Assembly (NCBI GenBank): GCA_022763425.1
Contig: JALEGD010000001.1
Coordinates: forward strand, 820,572-884,571
Direction: 5' to 3'
Origin: Pelagibacteraceae bacterium
GTDB taxonomy: Bacteria; Pseudomonadota; Alphaproteobacteria; Pelagibacterales; Pelagibacteraceae
DNA length: 64,000 bases
Part shown: in pieces, positions 1-64,000 of the stretch
Numbering within the stretch: the stretch's first letter is position 1
Layout of the letters: every line of letters starts with the position of its first letter
Notes under the pieces: generated by a model
Database searches by the model: none
What the model was told of the DNA's origin: nothing
What the model saw: the letters and a program-made list of their open reading frames with translations, nothing else
Made by a program: the position numbers and the translations under genes

Positions 1-477
1 AGAAATGACAAGTTTAAAATAAAACAAATAAAAAATTTTGATAAAATTGTAATTTCTCCAGGGCCAGGAAATCCAAGCCAGGCTGGAAAATGTTTGGAAT
101 TAATAGAAAATTATTTTAAAAATAAACCAATACTTGGAATTTGCTTAGGACATCAAGCAATAGCCCAATCGTTTGGGGCAAAAATAATCAAAGCTAAAAA
201 GTTAATGCATGGAAAAATTAGTAAAATTAAAATATTAAATACAAAAAGCAAAATCTTTAAAAAAATTCCAAGAATTATAAATGCAACAAGATATCATAGC
301 TTGATAATTGATAAAAAAACACTTGATCAATCTTTTGAAATTACCGCTCAAACTACTGATAAGATAATTATGGCAATAGAACATAAGAATTATCCATTAT
401 ATGGTATTCAATTTCATCCAGAAAGTTATAAAACTAAACATGGGCAACAAATTATTAAAAACTTTATAAAATTATGA
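1..477 (+). CDS. trpG: Anthranilate synthase glutamine amidotransferase component (3' part)
   Basis: Class I glutamine amidotransferase subunit that supplies ammonia from glutamine for anthranilate synthesis, the first step of tryptophan biosynthesis. The frame is open to base 1, so the 5' end lies outside the window. An SPGPGNPSQAG oxyanion-type motif lies before the TTG at 94, which is therefore not the true start. The nucleophile Cys is in GICLGHQ, and the His-Glu of the triad is in FHPESY near the C-terminus. The stop overlaps the trpD start by 4 bp (ATGA), implying translational coupling. PabA is the alternative name for this family, but the trpD-trpC context favours TrpG. Confidence 0.93.
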   Translation, partial: RNDKFKIKQIKNFDKIVISPGPGNPSQAGKCLELIENYFKNKPILGICLGHQAIAQSFGAKIIKAKKLMHGKISKIKILNTKSKIFKKIPRIINATRYHSLIIDKKTLDQSFEITAQTTDKIIMAIEHKNYPLYGIQFHPESYKTKHGQQIIKNFIKL

Positions 478-1472
478 AAATTGAAGAAATAATAAAAAAA
501 ACAATAAACAAAACTGACCTGCAAAAAGATGAGAGCAAATGTTTATTTTCAAATATAATGGAAGGAAAAATTAAAGATGAAGATTTAAAAAAAATCCTCG
601 TTAACCTCTCAGAAAAAGGAGAAACTGTTGAGGAAATAACTGGAGGAGCTGAAGTTCTGAGAGAGAAATCTTTGAAAGTGAACTTAGAAGGTGATGTTAT
701 AGATACTTGTGGTACTGGCGGAGATGGAAAAAATACAATAAATATCTCAACAGCAGTTGCTTTAGTTCTGGCTAGTATGGGTCATAAAGTTGCTAAACAT
801 GGCAATAAAAGCGTATCATCTAAATCAGGTTCAGCTGACGTATTGGAAAAGCTTGGTATAAAAATCAATTTGAATGCTAAAGAAGTAGAAAAATCTATTA
901 AAGAAAATAATTTTGCTTTTATGTTTGCGCCAAATTTTCATTCTGCAATGAAAAATGTTGCTAATGTAAGAAAAAGCTTAAAAAAAAGAACTATATTTAA
1001 TTTACTTGGACCACTATGTAATCCTGCAAATGTTAATAGGCAGTGCATAGGAGTCTTTTCGGACAATATCTTGGAAAAATATATAAAAGTATTAAAAAAT
1101 CTTAATTTAAAAAAAGCCTGGGTGTATCACAGCCATGATGGTCTAGACGAAATATCAATTTTTAATAAAACAAAAGTTTATGAACTAAATGATAATGAAA
1201 TTAAATCATTTGAAATAGACCCTGAAAAAATAATTGATAAAAAATATAATTTTAATGAAATAGTTGGAGATGATGCTGATTATAATTCTAAACAAATTAT
1301 AAACTTATTCAATGGTAAAGACGGTGCTTTACTAGAAATAGTTTCATTAAATACAGCTGCAGGATTAATTGTTCTAGATAAATATAATAAAATTGAAGAC
1401 GCTTTTATTTTCACAAAAGAACATATCAAATCAAAAAAAGTTTTTGATTATTTAAATATAATTAAAAAATGA
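474..1472 (+). CDS. trpD: Anthranilate phosphoribosyltransferase
   Basis: Transfers phosphoribose from PRPP to anthranilate, the second committed step of tryptophan synthesis. The 332 aa length is normal for the family. The diagnostic glycine-rich PRPP loop DTCGTGGDG is at about residues 78-86, followed by the KHGNKSVSSKSGSADVLE substrate region and the RTIFNLLGPLCNP motif. It overlaps both neighbours (trpG before, trpC after) through ATGA junctions, so trpGDC is read as one transcript, as in many alphaproteobacteria. Confidence 0.97.
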   Translation: MKIEEIIKKTINKTDLQKDESKCLFSNIMEGKIKDEDLKKILVNLSEKGETVEEITGGAEVLREKSLKVNLEGDVIDTCGTGGDGKNTINISTAVALVLASMGHKVAKHGNKSVSSKSGSADVLEKLGIKINLNAKEVEKSIKENNFAFMFAPNFHSAMKNVANVRKSLKKRTIFNLLGPLCNPANVNRQCIGVFSDNILEKYIKVLKNLNLKKAWVYHSHDGLDEISIFNKTKVYELNDNEIKSFEIDPEKIIDKKYNFNEIVGDDADYNSKQIINLFNGKDGALLEIVSLNTAAGLIVLDKYNKIEDAFIFTKEHIKSKKVFDYLNIIKK

Positions 1473-2260
1473 ATATCTTAAAAAAAATTATTAATGATAA
1501 ATATGAAGAAGTTCGATTAGATAAAATAAATACCCCCCTTACTGAAATAAAAAAAAAAGTTTCAAACAAAAATAATGCATTTAGTAAATCTTTAAATGAA
1601 TTTAAAAAAAACAATAAAATAGCTATTATTGCTGAGATAAAAAAAGCTAGCCCATCAAAAGGTGTTTTGAAAGATAATTTTAATCACTTAAAAATTGCTG
1701 AAGAATATATTACAAGTAATGCAGCATGTTTATCGGTATTAACTGAAAAAAAATATTTTTTAGGAGATAAAAAATTTGTAACAGATATTAAAAAAAAATT
1801 TAATATCCCAATTTTAAATAAAGATTTTTTCATTGATCCCTATCAAGTTATTGAGGCAAATAAAAATGGAGCAGATTGCATATTGGTAATTATTAATTCA
1901 TCAGACAGCACTTTGATTAATGAATTAATTGCATCGGCTGATGAATTGGGAATGGATAGTATTCTTGAAATTCACAACGAAAAGGAAATGGAAATTGCAT
2001 TAAATTATAAAAATGTTTTATTGGGAATAAATAATAGAAATTTAGAAAACTTTAATGTTACTTTAGATACAACAATTAAAATTTATAAAGAGTTTGAAAG
2101 TGTTTTAAAAAATAAAATAATTATTTCTGAAAGTGGTTTTCATTCGAACGAAGATATAAAAAAAATTAAAAATGAGACTGACATAAACAATTTCCTAATT
2201 GGTGAATCACTAATAAAATCCGATTCAATTTCTGAGTGTTTTAAAAATTTAGTTAAATAA
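1469..2260 (+). CDS. trpC: Indole-3-glycerol phosphate synthase
   Basis: Cyclises carboxyphenylamino-deoxyribulose phosphate to indole-3-glycerol phosphate. It is a 263 aa stand-alone TIM barrel, not fused to TrpF. Visible motifs are AEIKKASPSKG (catalytic Lys and phosphate site), ILNKDFFIDPYQ with a catalytic Lys, GINNRNLENF, and SESGFHSNEDI near the end. The start overlaps the trpD stop by 4 bp. It is the last gene of the trp cluster here; the 80 bp to lexA carry the SOS box and probably the trp transcript end, although I see no strong terminator hairpin. Confidence 0.97.
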   Translation: MNILKKIINDKYEEVRLDKINTPLTEIKKKVSNKNNAFSKSLNEFKKNNKIAIIAEIKKASPSKGVLKDNFNHLKIAEEYITSNAACLSVLTEKKYFLGDKKFVTDIKKKFNIPILNKDFFIDPYQVIEANKNGADCILVIINSSDSTLINELIASADELGMDSILEIHNEKEMEIALNYKNVLLGINNRNLENFNVTLDTTIKIYKEFESVLKNKIIISESGFHSNEDIKKIKNETDINNFLIGESLIKSDSISECFKNLVK

Positions 2261-2302
2261 ATTATTGATTTTATTATATTTTTTGATATTGCTTTTTTAA
2301 AA

Positions 2303-2317
2303 GAACTTTTATAGAAC
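2303..2317 (+). promoter_or_regulatory. LexA-binding SOS box (GAAC-N7-GAAC) upstream of lexA
   Basis: GAAC at 2303-2306 and GAAC at 2314-2317 are separated by exactly seven bases (ttttata). This direct repeat is the known alphaproteobacterial LexA operator, unlike the palindromic E. coli CTG-N10-CAG box. It lies 23 bp before the lexA ATG at 2341. A further GTTC at 2336-2339 abuts the start codon. LexA autorepression is the natural inference. Confidence 0.8.
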
Positions 2318-2340
2318 AAAAAAAGTTTAGGTTTTGTTCT

Positions 2341-3021
2341 ATGTTAACTAAAAAACAAAAAAATTTACTGATATATATCAACGAGAAGTTGAAAAACGAC
2401 GGAATATCACCTTCGTACGACGAAATGAGACAGTCGCTAAATCTAAAATCAAAATCAGGGATTCATAGATTGATATCAGCTTTAGAGGAAAGAGGATTTG
2501 TGAAGAGATTGGCTCATAAAGCTAGAGCATTAGAAGTTGTTAAGTTACCTGAAAATGCAGGTGTTAAAGACTTATATAACAATTTTACTCCAAGTGTAAT
2601 TTCAGGTGGTTTAGACAAACAGGAAATAAAAAAAGAAAAAAAATATATACCAGTAGTTGGAAAAATTGCAGCCGGACTACCTATCGAAGCAATCGAAGAT
2701 TCATCGGAAAATATACCCTATCCTCCAAATCTATCAGACAAAAATGATGAATTTTATGGACTGAAAGTAGAAGGAGACAGCATGATAAATGCTGGAATTA
2801 ATAATGGGGATACGGTTATAATAAAAAAAACAAACACCGCAGAAAATGGAAAAATTGTTGTTGCTCTTATTGATGATCACGAAGCTACATTAAAAAGATT
2901 AAGAAAAAAAACAAATTCAATTGCACTAGAAAGCGCAAATCCTGCTTATGAAACTAGAATTTTTAATCCAGAAAGAGTAAAAATTCAAGGTATTCTGGTT
3001 TCTCTTTATAGAAATTTCTAA
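2341..3021 (+). CDS. lexA: SOS repressor LexA (self-cleaving serine peptidase)
   Basis: Represses the DNA-damage response and self-cleaves when RecA filaments form. Residues 1-65 are a winged helix-turn-helix DNA-binding domain. The self-cleavage Ala111-Gly112 pair lies in the KIAAGLP segment, the catalytic Ser147 is in EGDSMINAG, and the general-base Lys185 is in EATLKR. At 226 aa it has an inter-domain linker somewhat longer than the E. coli protein, as is typical for alphaproteobacteria. It sits between the trp genes and gltX; the comEC gene that often separates lexA from gltX in relatives is absent. Confidence 0.97.
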   Translation: MLTKKQKNLLIYINEKLKNDGISPSYDEMRQSLNLKSKSGIHRLISALEERGFVKRLAHKARALEVVKLPENAGVKDLYNNFTPSVISGGLDKQEIKKEKKYIPVVGKIAAGLPIEAIEDSSENIPYPPNLSDKNDEFYGLKVEGDSMINAGINNGDTVIIKKTNTAENGKIVVALIDDHEATLKRLRKKTNSIALESANPAYETRIFNPERVKIQGILVSLYRNF

Positions 3022-3051
3022 TTAATTATTATAAAAACATCATATCAAAAT

Positions 3052-4419
3052 ATGGTTATTACTAGATTTGCACCCTCTCCTACAGGAGAACTTCATATCG
3101 GCGGCGCCAGGACTGCATTGTTTAATTATCTGTATTCTAAAAATCAAAATGGAAAGTTTTTATTAAGAATAGAAGATACGGATAAAGAGCGATCTAAAAA
3201 AATATATGAAGATCAAATAATTAATAGCCTGAATTGGTTGGGAATTAATTTTGATGACAAAGCTTTTTATCAATCAAAAAATATCCAAAAACATATAGAT
3301 ATAGCAGAAAAATTATATGAAAATAATTTTGCATACAAATGCTATTGTACGCAAGATGAACTAGATAAAAAAAGAGAAACAGCCAAAAGTAATAATATAA
3401 ATTACTTATACGACGGAACATGTAGAGAGCTAAAAGAAAATAGAGACTTACCATATGTAATAAGGTTAAAAGTAGAAAAAAATAAAAAAATCACTTTATA
3501 TGATGGCGTCCAAGGTAATATTGAGATAGATACAAATACAATTGAAGACTTCATACTATTAAGATCTGATAATACTCCAACTTACAATTTATCGGCTGCT
3601 GTTGATGATAATTTAATGAATATCACTCATGTAATACGCGGAGATGATCATAAAATAAATGCACTTAAACAGATTTTAATATTTCAATACATGAAATGGA
3701 AAATACCAAAATATTTTCATGTACCATTGATACACTCTGAAAATGGAAAAAAGCTTTCTAAAAGAGATAATGCCTCAACAACTGAAGATTATAAGAAAAT
3801 TGGAATATTGCCTGTGGCTTTAAGAAATTATCTTTTAAGATTGGGTTGGTCATATAAAGATAAAGAGATATTTAGTGATGAAGAGAGTATAAAATATTTT
3901 AATTTAAAAAATATTGGTAAATCACCATCAAAATTAGATTTTGAAAGAATAAAGTCTCTAAATGAATTTTATATTAAAAATTTAGATGAAAAAATTTTAA
4001 TTGAAAATTTTATACTTTATACAAAATTTTATAAAAAAAACTTAGATTCAAATTCAATTGATATAATTACTAAAAATATAAATATTTTAAAAAATAAAGC
4101 AAAAACTCTTGAGGATATTTATGTTAACTCTAGTTTTATCTTTGATTATCAACAAATTAAAAATGCAGTAAATTCTAAAAATAAGACTTATCTCAATCAA
4201 TTTTTAGAAGAAATTAAAAAATTAAATTCCTATGATTATGAAAAAATATCAAATATTAGTGAAAATATTGTCAAAAAAAATAATATTAAATTTAAAGATT
4301 TAGGTCAGCCTTTAAGATTAATTCTAACAGGTTTAACGCAAGCACCTAGTATTAAAGATATCATCAAAATACTGGGTATAAATGAAGCAGTCAATCGCAT
4401 AAACTATCATATAAATTAG
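3052..4419 (+). CDS. gltX: Glutamyl-tRNA synthetase
   Basis: Class I aminoacyl-tRNA synthetase that charges tRNA-Glu. The first residues contain the HIGH-type motif ([17 protein letters not shown]) and the KMSKS-type loop is [11 protein letters not shown] near residue 235. The Rossmann fold is followed by a lysine-rich helical anticodon-binding region, total 455 aa. The [19 protein letters not shown] segment matches alphaproteobacterial GltX. Many alphaproteobacteria carry two GltX paralogues, one misacylating tRNA-Gln for GatCAB; whether a second copy exists cannot be seen here. It is followed 34 bp later by gltA on the same strand. Confidence 0.96.
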
Positions 4420-4425
4420 ACAATC

Positions 4426-4443
4426 AATATCAAAACTGATATT
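4426..4443 (+). other. Small inverted repeat between gltX and gltA
   Basis: AATATCA (4426-4432) and TGATATT (4437-4443) form a perfect 7-bp stem with a 4-nt loop in the 34-bp gap between the gltX stop and the gltA start. There is no following U tract, so it is not a convincing terminator. It could be an mRNA processing or stability hairpin or an operator half-site pair. In such AT-rich DNA chance is also possible. Confidence 0.3.
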
Positions 4444-4453
4444 AAATCCCGGA

Positions 4454-5740
4454 ATGTCAGAAAATGCTAAACTAAAATTAGATAATAAAGATATAGATCT
4501 TCCAATTAAAAAAGGTTCAGTTGGTCCTTCAGTTTTAGACGTTTCTAAACTATATGCCCAAACTGGCCATTTTACTTATGATCCTGGGTTCACATCTACA
4601 GGTAGTTGCGAATCATCAATTACTTACATAGATGGTGACAAAGGTGAGTGTTTTTACCGTGGGTACCCTATGGATGCTTTAGCAGATAAAAGTAATTTTT
4701 TAGAGGTAGCTTATCTACTTTGGTACGGTGAACTTCCTTCGAAAGATGAATGGATTGAATTTTCTGATGCAATTAAAAATCATACAATGGTACACGAGCA
4801 ATTAAATACCTTTTTTAATGGGTTTAGGAGAGGTGCTCATCCAATGGCTATTATGGTTGCTGTAGTTGCTGCAATGTCAGCCTTTTACCCAGACTCGACT
4901 AATATTTCTGATCCGCAGCAAAGAAAAATTTCTGCAAGAAGATTAGTTGCTAAAATTCCCACACTTGCGGCAATGGCATTTAAATATAGTTTAGGTCAAC
5001 CGTTTGTTTATCCTGATAATTCATTGTCATATTCTGAGAATTTCATGAAAATGTGTTTCGCTGTACCTGCAGAAAAATATAAGATTAACAAAACCTTTGC
5101 TAAAGCTATAGATAAAATATTCATTTTACATGCAGACCATGAACAAAATGCATCAACATCTACAGTAAGATTGGCTGCATCCTCTGGGGCCAACCCATTT
5201 GCATCAATATCTACTGGTTTTACATCTTTATGGGGACCATTGCATGGAGGGGCAAATGAAGCTGCTTTGAATATGTTAAAAGAAATTGGTAGTGTAAAAA
5301 ACATTCCTGAATATGTTAAAAAAGCAAAAGATAAAAATGATCCATTTAAACTTATGGGATTTGGACATAGGGTATATAAAAATTATGATCCTAGAGCTAA
5401 AGTGATGCAAAAAACATGTCATGAAGTTTTAACTGAGGTTGGAAAAAATGACGATCCATTACTTCAGGTAGCTAAAGAATTAGAAAAAATAGCATTAAAT
5501 GATGACTATTTTATTGAGAAAAAATTATATCCTAATATTGATTTTTATTCTGGAATTACCTTAAGTGCAATGGGTTTTCCAACTACTATGTTTACTGTGT
5601 TATTTGGGTTGGCAAGAACAGTAGGTTGGTTAGCGCATTGGAAAGAAATGATGTTAGACAAATCTACAAAAATAGGTAGACCGAGACAACTTTATACCGG
5701 CGCAAAACCAAGGGAGTTTGTAGACCTGACAAACAGGTAA
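4454..5740 (+). CDS. gltA: Type II citrate synthase
   Basis: Condenses oxaloacetate and acetyl-CoA to citrate at the entry to the TCA cycle. The 428 aa length fits the hexameric type II enzyme of Gram-negative bacteria. Active-site histidines lie in [11 protein letters not shown] and [14 protein letters not shown], and the catalytic Asp is in [14 protein letters not shown]. The N-terminal small beta region (about residues 1-60) is also type II in character. It ends 7 bp from the oppositely oriented lpxB, so the two genes converge with no room for a long terminator. Confidence 0.98.
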
Positions 5741-5747
5741 TAATTTT

Positions 5748-6854
5748 TTATAAGTTAACTAAAATATCATTAGCAATTTTTTTATTAGTATCTTTATTTG
5801 AAAATTTTTTAATTACTAAATTATAATCTTTAATCATTTTCACTAATTTATCTCTATTAGTAATTAAATCTTTAAGATGAGAACTTATTTTGTTTGCGTC
5901 ACAATTATTTTGAACAAATTCAGGTATAATCATTTTATTTGCAATAATATTTACAATATTTACAAACTTTACTTTAACAAATGGTTTTATTAAAAGATAA
6001 TTTAACCAACTAAATTTATAAATTGTTAAAAATGGAATTTGACATTTACAAATATTCAAACTTATTGTCCCAGATTTAGCCACTGCAATTATTGATTTTT
6101 TAAAATGATAATCCTTCTCATTATCGTTAGAATTAATTATTAAATTATATTCTCTGTAATTATTTAATTTTTCTTTAATAATATTCTCTGTATTTTTTGT
6201 AACAGCGTAATGATAAGTGAAACTTTTGCCTAATATAACCATAATTTTCAAAAATATTGGAAATAAAATATTTATTTCGCTAATTCTGCTACCGGGGCAA
6301 AAAGATATAATTTTACTTTCTGGATTGTATTCAGATAAATTCTCATTAAAGTTTTCAAAAAAAGGATGCCCAACAAATTCATTGTCAATTTGATATTTGT
6401 CAAAATATTTTTTTTCAAAATGAAATAATAAATAAATTTTATTTAACATTCTTTTTATTTTAAAAGCTCTTTGTTCTCGCCAAGCCCAAATAGTTGGGGC
6501 TACATAATGATAAAATTTAGTATTAATTTTTTTATTAGACTTAATTTTTTTAATAACTTGAAAAACAAAATCCGGTGAGTCTATAGAAAAGACCAAATCA
6601 GGTTTAAATTTTTCAATATAATCAACGGCTTGATTAATTTTTTTTTTTATAAAAAAAATATTTTTTAAAACATCAACTATACCAAAAAAGGTAATTTCAT
6701 TATTATCAAAAGGTCCTGAAACAACCTTGCTTCTTAATTTATTTCCTACTATTCCTTGAATTTCAATATTGTGCTTCAGCAAATTGTATATAATTTTTTC
6801 GGCCAATATATCGCCAGAAACTTCTCCAGTTATTATAAAAATTTTTTTTTTCAT
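5748..6854 (-). CDS. lpxB: Lipid-A-disaccharide synthase
   Basis: Glycosyltransferase (GT19) joining UDP-2,3-diacylglucosamine and lipid X into the lipid A disaccharide at the inner membrane face. It opens with the family-typical ITGEVSGDILAEKII, followed by YHYVAPTIWAWREQRA and SFCPGSRISEI. The 368 aa length is normal. It is the last gene of the long minus-strand envelope operon, and its start overlaps the lpxI stop by 4 bp (ATGA). LpxI makes its substrate lipid X, so the pair act consecutively. Confidence 0.96.
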   Translation of the reverse strand: MKKKIFIITGEVSGDILAEKIIYNLLKHNIEIQGIVGNKLRSKVVSGPFDNNEITFFGIVDVLKNIFFIKKKINQAVDYIEKFKPDLVFSIDSPDFVFQVIKKIKSNKKINTKFYHYVAPTIWAWREQRAFKIKRMLNKIYLLFHFEKKYFDKYQIDNEFVGHPFFENFNENLSEYNPESKIISFCPGSRISEINILFPIFLKIMVILGKSFTYHYAVTKNTENIIKEKLNNYREYNLIINSNDNEKDYHFKKSIIAVAKSGTISLNICKCQIPFLTIYKFSWLNYLLIKPFVKVKFVNIVNIIANKMIIPEFVQNNCDANKISSHLKDLITNRDKLVKMIKDYNLVIKKFSNKDTNKKIANDILVNL

Positions 6855-7642
6855 TTCATTGGCGAAATAAATAAATTATTTTTATTTGCTAAATCAATGG
6901 ACTTTTTTTGATTTAAAAAAATATTTTTATTTTTTTTTAGGAAAATTCCTTTTAATTTAAGCTTTACACATAAATTAATTGTATCAAAGCCAATTGTGGG
7001 TAAATCATAATTTAAACTTTGTTTCTCCTTGGGCAACTTTATCAAAACACCTGAAGGTTTTTTTTTATAAGGCCTTAGTTTTATTACGCGCTTCAACATT
7101 TCATCAGTGCCCTCTGCAGCTTCAATTGCTAATATATAACCGTTATCAATAATTACACCTTGTGCATTATCAAATTTGCTTAAAGCTTTTAAAATTTTAC
7201 TACCTTTTTTATAATCTTTTAAGTCAATATTGTTTGGCTTAGATTTTGTGATCAATTTATTTAAAAGCAGATTTTTTGTATATTTATGGCTTGCTATAAC
7301 TTTTATTTTATTCTCTTTTAAAATACTTTTTGCTAAATTTAAGATATTACCGTCTCCCATTTTAAAAGCATTTAATAATTTTGGTAAATATGAAATTGCT
7401 TTTAAATCTAATTTCATATCTTCAAGCCTAGGTCTTTTAACATAACCCGCAAAAATCACTTCTTTAACTTTATTATTTTTTAAAATTTTAATAATTTTTC
7501 CAAATTGGCCAAGTTTTATTTTTATAGAATTTTTATAGTTTTTATTTGATAAATTTAAAATTATAAATTTTTTTTTACTTAAATGTAATGATGAAAAAAT
7601 TTCTTTTGGTAAATGTCCAGATCCAGCAAATATTGCTATCAT
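6851..7642 (-). CDS. lpxI: UDP-2,3-diacylglucosamine pyrophosphatase LpxI
   Basis: Hydrolyses UDP-2,3-diacylglucosamine to lipid X; this is the alphaproteobacterial replacement for LpxH. It opens with IAIFAGSGHLPKEI, and family-typical segments include EVIFAGYVKRPRLEDMKLD, the AIEAAEGTDEMLKR region and LPTIGFDTINLC near the C-terminus. The 263 aa length fits the DUF1009/LpxI family. It lies between lpxA and lpxB with ATGA overlaps on both sides, the usual alphaproteobacterial order. Confidence 0.93.
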   Translation of the reverse strand: MIAIFAGSGHLPKEIFSSLHLSKKKFIILNLSNKNYKNSIKIKLGQFGKIIKILKNNKVKEVIFAGYVKRPRLEDMKLDLKAISYLPKLLNAFKMGDGNILNLAKSILKENKIKVIASHKYTKNLLLNKLITKSKPNNIDLKDYKKGSKILKALSKFDNAQGVIIDNGYILAIEAAEGTDEMLKRVIKLRPYKKKPSGVLIKLPKEKQSLNYDLPTIGFDTINLCVKLKLKGIFLKKNKNIFLNQKKSIDLANKNNLFISPMK

Positions 7643-8421
7643 TTCAATGGTCTACAAATATCTCTATTAGGATTTTTATTTTCAATAAAATTAATTAAGG
7701 TGCTAACTAATTCTGATTCTTTTTTAATATTGGAAATATATTCTTTTAAATTATTTGAATTAAATAACTCAATTATAATTTTTTTATATTGTTCAATTTC
7801 GCTATTTTTAAAACCTTTTCTTTTTAAACCAATCAAATTAATATTTTCAAAATACGATCTATTCCCTTTTACCAAAGAATAAGGGAGAACATCCTTGTCA
7901 ACACCGGTCATACCACCAATCATCGCACCTTTGCCAATTTTAGTAAATTGTAAAACAGCCGAGTTACCACCTAAAATAACATCATCATCAAATACACAAT
8001 GACCAGCAATAGCTACATTATTGGCAACAACTAAATTGTTACCTAAAATACAGTCGTGACCAACATGAGAACTGACCATAAATAAACAGTTACTTTTAAT
8101 TTTAGTAATACCTCCGCCCTGTTCAGTGCCTATACTAACATTGGAATATTCTCTAAAAGAATTATTATCACCAATTTCAAGATGAGTTTCCTCATTATTA
8201 TATTTAAGATCTTGTGGTTTTGTACCTATGCTACAAAATGGAAAAAAGGTATTATTCTTTCCTATATTTGTATTACCTTGAATATTAACAGAATTAATTA
8301 AATTACAATCATCTCCAATTGTTACGTTTTCTCCAACTGAACAAAAATCTCCAATATTAACATTATTGCCAATTTTAGCTTTTTTATGAATTGAAGCTTT
8401 TGAGCTAATCATTTCTATCAA
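7639..8421 (-). CDS. lpxA: UDP-N-acetylglucosamine O-acyltransferase LpxA
   Basis: First enzyme of lipid A synthesis; it acylates UDP-GlcNAc from 3-hydroxyacyl-ACP. The left-handed beta-helix hexapeptide repeats begin at the N-terminus (ASIHKKAKIGNNVNIGD) and run to about residue 180. The catalytic His is in MVSSHVGHDCILG. A C-terminal helical region follows (260 aa total, normal). It overlaps fabZ by 17 bp; an internal Met three codons in (MISSK) would reduce this and is an equally plausible start. Confidence 0.96.
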   Translation of the reverse strand: MIEMISSKASIHKKAKIGNNVNIGDFCSVGENVTIGDDCNLINSVNIQGNTNIGKNNTFFPFCSIGTKPQDLKYNNEETHLEIGDNNSFREYSNVSIGTEQGGGITKIKSNCLFMVSSHVGHDCILGNNLVVANNVAIAGHCVFDDDVILGGNSAVLQFTKIGKGAMIGGMTGVDKDVLPYSLVKGNRSYFENINLIGLKRKGFKNSEIEQYKKIIIELFNSNNLKEYISNIKKESELVSTLINFIENKNPNRDICRPLK

Positions 8422-8869
8422 CTATGGTTGCCATCCATTCTGCATCAGCCATTTTTTCATTATTACAATAAGCTTCTCCTTTGTATCTCCAAATTTTACC
8501 TTTAATCTTATCAACTTTACATTTTAAATATAGATCGCAGGGTGGCATCACTGGTTTTCTAAATCTAGCATTCTGAACAGACATTAAATATACTAATTTA
8601 TCTTCTACGACTTTAGGATCAAGACTGTAAGCAGCTAAAGCGGCGGCAGATTGCCCAAAAGCTTCTACTATCATAACACCCGGCATAACTGGTTGTCCTG
8701 GAAAATGACCTTGGACATAAAATTTATCAGTAGTTATTTTTAAATGACCAATTGCAGATTTCATTGGATCAATATTATAAAGATTATCTATTAACAACAT
8801 AGGTTCTCTATGAGGTAAAAGTTTTTTAATTTGAGAAGTTTTAATGCATGGCATATTTTGATCTATCAT
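8405..8869 (-). CDS. fabZ: 3-hydroxyacyl-ACP dehydratase FabZ
   Basis: Dehydrates 3-hydroxyacyl-ACP in fatty acid elongation and competes with LpxA and LpxD for the same hydroxyacyl-ACP pool, which explains its position between them. It is a 154 aa hotdog fold. LLPHREPMLLID starts the domain, and the catalytic His and Glu lie in HFPGQPVMPGVMIVEAFGQ. The start overlaps the lpxD stop by 4 bp; Met6 is an alternative start. Confidence 0.96.
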   Translation of the reverse strand: MIDQNMPCIKTSQIKKLLPHREPMLLIDNLYNIDPMKSAIGHLKITTDKFYVQGHFPGQPVMPGVMIVEAFGQSAAALAAYSLDPKVVEDKLVYLMSVQNARFRKPVMPPCDLYLKCKVDKIKGKIWRYKGEAYCNNEKMADAEWMATIVDRND

Positions 8870-9831
8870 TTTTTATACCTTTTAATAAATTTTCTCATTG
8901 AAATAGCAGGAAACCCAATAATTTTAGAATTGTCTGGAAAATTATCTAGCACTCCTGAATGTCCACCGATATGTACATTATCTCCAATTTGCAAATGACC
9001 TGATATTCCAGCTTGTCCGCCAATCATGCACCCATTTCCCAATGAAGTACTTCCAGCAATACCTACTTGTCCTGCAATCATGCAGTTAGAACCTATTTTA
9101 ACATTATGAGCAATATGTACATTGTTATCTATCATAGTATTATTACCAATCACTGTATTGGAAAATGATCCTCTATCAATTGAGCAATTTGAACCTATAT
9201 ATACATTTCTACAAATTTTAACATATCCTATATGAGGTATAAAATTTAAACTTTTTTCAATTAATTTAAAACCAAAACCAATTTTACCTATTACAGTCCC
9301 ATCATTAATTGTAACATTATCCTCTAGGATAGCATTTGAAATTACACAATTAGAACCAATTTTAACGTTTGAACCTATTATAACATTTTTTTTAATAGTA
9401 GAATTTATACCTATTTCGAAATTTTTACCTATTTTAACAGAACTATCTATAAAAGTTCCCTGTTTATTTAAATGTTTATATTTTTTATATTGTTTAAAAT
9501 TAAAAATATCTTTGGTTGCATCAGGATAAAATTTTTTTGAAATTAATATAAAATCAAGCAGTGGATTAGATGATATTATTGGTGCAGTTTTTGTTTCATC
9601 TAAATATTTGACATGATTTTCTTTTATAAAACAAAATGATGCTCGTGTATTTTTTAAATCTTGAATATATTTAATATTATCAAAAAAAGTAATATCGTTT
9701 TTTTTTGCGGTTTTTAAAATTGATATATTTTTAACTTTGCATTTTTTTCTTTTTATATCTTTCTTTGAATATAACGTATCTTTTAATAAAAAATTAATAT
9801 CAAAAGGTCCCTTATTTTTAAAAAAAGACAT
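8866..9831 (-). CDS. lpxD: UDP-3-O-acylglucosamine N-acyltransferase LpxD
   Basis: Adds the N-linked hydroxyacyl chain to UDP-3-O-acylglucosamine, the third step of lipid A synthesis. An N-terminal uridine-binding domain (about residues 1-95) precedes hexapeptide left-handed helix repeats. The signature SIDRGSF is followed by NNVHIAHNVKIGSNCMIAG containing the catalytic His. At 321 aa it is slightly shorter than E. coli LpxD. It follows bamA by 11 bp; the periplasmic chaperone gene skp/ompH normally between bamA and lpxD is missing. Confidence 0.95.
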   Translation of the reverse strand: MSFFKNKGPFDINFLLKDTLYSKKDIKRKKCKVKNISILKTAKKNDITFFDNIKYIQDLKNTRASFCFIKENHVKYLDETKTAPIISSNPLLDFILISKKFYPDATKDIFNFKQYKKYKHLNKQGTFIDSSVKIGKNFEIGINSTIKKNVIIGSNVKIGSNCVISNAILEDNVTINDGTVIGKIGFGFKLIEKSLNFIPHIGYVKICRNVYIGSNCSIDRGSFSNTVIGNNTMIDNNVHIAHNVKIGSNCMIAGQVGIAGSTSLGNGCMIGGQAGISGHLQIGDNVHIGGHSGVLDNFPDNSKIIGFPAISMRKFIKRYKK

Positions 9832-9842
9832 GAATTTAAATA

Positions 9843-12074
9843 TTAAAATGAACTTCCTAATTGAAAATTAAAACTTTCCTCTAAATCCCCAGGTGCCTTA
9901 CTAATTGTTTCAGCAAATGTAAAACTTAAGGGACCTAACGGTGAAATCCAGTCCAAAGATAAACCAAATGAAGATCTGATCTTGTCACTATCTTTGCTAC
10001 TATCATAATCAACCCCCCATACATTTCCAGCATCTAAAAAAATTATAGTATTTGTATTCCATTTTTCTGGAGTAAAATTCGGCAATGTTGAGGATATACT
10101 TGAATATGATGAATAGTTTCCCCCTATATGATCTTTTCCATCTTTTGGACCAATACCTTGACTTTCAAAGCCTCTCAAATATTTACTAGATAAAAACTTT
10201 CTATCACTAAGCTTTATATCTTTGTCATTAATAGAATTAATTGTGTTAATTCCTCCTTTTGCATTCAAAATAAAATCTTTTGTTAATGGATAATAATATG
10301 TGCCAGATAAATAATTGCTAATGTAGGGTATATCACTTCCTGGAATTCCTAAGGTTTGTCCAATTCCAATTTTATAACCTGAAGATGGTGAAAAAGTTCG
10401 ATTTCTTTTATCGGTATAAATACCGTAATTTGCTTTGTAAGTCATGTAAGTACCCTCTCTGGATTTATATAAATCTGATGCAGATGTACTCGTGTTAATT
10501 TTATCTCTATCAAAACCAATTCCAAGATTTAATCCTATATCATCATATATATCGTAACCTATACTGACGCCATTTCCTGCTACTGTACTTTCATAACCAG
10601 CATTTTCATAATCGGTTCTCCTTACATAGAAATCGTAACCTAATGTATTTCCAGTGTTGTTAAAGTCAGGTACAGAAAAGTTGGCTATACCACTTACTTT
10701 TTCAGTACCAAGTGACAAGTTAACTTTAGAATTAATTCCTTTACCAAATAAATTTTTTTCCTCTAAACCTGTAGATATATTGCTGCTATCTGTGCCAACT
10801 CCAACTCCAGCACTGATTGAACCAGTGGGTTGTTCTTTTACATTTATATTCAAGTCAATTAAATTTTCACTTTTTGACTCTTTTTTAGTATTAATATCTT
10901 CAAATATTCTAGTTGATTTTAATTTGTCTATAGATTTATTTAATTTGAATTCTGTAAAACTATCTCCTTCAGCAAATAATAAATTTCTTCTAATAACTTC
11001 TTCTTCTGTTATTGTATTCCCAGTTACGTTTATGTTATTTATATAAAGGTCTTTTGTTTTGTAAAAATTCAAAACTATATCAATATTTTTTCCGTTTTTT
11101 ATTGTATCTAAATTAAAGTTTGTGAATTCTAATTTTTGAGAATTTATCAAATTATAAATCTTGTCATTAGCTTTTTGTAATTTTTTTCTTGAAAAGGTGC
11201 CTTTAATTACATTTTTTAATATTTCATTTACATTATTTCTAAATTCATTTGATAACAATTTTTGATTATCTTGAATTTTTGAAGACACAAAATTGTATTT
11301 AGAACCTAAATTTATTGAAAAAGTTAAATCAACAAGATTTTGTGATATAAGATCAACATTTGAACTTGTAATTTGAACATCATAGTAACCCTCATTTAAG
11401 AAAAAATTCTTTAATAAAAAAATATCATAATCTAAACGTTTTTGAATAAAATTAGACGAAGTTGAAAATAATTTCCACCACCCATATTCTGATGAAGAAA
11501 TCACATCAAGTAATAAAGATTTAGAATATTTTTGATCAACAATAAAATAAATTCTATTTATTTTTAACTTTTGACCTCTATTAATATCCAGGACTAAATT
11601 TAATGTATTGTTAGATTGTAATGAAATTCTAGGATTTATTTCCACATTATTATAACCGGACTCTGCATATGTTTCCTTAATGAAATTTATATCTTTATTT
11701 AATGATTGATTAGAAAAAATTTTATTAGATCCCAAGATCAGATTATCATAGAATAATTCTCTTCTTTCTTTATTTATAACTCCATTAATATAAAAAAAAT
11801 CAATTAAAGGATTTTCTAAAACACTAATTTTTAAAGTTTCGTTATCTGTATTGATTTTTAAATTTTTAAAAAAATTAGTTTCAAAAAGTTTTTTTTGAAA
11901 ATTATTTATATCATCTAAATCATATTCTTTGTTCGTTTTAAAATCTATGATATCAATTATTGTATTATTGGAAATTCTTTTATTGCCGACTATTTCTATT
12001 TTTTTAAATTCGATAGCATAAACATCGGTAGAAATAATAAATATTAAAAGTATAATTTTGATAAAAGATTTCAT
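9843..12074 (-). CDS. bamA: Outer membrane protein assembly factor BamA
   Basis: Central Omp85 subunit of the BAM machine that folds beta-barrel proteins into the outer membrane, including the autotransporter near the end of this window. A signal peptide (about residues 1-20) precedes tandem POTRA domains, the first beginning FKKIEIVGNKRIS and the last NINVTGNTITEEEVIRR. A C-terminal 16-strand barrel follows from about residue 410. The conserved lid-loop motif is the YLRGF element, and the chain ends in a beta-signal (FNFQLGSSF). The 743 aa length is typical. The start overlaps the dxr stop by 4 bp; rseP, usually between dxr and bamA, is absent. Confidence 0.95.
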   Translation of the reverse strand: MKSFIKIILLIFIISTDVYAIEFKKIEIVGNKRISNNTIIDIIDFKTNKEYDLDDINNFQKKLFETNFFKNLKINTDNETLKISVLENPLIDFFYINGVINKERRELFYDNLILGSNKIFSNQSLNKDINFIKETYAESGYNNVEINPRISLQSNNTLNLVLDINRGQKLKINRIYFIVDQKYSKSLLLDVISSSEYGWWKLFSTSSNFIQKRLDYDIFLLKNFFLNEGYYDVQITSSNVDLISQNLVDLTFSINLGSKYNFVSSKIQDNQKLLSNEFRNNVNEILKNVIKGTFSRKKLQKANDKIYNLINSQKLEFTNFNLDTIKNGKNIDIVLNFYKTKDLYINNINVTGNTITEEEVIRRNLLFAEGDSFTEFKLNKSIDKLKSTRIFEDINTKKESKSENLIDLNINVKEQPTGSISAGVGVGTDSSNISTGLEEKNLFGKGINSKVNLSLGTEKVSGIANFSVPDFNNTGNTLGYDFYVRRTDYENAGYESTVAGNGVSIGYDIYDDIGLNLGIGFDRDKINTSTSASDLYKSREGTYMTYKANYGIYTDKRNRTFSPSSGYKIGIGQTLGIPGSDIPYISNYLSGTYYYPLTKDFILNAKGGINTINSINDKDIKLSDRKFLSSKYLRGFESQGIGPKDGKDHIGGNYSSYSSISSTLPNFTPEKWNTNTIIFLDAGNVWGVDYDSSKDSDKIRSSFGLSLDWISPLGPLSFTFAETISKAPGDLEESFNFQLGSSF

Positions 12075-13180
12075 AATTTATAGTTTTTTGCAAAATTCAA
12101 AATAGATTTAATGTCTTTTATGCTATTTATTTTAATTTTTGATTTTGCAATAATTGTTTTTTTATTAAATAATTTTACTAAATTTGCAACTATATCTCCA
12201 TACATTATCTTCTTAGCTAAGTATAAATCGACTAATCTTTCATTAAAAACAGTAAAAATAATCATGCCAGAATTGGAGTATTTCTTTAATATTTTATGAC
12301 CAAGATGCACTAGTGGGAATTTATTGTTTTTAGGTTTTGAAAAATTTAAAGATATATTATCTAAATTTTTATTTTCATTAAATTGAATTTTTAATGAGTT
12401 TGAAATTGCAATCTCCATCTTTGGATAATGGACTATTGGAAAAAAAATATTATTTTCTAACTGAATAATAGCATGCACCATAGATTTTCTTTCAACTAAA
12501 ATGTCAATTTTCTCAGGAGGCAAATTAAATAATATTTTTGCTTCAAACATTTCTAAAACTTTATTCGAAAAGTTAGAAGAATTTACAGAAATTGTTTTTC
12601 CCATAGACCAAACAGGATGTTTAATTACATTTTTTATTTTTTCATTATATTTTATTTGCTTTTCATAAAATGGTCCTCCAGAAGCAATTAGATATATTTT
12701 TTTAATAATTTCTTTTTTTTGTAAAAAATTATTCATAAAAAAATCTATACAATGATGCTCTGAATCAATTGGAATAATTTTACAATTATTTTTTTTTGCT
12801 AAATTTAAAAAAATATCACCACCGCAAATAATTGTTTCTTTATTAGCAATAAGAAGTTTTTTTGAAATTTTTAATAATTTTATATTTAAATCTAAAGCAT
12901 CATATCCAGAAGCTCCAGATATTACATAATCAATTTTATTACTATTATTAAAAATATTTTTTACTTTAATTAATTTTCTAGATTTAATCTTTTTATAAAA
13001 TTTTTCATTTGTTAAAAATATATTTTTAGGATTATATTTTTTTGATTGTGCAATTAATTTTTTATAATTTCTGTGGGCAGATAAAAATATTAATTTAAAT
13101 TTTTTTTTATTTTTTGAAATAACTTTTAACGATGTCTCACCTATGGATCCAGTCGAGCCTACAATAGCTATAGTTTTCAT
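12071..13180 (-). CDS. dxr: 1-deoxy-D-xylulose 5-phosphate reductoisomerase
   Basis: NADPH-dependent enzyme that makes MEP, the committed step of the non-mevalonate isoprenoid pathway. It opens with a Rossmann loop GSTGSIGETSLKVI; LLIANKETIICGG, PIDSEHHCI and the SMVHAIIQL segment are family motifs. The 369 aa length is slightly short. Its product feeds undecaprenyl diphosphate made by UppS two genes upstream in transcription order. It is separated from cdsA by 4 bp. Confidence 0.95.
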   Translation of the reverse strand: MKTIAIVGSTGSIGETSLKVISKNKKKFKLIFLSAHRNYKKLIAQSKKYNPKNIFLTNEKFYKKIKSRKLIKVKNIFNNSNKIDYVISGASGYDALDLNIKLLKISKKLLIANKETIICGGDIFLNLAKKNNCKIIPIDSEHHCIDFFMNNFLQKKEIIKKIYLIASGGPFYEKQIKYNEKIKNVIKHPVWSMGKTISVNSSNFSNKVLEMFEAKILFNLPPEKIDILVERKSMVHAIIQLENNIFFPIVHYPKMEIAISNSLKIQFNENKNLDNISLNFSKPKNNKFPLVHLGHKILKKYSNSGMIIFTVFNERLVDLYLAKKIMYGDIVANLVKLFNKKTIIAKSKIKINSIKDIKSILNFAKNYKL

Positions 13181-13184
13181 AAAT

Positions 13185-13802
13185 TTAATTAAATAAATAA
13201 TAAATAATTGTTAATACTATCATACCGTCAATTCGGTCAAATAAACCACCGTGGCCAGGAATAAAGTTTGAGAAATCTTTAATATTACTTTCTCTTTTAA
13301 AATAAGAAAAGAGCAAATCTCCTAATATCACCAGAATTGATGCTATTAAAATAAATGTAAAATTTAAAATTATTGATGCAAAAAATTTCAAATTTGCAAA
13401 ATTAATATAAAAAAAACTAGTAAATGATAATATTATACTACCAATAAAGCCAGCATATGTTTTATTTGGACTTATAAAATTTATTTTTTTTTTACCAAAA
13501 AATTTACCAAAAATATAACCACCCGTATCTGATAACCATGTTATTATTATAATTAAAAATAAATGACTATCTCCATTGGGTAAACTTCTTAACTGATAAC
13601 AAGAATATAAAAATAAAATGAATATTAAAAAAATTAATAACGAAACTTTTTTATTTTTAACCATTAAAATTTCAAAAAGACCTAATATTAAAAGAAAAAT
13701 TAAAAATAGATTAAAATAATTTCCACCAAAATATATTATTAATATAATTAACGGTCCAATAATTAATGCAGACAAGAATCTTAATAGAAAATTATTTGTC
13801 AT
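13185..13802 (-). CDS. cdsA: Phosphatidate cytidylyltransferase (CDP-diglyceride synthase)
   Basis: Integral membrane enzyme making CDP-diacylglycerol from phosphatidate and CTP for phospholipid synthesis. The CDS signature is at the C-terminus: SYFKRESNIKDFSNFIPG followed by HGGLFDRIDG. ITWLSDTGGYIFGKFFGKKK is an upstream conserved block. About six hydrophobic segments are visible. At 205 aa it is clearly shorter than E. coli CdsA (about 285 aa), having lost N-terminal helices, but it keeps the catalytic part. It overlaps uppS by 4 bp. Confidence 0.93.
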   Translation of the reverse strand: MTNNFLLRFLSALIIGPLIILIIYFGGNYFNLFLIFLLILGLFEILMVKNKKVSLLIFLIFILFLYSCYQLRSLPNGDSHLFLIIIITWLSDTGGYIFGKFFGKKKINFISPNKTYAGFIGSIILSFTSFFYINFANLKFFASIILNFTFILIASILVILGDLLFSYFKRESNIKDFSNFIPGHGGLFDRIDGMIVLTIIYYLFN

Positions 13803-14479
13803 GATCCGAAATTTCTTTTGGTTTTTTTAAATTTATTAATTATTTTTTTTAAGTCAGATATATTAAAATCCGGCCATAATTTTTTTAAAAAGAAAATTTC
13901 TGAATAAGAAGATTGCCACAACAGAAAGTCACTTAATCTATTGTAACCGCCTGTTCTAATAATAAAGTCAGGATTCCCACTTTTAAATGTGTATAAATAT
14001 TTTTCAAAATTAATTTCATTAATTTTTTTTTTATTTTTAATCATTTTTTTAAATGAATTTATAATCTCTTTTTTTGAACTATAATTAAAAGCTAAATTAA
14101 TTGTTAATTTTTTATTTTTAAGATCAGTTTTGTTTTCGTATTTCTTTATTAGCGTGATAGTTTTTTTTGGTATTTTTTTTTTTTCACCGATAAAATTAAT
14201 TTTAATTTTATTTTTTATAAATTTTTTTATATTTTGATAAAAATATTTTTCTAAAAGTAAAAATAAATTATATATTTCTTTTTTATTTCTTTTTTTTAGG
14301 TTATCGCTTGATAAAATAAATAAAGTTAAGTGAGATAACCCTATTTTTAAACAATAATTTACAATGCTTTGAACATTTTTAATTCCATGTTCATGGCCTA
14401 ATAATCTATTATTAAAATTTTTTAAGCCCCATCTTCCATTACCATCCATTATGATGGCAATATGATTAGGTGATTTCAT
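13799..14479 (-). CDS. uppS: Di-trans,poly-cis-undecaprenyl diphosphate synthase
   Basis: cis-prenyltransferase producing the C55 lipid carrier for peptidoglycan and O-antigen. The N-terminal motif AIIMDGNGRWG contains the catalytic Asp. The C-terminal block DFIIRTGGYNRLSDFLLWQ is followed by SEIFFLKKLWPDF. The 226 aa length is normal. It overlaps frr and cdsA by 4 bp each. Lysine content is very high, reflecting the AT bias. Confidence 0.95.
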   Translation of the reverse strand: MKSPNHIAIIMDGNGRWGLKNFNNRLLGHEHGIKNVQSIVNYCLKIGLSHLTLFILSSDNLKKRNKKEIYNLFLLLEKYFYQNIKKFIKNKIKINFIGEKKKIPKKTITLIKKYENKTDLKNKKLTINLAFNYSSKKEIINSFKKMIKNKKKINEINFEKYLYTFKSGNPDFIIRTGGYNRLSDFLLWQSSYSEIFFLKKLWPDFNISDLKKIINKFKKTKRNFGS

Positions 14480-15036
14480 ATTTTAAGAATTTCTTCTTCT
14501 TTTTCTTTAATTTTTACTTCGACTTTTTTAACAAAATCATCAGTAATTTTTTGTAAGTCATTTGATAATTTTTTACTTTCATCTTCACTAATATTCTTAG
14601 TTTTTTCTTCTTGTTTTAAAAAATCCATTCCACTTCTTCTTATATTCCTGATAGAAACTTTAATTTTTTCAGATTGCTGACTAACAATTTTTGATAATTC
14701 TTTTCTTCTATCTTCATTTAATTTTGGAACTGGTATTCTTAGTAATTGACCATCGACAATAGGATTTAAATTTAAATCACTTTCCCTAATTGCTTTTTCA
14801 CAAAATTTGACATTATTTGCATCCCAAACTTGAATAGCCAAGGTTTGTGGGTCTGAAACACTTATTGTGGCAACCTGATTAATTGGCATGGATTGTCCAT
14901 AAACCTCAACTTTTATCAAATCTAACATGGAAGAGTGCGCTCTTCCAGTTCTTATGGTTGAAAGATCTTTATTTAAAGAAATAATTGAGTCTTCCATTTT
15001 TTTTTCGAAAGATTTTAATCTACTATCCGTAGTCAT
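14476..15036 (-). CDS. frr: Ribosome recycling factor
   Basis: Splits post-termination ribosomes together with EF-G. The 186 aa length and conserved segments DLSTIRTGRAHSSMLD, VYGQSMPINQVATISV and IRRSGMDFLKQEEK are diagnostic. It follows tsf with a 4-bp gap. In most alphaproteobacteria pyrH (UMP kinase) lies between tsf and frr; it is absent here. Confidence 0.97.
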   Translation of the reverse strand: MTTDSRLKSFEKKMEDSIISLNKDLSTIRTGRAHSSMLDLIKVEVYGQSMPINQVATISVSDPQTLAIQVWDANNVKFCEKAIRESDLNLNPIVDGQLLRIPVPKLNEDRRKELSKIVSQQSEKIKVSIRNIRRSGMDFLKQEEKTKNISEDESKKLSNDLQKITDDFVKKVEVKIKEKEEEILKI

Positions 15037-15040
15037 TTTT

Positions 15041-15943
15041 TTATTTTGCTAAAGATTTTACTTCCTCACTAAAATCAGTTTTTTTAATCTCAATACCTTC
15101 ACCTACTTTAAACTTATAATAGCTAATTATTTCAAAATTATCTGAATTATCTTTATTAAATTTATCAATAGCTTTTTTTACTGTTATGTCTTGATCAACA
15201 ACCCAGCTTTGTCCTAACAAAGTATTTTCTGATATAACTTTATTTAATTTTCCAGTCATAATTTTTTCGATTATCTCAGGTTTTTTTCCTTCTTTACTAA
15301 GCTGCTCTTCAATTATTTTTTTTTCACTTTCAAGAAAATTTTTATCTAAGTTCTTTTCATCTAATGCCATTGGTGACATTGCAGCTATATGCATACATAT
15401 ATTATTTGCAAAACTTTTTGATTCATCTTTATTTGATTTATATTTAACTGCAGATACAATTTTTCCTGTTAAATCACTCGATTTATTATGAATATAATAA
15501 CTGATTTTTTTTCCATCTTTATTAATATTTTCAAATCGCCTTAATTTAATGTTTTCTCCAATTTTTGAAATTAGATTAACAATAGACTCTTGAATGGTAG
15601 AATCATTTAATTTTTGATTTTGCAATTCATCTAAGCTATTTGCATTCAAACTAACTTCGGACACCTTGGAGCAAAATTCTATAAATTCATTATTCTTTGC
15701 AACAAAGTCAGTTTCGGTATTAATTTCTGTTAAAGTAAAATTATTTTGATTTTCACCAATAATGATTAATCCTTCAGCTGCATCTCTTGAGCTTTTTTTA
15801 GATGCTTTTAAAACACCTTTTTTCCTTAAATATTCTACTGATTTATCAATATCGTTATTATTTTCTTTAAGAGCGTTTTTGCAATCTTGCATACCTGCTC
15901 CTGTAACTTCTCTTAATTCTTTAACTTTCTCAAGCACTGACAT
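15041..15943 (-). CDS. tsf: Elongation factor Ts
   Basis: Guanine nucleotide exchange factor for EF-Tu. The N-terminal UBA-like region contains [19 protein letters not shown], followed by [13 protein letters not shown] and [23 protein letters not shown] and [16 protein letters not shown] are later conserved blocks. The 300 aa length is normal. Its start overlaps the rpsB stop by 14 bp, so it is probably translationally coupled to S2 and shares the structured leader. Confidence 0.97.
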
Positions 15944-16718
15944 TTTTATCTTCCTTGTTTATTTCCTTTTTATTGCTCAATTTTTGATCTTTTGAATCTT
16001 CAATTGATTTTTCTTTTTTTTCAGAAACTTTGATATTTTTCTTTGCATCTAAAATAGTTTTTTTTATTAAATCACAATAAAGGTTAATTGATCTACGTGC
16101 ATCATCATTTCCTGGAATTGGAAAATCAATGTTATCCGGATCAGAATTGCTATCTAATACTCCGATGATAGGAATATGAAGTTTTTTAGCTTCCAAAATA
16201 GCTAATGACTCAATGTTTGTATCTATCACAAAAATCATATCTGGAAGTTTTTTCATCTCAGAAATTCCACCTAAAGATCTCTCTAATTTTTCTTTTTCAA
16301 GATTCATTTTGATTAACTCTTTTTTTGTAAAACCAGAATCTTCTTGTAATAAATTTTTTTTAAGAATTTTTAATCTTTTTATTGAATTACTAATTGTATT
16401 CCAATTGGTTAACATTCCTCCTAACCATCTAAAATTTACATAATAATTATCTGTTTCTTTTGCAACCTCAGCAATGAGTTCTGAAGCTTGTTTTTTGGTA
16501 GAAACAAATAATACTTTGCCGCCACTTGATACAGATTTGTGTAATTCTAATAGAGCAGTTTTTAAAAGCTCTAATGTTTTTGACAAATCAATGATGTGAA
16601 TAGAGTTTTTTTCTCCAAAAATATAAGGTTTCATTTTTGGATTCCATCTAAAAGTCTTATGACCTAAATGTACACCTGCCTCTAACAGGTCTTTTACTGT
16701 TACTTCTGGTAAGTTCAT
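15930..16718 (-). CDS. rpsB: 30S ribosomal protein S2
   Basis: Small-subunit protein S2. The chosen start is the ATG at 16718 ([20 protein letters not shown]), preceded by a good Shine-Dalgarno (GGAAAGGAT). The frame stays open to 16775, but the extra 19 codons lie in the structured leader and look non-coding. Conserved blocks include [36 protein letters not shown] and [21 protein letters not shown] lysine-rich C-terminal tail of about 35 residues is added. First gene of the rpsB-tsf-frr envelope/translation operon. Confidence 0.95.
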
Positions 16719-16808
16719 TTTATCCTTTCCGGTTAATCCTCCAGAGAAGCTACTGCATATGCAGACCGGGGGCATAAAGCCACTTTCTCTGTGCGTTTTT
16801 TATGTGGC
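16719..16808 (-). ncRNA. Structured rpsB mRNA leader (probable S2 autoregulatory RNA)
   Basis: This stretch is visibly richer in G+C than its surroundings and full of self-complementarity. Read on the minus strand, CAGAGAA (16791-16785) pairs with TTCTCTG (16748-16742) and encloses a perfect CTGCATATGCAG hairpin (16764-16753). CCGGT (16769-16765) can pair with ACCGG (16733-16729), which touches the Shine-Dalgarno, giving a pseudoknot or an alternative fold. Conserved structured leaders before S2 were described in Candidatus Pelagibacter ubique (Meyer et al. 2009). Possible promoter elements are TTGTAA (16835-16830) and TATAAG (16813-16808). The exact 5' end is not determined. Confidence 0.7.
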
Positions 16809-16846
16809 TTATATAACTGAATGCTAAAATTACAACTGAAAATTTA

Positions 16847-19800
16847 TTAAAAAATTGCCTTTATTTGGTAATTTTCTAGGAACTCAATATCAGATGGCCT
16901 AACATTTGATTTATGGTGAAGTTTAAAAGAATACTCTTTAGAATTTTTATCCTTATAAATAATATTTACATTTGAAGAACCTTTCTCATTCAATCTACTT
17001 TTAATAACATTTAAAGACTTGATATTATCAATTTTAAAACTTACTTGATCAATTGTTTGATTTTTTAAATCATCTATAAAAAATATATTTTCTAAATTAA
17101 TTCTTTCAATATTATCTTTATTGGTCTCCTTCTTAACTTTTGCTAAAAAAGAATTGCCGACAACAAGATTGTGTCTATTTTCTACTAATTTTTCTGAAAA
17201 TATGAAAAGCTCATACATTGAACTGAGATCAACTAATTTAATAATTGCATAAGGATTTCCTTTCGCAGTTTTTTTTTCTTGAATTGAAATTAATGTTCCA
17301 GCAATCATTACATCTTTAATAGCATTGCTATTTTTTAATTCTTGATATGAGTATACGTTATATTTTTTTAATACTTGAAGGTTTGATTTTAACGGATGTT
17401 CTCCAACAAAAAAACCAATTGACTCAAATTCTTTTTTTATTTTTTCATTTTTGTCCCAATCTAATACGTTAAACTCTTTTATATTAGTTTGATCATTCTC
17501 TATTTCATTTGAAAATAATTGATCTTGTTCGTTTTCGCTAACTTTATCAGAGGATTTTGATTGTTTTATATATTCTGGAACATTCTCAAAAAGTTTTTTT
17601 CTATTATTGTCTAAAATATCTAACGAACCAGACTTGATTAACCCTTCTAGTTGTAACTTATTTAAGTTTTTGCTTTCTACTCTGCTTAAAAATTCAGAAA
17701 TTGAATTAAATTTTCCATTTTTCTCTCTCTCACCCACAATTTTTGAAATAGCGTCATAACCAACAGCTTTTATTGCCGATAATGCGTAATAAATAGTTTT
17801 ATCACGAGGTAAAAATTCTGCATATGAAAAGTTAATATTTGGTGGCTTTATATCAATTTTTAATCTTTTTAATTCTTCATAAAATAAATTTAATTTATCA
17901 GTATTTGATAGCTCTGTATTCATGGAAGCGCAAAAAAAATATATTGGATAATGGGTTTTAAGGTATGCTGTTTGAAAAGCGATTAATGCATATGCGGCAG
18001 CATGACTTTTGTTAAAACCATATTGTGCAAACTTTTCTACTAATTGAAAAATGTAAATAACCTGATCTCTTGAAATACCATTTTTAACAGCCCCATCTAT
18101 AAAATCTTTTTTTTGACGCTCCATTTCTGCTGATTTTTTCTTACCCATAGCTTTTCTTAAAATATCTGCTTTACTTGCACTAAAACTTGATAACGCTTGA
18201 GCAATTTGCATTACTTGCTCTTGATAAATTATTACCCCATATGTTTCCTTTAAAATATTTTCTAATTTTGGATGTATGTAATCAACTTCCTCTTTTTCAT
18301 GTTTTCTAGAAATATAAGTTGGAATATTTTGCATTGGGCCAGGTCTATACAATGCTACCAATGCTATAATATCTTCAAATTGGTTTGGTTTTAATTGCTT
18401 TAAAACCTCCCTCATACCGGAGCTTTCAAGTTGAAATATACCCATAGTTTCTCCAGAACTAAGGAGTTCAAAAGTTTTTTGATCTGCTAAATTGATTTTA
18501 CTTATATCAAAATCAGGTTTGTCTTTTTGAATAAACTCGATAGTTTTTTTTATTACTGTTAAAGTTTTTAAACCGAGAAAATCAAATTTAACTAAACCAG
18601 CGTCCTCCGATGATTTCATATCAAATTGAGTAACAGGAATTGGCAAGGTTGAAGATAAATCTTTGTAAAGAGGAACTAATTCATCTAAATTTCTATCACC
18701 AATAACAACTCCCGCTGCATGTGTAGCTACGTTTCTATATAATCCCTCAAGTTTCAAAGCATAATTAATTAATTTTTTTATTACTGGATCATTTTTCTCA
18801 GCTTCTTGTAATCTTGGTTCTATTGCAATTGACTCCGCTAAAGATAATGGTCTCGACGGATCAAATGGTATCATTTTGCAAAGCTGATCTACTCTTCCAT
18901 AAGGTAAGCCTAATACTCTACCAATATCTCGTAATGCCATTCTAGCTTGAAGTTTTCCAAAAGTGATGATTTGTGCAACTTTATTAGGGTATTTGTCTTT
19001 AACATAATTGATAACTTCATCACGACCTTCTTGACAAAAATCTATATCAAAGTCTGGCATTGATATTCTGTCTGGGTTTAAGAAACGCTCAAATATCAAA
19101 CCAAACCTGATAGGGTCTAAATCAGTAATAGACAGACACCAGGCAACAAGTGATCCAGCGCCCGATCCTCTCCCCGGCCCAACAGGAATATTGTTTGATT
19201 TAGCCCAATTTATGTAATCAGATACAATTAAAAAATATCCAGAAAATTTCATTTTTGAAATTACTGAAACTTCATAATTTAATCTATCATAATAATTTTT
19301 TTTAATTTCATCTCTATTAACAGTTACATCAAGCCTTGGATAAACGTACTTATCTAGTCTTTCTCCTAAACCTTTTTCTGCTTTATCTTTTAATATTTGA
19401 TTAGTATCTTTGCCATTTTCAGAAAATGATGGGAGCAATGGATTACTTTTTTTTGGAAAATAATTAAACCTGTATTTAAAGTTTTTATTATTTTCGAGGG
19501 CATCAGGCAAATCAGCAAAAAGAATTTCAAATTCATTTGTTTTTTTAAAATAATGCTGATTAGAATATTTTAATCTGTTTTTTTCATTAACATAATTTTT
19601 TTCACCAACACAAATAAAAGCATCATGGGCATTGTACGAATCTTGTTCCAGATAAAATACTTCATTGGTTGCAATTAAAGGTATGCTTGTATCAGATGAT
19701 ATTTTAATTAACTTCTTTTCGAGCTGTTTTTCATGAGGCTCATTATGTCTCTGAATTTCAATATAAATATTATCAGTAAAAATATCTTTAAGTTTTTTTA

Positions 19801-20266
19801 CCTCGTTAAAGCAGTATTCATCTTTATTTTTTACTAATAAATCTGAAAAAAAACTAAAACTTCCACCAATTAGTATAATTAAACCCTCATGATATTTTTT
19901 TAATATATTTAAATTAATATTTGGCTTGTCGTCATGTTCTTGTAGATCAAGATAAGATTTAGAAGATAGTTTTAGTAAATTTTTATAGCCAATTTGATTT
20001 TTTGCATACAGGGATACTGTTCCGTAGGTTGTTTTTCCATCTACATTTTCTTTTATATAAATTTTTGTTCCTATTATAGGTTGAATGCCTTCCTTCTTAA
20101 GTTGAGAAGAAAATTCTAAAGCTCCAGATAAGTTTTCAGAGTCACAAAGTCCTACTGCTGTAATACTATGCTCTTTGCAGTAATTAACCAATTTATCAAT
20201 TTTTATTGCACCTTCACAAATTGAAAACTGGGAATGTATTTTTAAATTAATTACTTCTGCAGACAT
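16847..20266 (-). CDS. dnaE: DNA polymerase III alpha subunit
   Basis: Replicative DNA polymerase catalytic subunit, 1139 aa. An N-terminal PHP domain (about residues 1-270; LKIHSQFSICEG, with a degenerate metal site as in other proteobacterial DnaE) is followed by the polymerase domain. Polymerase motifs are GPGRGSGAGSLVAWCL and PDFDIDFCQEGRDEVI, which contains two catalytic aspartates; RPGPMQNIPTYI and GFNKSHAAAYALI follow. A C-terminal OB fold (VMIAGTLISIQEKKTAKGNP) and tau-binding tail complete it. The stop/start with lolD overlaps by one base. Confidence 0.97.
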   Translation of the reverse strand: MSAEVINLKIHSQFSICEGAIKIDKLVNYCKEHSITAVGLCDSENLSGALEFSSQLKKEGIQPIIGTKIYIKENVDGKTTYGTVSLYAKNQIGYKNLLKLSSKSYLDLQEHDDKPNINLNILKKYHEGLIILIGGSFSFFSDLLVKNKDEYCFNEVKKLKDIFTDNIYIEIQRHNEPHEKQLEKKLIKISSDTSIPLIATNEVFYLEQDSYNAHDAFICVGEKNYVNEKNRLKYSNQHYFKKTNEFEILFADLPDALENNKNFKYRFNYFPKKSNPLLPSFSENGKDTNQILKDKAEKGLGERLDKYVYPRLDVTVNRDEIKKNYYDRLNYEVSVISKMKFSGYFLIVSDYINWAKSNNIPVGPGRGSGAGSLVAWCLSITDLDPIRFGLIFERFLNPDRISMPDFDIDFCQEGRDEVINYVKDKYPNKVAQIITFGKLQARMALRDIGRVLGLPYGRVDQLCKMIPFDPSRPLSLAESIAIEPRLQEAEKNDPVIKKLINYALKLEGLYRNVATHAAGVVIGDRNLDELVPLYKDLSSTLPIPVTQFDMKSSEDAGLVKFDFLGLKTLTVIKKTIEFIQKDKPDFDISKINLADQKTFELLSSGETMGIFQLESSGMREVLKQLKPNQFEDIIALVALYRPGPMQNIPTYISRKHEKEEVDYIHPKLENILKETYGVIIYQEQVMQIAQALSSFSASKADILRKAMGKKKSAEMERQKKDFIDGAVKNGISRDQVIYIFQLVEKFAQYGFNKSHAAAYALIAFQTAYLKTHYPIYFFCASMNTELSNTDKLNLFYEELKRLKIDIKPPNINFSYAEFLPRDKTIYYALSAIKAVGYDAISKIVGEREKNGKFNSISEFLSRVESKNLNKLQLEGLIKSGSLDILDNNRKKLFENVPEYIKQSKSSDKVSENEQDQLFSNEIENDQTNIKEFNVLDWDKNEKIKKEFESIGFFVGEHPLKSNLQVLKKYNVYSYQELKNSNAIKDVMIAGTLISIQEKKTAKGNPYAIIKLVDLSSMYELFIFSEKLVENRHNLVVGNSFLAKVKKETNKDNIERINLENIFFIDDLKNQTIDQVSFKIDNIKSLNVIKSRLNEKGSSNVNIIYKDKNSKEYSFKLHHKSNVRPSDIEFLENYQIKAIF

Positions 20267-20946
20267 TAATTAAAATTAACAGTTCCATTTGAAATTGTTA
20301 ATTCTAAATCTGACTTATTAACAAGTGATTTATTATGAGTTGCAAACAATATTAAAGAATTTTCATCTTTAAAATTTATAAACATGTCTAAAATTACTTC
20401 TGCATTTTTTGAATCTAAGCTTCCAGTTGGTTCATCTGCTAATATAAGCTTGGGTTTGTTTATTAAGCTTCTAGCAATGGCAACTCTTTGTTGCTCTCCA
20501 CCTGATAATTCCTTTGGTGTATGATTTAATCTATTTTCTAAACCAGCTTTTGTTAATAAATTTTTAGCCAACTCTAAAGATTTAGATTTGCTTTCACCCG
20601 TATAGAGATTGGGCAGCATCACATTTTCTAATGCGGTTAAATCTGAAATTAAATTAAAATTCTGAAAAACAATTGAGATATTTCTTCTTCTATAGTCAGA
20701 TTTTTCTTTATCACTTAAATTAAATAAATTCTTTGAAGTATCTAAATTATATTCTCCCCTATCGGGTATATCTAACAATCCTAGTAAATGAATAAATGTT
20801 GATTTTCCAGAACCTGACGGCCCTGTTAATGCTACCAATTTATTTGTTGTTAAATCAAGGTTTATATCATCTAAAACTACAATTTCATCAGTCGAATCAA
20901 TAAATTTTTTTTTTAAACTTTTAATTTGAAAAAAACTTTTATTCAT
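20266..20946 (-). CDS. lolD: Lipoprotein-releasing ABC transporter ATP-binding protein
   Basis: ATPase of the LolCDE machine that extracts outer-membrane lipoproteins from the inner membrane. Walker A is GPSGSGKSTFIHLLG, the ABC signature is LSGGEQQRVAIARSL and Walker B is LILADEPTGSLD. The 226 aa length fits the LolD/MacB group. It lies immediately after its membrane partner with an 8-bp overlap, which sets it apart from other ABC ATPases. Confidence 0.94.
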   Translation of the reverse strand: MNKSFFQIKSLKKKFIDSTDEIVVLDDINLDLTTNKLVALTGPSGSGKSTFIHLLGLLDIPDRGEYNLDTSKNLFNLSDKEKSDYRRRNISIVFQNFNLISDLTALENVMLPNLYTGESKSKSLELAKNLLTKAGLENRLNHTPKELSGGEQQRVAIARSLINKPKLILADEPTGSLDSKNAEVILDMFINFKDENSLILFATHNKSLVNKSDLELTISNGTVNFN

Positions 20947-22162
20947 TTTTTAAATTTTTAATTGGTTCAAGTTTGGAGGCGCTTAAAGCAGGAAATAAGG
21001 ATGCAATAAAAACAATTAAAATTGAAAAAATTGAAATCAATAAAACAGAGTCATAATTAATATAAGATGGCAATTCACTTAAAAAATATATTTCTGAAGG
21101 AAAAATATTAATATTAAAATTATTATTCAAAAAACTTCTGATGTTTTCTAGATAATAAGATATAAAAATACCGAGTATAACACCAAGGGTCGTTCCTAAT
21201 AAACCTATTGTTGTACCAGTTAGTAGGAAAATTTTAAGTATTGAATTTTTTCTAAAACCTATTGATCTTAAAATCGATATTTCTTTAGATTTATTTTTAA
21301 TCAAAATGGTTAATACCGAAATTATATTAAAAGCTGCAACAACTATAATTAAAGTTAAAATAATAAACATTACATTTCTTTCAACCTTTAGAGCATCAAA
21401 AAATGTTTTATTACTATCTACCCATGAATATATGAGACGATCATTATATTTTTGTTTTAAGATACTTGTAAAGTTATTTGAATTATCAGGGTTATTTATT
21501 CTTATTTCAATTTCATTTTTTTTATTTGAAAAAAATTTACTTTGATCTAAATCTGAAATTAAAAAGTTATTATCAAATTCATACATTCCAGTATTAAATA
21601 TAAAACTAACTTTAAAATTAAATTGTCTTGGCAAAATACCAAAAGGAGTTGTTTCTGTATTATTTGATAATAAGGTTAGATTATCACCTACACCTAAAGA
21701 CAATTTGCTTGCCAATTCTAATCCTACCCCAATTCCATTTTCATTTACTTTTCCTTTAACAATAGAATTTTTTAGAAAATAAATATCTTTTATCTCATTT
21801 TTAGAAAAACTTTTTACTAAAACTCCATAATTTTTATTTTGTGTAAGAATTAATGCTTCAGAATTATTTACTAAGTTAAGATCTGATATTTTAAAATTAT
21901 TTTTTTTAGCAAGGTTTATGATGCTTTCTTTTTCTAAATTATATTTTCCTTTAGACTGAAATGAAATATGCGGTTGGTACCCTAGAAGTTTGTCTAACAA
22001 ATCTATTCTAAAGCCATTCATAACAGACATTACTATAATTAATGTCGCTACACCCAGCATTATTCCAATAAAAGAAAAATTAGATATGACTCTTAAAAAA
22101 CCATCTTTGTTTTTTGGTTTTAGATATCTTGAGATAATTAAAATTTCAGCTTTATTTATCAA
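20939..22162 (-). CDS. lolC: Lipoprotein-releasing ABC transporter permease (LolC/LolE)
   Basis: Membrane subunit of the lipoprotein-release complex. It has the MacB-like topology: one N-terminal helix ([20 protein letters not shown]), a periplasmic domain of about 220 residues, then three C-terminal helices. The [19 protein letters not shown] coupling segment lies between the last helices. Only one permease gene is present beside lolD, as in alphaproteobacteria where a LolC/E homodimer (LolF-type) is common. It overlaps proS by 11 bp. Confidence 0.92.
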
Positions 22163-23480
22163 TGTTATAGATTTCTTTTAACCTATTAATAACTTCTTCT
22201 TTTGATAGAATTAATTTTTCTTCACCAATTTCTTTAAATTCAAATTCATCTTTTTTTAATTTTGATCCAATTATAATTTGATATGGAATTCCAATTAAAT
22301 CAAAGTTTTTAAATTTACTTGATGGATTTTCAGATGTGTCGTCTAAAATTGGATCAAGATTAGCATTAATTAAATTCTGATATATTTCATTGGATTTTTG
22401 ATCAGCTTCATCTCCGTTTTTGCCGAGATTAATAATTGCTACTTTAAATGGAGTAACTGTCTTTGGCCATTTCATAAAAGTACCATTATATTTTGCCTCA
22501 ATAATTGCTGCTGGTAACCTTGAAACACCAATTCCATATGAGCCCATTTGAGGGTTTATATTTTTTCCTTCTTTATTATTAACTAAAGCTTTCATAGATT
22601 TTGAATATTTGTCACCAAAATAAAAGATGTGACCAATTTCAATGCCTTTCGTCCTTAATTGATTTTCTTTGGATACGTTATTTTCAAACTCATTAACATC
22701 ATGTTTTTCATCTGTAGCTGAATAAAATTTGGAAAACCTTTCTATAATTTCATTGATATTTTTTTCTGAATAATCTACTTCATTAACATCTATATCTAAT
22801 AAATTTTTATCTAAAAAAACTTGACTTTCACCAGTATCTGCTAAAATTATAAACTCATGAGATAGGTCTCCTCCTATTGGTCCAGTTTCTGCTTTCATAG
22901 GAATTGCATTAAGTTCAAATTTTTGAAAAGTTTTAAGATATGATAAAAACATTTTCTTATAAGAAAACTCTGCAGTAGCTTTATCTACATCAAAAGAATA
23001 AGTATCTTTCATTAGAAACTCTCTACATCTCATAACACCAAATCTTGGTCTTATTTCATCTCTAAATTTCCATTGAATGTGATAAAGCATTAAAGGTAAA
23101 TTTTTATAAGATTTAATATTATCTCTAAAAATTTGAGTAATTAATTCTTCATTTGTTGGTCCATATAACAAATCCCTTTCATGCCGATCAGAAATTCTTA
23201 GCATTTCTTTACCATAGTCATCATATCTACCACTCTCTTTCCAAATATCTGCAGACTGAATTGTTGGCATTAATAATTCTATAGCTCCAGCTTTATTTTG
23301 TTCTTCTCTAACAATTTGCTCAATATTTTTTAAAACTTTAAAGCCCATTGGTAACCAAGAGTAAATACCTGAGGCGGACTGTCTTATCATACCAGCTCTT
23401 AACATTAGTTGATGAGATTTAATTTTAGCCTCTGAGGGATTTTCTTTCAAAATGGGTAAAAAATAATTTGATAATTTCAT
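22152..23480 (-). CDS. proS: Prolyl-tRNA synthetase (short type without editing domain)
   Basis: Class II synthetase charging tRNA-Pro. Motif 2 includes [18 protein letters not shown] and motif 3 includes [19 protein letters not shown]-terminal anticodon-binding domain ([11 protein letters not shown] onward) follows. At 442 aa it lacks the large INS editing domain inserted between motifs 2 and 3 in E. coli ProRS (about 570 aa), a known feature of alphaproteobacterial enzymes. Its start shares one base with the preceding stop. Confidence 0.95.
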
Positions 23481-23731
23481 TAAGATAAAATTTCTCTAAT
23501 GTTTAAAATATTAAAATAAGTCAAAAAAAAGATGATCGCAAATAATAAAGACGTAATAAATGTAGTTATAACTAATTTTTTAACAATATTTGGGTTGATA
23601 GGTGCTCCAGGATCGGTACCTTCAATTATATTTCCTTTCTCATGTTGTGAATTTATATTTCTAGGTAAAATTATAAATAAAATAAGCCACCATAAAATTA
23701 TAAAAACAACAACTGATCCTGTAATGGACAT
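23480..23731 (-). CDS. DUF1467 family small membrane protein
   Basis: An 83 aa protein with two predicted transmembrane helices (about residues 5-22 and 53-76). The motif between them ([18 protein letters not shown], then [12 protein letters not shown]) matches the alphaproteobacterial DUF1467 family. The function is unknown. It is joined to rnj and proS by single-base TAATG-type overlaps, the same order seen in other alphaproteobacteria, so a role linked to this operon is likely but unproved. Confidence 0.85.
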
Positions 23732-25398
23732 TATAAACGAATTAAATTTATATTAGTAAAAGGTTTTTTTGATAATCTAGATTGTAAAATTTTTCTGAGA
23801 GAGTTTTTTAAATTATCAATAAGATTATTTTCCTGTTTTTTATTATTCAGAGAGTAGCTTCTGCAAATATCTAATATTTTATCTTCTAATTCATATTTAA
23901 TTTCATTTAATTCCTGATCATGCAATGGAAGTCCTCTAAGATTTATTAAAGGAGATCTTTCTACATTGCCATTTCTTGAAATTATTAAATTAATATCCAT
24001 TAAACCATTATATGAAATATTTTTTCTCTCTTTTAGAGCTGGAGACTCCTCATCAATTAACCTATTACCATCGACTAAGAGCTTACCAGAATTTACTTTA
24101 TTTATTATCTCTGCTTTATTTGGAAAAATCTTAAGGACATCTCCATTTTCTATCAACATTGGTTGCTTTATTTTTTTTTCCTTTGCAAAAAGGTTGTGCT
24201 CTTTTAAATGACGGTGCTCACCATGAACTGGTACTGAAATTTCTGGTCTAATCCAATCATACATTTCATGCATTTCCTCTCTGCCAGGATGACCAGATAC
24301 ATGAATAAATGCGTTCTCTTCAGATATAACGTTTATACCTCGTCTTACTAAAATGTTGTGCATTGAATAAAGTTTTTTTTCATTACCTGGAATAATTCTT
24401 GATGAAAAAATTACAGTATCATCTTGCGCAATATTAATATCAGGATGTGTTTCGTTACAAATTCTATTCATTGCTCCTTTTGGTTCTCCTTGGCTTCCAG
24501 TACAAAGATAAACAATTTTTTCCCTTGGCATTTGTTTAGTATCTCTTGGATCTAATGGTGGTTTGATATCAGAAAAATACCCACAAGATTTTGCAGTATT
24601 AAATATTCTATGCATAGACCTACCAACTAAACTCACATGTCTTCCAACTTTTTCAGCACATTGAAATACAGTTTGCATTCGAGCAGCATTAGAAGCAAAG
24701 GTTGTTACTATTATTCTTTTTTGTTGTTTTTCAAAAATTCTAAGCATACTTTCTTTAACATCTTTTTCTGAACCAGATCTTCCTTCAGTAAAAATATTAG
24801 TTGAGTCGCAAATCATTGCTAATATCCCCTTGTCTCCAATTTCCTTTAATTTTTTTTCATTAATATTATTACCCATCATTGGATTAAGATCACATTTCCA
24901 GTCACCGGTATGAAAAATTTTTTTACCCTTGTACTCAATTAACAATGCGTTTGGCTCTAAAATTGAATGCGTTAAAGATACAAGATCAATTTTTAAAAAT
25001 TCTAAATTTATATTTCCATTTAAAGGAATTATTTTCAAATATTCATCTATATTAATTCTTTTTTCTTTAAATTTTTCTCTAATTAATGCACCCGTGAAAG
25101 GTGTTGCATATATATTAGTTTTTAAATTTGGCCAAACATGTGTCAAGGCGCCTATGTGATCTTCATGACCGTGAGTTATTATAATTCCAGCACAATTATT
25201 TTTATTTTGATAAATAAAGTCTGGGTCAGGAATTATAACATCAATCCCTGGAACGCTTTCTTCTGCAAAAGTAATGCCACAGTCTACCATTAACCATTTA
25301 TGATTATTAGGCTCACCAAAACCATATAAATTCATATTTGCGCCAATTTCACCGGATCCTCCAAGAGGACAAAACAAAATTTCTTCTTTAGAATTCAT
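23731..25398 (-). CDS. rnj: Ribonuclease J (metallo-beta-lactamase/beta-CASP)
   Basis: 5'-3' exo/endoribonuclease of the beta-CASP family, involved in mRNA decay and rRNA maturation in alphaproteobacteria. The zinc motif is ITHGHEDHIGAL, with later ligands in LTHS, HTGDWKCD and HVSGHPGREE. The beta-CASP region includes RIIVTTFASNAARMQ. The start at 25398 (MNSKEEILFCPLGG) is chosen because it lets the conserved CPLGGSGEIGANM begin near the N-terminus and reduces overlap with coaX to 11 bp; an in-frame ATG at 25440 is less likely. Confidence 0.93.
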   Translation of the reverse strand: MNSKEEILFCPLGGSGEIGANMNLYGFGEPNNHKWLMVDCGITFAEESVPGIDVIIPDPDFIYQNKNNCAGIIITHGHEDHIGALTHVWPNLKTNIYATPFTGALIREKFKEKRINIDEYLKIIPLNGNINLEFLKIDLVSLTHSILEPNALLIEYKGKKIFHTGDWKCDLNPMMGNNINEKKLKEIGDKGILAMICDSTNIFTEGRSGSEKDVKESMLRIFEKQQKRIIVTTFASNAARMQTVFQCAEKVGRHVSLVGRSMHRIFNTAKSCGYFSDIKPPLDPRDTKQMPREKIVYLCTGSQGEPKGAMNRICNETHPDINIAQDDTVIFSSRIIPGNEKKLYSMHNILVRRGINVISEENAFIHVSGHPGREEMHEMYDWIRPEISVPVHGEHRHLKEHNLFAKEKKIKQPMLIENGDVLKIFPNKAEIINKVNSGKLLVDGNRLIDEESPALKERKNISYNGLMDINLIISRNGNVERSPLINLRGLPLHDQELNEIKYELEDKILDICRSYSLNNKKQENNLIDNLKNSLRKILQSRLSKKPFTNINLIRL

Positions 25399-26149
25399 CA
25401 AAAATTTCTCTATTCTGTTTAATAGTTTTAACAAGTCCATAAAGGGTAATGTCTTGATTTACAATTGTTTTATACTTTAGGGATTTTTTAAATAATTTTG
25501 AATAACCACCAGTTAAAATAATAAGGTATTTTTTTTTGGATTGTTTTTGAATTTTATTAATAATGCCGTCAATCAAACAAGTATATCCAATGAATACACC
25601 TGATTTGATAGCTGCAATTGTATCTTTTCCAATGACGTTTTTTTGTTTAGTAATTTTTACCAAAGGCAATTTTGCTGTAAATCGATTTAAAGCTTTCAAG
25701 GCTAGCTCGATACCTGGTGCAATAACCCCTCCTTGATAAATATTGTTTTTTTGGACAATATCAAATGTCGTGGTAGTACCAAAATCAATAATAATACAAT
25801 TTTTGTTGTAACAGCTTAAAGCGCCTACAGAATTTACAATTCGGTCTGAACCAACTTGAGATTTTTTTTTAACATTAACCTTAATTGATTTGGTAATTTT
25901 TTTATCATTAAATTCATAAAGTTTTATATTTTGCTTAGAAGTAAATGATTTTATAATATTAAAAATTTTTGGAACAACGGAAGTTGAAAATATCACTCTA
26001 ATATTATTTTTTTTTAAATAAGATTTAATGAATGATAAAGTTTTTTTTGAGTATGTAAGTAAAGAGATTGGTTTGGTAATTTTATCATTTCTAGGGTTGT
26101 ATAAAGCTAATTTTATACTCGTATTACCAATATCAAATAATAAAATCAT
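25388..26149 (-). CDS. coaX: Type III pantothenate kinase
   Basis: Phosphorylates pantothenate in the first step of CoA synthesis. This is the CoaX (ASKHA-fold) type, which is not inhibited by CoA. The phosphate-1 motif is LLFDIGNTSIKLALY, VGSDRIVNSVGAL is the substrate-binding block, and CIIIDFGTTTTFDIV is the phosphate-2 region. The 253 aa length is normal. It sits between birA and rnj, matching the alphaproteobacterial nuoN-birA-coaX-rnj order. Confidence 0.95.
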   Translation of the reverse strand: MILLFDIGNTSIKLALYNPRNDKITKPISLLTYSKKTLSFIKSYLKKNNIRVIFSTSVVPKIFNIIKSFTSKQNIKLYEFNDKKITKSIKVNVKKKSQVGSDRIVNSVGALSCYNKNCIIIDFGTTTTFDIVQKNNIYQGGVIAPGIELALKALNRFTAKLPLVKITKQKNVIGKDTIAAIKSGVFIGYTCLIDGIINKIQKQSKKKYLIILTGGYSKLFKKSLKYKTIVNQDITLYGLVKTIKQNREIFDEF

Positions 26150-26150
26150 T

Positions 26151-26669
26151 TTATAATTTATTAAAATTTTTTTTTATAAATTCTAAAAAGTCTAACTTGT
26201 TAACCTTTTTTTTTAAATATTTATTTAAAAATGTAGTTCTATATTTTTTTAAGTTAGGACTCGAGGCTAAATTAAGCCCAATTCCAGCTATTACAAATAA
26301 ACTTTTATTATTTTTATAACTCTCAACTAATATTCCACATATTTTTTTATTATTTATCAGAATATCGTTAGGATCTTTAATTTTAATATTTTGTTCTTTT
26401 AAGCCTTTTTTTATTAAAAAATTTTTTACTATTTTTAAAACTTTATACTGATATTTTATAATATCTCTTTGTAATTTAATTTTTTTATAAAAACTTAAAA
26501 AAATATTTCCTTTTTTTGAAATCCATTTATTTCCATATCGTCCTCTTCCATTTGTTTGGATTTCTGCAGAAACAATACCATTTGTTGAGATGTTATTCTT
26601 AATTAAATTAATACAAAATTCATTTGTACTATTTGTTTTGTCCAATAAAGAAATGTGTGGTAAGTTCAA
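26151..26669 (-). CDS. birA: Minimal biotin-[acetyl-CoA-carboxylase] ligase
   Basis: Attaches biotin to the carboxyl carrier protein. Only the catalytic core is present (172 aa). The biotin-AMP loop is NGRGRYGNKW, and KDPNDILINNKKICGILVE holds the catalytic Lys region. There is no N-terminal helix-turn-helix, so it cannot be a BirA-type repressor, and the usual C-terminal SH3-like domain is nearly gone, the chain ending soon after the core. Shorter than most homologues but with all core motifs, so probably functional. Confidence 0.9.
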   Translation of the reverse strand: MNLPHISLLDKTNSTNEFCINLIKNNISTNGIVSAEIQTNGRGRYGNKWISKKGNIFLSFYKKIKLQRDIIKYQYKVLKIVKNFLIKKGLKEQNIKIKDPNDILINNKKICGILVESYKNNKSLFVIAGIGLNLASSPNLKKYRTTFLNKYLKKKVNKLDFLEFIKKNFNKL

Positions 26670-26671
26670 AT

Positions 26672-28090
26672 TTAATTAAAAACCTTAGATGCTATTTCAG
26701 TTATATTAACTAAAAAAGATGGATTTATAAAATAGAACAAAATTAAAAAAGACGATGAAAACAATGAAAATTTCATACCAAGTCCAGATATATCATCAAA
26801 TTTTTCTTGTTCAGTGTCAAAATACATAATTTTTATTATTCTTAGATAATAAAAAGCTGATATCACCGAACTTAACAAACCTATCACGGCCAAAATATAC
26901 ATTTCTGACTCTATTACAGATTTAAAGATGTAAAACTTTGCAAAAAATCCAGCTAAAGGTGGAATGCCTGCAAGTGAAAATAGTATAATGCAAAAACAAA
27001 CAGCAACTACTGGATGGTTTTTTGATAACCCTCCTAAATCTCTTATGTCTTCACAATATTTTTTATCTCTACTAAAAAAAAGAATTGAGGTAAAAGCCGC
27101 AATATTCATCACTACATAAATAAAAATATAAGATAATGTTGCAGAAATGCCTGATAAAGATCCTGTAGCAAGACCCGCTAGACCATAACCCATATGCCCA
27201 ATGCTACTATAAGCCATTAATCTTTTTATATTCGTTTGACCTATTGCGGCTACTGATCCTAAGATCATTGATGCAACTGATATAAATATAATAATAGTTT
27301 TCCATTCAGCAAAAGCTCCACCGAAAGCAACAAATAAAATTTGAATAAATGCACCCATACCCGCAACTTTTGGGGCAAGAGCAAAAAACGCTGTAACCGC
27401 AGTTGGCGAACCCTCATAAACATCTGGCGTCCACATATGAAAAGGTACAGCAGAAACCTTAAATGCTAATCCAACGATAACAAAAACTAAACCAAATATT
27501 AAACCAATATTTTCAACAGTAAAATTCTCGTTAATAATGAAATAATTTGTAGAACCGGTAAATCCATAAATCAATGAACAGCCATATAAAAATAATCCTG
27601 ATGATAATGCTCCTAAAACAAAATACTTAACACCAGACTCAGAGGATTTTAAAGAATTTCTGTCAATTGAAGAGAGTACATATAATGATAATGATTGTAA
27701 CTCGATACCTAAATATAGGCCAATTAAATTGTTTGTACTCACCATTACAAACATTCCTAATGTTGAGCATAAAATCAGTATCATATACTCAAATTTTTCT
27801 ATCTTTAATCTTTTTAAATATTGACCAGTAAAAATTAATGAAAAGGCTGAAGAAATTAAAATAATTATTTTTAATAAATTTGAAAAATTATTAATTGAAT
27901 AGTTATTATTAAAAATCAAAATTTGATTGTCGTAATTAACATATACAAGCGGTATGCAAATTAATAATAATATAATGGTTATTTTTTTAATTAACGAAAA
28001 AGAATTTTTTAAAAATACGCCTGCAACCAATAAAAACAAAAGTGAAAGCGTTAGAAAAATTTCAGGAAAAATATTTTGTAATTCTATCAT
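26672..28090 (-). CDS. nuoN: NADH-quinone oxidoreductase subunit N
   Basis: Antiporter-like proton-pumping membrane subunit of complex I, 472 aa with about 14 transmembrane helices. The Mrp-type core includes ELQSLSLYVL (conserved Glu), FKVSAVPFHMWTPDVYEGSP with the key Lys, and RLMAYSSIGHMGY. It is the last gene of the nuo operon, 1 bp from nuoM. Confidence 0.96.
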   Translation of the reverse strand: MIELQNIFPEIFLTLSLLFLLVAGVFLKNSFSLIKKITIILLLICIPLVYVNYDNQILIFNNNYSINNFSNLLKIIILISSAFSLIFTGQYLKRLKIEKFEYMILILCSTLGMFVMVSTNNLIGLYLGIELQSLSLYVLSSIDRNSLKSSESGVKYFVLGALSSGLFLYGCSLIYGFTGSTNYFIINENFTVENIGLIFGLVFVIVGLAFKVSAVPFHMWTPDVYEGSPTAVTAFFALAPKVAGMGAFIQILFVAFGGAFAEWKTIIIFISVASMILGSVAAIGQTNIKRLMAYSSIGHMGYGLAGLATGSLSGISATLSYIFIYVVMNIAAFTSILFFSRDKKYCEDIRDLGGLSKNHPVVAVCFCIILFSLAGIPPLAGFFAKFYIFKSVIESEMYILAVIGLLSSVISAFYYLRIIKIMYFDTEQEKFDDISGLGMKFSLFSSSFLILFYFINPSFLVNITEIASKVFN

Positions 28091-28091
28091 T

Positions 28092-29591
28092 TTATTTAAC
28101 AGCTCCAGCCAATTTAATATAATCCGTCATATTACTAGAAACCTTGTCAACACTTGATGAAATTAGATCAAGTATTAAAGCAGGATAAAAACCTAAAACA
28201 ATAGTCATGATTAATAATGGCGTTAATATTAAATACTCATTTTTGTTTAAGTCAGTTAAATTTTGAATTTTTTCATTTGTGATTTTTCCAAACACAACTC
28301 TTCTATATAACCACAAGCTGTAACAGGCAGATAAAATGACACCTGTTGCTGCAAAAAATGCAATCCAATAATTGTATTTAAAAGACCCAATTAAAACCAG
28401 AATCTCACCGACAAAACCGCTAGTTCCAGGCAAACCTAAGCTACCTAATGTAAATACCATAAACATTACTGCATACTTTGGCATTATATTTACAACACCA
28501 CCATATTCTGAGATTTCTCTTGTATGCATCCTGTCATAAACTACACCTACGCATAAAAATAAGGCAGATGATATTATTCCGTGACTAATCATTTGAAATA
28601 TACTTCCTTCAATGCCTTGTTTGTTAAATACAAAAATACCTATTGTTACAAAACCCATATGGGCAACGGATGAATATGCTATTAACTTTTTCATATCTTT
28701 TTGTACAAGAGCAACCAAAGATGTGTAAATAATCGCGATAATACTTAAGGCAAAAACCAATGGGGCAAAATAAACTGATGCATCTGGAAATAAACCCAAA
28801 GAGAACCTTATAAAACCATAACCCGCCATTTTAAGTAGAATTGCAGCTAAAATTACTGATCCAGATGTGGGCGCCTCAACGTGTGCATCAGGTAACCAAG
28901 TATGAACTGGCCACATTGGTGTTTTGACTGCAAAAGATGCAAAAAAACCAAGCCATAAATATTTTTGATAATCTTTATTAATTTGAATATTTAATAGTTT
29001 TTCAACATCCAAAGTTCCTGCATCAAAATAAATATAGATAATTGAAATCAACATAAATATTGATCCAAAGAGAGTATATAAAAAGAATTTAAACGCAGAA
29101 TATACTCTTTTTTCACCGCCCCAAATTCCAATAATTAAAAACATTGGAATTAAACCAGCTTCAAAAAATAAGTAAAAAATAAATAAATCTAATGAACAAA
29201 AGACACCTATCATCATTGTTTCCATTAAAAGAAGGGCAATTAAGAATTCTCTCAATCTTTTTTTAACACTATTAATCGTTGCTAAAATACAAATTGGAGT
29301 GATGAAAGTTGTTAGCAATATAAATGATAAAGAAATTCCATCAATTCCAACTTTGTAATTTACAAAATTAAATATCCAGTCATGTTGCTCAACAAATTGG
29401 AAGTCAGGATTGTTATAATTAAAATTATTTAATATTAAAATTGAAGCTAAAAATACAATTCCACTTGTTAATAAAGAAATATAACCTGATGTTCTGTTAA
29501 CAAATTCTTCTTCCCCTTTTAAAAAAAGCAAAAAGAAAACACCAATTAGAGGTAAAAATGTTGTTAAAGTTAAGATAGGTATTTCATTCAT
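28092..29591 (-). CDS. nuoM: NADH-quinone oxidoreductase subunit M
   Basis: Antiporter-like proton-pumping subunit, 499 aa with about 14 helices. Family motifs are FYLFFEAGLIPMFLIIGIWG (conserved Glu), AVKTPMWPVHTWLPDAHVEA with the buried Lys, and KKLIAYSSVAHMGFV. It starts four bases inside nuoL's end (ATGA) and lies between nuoL and nuoN in the standard order. Confidence 0.97.
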   Translation of the reverse strand: MNEIPILTLTTFLPLIGVFFLLFLKGEEEFVNRTSGYISLLTSGIVFLASILILNNFNYNNPDFQFVEQHDWIFNFVNYKVGIDGISLSFILLTTFITPICILATINSVKKRLREFLIALLLMETMMIGVFCSLDLFIFYLFFEAGLIPMFLIIGIWGGEKRVYSAFKFFLYTLFGSIFMLISIIYIYFDAGTLDVEKLLNIQINKDYQKYLWLGFFASFAVKTPMWPVHTWLPDAHVEAPTSGSVILAAILLKMAGYGFIRFSLGLFPDASVYFAPLVFALSIIAIIYTSLVALVQKDMKKLIAYSSVAHMGFVTIGIFVFNKQGIEGSIFQMISHGIISSALFLCVGVVYDRMHTREISEYGGVVNIMPKYAVMFMVFTLGSLGLPGTSGFVGEILVLIGSFKYNYWIAFFAATGVILSACYSLWLYRRVVFGKITNEKIQNLTDLNKNEYLILTPLLIMTIVLGFYPALILDLISSSVDKVSSNMTDYIKLAGAVK

Positions 29592-31495
29592 ATTATTAAA
29601 TAAGTTAATAAAATTGTTAATCCAATTAAAATGACAAACGCATAATGATATAAGTAGCCAGATTGAAATAATACAGCACGATCAGATAAAATTTTTATTA
29701 TCTTTGCAAATCCATTTGGTCCAAAACCGTCTATAATTTTTACATCACCCTTTGACCAAAAAAATGAACCAATTGCTTTAGCAGGTTTTGTAAATAAAAA
29801 GTCATACAATTCATCAAAGTACCACTTATTAAGTAAAAAATTATATAATGGCTTATGTGTTTGTTTTAAATTTTCTAAAATTTTTTCATTTCTAACATAA
29901 AAATAATAAGCAGCGAATATTATGATAACACCAGAAATTGGAGTAAATAATAAAAACCATAAAGGAGGATGTTTTAGCTCAAACTGTTCTTTAAAAAATA
30001 TAGCTGATTTCCAAAAATTTTGATGGTCAGTACCAATAAATATATCTTTAAATACAAAGCCTGCAAATATTGCACCTATCGTTAATACAAATAATGGAAT
30101 TAATATTACTGGAGGTGATTCATGAACTTTATCGAATTCATAACTTTCATTTTTATAATTTCCATGAAATGTTTTATAAATCAATCTCCAAGAATAAATT
30201 GACGTTAGCAAAGCGGTGAAAACACCAATTGATGTTGCATACATACCCATACTATTAGTTGAGAAATAGGCAGCTTCTAAAATTGCATCTTTTGAATAAA
30301 ATCCTGATAAAAAAGGAAACCCAGTTATGGCTAGAGTGCCTATAACCATAAAAGCATATGTGTATGGAATTTTTTTATAAATCCCTCCCATTTTTCGAAT
30401 ATCTTGCTCTTCATGCAGGCTGTGAATTACAGAACCTGCACACAAAAATAATAATGCTTTAAAAAAAGCATGAGTAAACAAATGAAATATTGCAATATGA
30501 TAAGCGCCTATACCTGCTGCAAAAAACATATAACCTAACTGGCTGCATGTAGAATAAGCTATGACTTTTTTAATATCATTTTGAACCAGACCAATAGTGG
30601 CAGCAAAAAAAGCAGTTGAAGCACCAATGGTTACAATTAAACTCTGTGAAAAAGGCGAAAATTCAAAAATTGGTGAGCATCTTACTACTAAAAATACACC
30701 TGCAGTAACCATTGTAGCTGCATGAATTAATGCTGAAACTGGTGTAGGTCCCTCCATAGCATCTGGTAACCAGGTGTGGAGGAAAAGTTGAGCTGATTTT
30801 CCCATTGCACCTATAAACAAAAACACACAAATATAAGTAATTAAATTTCCATCTGTTCCTATAAAATTAATTTTTTTATCGAGTAAACTTGGAACTGCCT
30901 GAAATACTTCTGAAAAGTTTAAAGAGCCTGTATATTTGTAAATTAAAAATATTCCAATTGCCAAACCAAAGTCACCTACTCTATTAACTACAAATGCTTT
31001 TATTGCAGCAGCATTTGCACTTGGTTTTTTAAACCAAAATCCAATTAACAAATAAGAAGCTAACCCAACGCCTTCCCATCCAAAAAATAATTGTAAAAAA
31101 TTATCTGAAGTTATCAGCATTAACATTGCAAATGTAAATAAGGATAGATAACTCATGAAACGCGGTTTATCTGGATCATGACTCATGTAACCAATTGAGT
31201 ATACATGAACTAAAAATGAGACTGATGTTACAACTACCAACATTACAGCTGTAAGTGTATCAATATAGATAGACCAATTTAAATTAAGTTGACCTGATGA
31301 AATCCAATTAAAAATAACAAAATTTAAAACATCAGATCCAATTATGAATTGATATAAATAATAACAAGATATTATAGCTGATAAAAAAATTAATGAACTT
31401 GTAATAATCTGTGAACCTAGATCACCAATTTTTCTTCCAAATAAACCTGCTATTAAAAAACCGATCAAAGGTGCAAAAATAATTGTATAAGCCAC
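29588..31495 (-). CDS. nuoL: NADH-quinone oxidoreductase subunit L
   Basis: Distal antiporter-like subunit of complex I, 635 aa. The antiporter core carries FFGWEGVGLASYLLIGFW, KSAQLFLHTWLPDAMEGPTP and KKVIAYSTCSQLGYMF. The C-terminal region (about 480-635) contains the long lateral helix and the last membrane helix. It is 3 bp from nuoK. Confidence 0.97.
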   Translation of the reverse strand: MAYTIIFAPLIGFLIAGLFGRKIGDLGSQIITSSLIFLSAIISCYYLYQFIIGSDVLNFVIFNWISSGQLNLNWSIYIDTLTAVMLVVVTSVSFLVHVYSIGYMSHDPDKPRFMSYLSLFTFAMLMLITSDNFLQLFFGWEGVGLASYLLIGFWFKKPSANAAAIKAFVVNRVGDFGLAIGIFLIYKYTGSLNFSEVFQAVPSLLDKKINFIGTDGNLITYICVFLFIGAMGKSAQLFLHTWLPDAMEGPTPVSALIHAATMVTAGVFLVVRCSPIFEFSPFSQSLIVTIGASTAFFAATIGLVQNDIKKVIAYSTCSQLGYMFFAAGIGAYHIAIFHLFTHAFFKALLFLCAGSVIHSLHEEQDIRKMGGIYKKIPYTYAFMVIGTLAITGFPFLSGFYSKDAILEAAYFSTNSMGMYATSIGVFTALLTSIYSWRLIYKTFHGNYKNESYEFDKVHESPPVILIPLFVLTIGAIFAGFVFKDIFIGTDHQNFWKSAIFFKEQFELKHPPLWFLLFTPISGVIIIFAAYYFYVRNEKILENLKQTHKPLYNFLLNKWYFDELYDFLFTKPAKAIGSFFWSKGDVKIIDGFGPNGFAKIIKILSDRAVLFQSGYLYHYAFVILIGLTILLTYLII

Positions 31496-31498
31496 GAT

Positions 31499-31810
31499 CT
31501 ATCCTTTTAAAGTATTGATGTCTTCAACATGAATACTTCCTTTATTTCTAAAAAATACTACTAATATCGCTAAACCAATAGCAGCTTCACCTGCTGCGAC
31601 CGTTAAAACAAACATTGTAAAAACCTGACCAACTATATCTTGCAAATAAACTGAAAAAGAAACTAAATTTATATTTACTGAAATTAAAATTAATTCAATT
31701 GACATTAAAATCACAATTAAATTTTTTCGGTTTAGGAAAATACCAACAATACCTATGGTAAAAATAACAGCGCCAAGAAATAAGTAATGGCCTAAAGAAA
31801 TATCAATCAT
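31499..31810 (-). CDS. nuoK: NADH-quinone oxidoreductase subunit K
   Basis: Small 103 aa MrpC-like membrane subunit with three helices. The two conserved membrane glutamates are visible in the [14 protein letters not shown] helix and in [14 protein letters not shown]. It overlaps nuoJ by 8 bp and feeds the proton path between NuoJ and NuoN in the membrane arm. Confidence 0.96.
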
Positions 31811-32423
31811 TTAATTTAACTCCTTTAAAGCTTTCAACATCTTCTAATGAAACACCATCATCTCTTTCTCTAGAAACTTGCTTGGTAATATTTTGTCTTT
31901 TTAAATTTTCTTTTTGCCTAAAGGTTAATAAAATTGCACCAATCATCGCAACCAATAAAATTAATCCTGAAATTTGAAAATAATGAATATAGTCAGTGTA
32001 TAATACGTTTCCTATTGACTCAGTGTTGGTTAAGTTATTATTAATTTGAATTTCAGAAGTCTTAATAAAACTGTCTCTATATTTCCATGTTCCAATCATC
32101 ATTCCAATTTCGATCAATAGAACCAAACCTATTAATGAACCGAAAGGTAGATAGTTTAAAAAACCAGCTCTAAGTTCTTTAAAGTTTACATTTAACATCA
32201 TAACAACAAACAAAAATAAAACAGCTACCGCCCCTACATAAACAATCAATGTAAGCATACCCAGATACTCAGCGCCCATCATAATGAATAAACATGATAT
32301 GCTAACAAAATCTAAAATAAGAAAAAAAACGGCATGAACAGTATTCTTTGAGGAAATTACAGCTAATGAAGAAATGATTGCTACAAAAGAAAATAAATAA
32401 AAAATTAAAGCGTGCGCTAACAT
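31803..32423 (-). CDS. nuoJ: NADH-quinone oxidoreductase subunit J
   Basis: Membrane subunit of 206 aa with five helices. The third-helix block [20 protein letters not shown], which contains the pi-bulge, is diagnostic. The C-terminus carries a charged cytoplasmic tail of about 35 residues. It lies between nuoI and nuoK as usual. Confidence 0.95.
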
Positions 32424-32425
32424 AA

Positions 32426-32911
32426 TTACCTATAAGGTTTATCCAATTTAATGTTATTTGCGATTTCAGATTCCCAACGGTCGCCATTTTCGAGAAGCTT
32501 TTCTTTTGTGTAGTATAATTCTTCCCTGGTTTCAGTTGTAAATTCGAAATTAGGTCCCTGAACAATTGCATCTACTGGACAAGCCTCTTGGCATAAACCG
32601 CAATATATACATTTCACCATATCAATGTCGTATCTCGTGGTCCTTCTTGAACCATCATCTTTAGGCTCTGACTCAATAGTAATTGCTTGAGCCGGGCACG
32701 CAGCTTCACAAAGTTTACAAGCTATGCATCTTTCTTCACCATTAGGATATCTTCTAAGAGCATGCTCACCTCTAAACCTTGGACTAATAGGACCTTTTTC
32801 AAAGGGATAGTTAACTGTTGCTTTTGGCTTGAACATGAATTTGATTGCTAAATATAACCCTTTAACAAACTCACTTAAAAATATTGTTTTTAATAATCTA
32901 TTAAATTTCAT
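32426..32911 (-). CDS. nuoI: NADH-quinone oxidoreductase subunit I (two 4Fe-4S clusters)
   Basis: Hydrophilic subunit carrying clusters N6a and N6b. Two CxxCxxCxxxCP ferredoxin motifs are present, [12 protein letters not shown] and [12 protein letters not shown]. The preceding [18 protein letters not shown] is typical of the alphaproteobacterial and mitochondrial TYKY form. The 161 aa length is normal. It is separated by 1 bp from nuoH. Confidence 0.97.
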
Positions 32912-32912
32912 A

Positions 32913-33917
32913 TTAATTCACCGGCAACATTTTAAAATAAACTAAAAAACCTGACACAAGAATTACCCAAGCTAAAGACACGGGTAAAAAAACTTTCCAA
33001 CCTAATCTCATTAATTGGTCATATCTATATCTAGGAACAATTGCTTTAATTAATGCAAAAGCAACGAACAATAAAAGAATTTTTAGAACTAACCATAAAG
33101 GAGAAGGTATTGCATTTAATGGAAAAATATCTGCTGGAGGTAACCACCCTCCTAAAAATAATATAGAACCCATGGCACACATTAATAAAATATTTGCATA
33201 CTCACCTAACCAAAAAAGAGCATACATCATACCGGAATATTCTGTTTGATAACCAGCAACCAACTCTGCTTCTGCCTCTGGTAAATCAAATGGTGGTCTA
33301 TTCGTCTCTGCTAAAGCTGATATAAAAAAAATTACAAACATTGGAAAAAGTGGAATTGCAAACCATACTTTTTTTTGTGCAACCACGATATCAATTAGAT
33401 TCAAAGATCCAACACACAACAAGACCGTCACTATAATAAAACCTATCGAAACCTCATAAGAAACCATTTGCGCAGCTGATCTTAACGCTCCTAAAAAAGG
33501 ATATTTTGAATTTGAGGCCCAACCAGCCATAATAATTCCGTAGACACCAAGTGATGAGACAGCAAATAAATATAAAATACCAACGTTAATATTAGCTACA
33601 TAAATATTTTCACCAAATGGAATTACTGCCCATGCCAATAAGGCCAATGACATCGTAACAACTGGGGCTAAAATGAATATTACTTTGTTTGCACCAGCAG
33701 GAATTATAATTTCTTTAAAAATATATTTTAAAGCATCCGCTGCTGTTTGAAGCAAACCAAAAGGTCCTACAACATTTGGTCCCCTTCTTAATTGAACCAA
33801 ACCCCAAACTCTTCTATCTACCCAAACAATCATTGCTACCGCAATAAGAACAGGTACGAGTAAAAACATAATTTTTAAGACATCAAAAAATATGATATTT
33901 AAATAATCGTTTAACAT
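32913..33917 (-). CDS. nuoH: NADH-quinone oxidoreductase subunit H
   Basis: Membrane subunit forming the quinone-binding chamber with NuoB and NuoD; 334 aa with eight helices. Conserved segments are [34 protein letters not shown] and the charged loop [20 protein letters not shown]. It shares one base with nuoG. Confidence 0.97.
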
Positions 33918-35929
33918 TAATTTTCTGTTCCAGTTTTTCTTGGTTGTTGTTTAGCTAACTTGCATTCATTCATTGTTTGAGAAGATCTTGCTACAATATT
34001 AGTCTGGTAGTAATCGACATTATTTATTTCAATTAAATGGTCTTTTTTAACATGTCTTTCAATATTTAAATTTTCAATATCTGATGGTTGAATTTCATCA
34101 TAAATGCTCAAAGATTTATGCTCATTAATCATTTCCTCTCTTAAATTTTCAAAAGAACTATAACCATGATTAGACCCTTTACTTTTTGCAATATCATTAA
34201 ATATTTCAAAATCTTCTTTTGCAAAACCTGGAGGGTAGCTGGCTTTATAAGATCTTTGCACTCTTCCTTCTAAATTTACAAAAGAACCATTTTTTTCTGA
34301 GTAAGCAGCACCTGGTAAAATTACATCAGCAATTTTAGAATTTTCACCACCGTGAGAACCTTGGTAAATAATAAATTGATTGTTTTTTTTATCTATATTC
34401 ACTTCATCAGCATTTATTAAATATAAAACATCAGCATCATAAACTTTCTGCAAATTTTCTGTTTGCAAACCTAAAATTAATGAACCTACATTTGATGCAG
34501 ACTGGTGAAGAATATTAAAGCCATCTAGTTTATTAATATCTTTTAATAAGGTTTGAACTGAAGAAATTACATTTTTAGATATTTCAGATTTTAAAACACT
34601 CTCACCTATTATAATTACAGGATTTTTTGCCTCTTTTAATAGTTTTGATTCTGAAATATTGCCAAATACCAAATCATCTAAAATTGAGATATTATTACCA
34701 ATAACCTTAAATTTATAATGCTGGTCTCCAGGATCTCCGATTGAGAATACTTTGCATCCAGATTTAACTGCTTTTCTAATTCTTGAACTTATTATCGTAG
34801 CTTCTAATCTAGGATTTGCTCCAACTAATAATATAAAATCAGCTTCATCAATTTTACTTATTGTTGTGTTAAATTTAAAATTAAAAGTATTTGATGTATC
34901 GAATAAAATATCCTTTTGTCTAAAATCAACTAATTCAGAATTAAAAACATTCTTAAATAACTTTTTAAAAGCATAACTTGTTTCAAGATCAACAAGTTGA
35001 CCAACTAGTCCACCAAAAGTTTTTTTATTTTCTAATTTTTGATTTATAAAACTTAAAGCTTCTTTCCATGATGCTTCTTTAAGTTCTCCATCTTTTTTAA
35101 TGTAAGGTGTATCTATTCTGTTATTTAATAAACCGTCACAAGCATAACGGGTTTTGTCTGATATCCATTCTTCGTTAATTTCATCGTTAATTCTTGGTAA
35201 AACTCTTTTAACTTCCCAGCCTTTTGAATCCATTCTAATATTGGAACCAACAGCATCCATAACATCGATAGTTTCAACTTTATTAAGCTCCCATGGTCTT
35301 GCTTCATATGAATAAGGTTTTGAAGTCAGCGCACCAACGGGACATAAATCAATTACATTTCCAGACATTTCAGATTCAATTGTGTTTTCTAAGAAGGTTG
35401 TAATTTCCATATTTTCACCGCGATTGATTGCACCTATTTCAGAAACCCCTGCTACTTCTTCAGAAAATCTAACGCATCTAGTACAGTGAATGCATCTGTT
35501 CATATGGGTTTTGATTAAAGGACCCATGTATTTTTGATCTACAGATCTTTTGTTTAATTCATATCTAGATCTACCGCCCCCATAATTAAATGCCTGGTCT
35601 TGAAGATCGCACTCACCTCCTTGATCACAAATCGGGCAATCTAATGGGTGGTTAATTAATAAAAACTCCATGACCCCTTCTCTTGCTTTTTTTACCATTG
35701 GAGTATTTGTTTTTATTACTTGTCCATCCATTACAGGCATCGCACATGATGCTACAGGTTTAGGTGATTTTTCCATTTCAACTAAACACATTCTGCAATT
35801 ACCAGCTATTGATAATCTTTCATGATAACAAAATCTTGGAATTTCTTTTCCTGCAGCTTCACACGCTTGCAATACTGTCGACCCAGCTTCAACTTCTACT
35901 TCTATTCCATCAACAGTTACTTTTGGCAT
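33917..35929 (-). CDS. nuoG: NADH-quinone oxidoreductase subunit G
   Basis: Iron-sulfur subunit of the peripheral arm, 670 aa. The N-terminal 2Fe-2S domain has cysteines in [17 protein letters not shown] and CAMPV. The His-ligated cluster is in [18 protein letters not shown]. The 4Fe-4S pair motifs are [10 protein letters not shown] and [11 protein letters not shown] molybdopterin-oxidoreductase-like domain without cofactor chemistry follows. It shares one base with nuoF. The form resembles the mitochondrial 75-kDa subunit. Confidence 0.97.
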
Positions 35930-37212
35930 TAAGCAATCTTTCTATTAGCTAAGTTTGAACACTTCTCTTCCATTTGTTCTCTAAAGTGTCTTAATAAACC
36001 TTGAACTGGCCAAGCTGATGCTTCACCAAATGCACAAATTGTGTGTCCTTCAATTTGTTTTGTAACTTCTAATAACATATCAATTTCGTGTATTTCAGCA
36101 TCACCTCTATTAATTCTTTCCATCATTCTCCATAACCAACCAGAGCCTTCTCTGCATGGTGTGCATTGACCGCAACTTTCGTGTTTATAAAATCTTGAAA
36201 TTCTTGAAATGCAAGAAACAATATCTTGTGATTTATCAATCACAACTATTCCTGCAGTTCCCATTCCACTTTTAGCTTCTACTAGAGCATCAAAGTCCAT
36301 CAAAATATTATCGCAAACTTTTTTTGGTAATAATGGCATTGAAGACCCGCCTGGAATTACAGCTTGCAAATTATCCCATCCACCTATGACACCACCTGCA
36401 TGAGTTTCAATTAATTCTTTTAACGGTATGCTCATTTCTTCTTCAACATTACAAGGATTAACAACATTACCTGATATACAGAAAATTTTTGTTCCTCTAT
36501 TTTTAGGTCTTCCAAAAGATGCAAACCATTCAGGTCCGCGTCTTAAAATTGTAGGTACAACAGCAATAGTTTCCACATTATTTACAATTGTTGGACAGCC
36601 ATACAAACCAACTAATGCTGGAAATGGTGGTTTTAATCTTGGCTGACCTTTATTACCTTCTAAACTCTCTAACAATGCAGTTTCTTCACCACAAATATAT
36701 GCGCCAGCACCGAAATGAATATACATATCAAAATCCCAACCGCTGCCAGCAGCATTTTTTCCAATTAGATTTTTTTCATAAGCTTCATCGATAGCTTGTT
36801 GTAAAACTTTACCCTCGTTAACGTACTCTCCTCTAATATAAACATAACAAGCTTTAGCTCCCACAGCGTATGCAGCTATCAAGGAACCTTCGATTAATTT
36901 TTGTGGTTCATATCTAAGTATATCTCTATCTTTGCAAGTTCCTGGCTCAGACTCATCCGCATTAATAACAAGATAATGGGGTCTATCAGTAGTTGGTTCT
37001 TTTGGAGCAAAAGACCACTTCATTCCAGTTGGAAACCCTGCACCGCCTCTTCCTCTTAATTCAGATTTTTTTACTTGATCGATGATCCAATCTTTTCCTT
37101 TTGCAATAATTTCTTTTGTATCTTTCCAATCACCTCGGTTTAAAGCGTTAGAAAGGTTAAAGCTTTCATCTCCATATAAATTTCTAAAAATTCTGTCTGT
37201 ATCTTTAAGCAT
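35929..37212 (-). CDS. nuoF: NADH-quinone oxidoreductase subunit F (NADH/FMN binding)
   Basis: Carries the NADH site, FMN and cluster N3; 427 aa. The nucleotide site is [17 protein letters not shown], the FMN region is [19 protein letters not shown], and the 4Fe-4S motif is [12 protein letters not shown] with a final Cys in HTICAFGEA. It overlaps nuoE by 8 bp. Confidence 0.98.
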
Positions 37213-37810
37213 TTTTATTTAATAGTGTTGTACGGTTTTGAATTGGTTCAGAACCTTTTCTCCCGGATTGAGAGCCTATATTTGGCAATTTATCTTCTTT
37301 AAAACCTTTAATTATAGCTTCAGCTTTTTCAGCATTTAAATCTTCAAAATAATCATCATTAATCTGAACCATTGGAGCGTTAACACAAGCTCCTAAGCAT
37401 TCAACTTCTATCCATGAACTATCTAATTCCTTATTTAAATGCCCTTGTTTTTCAGAGATATGTTTTTTACATACTTCAACAACTTTTCCTGATCCTCTAA
37501 TCATGCATGGAGTTGTTGTACATACTTGTACAAAATATTTTCCAACAGGTGCTAGATTATACATTGTGTAAAAGGTAGCGACTTCATATACCTTGATATA
37601 TGTAGTTTCTAACATATCTGCGATTAATTGAATTGCAGCAAGTGGTATCCAATTATTATTTTGTCTTTGAGCAATATATAAAAGAGGCATCACCGCACTC
37701 TTTTTTTTACTCTCAGGATACTTCTTTAAAACTTCTTCAATCTTCTTTTTGTTTTCATCTGTAAAAGCAAAAGATGAAGGTTGATTTTTGGCTACATGTT
37801 TTCCGCTCAT
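37205..37810 (-). CDS. nuoE: NADH-quinone oxidoreductase subunit E (2Fe-2S)
   Basis: Thioredoxin-fold subunit carrying cluster N1a, 201 aa. Cysteine ligands lie in [11 protein letters not shown] and [33 protein letters not shown] precedes them. Its start overlaps the nuoD stop by ATGA. The basic, polar C-terminal tail of about 25 residues is alphaproteobacterial in style. Confidence 0.96.
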
Positions 37811-38982
37811 CGATCAACTTCTCCAAAAACAATATCCATTGATCCGAGTAACGCTGGAACGTCAGCTAACATATGGCCTTTAATTAAATAATCCATTGCT
37901 TGTAAATGTGTAAAACCTGGTGCTTTAATTTTACAACGATAAGGTTTGTTTGTTCCATCAGCTACTAAATAAACTCCAAATTCACCTTTTGGAGCTTCAA
38001 CAGCTGCATAAGTTTCGCCTTTTGGAACACTATAACCTTCAGTGTAAAGTTTAAAGTGATTGATCAATGCTTCCATTGAAGTTTTCATATCTGATCTCTT
38101 GGGAGGTCCAACTCGAGTATCTAACGTCATAATCGGACCATCTGGTAAATTAGAAAGAGCTTGAATTATAATTTTTACACTTTCTCGCATTTCTTCAATA
38201 CGACAAAGGTATCTGTCATAGCAATCTCCATTTTTTCCAACCGGTACTTTAAACTCATAGTTTTCATAACCGTCATATGGCTGAGATTTTCTCAAATCCC
38301 AAGGTATGCCTGAACCTCTAATCATAACTCCTGAGAAACCATGATCTAAAGCTTCTTGAACAGAAACAATTCCAATATCAACATTTCGCTGTTTAAAAAT
38401 TCTATTATCAGTTAATAAATTTTCTAAATCATCAATTACTTTTGGGAAAGATTTACAAAACTCTAAAATATCTTTGTCTAATCCAGTTGGTAAATCAATA
38501 TGAACTCCACCTGGTCTAAAGTAATTAGCATGTAATCTTGAACCTGAAACTCTTTCATAAAATACCATTAATTTTTCTCTTTCTTCGAACCCCCAAAGAG
38601 AAGGTGTTAGCGCTCCAACATCTAAAGCTTGTGTGGTGATATTTAAAATATGACTTAAAATTCTACCAATTTCACAAAAAGCTACTCTGATGCTTTTGGC
38701 TCTAATTGGAACGTCAATATTAAGTAATTTTTCTACAGCAAGCGCAAATGCATGCTCTTGGTTCATCGGTGCTACGTAATCCAGTCTATCAAAATATGGA
38801 ACGGCCTGAGTATACGTTTTATGTTCTATAAGTTTCTCAGTTCCTCTATGCAACAATCCAATGTGTGGATCTGCTCTTTCAACTACTTCTCCATCTAATT
38901 CTAAAATGAGTCTTAAAACACCGTGCGCGGCAGGGTGTTGAGGTCCAAAGTTTAAATTAACTGTTTTAAATTCTTTGGACAT
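37807..38982 (-). CDS. nuoD: NADH-quinone oxidoreductase subunit D
   Basis: 49-kDa-type subunit lining the quinone site, 391 aa. [20 protein letters not shown] is the quinone-site beta hairpin; [13 protein letters not shown] and [14 protein letters not shown] are also conserved. It is not fused to NuoC, unlike in E. coli. It shares one base with nuoC. Confidence 0.98.
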
Positions 38983-39581
38983 TATTCCCCACTCTTTTCT
39001 TGCTCTTTTTTAATGTAATCAGGTCCTTGCCAAGGACTTTTGAAATCAAAATCTCTATAAGCTTGTTGTAATTTTACTGGACCGTAAACTACTTTTTTCG
39101 TCTCTGGATCGTATCTCACTTCTTTATAACCAGTTAAAGGAAAATCTTTTCTTAGAGGAAAACCTTCAAAGTTATAATCTGTTAAAATTCTTCTTAAGTC
39201 AGGATGGTCAATAAACTCAATGCCATTCATATCAAAAACTTCTCTTTCCAACCAGTTTGCAGAAGGAAATACATTGGTTAGTGTTTGAATTTTTTGCTGA
39301 TCCTCTAAATCAATTTTAATACTTATTCTTAAATTATTTTCATGACTTAAAAATAAATAAATAATTTCAAAACGTTTTTCTCTATTTGGATAATCTACTG
39401 CAAGAATATCGACTAGTTGTCTAAATTTTAAATCTGAATGTCTTTTTAATTGAACAACATTATCAATCAATTGATCTGCATTACAGTGACAAACTAAATT
39501 ATCATTTTGAATTTCAATTTTAGCAAATCTAAAATTTGGACTTCCTTCAATGATAGTTTTCACTTCATCTAATGATTTCAT
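38982..39581 (-). CDS. nuoC: NADH-quinone oxidoreductase subunit C
   Basis: 30-kDa-type peripheral subunit, 199 aa from the chosen start at 39581. That ATG begins [13 protein letters not shown] and shares one base with the nuoB stop (TAATG), matching the coupling used throughout the operon. The frame extends to 39665, but those codons overlap nuoB by 85 bp and look non-homologous. Conserved blocks are [16 protein letters not shown] and [20 protein letters not shown]. Confidence 0.93.
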
Positions 39582-40102
39582 TATCGTTGTAAAGATCCTT
39601 CTCTTCTTATTTTTTTTTGTAATTGTAATATTGCATATAACAAAGCCTCTGCACTTGGAGGACATCCTGGAACATAAATATCAACGGGAACAATTCTATC
39701 GCAGCCCCTCACTACAGAATAAGAATAGTGATAATAACCACCACCATTTGCACAGCTGCCCATTGAGATAACATAACGGGGCTCTGGCATTTGATCATAA
39801 ACTTTTCTCAAAGCTGGTGCCATCTTGTTTGTTAAAGTTCCTGCTACAATCATAACATCGGATTGTCTTGGTGATGCTCTTGGCGCTGCGCCAAATCTTT
39901 CAAGATCATATCTGGGCATTGATGCTTGCATCATTTCAACTGCACAACACGCAAGTCCAAATGTCATCCAATGTAATGATCCAGTTCTCGCCCAATTAAT
40001 TAAAGTGTCACTTGCAATGGTAACAAAACCCTTTTCAGAAAATTCTTCTGCAACTTCTCTAAACTCTTGTGGAATCTGATCTAACTTTGACACTGCACTC
40101 AT
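39581..40102 (-). CDS. nuoB: NADH-quinone oxidoreductase subunit B
   Basis: Carries cluster N2, the last in the chain before quinone; 173 aa. Cysteine ligands lie in [22 protein letters not shown] and [13 protein letters not shown]. It is preceded by nuoA with a 1-bp gap. Confidence 0.97.
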
Positions 40103-40103
40103 A

Positions 40104-40472
40104 CTATTCCCAATCTAATGCTCCCTTTTTCCACTCATAAATAAAACCTACGGTCAAAATAAATAAAAAGAACATCATCGACCAAAAACCTAGTAAGCCA
40201 ATATTTCCTAAAGAGACCGCCCATGGAAATAAAAACGCAACTTCAAGATCAAAAATAATAAATAAAATTGCTACTAGATAAAACCTAACATCAAATTTCA
40301 TTCTTGCATCATCGAATGCTTCAAAGCCACATTCATAAGCAGAAAGTTTTTCTGGATCAGGATTGCTTGGAGAAAATAAAAAATTCACAACAATAAAAGC
40401 AAATCCAAGACCAATAGAAATGAATAGGAATATTAAAATAGTTGCGTAATCTCTTAAAAAATCGAATAACAT
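40104..40472 (-). CDS. nuoA: NADH-quinone oxidoreductase subunit A
   Basis: Small three-helix membrane subunit, 122 aa. The conserved loop is [23 protein letters not shown] (split: Cys of the loop in YECGFE), followed by [18 protein letters not shown]. It is the first gene of the nuo operon. The 60-bp gap to gpsA upstream probably holds the operon promoter, although I cannot point to clear -35/-10 boxes. Confidence 0.96.
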
Positions 40473-40532
40473 TTGAGCATGTTTATATAGATAATCAAGC
40501 TTGGATAAATGTGTATTTTTGACCTTTAAGAT

Positions 40533-41552
40533 CTAAATTGTGAACTGTTTCCAATCGATTTTAAGTTTTTTGTTACGATTAATTGAGTTTAATAGGGCTT
40601 TTAATAACGGTAACTTATTTTGGCCAACTAAAGTTAAAATTTTCTTACCAGCTGACTTAACAACCTCTGCCCCTTCAACAGTAATACCCTTCATTTGTTT
40701 TTTAATGATTGATTTGAACAAATACCCTTGTCCCAAATAAAAACCTAATTTTGCATTTCTTCCGCCAAGAACACTTACATATAAATCGCCAGCTCCAGCT
40801 AAACCAAAAACAGTTTCAGAATCTCCACCAAACTTTTCAGTAATGTATTTCATTTCTTTCAATGATTGTTCAAATAAACCTGATGAAGAATTAAAAAAAT
40901 TTTCTTTTTTATTTTTAACTAAATCACCAACCTGACCCATCGCAGAACCAATGACGGTTGCATAAATATTTTTTATTGCAGCACATATTTCAGCTCCCTG
41001 AATATCTCTTGAAACTTCAGGATGATAATATTTATTTTCTAAAATCTTTTTCACATAAAGTGCATACGAAGTATTTCTAGATGCAAACAAAGTTCTTGTG
41101 TGGGCTTTATTAATCAATTCTTTTGCCAAACATGGCCCAGCAGACATAATAATTTTATGATTAAAACATTTAGTAAAAAAATAATCACTTATTGGTACTA
41201 GTTTTCCTTTAAGTTGCGCAATCCCTTTAGTAATTAATAAAATTGGGCAATCTATTTTTAATTTATTTAAAATTTTAATCGCCCAATCAATTCCTTTAGT
41301 ATTTGTTCCGACTAAAATTAAATTAATACTATTGTGATTGATAAAATTAATTTCATCCTCATTATAAAAATGAATATTTTTTGAATATTTTAATTTAAGC
41401 GACTTATCTTTTCTTGTTTTTTTTAAGATATTAATTTTTTTTCGATCAAAAGGACTTCCGATTACAGAAGTTTTAGTTTTATTATGATCTAATAAAGAAG
41501 TGTAAGCATTACTTGCAACACCAAATCCTAAAACTAATGTATGAATTTTCAT
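40533..41552 (-). CDS. gpsA: Glycerol-3-phosphate dehydrogenase [NAD(P)+]
   Basis: Reduces dihydroxyacetone phosphate to glycerol-3-phosphate for phospholipid synthesis. The N-terminal Rossmann loop LVLGFGVASNAYTSLL is a variant of GxGxxG. The MSAGPCLAKEL segment, a catalytic Lys in AAIKNIYATVIG, and FGLAGAGDLYVSVLGGRN are diagnostic. The 339 aa length is normal. It overlaps the lnt stop by 4 bp. Confidence 0.93.
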   Translation of the reverse strand: MKIHTLVLGFGVASNAYTSLLDHNKTKTSVIGSPFDRKKINILKKTRKDKSLKLKYSKNIHFYNEDEINFINHNSINLILVGTNTKGIDWAIKILNKLKIDCPILLITKGIAQLKGKLVPISDYFFTKCFNHKIIMSAGPCLAKELINKAHTRTLFASRNTSYALYVKKILENKYYHPEVSRDIQGAEICAAIKNIYATVIGSAMGQVGDLVKNKKENFFNSSSGLFEQSLKEMKYITEKFGGDSETVFGLAGAGDLYVSVLGGRNAKLGFYLGQGYLFKSIIKKQMKGITVEGAEVVKSAGKKILTLVGQNKLPLLKALLNSINRNKKLKIDWKQFTI

Positions 41553-43054
41553 CTTAATTTAAAATATTTTTTCAAAAATAACTGTATCAAAAAACCTAGT
41601 AAGATTAAAAACAAAAACATTAAATTACCCATAACTTGAAATGGAGTTTTTTTGTTAAGGATTTTGTAAGTAGAGACAAAAGATGACTGTTTATAAGGCG
41701 AAGAAATATTTGATGAAACACCGTATGGATTTATGCTGGCTGACAATCCTTGATTAGTTGATCGAAAAATATGTTTTCCCTCTTCTATTGCTCTAAAAAT
41801 AGAATGAGAGAAATGTTGATATGTACCAATTGATCGATTGAACCAAGCATCTTCTGATAAATTAAATATTACATCGTAATTATTTTTATTTATATTTAAA
41901 TTACCGGTATCTATAACTTCGTAGCAAATAAGTGGTAATATCAAATTTCCATTTATATTAATTTGATTTCTATTTTTTCCTTTTGAAAACGATTGGTAAC
42001 CAAAAGTAACTTTTTTTAAATTTAGTTTTGCAATTAAATTTTCAAAAGGAATAAACTCTCCAAAAGGAACAAGGTGAATTTTACGGTATTCATTAACCAC
42101 TTCACCACTTGCGTTGAAAACTATGAAGGCATTGTAGATTTTGCCTTGCTCATCCTCAGTATTTCCTCCTAATATAATTTTTTGATTATCTTTAAATTTG
42201 TCTTTAATTATGTTTTTAAAATTATTTTTACTGACAAAAGAATACGAGCCCTCAGGCCATAAAAAAATTGAGTTATTTTTTTTTTCATTAGGTTTACTAA
42301 TTTTGATTAAATTTTTTAAATAATCATCTGGATAAGATGATATTTCAATTAAACCCTCATTAGGTTGCACAACTACAACCTCTTGATCTTTAGTCTCTAA
42401 TTTAATTTGAAGTCTTCCAGTACCATACATGTAATTAATACCAATTATTAAAATAAAAATTAACATTCTGTTCACTGACTTTCTTTTGTTCTCACAAAAA
42501 AATAAATATGGAAAACAGAAGAAAAAAATGGATATAAAATTTAAACCAAAGGTCCCAATAACATTTAAAATCTGAATACTTTGTATTTCATCACTTAAAG
42601 CGTAGACAAATAAATTCCATGAAAACCCTGTAACGTAAGATCTAATGTATTCTGTTAAAGCTAAAATGATTGCAAAATTTAATATAAAGAAAAAACCAAA
42701 CTTAAAAAAACGTCTAAAAATATAAAAACCAAATCCATAAAACAATGACAAGACAAAAGGTAAACCAATAATTGCAAAAGGCTTTAAAACCAAAACTTCA
42801 GGGTCAAAATTTAAAGAGTAACTAATCCAATATAAAGAAAAAGAAAAATAACCAAAAGCAAAACTCAAACCATAAATAAAGAAAACTTTTGGGCGATTAA
42901 GCTCGTTTGTTTTTAATAGATATAAAAGTGCAGGAAAGATAATAAAACAAAAACTAATATTATTATAAGGTGGCAATGAAAAAGAAAGTAAAGCACCTAA
43001 TAAGAAAAGTATTATAAAATTAAATTTACTTTTTATAAATTGTTCAAAATTCAT
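41549..43054 (-). CDS. lnt: Apolipoprotein N-acyltransferase
   Basis: Adds the third acyl chain to lipoproteins in the inner membrane before LolCDE release. The N-terminal half has about six or seven helices; the nitrilase-like periplasmic domain starts near residue 225. The catalytic triad is visible as Glu in LWPEGSYSF, Lys in YRKIHLVPFGEFIP and Cys in LPLICYEVI. A final helix anchors the C-terminus (501 aa total). It lies between the rhodanese gene and gpsA. Confidence 0.95.
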   Translation of the reverse strand: MNFEQFIKSKFNFIILFLLGALLSFSLPPYNNISFCFIIFPALLYLLKTNELNRPKVFFIYGLSFAFGYFSFSLYWISYSLNFDPEVLVLKPFAIIGLPFVLSLFYGFGFYIFRRFFKFGFFFILNFAIILALTEYIRSYVTGFSWNLFVYALSDEIQSIQILNVIGTFGLNFISIFFFCFPYLFFCENKRKSVNRMLIFILIIGINYMYGTGRLQIKLETKDQEVVVVQPNEGLIEISSYPDDYLKNLIKISKPNEKKNNSIFLWPEGSYSFVSKNNFKNIIKDKFKDNQKIILGGNTEDEQGKIYNAFIVFNASGEVVNEYRKIHLVPFGEFIPFENLIAKLNLKKVTFGYQSFSKGKNRNQININGNLILPLICYEVIDTGNLNINKNNYDVIFNLSEDAWFNRSIGTYQHFSHSIFRAIEEGKHIFRSTNQGLSASINPYGVSSNISSPYKQSSFVSTYKILNKKTPFQVMGNLMFLFLILLGFLIQLFLKKYFKLR

Positions 43055-43071
43055 TTTACTAATGAATATAA

Positions 43072-43461
43072 TTATTTAATTGGTAATTTATCTGCCTTCC
43101 AAGAAGACTTATAAACTGTATCTGATCTTAAAAACCCATCTGAAACATTAAATGTTTTAAATCCTTTTTTTTCAAAAATTTCTGCTGCATTTTGTGAACG
43201 TGCTCCACTTCTGCATATAAAAAAAATGTTTTTATCCTTATCTAAATTTAAATTATCAATTTCTTGTTCAAAATTTGGATTGAGCTCTCTTTCTTCACCT
43301 TTTTGGAATTGATATGATACAAAATGAGTAACAAGTCCCAATGCTTCACCATCTGGCCTTCCAACGATATCCCATTCTTCCGGGGTTCTAACGTCAATTA
43401 AATAGTGACCTTCTTTACCTGCTAAATCTTTAAGTTCTAAAGCTGTAATTTGTTTGACCAT
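43072..43461 (-). CDS. Single-domain rhodanese-like protein
   Basis: A 129 aa rhodanese domain with the catalytic Cys in FICRSGARSQNAA and the entry motif YLIDVRTPEEWDIVGRPDG. The six-residue active loop CRSGAR is the thiosulfate/polysulfide type and not the longer Cdc25/arsenate loop. The physiological sulfur acceptor is unknown. It is 17 bp upstream of lnt on the same strand, the first protein-coding gene after tRNA-Thr. Confidence 0.88.
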   Translation of the reverse strand: MVKQITALELKDLAGKEGHYLIDVRTPEEWDIVGRPDGEALGLVTHFVSYQFQKGEERELNPNFEQEIDNLNLDKDKNIFFICRSGARSQNAAEIFEKKGFKTFNVSDGFLRSDTVYKSSWKADKLPIK

Positions 43462-43575
43462 AATTTTACTTTTATATTACTAATTAAAAATAAAAAAGTA
43501 TTAAATAAAGCGGTTAATTTGGGTTCGTTTGTCCAACTTATAAAGTCATGTGGGAAAGTGAAGGATTTTATTAGA

Positions 43576-43651
43576 TGGTGCCCAAAGAGAGAATCGAACT
43601 CCCGACCTACTGATTACAAATCAGTTGCTCTACCAATTGAGCTATTTGGGC
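43576..43651 (-). tRNA. tRNA-Thr (anticodon UGU)
   Basis: A 76-nt cloverleaf on the minus strand with encoded CCA. The acceptor stem GCCCAAA pairs with TTTGGGC, and the D arm is GCTC-AATTGGTA-GAGC. The anticodon stem ACTGA/TCAGT flanks loop TTTGTAA, whose central TGT reads ACA. The T arm is GGGAG-TTCGATT-CTCTC and the discriminator is A. It sits in the 272-bp interval between the rhodanese gene and the divergent zinc-ribbon gene; the rest of the interval shows nothing else recognisable. Confidence 0.97.
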
Positions 43652-43733
43652 ACGTGGCGATTATTATAATTAAATTCTCAAAAATACAAATGAATTGTTG
43701 AGATAAATAAAGAAAAAAAATAAATAACTATCA

Positions 43734-44150
43734 ATGATTAAGCAGTATTTTTGCAAGTGTTGTAACAAAAAACAAACTAGTTTTTTGACGCCTAAAATTC
43801 TAAGAAAATCAATCTACCAAGATCAATATGAAATAATCTTTAAAAAAATCTGCAATCACTGCTCTCAAAATAATATCTATCTTAAAAAAAAATCTTCAAA
43901 AACGTATGAATTAAGATGGAAGGAACTAAGTGACCTTGAAGAAAGAAATATTGATTTGGAAAATGAAATACATGGAATTGAAGAGAGGCTAAAATTTAGA
44001 AAGAAAAATCAAAAAATTACAAAAAAAGAGGAAGAATGGTTTATTAAAAAAATAAAACAGTTAAAAACAAGTAACCAAAAAGAACTAGATAAAGTAAAAA
44101 AAGACTATAGAGCTAAAATCGCAATTAAACTAAAATATAAGACAAAATGA
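43734..44150 (+). CDS. Zinc-ribbon and coiled-coil protein of unknown function
   Basis: A 138 aa protein. The N-terminal 40 residues carry CKCCNKK and CNHC, a plausible four-Cys zinc ribbon. Residues 60-138 are highly charged (Lys/Glu) and heptad-like, predicting a coiled coil with a basic end. I do not recognise a family. Its stop overlaps the moxR start by 4 bp, so it is the first gene of the MoxR/DUF58/transglutaminase operon and may help regulate or scaffold that system. Confidence 0.75.
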   Translation: MIKQYFCKCCNKKQTSFLTPKILRKSIYQDQYEIIFKKICNHCSQNNIYLKKKSSKTYELRWKELSDLEERNIDLENEIHGIEERLKFRKKNQKITKKEEEWFIKKIKQLKTSNQKELDKVKKDYRAKIAIKLKYKTK

Positions 44151-45031
44151 TCAAATCGATAAAATCAAACTTAAATCAATTTATAATAGGTAATGATGAT
44201 AAAATAGAATTATCAATGGCAGCAATTATTGCTGGTGGAAGTATTTTGTTAGAGGACCAACCCGGAACTGGAAAAACAACTTTTGCAAAACTTATTGCAA
44301 ACAGTTTAGGTTTAGATTTTAAAAGAATTCAGTTTACATCAGATATGTTACCATCTGATATTAATGGCTTTGTTAAATATATTAACAATGAACCAAATTT
44401 TCAAAAAGGTCCTATTTTTTCTAATATTATTCTTGCAGATGAATTAAACCGTGGAAATCCAAAATGCCAAAGTGCATTTATGGAAGCAATGGAAGAAAAA
44501 TCTGTAACCATTGATGGATCAACGCACAATCTTCCACAACCATTCTTTGTTATAGCAACGCAAAACCCAACTGAGCAAGTTGGTACTTATCCATTACCCG
44601 AATCTCAGCTTGATCGTTTTATGATTTCATTTTCAATGAATAAGTTAAATCACGATCAAGAAAAACAAATTTTAAAACAAAAAAGTAATAACCAAAATAT
44701 TAATTTATTAAATATTGATATTCAAAAAACAATGAATGAAGTTAACCAAATTGAATGCAATGATATTGTAATTAGCTATATTCAAAGTTTAACTGAACAA
44801 ACTAAAAAAATTAAATTTGAAACAATTTTATCAACTAGAACTCTTCTTTATACTGTTCAAATCTCAAAAGCTTTGGCTTATTTAAATGAAAAAAAATATG
44901 TCACATTTGATGAGGTACAAAAAACATTTCCTTACATATTAAAACATAGAATTAAAAATGTTGATTTTGGAGTTGATATTTTGGGATATATTCAAAAAGA
45001 AATTATCGAAAAAGTACCTGTACCTCGTTAA
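44147..45031 (+). CDS. MoxR-family AAA+ ATPase
   Basis: AAA+ chaperone-like ATPase thought to help fold or activate partner proteins. Walker A is DQPGTGKTTFAK (about residues 38-47), Walker B is IILADELNRGNPKCQSAFMEAMEE, sensor 1 is FFVIATQNPTEQVGTYPLPE and an arginine finger is in ESQLDRFM. The 294 aa length is typical. It is directly followed by a DUF58 protein and a transglutaminase-like membrane protein, the conserved MoxR operon arrangement. Confidence 0.93.
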   Translation: MIKSIKSNLNQFIIGNDDKIELSMAAIIAGGSILLEDQPGTGKTTFAKLIANSLGLDFKRIQFTSDMLPSDINGFVKYINNEPNFQKGPIFSNIILADELNRGNPKCQSAFMEAMEEKSVTIDGSTHNLPQPFFVIATQNPTEQVGTYPLPESQLDRFMISFSMNKLNHDQEKQILKQKSNNQNINLLNIDIQKTMNEVNQIECNDIVISYIQSLTEQTKKIKFETILSTRTLLYTVQISKALAYLNEKKYVTFDEVQKTFPYILKHRIKNVDFGVDILGYIQKEIIEKVPVPR

Positions 45032-45975
45032 TGATTTCTAAAGCATTAAATCATTTTTATTTCAAAATCATTAGAAGAAAACTAAAGCAATATCCAGATC
45101 CAAGTATCAATAGAAAAAACATTTACATCTTTCCAACAAAAGATGGTTTTCAATTAGGATTATTTTTAATCACCGCTCTTATTGCATCAACAATTTATCA
45201 AATTAACCTTGGGTTAATTATCCTAGTTACACTTTCGGTTTTATTCTTTCTTTCAATTTTAATTACTTATGAAAACCTGAACCATATACAAATTAAAGAC
45301 TATGAAAATATTATTGATAGCAATGGAAAAGAGCCTTTAAAATTAGTTATAAATAATAGTTCTAAACAAAAAAAAATTAACCTTAATATTATTGATAACA
45401 AAGATGTTTTAAAGTCTGAGACTTTTAATCTAAATACTGGCTCCAATGTCATAGCATTTAACAACCCTTTTCTAAAACGAGGTTGCTATGATTATCCTTT
45501 GCTTAAAATCCAAACCATTTTTCCATTTGGAATTACAAAAGCATGGAATTGGTTTCAGCTAAAAGAAAGGTTCTACGTCTACCCTTCACCTATAATGTAT
45601 TTTAAAGATCTAAATCATTTTTTAGTTGAGACTTTAAAATATAAATCAGATTTTAGTGAAGATTTTGATGGTATAGATCAGTTCCAAGAAGGAATGAGTG
45701 AGAGTAAAATTGCATGGAAAATATCTAATAGCAAGGATCAACTTTATATTAAAAAATTTGAATCAAAGTCAGAGTCTAAGAAAATACTCATAGATTATAA
45801 TCAAATCCCAATTCAAGATCATGAAAAAAAACTTGGTATTATGGTTTTTCTATTAAAAGAATGTCTTCAGCAAAATAAAATTTTTGCCATAAAAATAAAA
45901 GATCAATCCTCTGATTTTGGAGATAACAAAAAACACTTTGAGCACTGTTTAAAACTTATTGCGGAGACTGATTAA
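45031..45975 (+). CDS. DUF58 domain protein
   Basis: A 314 aa protein with two adjacent transmembrane helices near residues 33-75 and a C-terminal DUF58 domain. The signature is DFDGIDQFQEGMSESKIAWK, corresponding to the family's DF-x-G-x-R-Y-x-x-GD-x-x-R-x-IdW; here the Arg-Tyr and GDD residues are replaced. DUF58 proteins act with MoxR ATPases, but the exact biochemical role is not known. It shares one base with both flanking genes. Confidence 0.85.
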   Translation: MISKALNHFYFKIIRRKLKQYPDPSINRKNIYIFPTKDGFQLGLFLITALIASTIYQINLGLIILVTLSVLFFLSILITYENLNHIQIKDYENIIDSNGKEPLKLVINNSSKQKKINLNIIDNKDVLKSETFNLNTGSNVIAFNNPFLKRGCYDYPLLKIQTIFPFGITKAWNWFQLKERFYVYPSPIMYFKDLNHFLVETLKYKSDFSEDFDGIDQFQEGMSESKIAWKISNSKDQLYIKKFESKSESKKILIDYNQIPIQDHEKKLGIMVFLLKECLQQNKIFAIKIKDQSSDFGDNKKHFEHCLKLIAETD

Positions 45976-47885
45976 TGAATATTTATTTCAAATTATCAGT
46001 ATTTATTATTCTCTCTCAACTTGCCTTGATGTTTCAAAAGCTTGAATATGAAAACTTTTTATATGTTCTTGCAATTACAATCACAGTTTTATTTATTAAA
46101 TACAAGAACATCATCATTCATGCCTTGGTCAGGCATCCATCTTTAATTATATTGATGGGAATTCAGTTTGTATTTGAAGATTATACGATCACTAAGGATT
46201 TTTTTATTAACTGTCTTTATATTCTTCTTTTATTTAAGTTCTTAGAAACAAAGAAAAAAGATTATTTTTTCTTTGTCGCGCTATCCATTTTTGTAACCAT
46301 CTCAAATCTGATTAATAACCAAAATTTATTAAGCAGTATCATTAGCGGTTCATCTGCAATTACAGCTATTATTTTATTATATTTAATCAATCAAAAAGAG
46401 CTCATCACTCTAAACATACAAAACTTAAAACGAATTGTACTTATTAGTGTATTTACAGTTCCTATTATTATTCTTACCTATCTTTTCTTCCCAAGAGCAG
46501 AAGTAAAGGTTAGTTTATTTGCTAATAAATCAAATAACCTTGGAATTCCTGATAAAATTTCACTAGGCTCATTTCAACAAATCACGCTTGAGGATGAAGA
46601 TATATTTAATGCAAAGTTTTTTGAAAGAGTTAATCAAAATCAGCTTTATTTTAGAGTTAAAACTTTTGAAGTTTTAGATCAATTAAAAAACTGGAGAAGC
46701 ATTGATACAAAAGTTACCTTTAATAACAAAACTCCAATAATCAAACGTTCAAATAATCAATTAGAATATGATCTTATTTTATTTGATCACGGAAAAAAAT
46801 GGATTCCAACCTTAGATTACACAGTCCCAAAAACTTACGACCCAAAATTTAATACCTATTCTTTAAATTACCGACTTGGGCAAATTATAAATAATAAAAA
46901 GAAATTTGCTTTTTCTGCGCAAAGTATTTCACCTAGAGTATCATTAACAACTGAAGAAAAAAGTTACTATAGACAAATACCTAGTACAGTGAATGAAAGA
47001 TTAATTAACTGGGCAAAAGAAAATAGAAAAAATAAATCTAATATTCAGTTTGCCGAATTTGTAATTAATCATTTCAAAAACCAAGAATATTTTTACAATT
47101 TAAGGCCTGAACCTATTGGTAATAATTACTCTAAATTCTTCTTTGAAACAAAGGAGGGTTATTGTGAATATTATGCTGGTACGATGACCTTACTATTAAG
47201 AGCAGCTGATATTCCTTCAAGAATTGTCACAGGCTTTTATGGTGGTCGCTATAATACACTTGGAGACTTCTATACATTTTCTCAAGAAGACGCCCATTCT
47301 TGGGTTGAGGTGTGGATTGAAAATACTGGCTGGGTTCGATTTGACCCCACTCAAGTTATTCCACCGCAAAGAATTAAAAATACAATTAACAGTTTTGCAA
47401 GAGAAGAAAATAATCTTGAAACCAATGACAATCAATTTGTAAAGTTTTTCAATGAGCAAGGTGTTAACCTTTGGATTAGATATCTTGACTATCAATGGAC
47501 AAATTACTTAATTCAATATGACTCTAATCAAAGAAAAGAACTCATCTCGAAAATTAAAGAATTAAATAAAGAGACTATATTAAGCCTTGCCAACTCTATC
47601 TTTTCTATCATCATTGCATCACTTATTATTTTTGTATTACTTATCATGTTTAAAAAAGACAATTATAGTGACATCCTTTTTTTTCTTATTTCAAGAAAAT
47701 TAAATTTAAAAATAAACTTTCATCATACGCATCAATATCTGTTAAAAAATAAGGATTTAAATGACAAAATAAAAAAAATCATACTCATTTACGAAGAAAG
47801 CATTTTTTATAAAAAAAAATTAAATTTAATTAATTTTTTTAAAGCTTCATTTGATTTATTATGCATATCGAATAAAACGAGATAG
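45975..47885 (+). CDS. TgpA-like membrane protein with periplasmic transglutaminase domain
   Basis: A 636 aa integral membrane protein. The N-terminal half (about residues 1-170) has five or six helices in DUF3488/TgpA style. A periplasmic transglutaminase-like domain follows, with catalytic Cys in TKEGYCEYYAGTM, His in EDAHSWVEVW and Asp in WVRFDPTQV. A final helix lies near residue 540 before a cytoplasmic tail. The intact Cys-His-Asp triad suggests an active peptidase or transglutaminase in the periplasm, presumably controlled by the MoxR partner. Confidence 0.9.
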   Translation: MNIYFKLSVFIILSQLALMFQKLEYENFLYVLAITITVLFIKYKNIIIHALVRHPSLIILMGIQFVFEDYTITKDFFINCLYILLLFKFLETKKKDYFFFVALSIFVTISNLINNQNLLSSIISGSSAITAIILLYLINQKELITLNIQNLKRIVLISVFTVPIIILTYLFFPRAEVKVSLFANKSNNLGIPDKISLGSFQQITLEDEDIFNAKFFERVNQNQLYFRVKTFEVLDQLKNWRSIDTKVTFNNKTPIIKRSNNQLEYDLILFDHGKKWIPTLDYTVPKTYDPKFNTYSLNYRLGQIINNKKKFAFSAQSISPRVSLTTEEKSYYRQIPSTVNERLINWAKENRKNKSNIQFAEFVINHFKNQEYFYNLRPEPIGNNYSKFFFETKEGYCEYYAGTMTLLLRAADIPSRIVTGFYGGRYNTLGDFYTFSQEDAHSWVEVWIENTGWVRFDPTQVIPPQRIKNTINSFAREENNLETNDNQFVKFFNEQGVNLWIRYLDYQWTNYLIQYDSNQRKELISKIKELNKETILSLANSIFSIIIASLIIFVLLIMFKKDNYSDILFFLISRKLNLKINFHHTHQYLLKNKDLNDKIKKIILIYEESIFYKKKLNLINFFKASFDLLCISNKTR

Positions 47886-47942
47886 TGAAATTAAACATTC
47901 TATGACAATGCTTTATAGACATAACTTTAAAATAATAAAAAA

Positions 47943-48449
47943 TTGAACATAATATTTCAAAAATTTATAAAGGATCCGCTTAATATTGGTGCGATTACAC
48001 CTTCATCTCGGCAGTCTGCCAAAAAAATTGCAGAAATTATTAATTCAACAAAAACTAAAAATGTTATTGAAATTGGTGGCGGTACTGGAGTCTTGTCTGA
48101 ATATATTCAAAACAAGGATTTAACAATTGTTGAGCGTGATCAAGAATTGTGTGAAATTTTAAAGCAAAAATACAAAAAAAATCAAATTATCAAAAGTTGT
48201 GGAATTGAATATTTAAAAAGTATAAAAAATAATTACGGACTTTTGATATCGATACCACTCATGAAAACAAACATCAAATCAGAACTTACAAATATCATCA
48301 ACCAACATATTGAAAAAAAACAAATCGATTGGTTTATTATATTAGGTTACCGATATTTGAATCAGTTTCAAAATATTCAATTTAAGAATAAAAAAAGACA
48401 CATTATTTTCAATAATATACCACCAGCTTTTATATGGCAGTATTTTTAA
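47943..48449 (+). CDS. PmtA-like SAM-dependent methyltransferase
   Basis: A 168 aa Rossmann methyltransferase. FIKDPLNIGAITPSSRQSAK is the characteristic N-terminal block of PmtA-type phospholipid N-methyltransferases, and the SAM-binding glycine motif is VIEIGGGTGVLSEYI, with acidic TIVERDQEL after it. The start is a TTG; no upstream ATG is in frame and the homologous block begins immediately after it. It could methylate phosphatidylethanolamine or be a related methyltransferase of other substrate. It overlaps the next gene by 16 bp. Confidence 0.75.
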   Translation: MNIIFQKFIKDPLNIGAITPSSRQSAKKIAEIINSTKTKNVIEIGGGTGVLSEYIQNKDLTIVERDQELCEILKQKYKKNQIIKSCGIEYLKSIKNNYGLLISIPLMKTNIKSELTNIINQHIEKKQIDWFIILGYRYLNQFQNIQFKNKKRHIIFNNIPPAFIWQYF

Positions 48450-49978
48450 AAAAATATTTCATCAATTTTCTATTTCTATTTTTAGCTTTTGCACTTTTCC
48501 AAAAAGTAATTTGGGTAAAAGATTTTTTTGGAGATCGAACAAATTATATCGAGATTTTGTATAATATCACAGTAAAGTATGATGGGGTTAAAAATGTTCC
48601 CTCTAGTTTTAAATATTTTTTCATAAAAGAAGTCATTATTTATCCATTCATCATGGCAATCACATGGTTATTTTTATTAGAGAAATCAAAATCAAACTCT
48701 ATATTAAAAAACCTGCTACAAAATCATAGATTTAATTTATTAAAATTTATTTTATCAAAATTTTATAAATTTTTATTAAATTATAAATTTTATTTAATAA
48801 TCGGTTTATGTTTTTACTTATATAAATTGGATTTTCTTGACTTTTTTATTGTTAACAAAAACTTAAAAGAACATAAAAAACTTTATCAAAATCCTCACAA
48901 AATTAAATTCATAGAACCAAAAAATAAAAAGAATTTAATCTTATTTTACACAGAATCTTTGGAATACCAGATTAGATCATTTGATATTCAAAACCCGATT
49001 CAAAAAATAGACGATATTAAAGGAAATTATATTGACGATTTCAAACACGCTCCTGCAACAGCATTTAGTATCGGTGGCGTAGTTTCTAGTCAATGTTCAC
49101 TACCCTTTTACCCTGCATTATCTATGAATTTAACTTTGTTAAAACAAAATGAATTACTCTGCTTAAGTGATGTTTTGAATAAATATAACTATAAGCAAGT
49201 TTTTTACATTACAGTTCCAGGTGACTTTCATGGATTTAGCACATTTAAAAAAAAACATTTTTATGAAGTTTATGATCGTGACAAAATATTAGATGAAGGA
49301 TTGCCTAAAGAAAGGTTGACTGGTTGGGCTGAGGGTGTCCAAGATGATGATCTTTTAAATCATGCATTACAAAAAATTAAAGAATTGCACAAAAGCAAAA
49401 AGCCTTTTAACGTTACAATTATTACTACTGATACCCATTTTCCTTATACAGTCTCGCCAAGATGCAATGATCGACTAAAAGAAAATTTAACTACTAATAA
49501 GTATTATGACGTTTCGCAAAGCGAGTATTACAAAAAACTTTTGGAAAAAGGATCTTATTTTAAAAAATTATTAAAAGCTTACAGATGTTCTAGTCAATTT
49601 ATCTACGACTTTTTTAATGATTTAGAACAATCAGGTGTTTTAGAAGATACTACAGTAGTAATCATGGGTGATCATATCATGTCTGATCGTAATGATTTTA
49701 CAGTTTCAAAACATTTAGATCGAAATGTTTATTTTAAAATGAATAATAAGAATAAATTTTATAGAAATAAAATAAATCATTTTGATGTAGCGCCAACCAT
49801 TTTAGATGATATGGGTTTTTTACCTTCAAATACTTCTAACTTTGGATTTGGAGTTTCTGCATTGAGAGATTATCCCAATTATAATGAGCATTATACTAAA
49901 GTTATGAATAAAAGAATTGTCAGTGATTTTTTAATTCACAAATTGCTCAATACATCAAAAAAAGGTTATGAAAATTAA
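48434..49978 (+). CDS. MdoB/LtaS-like membrane phosphotransferase (sulfatase fold)
   Basis: A 514 aa protein with about four N-terminal transmembrane segments (to residue 140) and a periplasmic alkaline-phosphatase-superfamily domain. Metal and nucleophile residues look intact: Glu in FYTESLE, Thr in PATAFSIGGVVSSQCSLP, His in TTDTHFPY and Asp-His in IMGDHIM. The ATAFSIGG-V-SSQC block resembles phosphoglycerol transferase OpgB/MdoB and, more distantly, lipoteichoic acid synthase. Likely substrates are glycans or glucans of the envelope; this is inferred, not shown. Confidence 0.8.
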   Translation: MAVFLKKYFINFLFLFLAFALFQKVIWVKDFFGDRTNYIEILYNITVKYDGVKNVPSSFKYFFIKEVIIYPFIMAITWLFLLEKSKSNSILKNLLQNHRFNLLKFILSKFYKFLLNYKFYLIIGLCFYLYKLDFLDFFIVNKNLKEHKKLYQNPHKIKFIEPKNKKNLILFYTESLEYQIRSFDIQNPIQKIDDIKGNYIDDFKHAPATAFSIGGVVSSQCSLPFYPALSMNLTLLKQNELLCLSDVLNKYNYKQVFYITVPGDFHGFSTFKKKHFYEVYDRDKILDEGLPKERLTGWAEGVQDDDLLNHALQKIKELHKSKKPFNVTIITTDTHFPYTVSPRCNDRLKENLTTNKYYDVSQSEYYKKLLEKGSYFKKLLKAYRCSSQFIYDFFNDLEQSGVLEDTTVVIMGDHIMSDRNDFTVSKHLDRNVYFKMNNKNKFYRNKINHFDVAPTILDDMGFLPSNTSNFGFGVSALRDYPNYNEHYTKVMNKRIVSDFLIHKLLNTSKKGYEN

Positions 49979-49984
49979 AAGATT

Positions 49985-51358
49985 TTATTTTTTTTCTATT
50001 ACATAAACTGGAACATAATCATTAATAACTAACTTTTTCATACTTTTTTGCAAAAAGTAAGGGGGCGTGTCACCAATAGCTATTACAATTTCATTACGTT
50101 TAAGATTTTTTTTTATAAATGTATTTAAACTTTTGTTAAATTGTATTTGATTATTATAAACCTTACACATGAGATTGGAATTAAGAGCAGGATGACTACA
50201 ATCTTCTTTTTCAGATTTGTTTTTTATAAAATAATCTTGCGGTATGACGTGACCATTTAAAGTTAAAAAATAGTATAAAGTTTGATTTTGATTAAGATCA
50301 AATAAATCGTCAAATCTTTCTAAAATTTCATAATCACATATTCCAGGCTCATACCAGTTACATTTAGGTTCAAATTTTTTATTCAATAAATCATTAAAAA
50401 AATAAGATTTATCAAAATAGGTTTTGTATTTTGTTCGATTGTTAAAATCAGATTTAAAAGAGTGAATAAAATTAATTTTAAACCCTTCTTTTTTTAATTG
50501 ATGAATTAAGCAATCATTTTGATCAAAAATATCGTTAAGATTATCTTTTGCATCCAAAATAACAGATAGATTACCAGGCACTTTTCCGCAAAACATATAA
50601 AATTCTTGGCCCAAAGTAGAAAGATCTGGGTACCAATTTTTGTATTGTTTTTTAACCTTATATTTATCTAAATCGTTTAATAAAAAATTATTCAGTTTAT
50701 TTCTAATATTACTATCAACAAATAAAGGATAAGATTCCATCACAACAATATAAATCTTATTAAATTTTTTTAATTGAACCGAATTAATATCAAATTTCTC
50801 ATTTAAAAAATCAGAGCTAATTAAATCGTTCCTTATTGATGATTGATAGTTAACATTATGAATTAAATTAAGGGTAATGGATCCTATTTTTTTTATGTCA
50901 CTAACGTCGTTAAAATACCATTTAATCATTGGGCGATTTAAAATTAATAGAGTAACTAAAATGATACAAAAAATTAAAAGAGCTTTAATGCACCTGGTTA
51001 ATCGAACTGATAATTTTAACTTAGGATGATATCGGTAGAAGATACAGATTATAATTAGTAAAATAGCAAGTGTATAGCTTTCGGTAAATGTCGAGATGAA
51101 ATCAAAATTTAAATTGTTTAACCAAAAAGAAAAAAAAATTAATTCTGGAGTGATTTGCAAACTTGAAAAAAAAACAACTATAGCCTCATAAACAAAACCA
51201 AAAATCAAAAGCTTGCCAGATAAAGCAAAAATAAAACTTTCTAAACTAATAAAGGGTCTTTCAAATTGATAAAATGCAATAGGAAAAAATAATAAATTTA
51301 TTATTATGAAATTAATAAGATACTGTCTTAAATTAAATTTTTTTAACATATCGCTCAT
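49985..51358 (-). CDS. Membrane protein with divergent sulfatase-fold domain
   Basis: A 457 aa protein with about five N-terminal helices (to residue 145) and a periplasmic alkaline-phosphatase-superfamily domain. Core blocks are IYIVVMESYPLFVD, DLSTLGQEFYMFCG, FLTLNGHVIP and VIAIGDTPPYF. The usual GDH metal-ligand motif reads GDT here, so it may be catalytically altered. It converges on the MdoB-like gene with only 6 bp between the stops. Its ATG lies directly after the pilin terminator's U tract. Probably a phosphoethanolamine- or phosphoglycerol-transferase relative; exact family uncertain. Confidence 0.7.
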   Translation of the reverse strand: MSDMLKKFNLRQYLINFIIINLLFFPIAFYQFERPFISLESFIFALSGKLLIFGFVYEAIVVFFSSLQITPELIFFSFWLNNLNFDFISTFTESYTLAILLIIICIFYRYHPKLKLSVRLTRCIKALLIFCIILVTLLILNRPMIKWYFNDVSDIKKIGSITLNLIHNVNYQSSIRNDLISSDFLNEKFDINSVQLKKFNKIYIVVMESYPLFVDSNIRNKLNNFLLNDLDKYKVKKQYKNWYPDLSTLGQEFYMFCGKVPGNLSVILDAKDNLNDIFDQNDCLIHQLKKEGFKINFIHSFKSDFNNRTKYKTYFDKSYFFNDLLNKKFEPKCNWYEPGICDYEILERFDDLFDLNQNQTLYYFLTLNGHVIPQDYFIKNKSEKEDCSHPALNSNLMCKVYNNQIQFNKSLNTFIKKNLKRNEIVIAIGDTPPYFLQKSMKKLVINDYVPVYVIEKK

Positions 51359-51390
51359 AAAAAAAGCCCCTCGTTAAAGGGGCTTTTTTA
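51359..51390 (-). terminator. Rho-independent terminator of the pilin gene
   Basis: On the minus strand a GCCCC/GGGGC stem (51383-51379 with 51370-51366) with an 8-nt loop is extended by A/U pairs and followed by seven U residues (51365-51359), a textbook intrinsic terminator 20 bp after the pilin stop. Because the A tract flanks the other side, it could also work on the plus strand. The ATG of the next minus-strand gene follows the U tract immediately. Confidence 0.85.
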
Positions 51391-51409
51391 TACTCAATTA
51401 ATAAATTTA

Positions 51410-52060
51410 TTAATCTAAGTTAATATATTTTGTAATATATCCATTTGCTGTAGTCTGAGCAGATAATGCTGGTGCAGCTGTCTCATTCTTACCTACATAA
51501 ACAACCGCTAATCTACCTGCAGTCGCAGTATCAGCTGAAGGAGTGTAAGTTGATGCGTTACCGTTTTCACCTGCTTGTTGTTGTCTGATGATAATAGTAC
51601 CTTTTTGGTATAAACCTACAGCACCATTACCAGTTCCAACTACTGCAACAACAGCATTTGTTTGGGATGACTTAAATGGATTTTTAAACTTTAAACCACC
51701 ATCTTGAGTTCCAAAATGACAAGCAACCGCACCTTTTAATTTTAGTACAGTTCCATTAGTAGAGTTACCTCTAGTAAATGCAGTTGATCCACAGCTTGAA
51801 TAAGTTGAACTTGTAACAGTTGCAACACCATCAATTGCGAATAAAGCACCAGAGGCATCTTGAACACCATTATTCAAAAGTGTCATTTCAGTTTCAAAAA
51901 ATCTTACTACTGAGTTGAAGTTTGCCTCGGCAACTTTTTCTTTAGCTGACTCGGTATATGATTGATATCCAACAATACCTACACCTGCTAAAACACCGAT
52001 AATTGCAACAACAACTAGAAGTTCAACTAGTGAGAAACCTTTTTCTAGTTTTTTGTTCAT
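51410..52060 (-). CDS. Type IV pilin-like protein, probable major pilin
   Basis: A 216 aa class III-signal pilin. The short basic leader MNKKLEKG is cut before FSLVELLVVVAIIGVLAGVG (Gly-1, Phe+1, Glu+5), followed by an alpha-1 helix. The globular domain is rich in Ala, Gly, Thr and Ser, with paired Cys residues around 84 and 113. It has a strong Shine-Dalgarno (CGGAGAA), its own promoter-like element and a strong terminator, which suggest high, monocistronic expression as for a major subunit. Codon use is less AT-biased than in its neighbours. Confidence 0.92.
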   Translation of the reverse strand: MNKKLEKGFSLVELLVVVAIIGVLAGVGIVGYQSYTESAKEKVAEANFNSVVRFFETEMTLLNNGVQDASGALFAIDGVATVTSSTYSSCGSTAFTRGNSTNGTVLKLKGAVACHFGTQDGGLKFKNPFKSSQTNAVVAVVGTGNGAVGLYQKGTIIIRQQQAGENGNASTYTPSADTATAGRLAVVYVGKNETAAPALSAQTTANGYITKYINLD

Positions 52061-52100
52061 ATATATATATTCTCCGTTTTTATTTAGTTAACTAAGGATT

Positions 52101-52129
52101 TTATTAAATAATGTCGTCATTTAATGCAA
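52101..52129 (-). promoter_or_regulatory. Sigma-70-like promoter of the pilin gene
   Basis: On the minus strand TTGCAT (52129-52124) and TAATAA (52106-52101) are spaced by 17 bp, giving a 5' leader of about 35 nt before the pilin ATG with CGGAGAA as the ribosome-binding site. In AT-rich DNA such boxes can arise by chance; the isolated, strongly terminated gene supports a dedicated promoter here. Confidence 0.45.
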
Positions 52130-52171
52130 CGAAATATTATTCAGTTTTATTAAAAAAAAGGTCAAAACACT

Positions 52172-52531
52172 ATGTTTTTTATTAAAAAACTGTGGCAAGG
52201 TGACTATACTCTTGGTAAATCCTATTGGTTTTTTGGAAACATAGTACCTCTATTTTTCTTTATATTTTTGATTTCATTTTCTCTACTTTGTCAGGATAAT
52301 GCATTAGATGCATTATTAAATTTAAAGTTTATACCCCCTTTGTTTTATCAAAAGATAATTATTATATTTGTTTGCATAATATTTTTAATTTATTCAGTCA
52401 TATCAACAGTAGGTATTTGGCGTAGTGCTAATAAACATCAAGGTAAAAAATATTGGGCTATTTTGGCAAAGATTACTATTTTTATCGCCCTGTTCAGCTA
52501 CATAAAAGATATTATAAAATTTTTCTTTTAA
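52172..52531 (+). CDS. Small multi-helix membrane protein
   Basis: A 119 aa protein with three hydrophobic helices (about residues 24-42, 62-83 and 97-116). The N-terminal LWQGDYTLGKSYWFFGN and the VGIWRSANKHQGKKYWAILAK segment before the last helix are shared, from memory, with small uncharacterised membrane proteins of Proteobacteria; the function is unknown. It is divergent from the major pilin and converges on the second pilin with a 2-bp gap. Confidence 0.7.
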   Translation: MFFIKKLWQGDYTLGKSYWFFGNIVPLFFFIFLISFSLLCQDNALDALLNLKFIPPLFYQKIIIIFVCIIFLIYSVISTVGIWRSANKHQGKKYWAILAKITIFIALFSYIKDIIKFFF

Positions 52532-52533
52532 AT

Positions 52534-53076
52534 TTATTTTAAAGTAAAATTTTTAGTATTAGTTTCGTCAATTACACCATCTGCTGAATAGTAAATTACC
52601 TGAAATTTTCTTTCGCCTTGAATTTTTGAACCATCGGTAGGAAAATCAGGGTGAACTCGAAATACAATATTTCCTTTTTGAGTAACGTTACTATCATTAG
52701 CATCATCTGGAAAACTTAATGAATATACCTGCTTAATGGTACGATTTTCAAATGGGTTTTTAAAATTAGCTAGGCCAAAACCAAGATCATGATATTTGGA
52801 TGCACCATTCAAGAAAGAATCTAAGTTATGAGTTTCTTTAGTCCATTTTGCATTATTTACTTTTATTAATGCAGATTTATCTTGGATGTTATTATTTAGA
52901 ATAATTAGTTCAGTTGAAAAAAAATCAATAACGGTATCAAAATTTTGTAGTGCAACTTTTTGTTTTGCGGATTCTACATATCGTTGAAATCCAACGATAC
53001 CTATTCCGGCTAAAGTACCAATAATGGCAACAACAACAAGTAATTCAACAAGAGAAAAACCAGAATTTTTTTTCAT
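52534..53076 (-). CDS. Second type IV pilin-like protein
   Basis: A 180 aa prepilin. The leader MKKNSG precedes FSLVELLVVVAIIGTLAGIG, nearly identical in the helix to the major pilin (IVGFQRYVESAKQKVA against IVGYQSYTESAKEKVA), so the two arose by duplication. The globular domain differs, has no Cys and is shorter. It lies 5 bp downstream of the coiled-coil protein gene and is probably co-transcribed with it. Likely a minor pilin or an alternate subunit. Confidence 0.88.
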   Translation of the reverse strand: MKKNSGFSLVELLVVVAIIGTLAGIGIVGFQRYVESAKQKVALQNFDTVIDFFSTELIILNNNIQDKSALIKVNNAKWTKETHNLDSFLNGASKYHDLGFGLANFKNPFENRTIKQVYSLSFPDDANDSNVTQKGNIVFRVHPDFPTDGSKIQGERKFQVIYYSADGVIDETNTKNFTLK

Positions 53077-53081
53077 GAAGA

Positions 53082-54569
53082 TTATTTGTATATGATCTTT
53101 TTACAAATTTCTTCAATATTTTTCTGATTATTTTTAATCCAATTTTGGGTTTCTTTTATGATTAATGTTTCAAGAAATGATTTTGCTTGATCTAAATCAT
53201 CAAACTGTTTTACCTGGGTAAGATCAAAGTTAAGTCCTTCTAAGTTCTTTAGTTCATATGATTTGAAATACTCAATAAGCTCCCTATTATTTTTATTCTC
53301 TGTAACTGCACTTTCCAGTTTTTGTTGCATCTTTTCAATTTTGGAATTTGTAAGATTGTACATCTCCTTAATTCCTTGATCATCAATTTTAACTTTGCTG
53401 GATAGTTGCTGACTTAAAAGTTCCAATTTATCTAAAATTTCATTACTTTTTTCAGTTTCCTTATTAATTTGAACTGGAGTTGTGTTTTGTGAAACTTGCG
53501 TTGGAAATTGCATTGCAGGTGAAGAATTTTGACCAGACATATTATTTACTAATGACTGGCTAATTTGCATTTCAATAATTTTATAAATGTTATTGAGTCT
53601 TAGATTTGATTGATATTCTGGATCGTTCTTTTTTTCTTCTTCTTTTCTAATTTTTTCCTCTTCTAAATACTTGTGCAGCTGGTCTATACTAGTTTTCATT
53701 TGACCTTCAATGACATCAAAGCGATTTTGGATATTTTGCTCGTACTCTTTAAGTTTAAAGTTAATCTTTTCATCTTGAGCAACTTTACTTTGTTCAAGTT
53801 GTGATATTTGCTCTTGAATATTGTTGTTTAAACTTTCATTTAAATTATTTGATAATTCTTCAATTTTAAAATCTAAGTTTTCAATACTATTTTTTAAATT
53901 TTCTGATGAGCTTTCTATTTGAGTTAATCTTTCCTCAAAAATACTATTTTGATCATTAATTTTAGATATCTTTTCATCAATCTCATTATTAATTTGATTA
54001 TTAAAAATATCTAATTTTAGTGCAATTTCCTCCGAAGGGTCCTTAGACTGAATTTCATTTATTGCTTGATCAACTTTATTAAATAATGTGACCTGTTTTT
54101 CTTCAAGCTGCTCAATTCTTTCAATGAAAGGATCTTTTTCTTCTGATCTTTCTTTTAATTCATCTATTTCACGATGTATTTCTTTTAATTCATCTGAGTA
54201 CGGTCCTTCATATTCATTATCTAATAATAATGTCCCCTCACCCGCTACCTCTTTATTTAAAATAAGTGCTTCATTCTCATGAACTTCATTACTTAATAAT
54301 AGAGCAGACTCTGTTCCACTGGATACTTCTTGATTTAACAGTAAGGCACTTTGGTGCTCTACTATTTCAGTTATTTTTTTAGATCTTTGATCAATATTAT
54401 CTTTCGAATCGCTCCCATAGATTTTGTTTAAAACCAGAACATTCCCATCTAAAGCTTTTGATATTTTTTGATTAAACTCTTCCTTCTCTGATGTTAAAGC
54501 GTTGTCTTTAGACAATTTTTCTTTTGCCTCTTTGAGTATTTCTTTAATAGAATTGTTCTTTTCAAACAT
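53082..54569 (-). CDS. Long coiled-coil protein with tandem LLLN-x-EV motifs, possibly PopZ/DUF2497-related
   Basis: A 495 aa acidic protein with no signal peptide or membrane helix. The N-terminal SIKEILKEAKEKLSKDNA resembles the EEILASIRRIISED block of DUF2497/PopZ proteins. Five short repeats follow (residues 44-51, 75-82, 89-96, 101-108 and 113-120), consensus A-L-L-L-N-x-E-V. A coiled coil rich in Glu, Gln and Asn occupies about 125-330, then a low-complexity linker. The C-terminal NWIKNNQKNIEEICKKII resembles the PopZ oligomerisation helix (W-L-x-x-N-L-P-x-I-V-E-x-L-V). A polar-scaffold role is inferred, not proved. Confidence 0.7.
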   Translation of the reverse strand: MFEKNNSIKEILKEAKEKLSKDNALTSEKEEFNQKISKALDGNVLVLNKIYGSDSKDNIDQRSKKITEIVEHQSALLLNQEVSSGTESALLLSNEVHENEALILNKEVAGEGTLLLDNEYEGPYSDELKEIHREIDELKERSEEKDPFIERIEQLEEKQVTLFNKVDQAINEIQSKDPSEEIALKLDIFNNQINNEIDEKISKINDQNSIFEERLTQIESSSENLKNSIENLDFKIEELSNNLNESLNNNIQEQISQLEQSKVAQDEKINFKLKEYEQNIQNRFDVIEGQMKTSIDQLHKYLEEEKIRKEEEKKNDPEYQSNLRLNNIYKIIEMQISQSLVNNMSGQNSSPAMQFPTQVSQNTTPVQINKETEKSNEILDKLELLSQQLSSKVKIDDQGIKEMYNLTNSKIEKMQQKLESAVTENKNNRELIEYFKSYELKNLEGLNFDLTQVKQFDDLDQAKSFLETLIIKETQNWIKNNQKNIEEICKKIIYK

Positions 54570-54614
54570 ATATATTACGAATCAATAGTTAAAATTTAAC
54601 AAAAGCGTTACATT

Positions 54615-54800
54615 ATGCAAAACAATAGCAAATTAGATGTTGAGGATTTAATCAAAGCTACGCAAAGAGTCTATGAATCTCGATACGAAAATCCTACTCT
54701 GCAAAAAGATCAAATCGATTATGTAGAAAAATTTGTCATAGAATCTTCAAATCAACTATGCGCTAAAATAATGAAAAAAGTTAATTTAGGATTGTTGTAA
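54615..54800 (+). CDS. Small hypothetical protein
   Basis: A 61 aa soluble protein beginning MQNNSKLDVEDLIKATQRVYE with no recognisable family. The composition is normal and the ORF fits exactly between the divergent coiled-coil gene (45 bp away) and the PilO-like gene (5 bp away), so it is probably a real operon leader. No convincing Shine-Dalgarno is seen, which keeps the confidence moderate. Confidence 0.55.
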   Translation: MQNNSKLDVEDLIKATQRVYESRYENPTLQKDQIDYVEKFVIESSNQLCAKIMKKVNLGLL

Positions 54801-54805
54801 TTTAA

Positions 54806-55498
54806 GTGTTTGGATCAAAAAAAAATAAAACTAATACAGTTCAAGATGAAACTTTAAAAGATCATTCAAAAAAAATTGTCATTGGCGTTTCTGTACTCAT
54901 ATTTTCAATCATTTTAATACTAATTTTAGAGATCTACACCATTAGCCTTAAAGGATCACAAGAACAAAAAATTAGAATTGGAAAAAGCGCAGAAAAAAAA
55001 TCAAAAACAATCATTACTGAAATGGCAAAAATCGGAAAAGAAACTAAAGATTTGGAGTATCAATATATTAAATCTTTAGAGACGATCATGTCTCCTATGG
55101 AATTTCAGAGCTTTAAAAACTCTATTTCAGGATTAGCTGGCAAAAATAATGTGTTTATTACAACAATTAACGAAGGAGCTGTTACTAAGGTCAGGGACTA
55201 CCAAATGTATAGTATTAATTTAGAAGTCTTATCTGGTTATACCAACTATGTTAATTTTAAGAAAGACATCGCCCAAACACCTTTTAGAATAAATTTTGAT
55301 AAAGAGACCATTATTAGAGAAACGCCAACATCATCTAAGATAAAGGTTAATGCCGTTATCAATGTAATTGTATATGAAAAAAAAGAAAAGCTATTTAAAG
55401 ATAAAAAAAGATTTATTGAACAAATGAAAAAAGCTGAAGAAAGAAAGCTTGCTCGTGAAAAAAGATTGAAAGAACTTAAAGAGCAAAAAAATAATTAA
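54806..55498 (+). CDS. PilO-like pilus assembly protein
   Basis: A 230 aa bitopic protein: a cytoplasmic N-terminus of about 23 residues, one transmembrane helix (about 24-45), a periplasmic coiled coil, an alpha/beta region (about 95-185) like the PilO/GspM ferredoxin-like fold, and a very basic C-terminal coiled tail (Lys/Glu/Arg). The assignment rests on architecture and on neighbouring pilin genes; sequence identity to PilO is not obvious. The start is GTG. The stop abuts the convergent zinc-ribbon gene with no spacer. Confidence 0.55.
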   Translation: MFGSKKNKTNTVQDETLKDHSKKIVIGVSVLIFSIILILILEIYTISLKGSQEQKIRIGKSAEKKSKTIITEMAKIGKETKDLEYQYIKSLETIMSPMEFQSFKNSISGLAGKNNVFITTINEGAVTKVRDYQMYSINLEVLSGYTNYVNFKKDIAQTPFRINFDKETIIRETPTSSKIKVNAVINVIVYEKKEKLFKDKKRFIEQMKKAEERKLAREKRLKELKEQKNN

Positions 55499-56017
55499 TT
55501 ATTTAAAAATTGCCTCATACAAAGGCGTTAGACCTTCAAATACAATCGATAATTCTGGGAATACAGCTAAGACACTATCTTTATAAGGAATGCTAACAGT
55601 GACTAGAGCTAATAATAAAAGAATTAACAAATAAACAAGCATCCTTGTTCTTGCGCCTTGAGATAGAGAGCTCTTTTTTTTCTTTTTTCTTTCTGCTTTA
55701 AATTTTTCTAAATTTTCATCCATCTCACTTTTGGATGGCATCGTGTTATCATCATCATCAAAAGAAAAATTCATTTTTTGATCTTGTTCTGCGGCAGAAA
55801 TAGCCTCTTCTGTTGCCTGGGGAATGCTTATATCATTATTAATTTCTGTTGAGTTATCAATATTGGTTTGGTTCAGCTCAAGTGTAGAGTCATTTCCACT
55901 GGGTTTATAAAACCATTCTTTAGAACACACTCCGCATTTAACTTGGCGACCCTCGGTTGGTATTTGGTCAGCGTTAACTTCAAACTTTTTTAAACCACAG
56001 ATACAATCAATAATCAT
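55499..56017 (-). CDS. Zinc-ribbon (MJ0042-type) membrane protein
   Basis: A 172 aa protein. The N-terminal 40 residues form an MJ0042-type zinc ribbon with Cys pairs in DCICG and CGVC, followed by an acidic low-complexity stretch and a basic KKKKKS segment. A single transmembrane helix lies near residues 128-148 with a short periplasmic tail. This layout matches alphaproteobacterial zinc-ribbon membrane proteins of unknown function. It is divergent from the STAS gene. Confidence 0.75.
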   Translation of the reverse strand: MIIDCICGLKKFEVNADQIPTEGRQVKCGVCSKEWFYKPSGNDSTLELNQTNIDNSTEINNDISIPQATEEAISAAEQDQKMNFSFDDDDNTMPSKSEMDENLEKFKAERKKKKKSSLSQGARTRMLVYLLILLLLALVTVSIPYKDSVLAVFPELSIVFEGLTPLYEAIFK

Positions 56018-56060
56018 AAGAAATCTTGTTTTTACAGTTTAATAGTATAAAGTTTATCAC

Positions 56061-56594
56061 ATGTCTATCGAACAAAAAATCAATGGGGATAATGGTATTT
56101 TAGAACTAGGTCAGGAGATTGATTTAGATCAATCACCAGTAGTTAGAGAGAATATCAAGGAATTATTTGAAAAATGTAAATCTGTATCCGTTGACCTTGA
56201 AAAGGTCAGTTACATTGACTCTTCTGGAATAGCTTCATTAGTTGAAGGGATGCAAACTGGAAAAAAAACAAATAAACCTTTTGCCCTAATTAATGTGAGT
56301 AATGAAGTCATGAAAGTTATCAAATTAGCTCATCTTGATAAAATTTTTAAAATTGAAAGCCAAAGTGGTAAAGATGCGGGATCAGCTCCAGCACCTGAAC
56401 CTGAAGCGGCTCCTCAAGAAACAGCAAGTGATAATATCGATATGACAGGCAATGAACCAGCTGCAGCACCTGCTGAAGAAGCTCCAGCCGCAGTCACTGA
56501 AGAAACGCCCGCAGCAGATTCTACTAATGACAATATTTCTCCTCAAGTTAGTCGTGATGATGACGGGGATGACAAAATTAAATTCAAAAGATAG
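56061..56594 (+). CDS. STAS-domain protein with Ala/Pro/Glu-rich tail
   Basis: A 177 aa protein. Residues 1-105 are a SpoIIAA-like STAS domain with the phosphorylatable Ser region YIDSSGIASL, like anti-sigma factor antagonists and MlaB. From about residue 108 a low-complexity tail of Ala, Pro, Glu and Asp ends in a charged RDDDGDDKIKFKR. The tail is much richer in G+C than its surroundings. It could belong to a partner-switching signal system or to lipid transport; no kinase or MlaFED genes are in view. Confidence 0.8.
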   Translation: MSIEQKINGDNGILELGQEIDLDQSPVVRENIKELFEKCKSVSVDLEKVSYIDSSGIASLVEGMQTGKKTNKPFALINVSNEVMKVIKLAHLDKIFKIESQSGKDAGSAPAPEPEAAPQETASDNIDMTGNEPAAAPAEEAPAAVTEETPAADSTNDNISPQVSRDDDGDDKIKFKR

Positions 56595-56600
56595 TTTTAA

Positions 56601-57359
56601 GTGGTAGTTGAAACCTACCTTTTTTTATTTGGCCTCATCGTTGGCAGTTTTTTTAATGTTTGTATTTTAAGATTACCAAAAGATCAGGATATATTTCTAA
56701 AGTCGTCAGCTTGTCCAAATTGTAATAACAAGCTTAAATGGTATCATAATATACCGCTCGTTAGTTTTATTTTCTTATTGGGTAAATGTCATTTTTGTAA
56801 AAAGATAATAAATTTTCAATATCCATTAGTAGAGATTATAACCGCTTTTATTTTTGTATTTAGTTATTCAAAATTTGACTTAACTTTAAATGCGTTATTT
56901 TTTTCAATCTTTTTATCTTCACTGGTCATCATATTTTTTACAGATTTAAATGAATATTTAATTCTAGATATTTTTACCCTGCCATTCAGTGTTATGGGTT
57001 TTGTTTTATCTGCACTAATACTCAATCCATTTAGTGTTGTGATTGCAGATTCATTTGCAGGTTTGATTATAGGTTTTAGTGTATTTTATTTGATCCGATG
57101 GTTTTTTTATAAATATAAAAAAATTGAAGGGATGGGTCTTGGAGATGCAAAATTAATGATGATGATTGGTGCTTGGCTTGGTTTAAAATCGATTTTATTT
57201 GTAATGTTTTTTTCATCAGTTACAGCCTTAATCGTGGCAATCCCACTTACGATAATCAAAAAAGACAAGCGTTATCCCATTCCTTATGGCTGTTTTATTA
57301 CTTTGGCCGCTTTTTTATACATTTTGATTGGTGATACTTTCTACAAATTCCTATTATAA
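56601..57359 (+). CDS. pilD: Prepilin peptidase / N-methyltransferase
   Basis: Aspartic membrane protease (A24) that removes prepilin leaders and methylates the new N-terminus. The N-terminal domain has the two Cys pairs (ACPNCNNKLKWYHNIP and CHFCKK) of the full-length enzyme. Catalytic aspartates are in FFTDLNEYLI and GMGLGDAKLMMM (GxGD). Eight hydrophobic segments, 252 aa. The start is GTG. It is the only recognised processing enzyme here for the two pilins 4-6 kb away. Confidence 0.93.
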   Translation: MVVETYLFLFGLIVGSFFNVCILRLPKDQDIFLKSSACPNCNNKLKWYHNIPLVSFIFLLGKCHFCKKIINFQYPLVEIITAFIFVFSYSKFDLTLNALFFSIFLSSLVIIFFTDLNEYLILDIFTLPFSVMGFVLSALILNPFSVVIADSFAGLIIGFSVFYLIRWFFYKYKKIEGMGLGDAKLMMMIGAWLGLKSILFVMFFSSVTALIVAIPLTIIKKDKRYPIPYGCFITLAAFLYILIGDTFYKFLL

Positions 57360-57394
57360 TCATTTATGATCTTTTTAAGAGATTCGTAATAAGC

Positions 57395-59107
57395 ATGGAA
57401 TTAATTAACTCTGAAATCAAAGAAACCAAAAATTTAATTCAAAGTAAAAAATACACTTATGCAGAAAGTAGAGCTTCGGTTCTACTAAACAAACAACCTG
57501 GAAATCCAAAAATTTATGAACTTTTAGGTGATATTTATTTTAACCAAAACTTTTATAAAAAATCGATTTGGTACTATCTTGATGCTTCACAACGAGATCA
57601 AAATAACAAGGATATTTTATATAAACTCGGAGAGAACATTTATTATTTAAAATATTATGAACTTACAGAAGCATTAATGAAAAAAATCATAGAAAAAGAT
57701 CCTTTGTATACTCAAGCGTACATTACTTTAGGCTTAGCTCAGCAAGAAATGGATAACACCGAGGAAGCAATTATGTGTTATGAAGATGCAATTAACATTA
57801 ATCCTAAAGAAGTTTTTGCTTACCTTAATCTAGCCCTACTGCATAAAAAAAATAAGAATTTTGATGAAGCAATAAAAGTTTATCAAAATGCAATTACAAA
57901 TAACCCTAATAATCACTTTATTTTAAGTAACCTTGGGAACTTATTTTATCTTCAGAAAAAATATGATGATGCCGTACTGTGTCATGAAAGAGCGGTAAAA
58001 ATAAAGCCAGACTCATCAATTGCGCATTTTAATTTTGCAAATACCCTGTTTCATGCTGGAAATTTTGAAAGAGCAAAAGAAATTTACGAAACAACTTTAA
58101 GGCTGAGTCCAGAATTTACTCGTGCAAACTCAAATTTAGGTTCTTTGCATTTATTAAATCAAAATTTTAATGATGGATTTGATCGTTATCATTCACGAAT
58201 ATTTAGCGATCCATTGTTAAAAAATATTTTAAGTAAAAAGAAAACAATTTGGCGTGGAGAACCCTTGGCTGGTAAAAGAATACTGGTTTGCAGTGAAAGT
58301 GGTTATGGAAATATTATTCAATTTTCAAGATATATCCCGCTTTTAAAACAGCTCGATTGTGAGATAGTTTTTAGCTGTCCAATGGAAATGCAACACTTAT
58401 TTGAAAATATAACTGAAATTGATGAGTTTGTATTACCTGATCAAAATTATGATAATTTTTTCTACTGGGTTCCATTATTGGATCTACCAAAAATCTTAGC
58501 GCCAAATATATTAGAGCAATGTCCTCAGCCAACAGATATTAAAGTTAATGATAGTAAACTTGAAGAATGGGAAATGTTGCTTGGGGTAGATCAAAAAATA
58601 AAAATTGGTCTTTGTTGGCAGGGAGATCCAACCAACTCAAGAGATCACCTCAACAGTGTAAACCTATCTATGTTTAAAGATATATTATCAATTCCAAATG
58701 CATCATTCATCTCATTACAAAAAGGATATGCAAGAAACCAGATACAAACAAATGAATTTGAAAAACAAATTATTGATTATGATCCTCTAATTGATCAAGG
58801 GTCAAATAAATTTTTAGATACAACTGCTATTTTAAAATATTTAGATTTAGTCATTACTACTGATACATCTATTGCGCATCTTGCGGGTTCTCTTGGAACG
58901 CAAACATGGGTATTATTGTCAAAAGTTCCTGACTGGAGATGGTTTTTAGACAAAGAAGATAGTGTTTGGTATGACAATATGAGATTATTTAGACAAACGG
59001 ATCACCATTGGGAAAAAGTTTTTAAAAATTTAAAAAATGAGTGTGAAACTTTAGTTAATAATATCTTTGAGATTAGAAAAGAAACTGAAACTACTTCTGA
59101 AGCTTAG
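57395..59107 (+). CDS. TPR protein with glycosyltransferase-like C-terminal domain
   Basis: A 570 aa protein. Residues 1-260 hold about six or seven tetratricopeptide repeats (A-x-x-N-L-A-L and I-x-P-K types). The C-terminal half resembles the TPR-linked GT9/GT41-like glycosyltransferase group: KRILVCSESGYGNIIQFSRY, KIGLCWQGDPTNSRD and TTDTSIAHLAGSLGTQTWVL. Such proteins are often protein glycosyltransferases or heptosyltransferase relatives. Adjacent pilin-processing genes make pilin or surface-protein glycosylation a reasonable guess only. It overlaps the convergent metallopeptidase gene by 17 bp. Confidence 0.8.
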   Translation: MELINSEIKETKNLIQSKKYTYAESRASVLLNKQPGNPKIYELLGDIYFNQNFYKKSIWYYLDASQRDQNNKDILYKLGENIYYLKYYELTEALMKKIIEKDPLYTQAYITLGLAQQEMDNTEEAIMCYEDAININPKEVFAYLNLALLHKKNKNFDEAIKVYQNAITNNPNNHFILSNLGNLFYLQKKYDDAVLCHERAVKIKPDSSIAHFNFANTLFHAGNFERAKEIYETTLRLSPEFTRANSNLGSLHLLNQNFNDGFDRYHSRIFSDPLLKNILSKKKTIWRGEPLAGKRILVCSESGYGNIIQFSRYIPLLKQLDCEIVFSCPMEMQHLFENITEIDEFVLPDQNYDNFFYWVPLLDLPKILAPNILEQCPQPTDIKVNDSKLEEWEMLLGVDQKIKIGLCWQGDPTNSRDHLNSVNLSMFKDILSIPNASFISLQKGYARNQIQTNEFEKQIIDYDPLIDQGSNKFLDTTAILKYLDLVITTDTSIAHLAGSLGTQTWVLLSKVPDWRWFLDKEDSVWYDNMRLFRQTDHHWEKVFKNLKNECETLVNNIFEIRKETETTSEA

Positions 59108-60137
59108 TCCAAAAACTTCCATTAATATCACTTGATAATGTCTTCATTCTTTGAATCATTAGTTTTGCTTTTCTAAAGATGATGACGTCTTTTGTCATAA
59201 CATCTCGCATTTTTTTATTCTTAGTAATTAAATAAGCAAACACTTCAGCTTTATCTTCAAATTCATTGTTTTTTGCATAGTGACTTACAAACCCTCTTCC
59301 ATCTGACAACACCTCATTCACATTGGCTTTTAAGTTTTCACTACTGTAAGGATTTTTATTTATCTTAACCCAATCATCATCAACTACAGCTTTGGTTAAG
59401 GTGCTATCAATAACATGGTAATACTCATGATGAAAAATATGTTTAATAATCTGAGGTTGACCAGCATCGATTTGTTTTTTTATTTTTTGAACTGACAGCA
59501 TAAAAACACCTGGAGATTGATCATAGTGAGCAGGTGCCAATCCTTCTGGCGAACTTCCCAATGCTTTAATATCACCACATATCAAAACAAACTTTAATCC
59601 AGCTTTTCCTAAAAAGGAATTTGGATAAAGATCAATTTGCGATACAATCATATCAACAATAAAATCATTGTCTTTAGTGGTTTTTGCACAAGTAAAATCT
59701 TTACCTTGGTAATCAGATGTTGAAAAAACAAATGAAATTCCTTTATGAGATAACATAAAATTTGAAGGGATATCTTCCATGCCAACATTTAAATTTCCTT
59801 TGCTTTTATCAAAAACGGCAAATCGATTATATTCAGGGTTAGGTGCCAAACCTCTAAATCTAATTTTGCATCCTTTATTGTTATTTTTCTTACATGTGTT
59901 AATTGCTTGAACTTCAACTTCATCTTGAGATTTTTTATCTAATGCTTGAAAAAAAGAACCGGTAAGAGATTCCGCAATTGCTCCGTTATAATCGGGATCC
60001 TTTTTTCTTAACGCTTTAAGTTCTGTAATATATTCTTTTATAAACTTTGCTCTTCCTTCATAAAAAGCTTTATTGTTAGACAGAGATGGAAAGGAATAGA
60101 TTATAAAAATTAGTATATAAAAACTAATTTTCATCAA
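59091..60137 (-). CDS. Secreted zinc metallopeptidase-like protein (HEYYH)
   Basis: A 348 aa protein with a signal peptide (about residues 1-20). A gluzincin-type zinc motif HEYYH is at residues 237-241, preceded by IIKHIFH; a possible third ligand Glu is at about 298 in DKAEVFAYL. Cys pairs at 82/90 and 150/187 would suit the periplasm. The overall family is not recognised; distant similarity to toxin-type lethal-factor-like peptidases is possible. It overlaps its upstream partner by 14 bp. Confidence 0.7.
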   Translation of the reverse strand: MMKISFYILIFIIYSFPSLSNNKAFYEGRAKFIKEYITELKALRKKDPDYNGAIAESLTGSFFQALDKKSQDEVEVQAINTCKKNNNKGCKIRFRGLAPNPEYNRFAVFDKSKGNLNVGMEDIPSNFMLSHKGISFVFSTSDYQGKDFTCAKTTKDNDFIVDMIVSQIDLYPNSFLGKAGLKFVLICGDIKALGSSPEGLAPAHYDQSPGVFMLSVQKIKKQIDAGQPQIIKHIFHHEYYHVIDSTLTKAVVDDDWVKINKNPYSSENLKANVNEVLSDGRGFVSHYAKNNEFEDKAEVFAYLITKNKKMRDVMTKDVIIFRKAKLMIQRMKTLSSDINGSFWTKLQK

Positions 60138-60747
60138 TAAATAATTTTAAGGAAAAATAACTTTTAATATCTCTATATGACTCTGGATAGCAACTCATAT
60201 AAATTTCTGATGGTTTAATTGCGCTAGTAGTCAAAACAAGTTGATCCATGTTTTCTTCCTTGGTTTTTGTTTCAAATTCAAAATTATTAAAATATTCTCT
60301 CCACTCACCTATTAAAGATCTACAATGATCTACGTTTCCAATTCTATGATCCCTAAAAGCGATTACTCCATAAACGTGTTTGTTAGCATTTAAATAATAA
60401 TGGTATTTATTAAAGTGAGTTGATTTTTTTTTAGGAACTACAATTTTACAATCATAATTTTTTTGAGCAGGTATGCAGTTTCCAGATAAATTTGCATATC
60501 TTGGATCTATGGGTTTGCCTAGCGGTTGAAGAAAAATGGTATCAATTGGATTTTTGGGTAATTGAATATCAGTATTAACTAACTTTTGCTTAATACTCTT
60601 TTTCTTTGCAACTGGTTTTTGATTTTCAAGATTTTTATCTTTTTCAATTTGCTGAGTTTGTTCTGTTCCAGGCTCACCGGCATTACCACTTAAAGATAAT
60701 AATATAAGTGATAAGGATAATAAAATTACTTTTAAAAATACCATCAA
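60124..60747 (-). CDS. Exported hypothetical protein
   Basis: A 207 aa protein with a hydrophobic signal peptide (about residues 1-23, cleavage near GNAG-E) and then a polar Lys/Gln-rich linker. A C-terminal domain contains four Cys residues (CIPAQKNYDCKI, DHCRS and MSCYPES), likely forming disulfides. No family is recognised. It is translated just before the metallopeptidase with an overlap, so the two are probably co-transcribed partners, for instance a substrate, inhibitor or chaperone. Confidence 0.7.
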   Translation of the reverse strand: MMVFLKVILLSLSLILLSLSGNAGEPGTEQTQQIEKDKNLENQKPVAKKKSIKQKLVNTDIQLPKNPIDTIFLQPLGKPIDPRYANLSGNCIPAQKNYDCKIVVPKKKSTHFNKYHYYLNANKHVYGVIAFRDHRIGNVDHCRSLIGEWREYFNNFEFETKTKEENMDQLVLTTSAIKPSEIYMSCYPESYRDIKSYFSLKLFIDEN

Positions 60748-60786
60748 ATAATGTATATCAATATTTGATTTTTACTGAAATCATTC

Positions 60787-61623
60787 ATGAACGAAGTTGT
60801 TGAACAAAATATAAAAGAAATTATGTCTTTACCTGGTCTAAAAAAGGTAAAAGATGAAGTTAAATCTTTGGTTGCTTATCTTGAAACAGCTGCTGAGAGA
60901 AAAAAATCTGGCCTGAGCGATTCTCCAGATATTTCAAATCATTTAATTTTTTCTGGAAATCCTGGAACAGGTAAAACGACAGTTGCTAGAATTTTAGCAA
61001 AAATATTTAGAGAGCTTGGATTAATCTCTGGTGGAAAATTAATTGAGATTACAAGAAGTGACTTGGTTGTAGCTCAAAAAGGTGAAACGGCTGTTAAAGC
61101 GGCAGACAAATTTAACAGTGCAATTGATAATGTTTTATTTATTGATGAAGCTTATACTTTGGTCAAACCAGATGATCCAAATGACTTTGGACAAGAAGCA
61201 ATTGATGAACTGCTAAAATATATGGAGGATTACCGCGATAGATTAATTGTCATTGTTGCAGGTTATGAAAAAGAAATGCACCGCTTTATTGATGCAAACG
61301 CAGGTTTAGCCTCAAGATTTAAACGAACAATTTTATTTGAAGATTATAATGATTTAGATCTTTATCAAATTTTTTATAAATTTACGAAAGACAACCAATA
61401 CTTAATTCAAAGTGATGCAAATAATTTATTAAAAGAATGCTGTAAAAAAGTCATCTCAATTACTGGTGAAAAATATTCAAACGGTAGGGATATCAGACGT
61501 TTTTTCGAAGCTACACTTCAACAACAAGCTGTCAGACTTGGTAAACAAGAAAACAAGACTAAAGTTGATTTAATGATGTTAAAAAAACAAGATCTTGAAA
61601 CCGCTATTCAAAATTTCGGTTAA
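60787..61623 (+). CDS. CbbX/SpoVK-like AAA+ ATPase
   Basis: A 278 aa AAA+ ATPase. Walker A is SGNPGTGKTTVARIL (about residues 56-70), Walker B is NVLFIDEAYTL (about 115-125), sensor 1 follows in LIVIVAGYEKEMHRF, and the arginine finger region is ASRFKRTI. The N-terminal LPGLKKVKDEVKSL is also typical. CbbX remodels rubisco, and no rubisco gene is seen, so it more likely acts on another complex as SpoVK-type ATPases do. Its 3' end overlaps the autotransporter's C-terminal frame tail-to-tail by 20 bp. Confidence 0.88.
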   Translation: MNEVVEQNIKEIMSLPGLKKVKDEVKSLVAYLETAAERKKSGLSDSPDISNHLIFSGNPGTGKTTVARILAKIFRELGLISGGKLIEITRSDLVVAQKGETAVKAADKFNSAIDNVLFIDEAYTLVKPDDPNDFGQEAIDELLKYMEDYRDRLIVIVAGYEKEMHRFIDANAGLASRFKRTILFEDYNDLDLYQIFYKFTKDNQYLIQSDANNLLKECCKKVISITGEKYSNGRDIRRFFEATLQQQAVRLGKQENKTKVDLMMLKKQDLETAIQNFG

Positions 61624-62158
61624 ACATTTTTTTTCTATACAATTTTACAGCTAACATTCTAATTATCTCATAGATAAGAATAATAAACATGACAAAAGTA
61701 ATTAAAGGTATGAACTTTGTGAACTCAACATAATACCTTAAAGCAATTAAACCAAGTGTTGGCTCAACTTTTTGAATTTGGTGCAATTTCGCTGCCACTA
61801 ATTGTAGCGTTGCTTCATCTGCGGTACATCTGTCATTTTTATAAACCTGACCGGGTCGACATATTGGTTTTTTATAAACTAATGTCTTGGTTACCTTTTC
61901 AATAGTTTTTGCAACTACACCCTTATCCTCATCTTTATCCTTATTTGGTAACTGAACAATAACAGGTGGAATTTTACCTTTTCCAAAATTACCAAATAGT
62001 TTTCTATAAGTGACTGAAAAAACATTTGATTTTAAATCATTATCAGTGCTTTCGGTGTGAAAAATATTTGCGATAAGATTGCTGTCATTTTTTTTATCAA
62101 TAAAATTATAACCTAAACCAACTGAGACGTATTCTTCATGATCTTTTGGAGCATTCAT
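61604..62158 (-). CDS. C-terminal part of the autotransporter frame, with linker and inner-membrane helix
   Basis: A 184 aa reading frame from an ATG at 62158. It is not independent: the same frame is open upstream to a TAG at 62363-62365 and continues into the autotransporter frame beyond. The first 50 residues look like the last barrel strands, ending FSVTYRKLF. A Lys/Asp-rich linker and a Cys pair (ICRPGQVYKNDRC) follow, then a hydrophobic helix (FIPLITFVMFIILIYEIIRM) and a basic end (KLYRKKMFNRNFE). A membrane helix after a barrel is unusual. Expression would need suppression, reinitiation or an error correction at the TAG. Confidence 0.6.
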   Translation of the reverse strand: MNAPKDHEEYVSVGLGYNFIDKKNDSNLIANIFHTESTDNDLKSNVFSVTYRKLFGNFGKGKIPPVIVQLPNKDKDEDKGVVAKTIEKVTKTLVYKKPICRPGQVYKNDRCTADEATLQLVAAKLHQIQKVEPTLGLIALRYYVEFTKFIPLITFVMFIILIYEIIRMLAVKLYRKKMFNRNFE

Positions 62159-62362
62159 ATTAAATGCTGTACTGTCAGAAGTGTATTTGGCAGATGAGGT
62201 TGTTCCATCAATATAATGATCTTGGCTTGCAAAAATAGAAAAATTAAATTGATCAACAACGTCTATATTATCCGAAAAATTTCTATCTAGTGAAAATCCA
62301 AGCTCGGGTTTTAATGTAATAAGATTTTCATTTTTAACATTTAACGCTAAATCACCACCTGA

Positions 62363-64000
62363 CTAGTTAATATCATCTTTAAATTCATAAGAACCTTGTA
62401 AAGACATTGATGGAGATAGTTGCCATCCACCAAGTTTTATTTTTTTTGTATACTGAGCAGAAGCATTAACGCCAAAATCATTGGTGCTAGATTTGTATGT
62501 ATCATTTACAATACCGCCACCAACGCTAACATTTCTTTTTGAAGATGTGTGAGACAGGTATCCACCTGCAATTAAATTCACAGCATGATCTTTTTCATCT
62601 ATTTGTTTAAAAATACTTGAATGAGCTGAATATGTTCTGCTTTCACCATAACTATCATTATAATCTGTATCAGATCCAGATAATCCATACGAATAGCCAT
62701 TAAAATTACCTTCCGACATTTTATATTGCTCTCCAAATAAAATACCGTACGTATCATTTTGATATCCGGTATAATCAGATCCAATATTATCTCTTTTTGT
62801 CTTAGCGCCATAAGTTCTAATAAATGCTGCGCTATCATTTGATGTAAAGGCACTTACTAATGTTTTGTTTTTATTATTCTTTAAAAAACCTAAAACAGAT
62901 GTATCTGAATAATCATAATGCTCAGACCAGTTATTGCGATCACCGTATAGTCCAGATTCTTGAAGCTCAGCTAAGGATAAATTCGAGCTTCCTGACCTTG
63001 TAAAATTACCAACCGGTGATGAGGCTCCCATGCTCGTCACATTGCTCACTGCCTTTTGAAAAGCATTATGTGTTTTTTGAGCTTGTACTAGGCTTGTGGC
63101 AAGCACAGTTCCTTTTGCCTCTTTTAATTCGGAGTCGACAACACCAGAATTGGATACCCAGTAAGTTTTTAAAGAAGATAGTGTTGATGCTGTTGAGTTG
63201 TCAAAAATATCTGCCAATGTTTTTAAACTATTTGTTGATGTATTTGACCTTACACTTCCAGAACTTGAGCTTGCAGTTATTACTAATTTAACAAGGTTAT
63301 TGTCATAATCATAACTTAGGCTAGCTGAACCTCCATTAAAATTAGAACTATCTCCTCCTACTAAGCTTGCAAACGTATCTCCATCTGAAAGTGTTCCGCC
63401 TTGAATAATTGTATATGTAGTGTCTGAATAGGTTGCGTTTGTTACAGTTAAAGATAACGCTCCATCTAAATCAATTGTGCCATTTACGATAATTTTATCT
63501 GCTGAACTTGCATCAAGTTCGATATTTGTAGTTGATGATGAATCTAGCGTTAAATCTCCATCAATAGTTAATGTTCCAATACTATTTCCTGGAGCTAATG
63601 AACCACCACTTGCGTTGACATTTCCACCAATTGTACCACCCCCTCCAAGAGTACCTCCGTTAACTCTTACATCACCTGCAACAATTGTTTTACCGTTATC
63701 AGCTGCTGTACCTGCATAAAGTAATCCACCAGAAACTGTAACTAATCCAGTTTGAGTATTAACACCTCTTAATGTTAAAGTTCCCGAACCATCTTTTTTC
63801 AAGGTACCTGTGCCCGAGATAACACCTGTCATAATTTGATCGTCTGATGAATTAATTTCAAATTCACCAGAGTTAGCAACAGTTCCGGTATAAGTACCTG
63901 ATGAACCAATTCTGCCAGTAATTCGAAGCTTACCATTAGAAATTGTTGTGGCTCCTGTATAGGCGCTATCACCAGTTATAGTTAATGTGCCTGATCCTGA
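62363..64000 (-). CDS. Autotransporter with passenger repeats (5' end outside window, interrupted by TAG)
   Basis: The frame is open from the window end (64000) to a TAG at 62363-62365; the ATG at 63832 is only internal. The passenger has PATR-type repeats, for example SGTGTLKKDGSGTLTLRG and its upstream counterpart SGSGTLTITGDSAYTG. A poly-Gly/Ser/Thr beta-helix follows, then a helical linker from about residue 200 counted from 63832, and an autotransporter beta-barrel in the last 190 residues. The sequence is richer in Gly, Ser, Thr and G+C than the rest of the window. The barrel is incomplete at the stop, and barrel-like strands continue in frame after it. Confidence 0.85.
   Translation of the reverse strand, partial: SGSGTLTITGDSAYTGATTISNGKLRITGRIGSSGTYTGTVANSGEFEINSSDDQIMTGVISGTGTLKKDGSGTLTLRGVNTQTGLVTVSGGLLYAGTAADNGKTIVAGDVRVNGGTLGGGGTIGGNVNASGGSLAPGNSIGTLTIDGDLTLDSSSTTNIELDASSADKIIVNGTIDLDGALSLTVTNATYSDTTYTIIQGGTLSDGDTFASLVGGDSSNFNGGSASLSYDYDNNLVKLVITASSSSGSVRSNTSTNSLKTLADIFDNSTASTLSSLKTYWVSNSGVVDSELKEAKGTVLATSLVQAQKTHNAFQKAVSNVTSMGASSPVGNFTRSGSSNLSLAELQESGLYGDRNNWSEHYDYSDTSVLGFLKNNKNKTLVSAFTSNDSAAFIRTYGAKTKRDNIGSDYTGYQNDTYGILFGEQYKMSEGNFNGYSYGLSGSDTDYNDSYGESRTYSAHSSIFKQIDEKDHAVNLIAGGYLSHTSSKRNVSVGGGIVNDTYKSSTNDFGVNASAQYTKKIKLGGWQLSPSMSLQGSYEFKDDIN

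Follow-up and report, generated by a model that had tools for sequence, protein, structure and literature searches.

A probable two-sided intrinsic terminator flush with the start codon of a lineage-specific sulfatase-fold gene in a SAR11 genome of the HIMB114 genus

The window, meaning the whole 64,000-nucleotide stretch of a Pelagibacteraceae genome that was analysed, carries a type IV pilin-like gene followed on the same strand by a gene for a 457-aa membrane protein with a sulfatase-fold domain, on which a second sulfatase-fold gene converges from the plus strand (Table 1). The pilin is 80% identical to its orthologue in HIMB114 (ADAC02000001.1). The reading frame of the 457-aa gene is closed upstream by a TAA at 51376-51374, and as no start codon occurs from there to the ATG at 51358, this ATG is the first possible start. 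A preliminary description had called this gene 'divergent'; it is co-directional with the pilin, and the term holds only if taken to mean divergent in sequence. The two converging sulfatase-fold genes are separated by 6 nt, and the terminator scan found no terminator-like hairpin between them. As the plus-strand gene thus has no such hairpin of its own there, its transcript may run antisense through the 457-aa gene as far as the bidirectional terminator beside the pilin.

Table 1. Features around the pilin terminator, in window coordinates
Feature	Position	Strand	Basis or remark
Convergent sulfatase-fold gene, 514 aa	48434..49978	+	PF00884, E 3e-16; synteny
Membrane protein gene with sulfatase-fold domain, 457 aa	49985..51358	-	PF00884, E 9e-8; ATG 51358, in-frame ATG 51349
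U7 (T7) tract, expected 3' ends of pilin RNA	51359..51365	-	Sequence and distance rule of PMC12207403
Terminator stem-loop GCCCC TTTAACGA GGGGC	51366..51383	-	5' arm GCCCC 51383-51379, 3' arm GGGGC 51370-51366; T tract also on + strand, hence two-sided
GAGGGG within the 3' arm, claimed Shine-Dalgarno element	51367..51372	-	Judged mainly part of the terminator
T6 tract, plus-strand reading of the pilin terminator	51384..51389	+	Sequence
Type IV pilin-like gene, 216 aa	51410..52060	-	PF07963, E 1e-7; TIGR02532 above cut-off

The 457-aa protein matched no NCBIfam model. That the gene is an artefact of gene calling was rejected on the strength of its Pfam match and its eight full-length homologues, which align with it end to end. 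Of 396 other genomes of the family that were sampled, 8 contain these relatives; all 8 belong to a single other genus, and the identity is 33-39% in the C-terminal half. The gene is present in none of the seven genus mates, and a search for related loci across the genome contigs gave no relative.

The pilin terminator fits inside the 51-nt gap between the pilin and the 457-aa gene, with the pilin stop codon 26 nt upstream of the stem. On the minus strand, the succession of GCCCC, loop, GGGGC and U7, followed directly by the AUG (51358-51356), is as previously described, as is the distance of 8 nt from the end of GAGGGG to this codon. The stable G+C-rich hairpin with a U tract directly after it is what an intrinsic terminator should show in sequence, and T tracts flank the stem on both sides, so that it can be read as a terminator on both strands. 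In four relatives its neighbours are convergent, but in the window the 457-aa gene intervenes. Folding of the 92-nt region yields -23.9 kcal/mol, where shuffled sequences average -11.1 kcal/mol (z -4.8) and none of 200 shuffles did as well; one dominant hairpin appears in the folds made of this region and of the modelled read-through and shorter RNAs. The hairpin itself exceeds chance, and its arrangement flush with an ATG recurs at other loci. The terminator scan returned it as the sole match between 49000 and 54000, where 1.3 matches are expected by chance, so that the scan alone says little. Two other identities were considered and rejected: a repeat-borne element, since the exact stem pattern is found once in the genome, and a described regulatory RNA (riboswitch or attenuator), since the Rfam matches in the window consist of one tRNA.

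The history of the locus can be read from its relatives. The window's genome belongs to the genus of HIMB114, which has been placed in SAR11 subclade IIIa (PMC10030771). Gene order and orientation in HIMB114 match the window from 41.5 to 57.4 kb, with the 457-aa gene missing; the plus-strand sulfatase-fold gene and the pilin converge there on a two-sided terminator, at which the plus-strand gene directly ends. In three genomes of another genus (G117, G023 and G103), the orthologous pilin converges on a plus-strand gene at a distance of 33-53 nt, and the junction contains sequence able to form a hairpin. All four relatives lack the 457-aa gene at the pilin terminator. Most simply, the window's lineage alone would have gained or retained this gene, next to a pre-existing terminator of convergent genes; the preference for insertion over loss rests on these four genomes, as six of the seven genus mates either have no trace of the locus as a whole or are incomplete. 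Between 45975 and 51358, the window is a fast-changing stretch beside the pilin genes: its proteins are 53-74% identical to those of HIMB114 (L046 4993-8860), compared with 95-99% for the genes at 41.5-46 kb.

The preliminary description took the 3' arm for the ribosome-binding site of the 457-aa gene, hidden by the hairpin in read-through RNA, such that pilin transcription silences the next gene unless transcripts start within the stem or factors open it. This silencing model is not favoured, and we consider it very improbable. It draws on the position of GAGGGG at a workable distance from the AUG and on its pairing with the anti-Shine-Dalgarno core at -6.7 kcal/mol, an energy that ranks ATG 51358 among the top 8% of sampled starts; the principle has been proposed before (PMC2965389). 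RNA folding also agrees with the hiding part of the proposal. For the modelled read-through RNA, the probability of being unpaired is 0.27 in the GAGGGG region and 0.17 at the AUG, whereas the region reaches 0.51 and 0.80, and the AUG about 0.65, in modelled RNAs whose 5' ends lie 21 or 17 nt ahead of the ATG. Some damping of read-through translation is thus to be expected from the mostly paired region and AUG. Neither the identity of GAGGGG as a ribosome-binding site nor a coupling by which pilin expression would silence the next gene is supported: this genome seldom uses Shine-Dalgarno motifs, the same arm sequence is present in relatives with no gene behind it, and the other flush terminators of the window's genome have no such motif.

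The low use of the motif was measured in the window plus ten 20-kb stretches (L078-L087), together 264 kb or 22% of the genome, with gene starts taken as first-ATG calls from open frames rather than from annotation. The 16S tail is intact (ACCTCCT), yet core 4-mers occur at -16 to -5 before just 22 of 201 such starts, compared with 11 of 190 internal ATGs; the corresponding counts in HIMB114 are 17 of 178 and 6 of 158. Since first-ATG calling lowers the count in an Escherichia coli K-12 control from 24 of 39 annotated starts to 13 of 33, the figure of 22 of 201 probably understates true use in the window's genome to some extent. The sample has a weak positional peak at -14 to -8, which shows that some genes do use the motif; otherwise it is scarcely used. 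Leaders in the sample are A-rich (0.44) more than U-rich (0.34), so that a general U-leader mechanism is not indicated. On the pilin strand of the relatives, where no start codon lies behind the terminator, the 3' arm reads GAGGCC in HIMB114, GAGGG in G117 and GAGGGG in G023, and it lacks GAGG in G103; three of these four geneless arms thus contain GAGG. A comparison of orthologues had also been put forward as a check on whether the AUG stays next to the U tract. None of the eight 457-aa homologues has a hairpin and U tract directly before its start (80 nt upstream, inspected by eye), an outcome of the kind that the preliminary description had named as refuting its model; the evidence is weak, as these homologues are distant and located elsewhere. 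With no close orthologue found, there is also none that keeps the motif.

Two further readings concern where the RNA or the protein begins. A promoter could overlap the terminator, with TATAAA (51392-51387) as its -10 element and transcripts starting near 51380-51378, after most of the 5' arm, so as to carry a short open leader. About 7 nt separate the hexamer from the end of the 5' arm, and the modelled RNAs starting 17-21 nt before the ATG are indeed open, but a consensus scan gave no minus-strand site between 51869 and 51331, its total of 31 sites is matched by 30.5 in shuffled sequence, no -35-like hexamer is evident by eye, and AT hexamers such as TATAAA are common at the 28% G+C of the window; such a promoter is quite unlikely. 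Less improbable, though still not likely, is that translation truly starts at the second ATG (51349), with a spacer of 16 nt after the stem, which would make the abutment at 51358 incidental. Most homologues begin a few residues ahead of an aligned RQYL/KYYF segment, in slightly better agreement with Met4 than with Met1, but this N-terminal alignment is loose, homologue lengths vary (L052 and L055 start further upstream) and the sequence upstream of 51349 offers no better motif (-1.9 kcal/mol). A start at 51349 is in any case compatible with a terminator packed against a gene.

Close abutment of terminator and start codon is not confined to this locus. Six strong co-directional terminators in the 264-kb sample have stem-to-start distances of 6, 7, 7, 9, 20 and 48 nt; these are what remained of nine with co-directional genes on both sides after three with fewer than five G-C pairs were dropped (a plus-strand hairpin near 56600 and two in L087). 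At 56595-56630 on the plus strand of the window, a small hairpin (GGTAG/CTACC) followed by T7 is found 8 nt past the stop codon of 56061-56594, within the start of 56601-57359 as called from the longest ORF. As it is also found in HIMB114, the true start of 56601-57359 is probably further downstream.

A whole-genome search for three G/C followed by five T, one or two further bases and ATG gave 23 sites in the window's genome (G000), of which three consist of a hairpin followed by a real ORF; among matches inside the window, L078 and L083, detailed consideration was given to the hairpin cases. Besides the 457-aa gene, the three comprise a short-chain-dehydrogenase-like (SDR-like) gene that follows a homocysteine-synthase-like gene and an EamA-like transporter gene that follows a ribonucleotide-reductase-beta-like gene, all four names being readings of the sequences rather than results of a family search. 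In HIMB114, 1 of 19 pattern sites is a flush terminator, at the SDR-like locus. Across nine other genomes, 2 of 47 examined sites (106 in total), both in G046, combine a hairpin with an ORF of at least 100 aa. Pattern counts in G000 were 12 against 9, and 11 against 4, for a backwards control; counts are near this control in most genomes, so there is no massive genome-wide enrichment.

The SDR-like locus (L078 1605-1660, minus strand; orthologues L201-L207) shows how lasting the arrangement can be. The stem stands 7-8 nt from the ATG in all eight genomes of the genus, with an arm that reads ACGGCC or ACGACC and contains no Shine-Dalgarno motif, and the protein is 76-97% identical in the seven other genus genomes. 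A flush terminator is thus compatible with long-term keeping of the gene behind it. The constant spacing is not in itself evidence of selection, as the 48-nt gap shows one length change in eight genomes, and covariation at this terminator was not significant (1 of 9 pairs changed on both sides; 42 of 500 shuffles scored as high). In another genus, g12, the distance is 18-28 nt in all five genomes, of six, where it could be judged. Two of the 17 rows in this comparison (L209 and L214) were left out for want of a usable ATG at the start of the match, and where the script called no hairpin in L208 and L210, one can be seen by eye, although it lacks a good U tract. The AUG of the SDR-like gene is more open in modelled RNA (0.61), so the damping expected at the pilin terminator is not a shared rule.

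On balance, the element is probably an intrinsic terminator of the ordinary bidirectional kind, onto which a lineage-specific gene has been packed, rather than an evolved switch, with the 457-aa gene expressed by read-through or from a local promoter and independently of a Shine-Dalgarno motif. Relatives and other loci, judged on their sequences, suggest tight packing and not the purpose-built hiding of a ribosome-binding site. Ancestrally, the terminator most likely separated two convergent genes; in the window's lineage, the 457-aa gene would then have come to sit between the plus-strand gene and the terminator, its ATG 7 nt after the stem being at about the smallest distance that still leaves room for a U tract. 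The distance from hairpin base to RNA 3' end is reported as 7-9 nt in vitro, with medians of 4-6 nt in cells (PMC12207403). Pilin RNA is accordingly expected to end just before or at the AUG, and 7 nt is close to the smallest spacing that allows termination. About 90% termination is reported for E. coli at a range of stop-to-stem distances that covers 26 nt (PMC4824070), and most pilin transcripts would likewise end at the terminator, within the U tract. The 457-aa gene would be expressed from residual read-through or from a putative local promoter and would start at ATG 51358 or 51349 with no need of a Shine-Dalgarno motif, as apparently do most genes of this genome; in other systems, initiation is known to proceed without the motif with the help of ribosomal protein S1 or where the structure is open (PMC5397173). 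Read-through RNA is probably translated less well because of the hairpin, an incidental effect of the packing.

A bolder general proposal is that, in subclade IIIa, an intrinsic terminator can double as the 5' leader of the next gene, such that the RNA 3' end falls at the AUG and translation of read-through RNA begins from the U tract, with no Shine-Dalgarno motif and with the hairpin immediately upstream. We hold this to be unlikely. If true, a single element some 50 nt long would govern termination and also how strongly two neighbouring genes are expressed relative to each other, in a geometry kept for long periods (as at the SDR-like locus, in 8 of 8 congeners). The SDR-like locus makes it testable whether one short element serves as terminator and Shine-Dalgarno-free leader. 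The pilin locus illustrates how tightly a terminator and the next gene can be packed in a streamlined genome, to the point where a start codon lies where the upstream RNA should end, and the abutment bounds the spacer needed by termination and by initiation. It also serves as a warning that, where Shine-Dalgarno pairing is rarely used, GAGG in a terminator arm predicts a ribosome-binding site poorly.

Compared with known systems, the element resembles the intrinsic (Rho-independent) bidirectional terminators of convergent genes in its G+C-rich stem, the A tract before it and the U tract after it, and it shares with intrinsic terminators a suitable distance to the upstream stop codon; it differs from those of convergent genes in having, on one side, a start codon at 7 nt from the stem. 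A second role of terminators, in hiding a ribosome-binding site, was proposed in PMC2965389, which counted 18 E. coli candidates less than 15 nt from a start codon and noted that none had been demonstrated at that time. The pilin hairpin is like these in lying less than 15 nt from a start codon and in the modelled pairing of an upstream purine stretch. Unlike the terminators as set out there, it stands at the 3' end of the upstream gene as its terminator, without a known sensing element or alternative fold, in a genome that rarely uses the motif. Among titles and opening lines of abstracts, no description was found of terminators flush with start codons in SAR11, and such abutment is not part of what PMC2704228 says of SAR11 spacing. 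The locus nonetheless fits the compactness documented there, where the median intergenic length in Cand. P. ubique is 3 nt: the median gap between 187 co-directional ORF pairs of the 264-kb sample is 1 nt, and the terminator is squeezed into the short gap behind the pilin.
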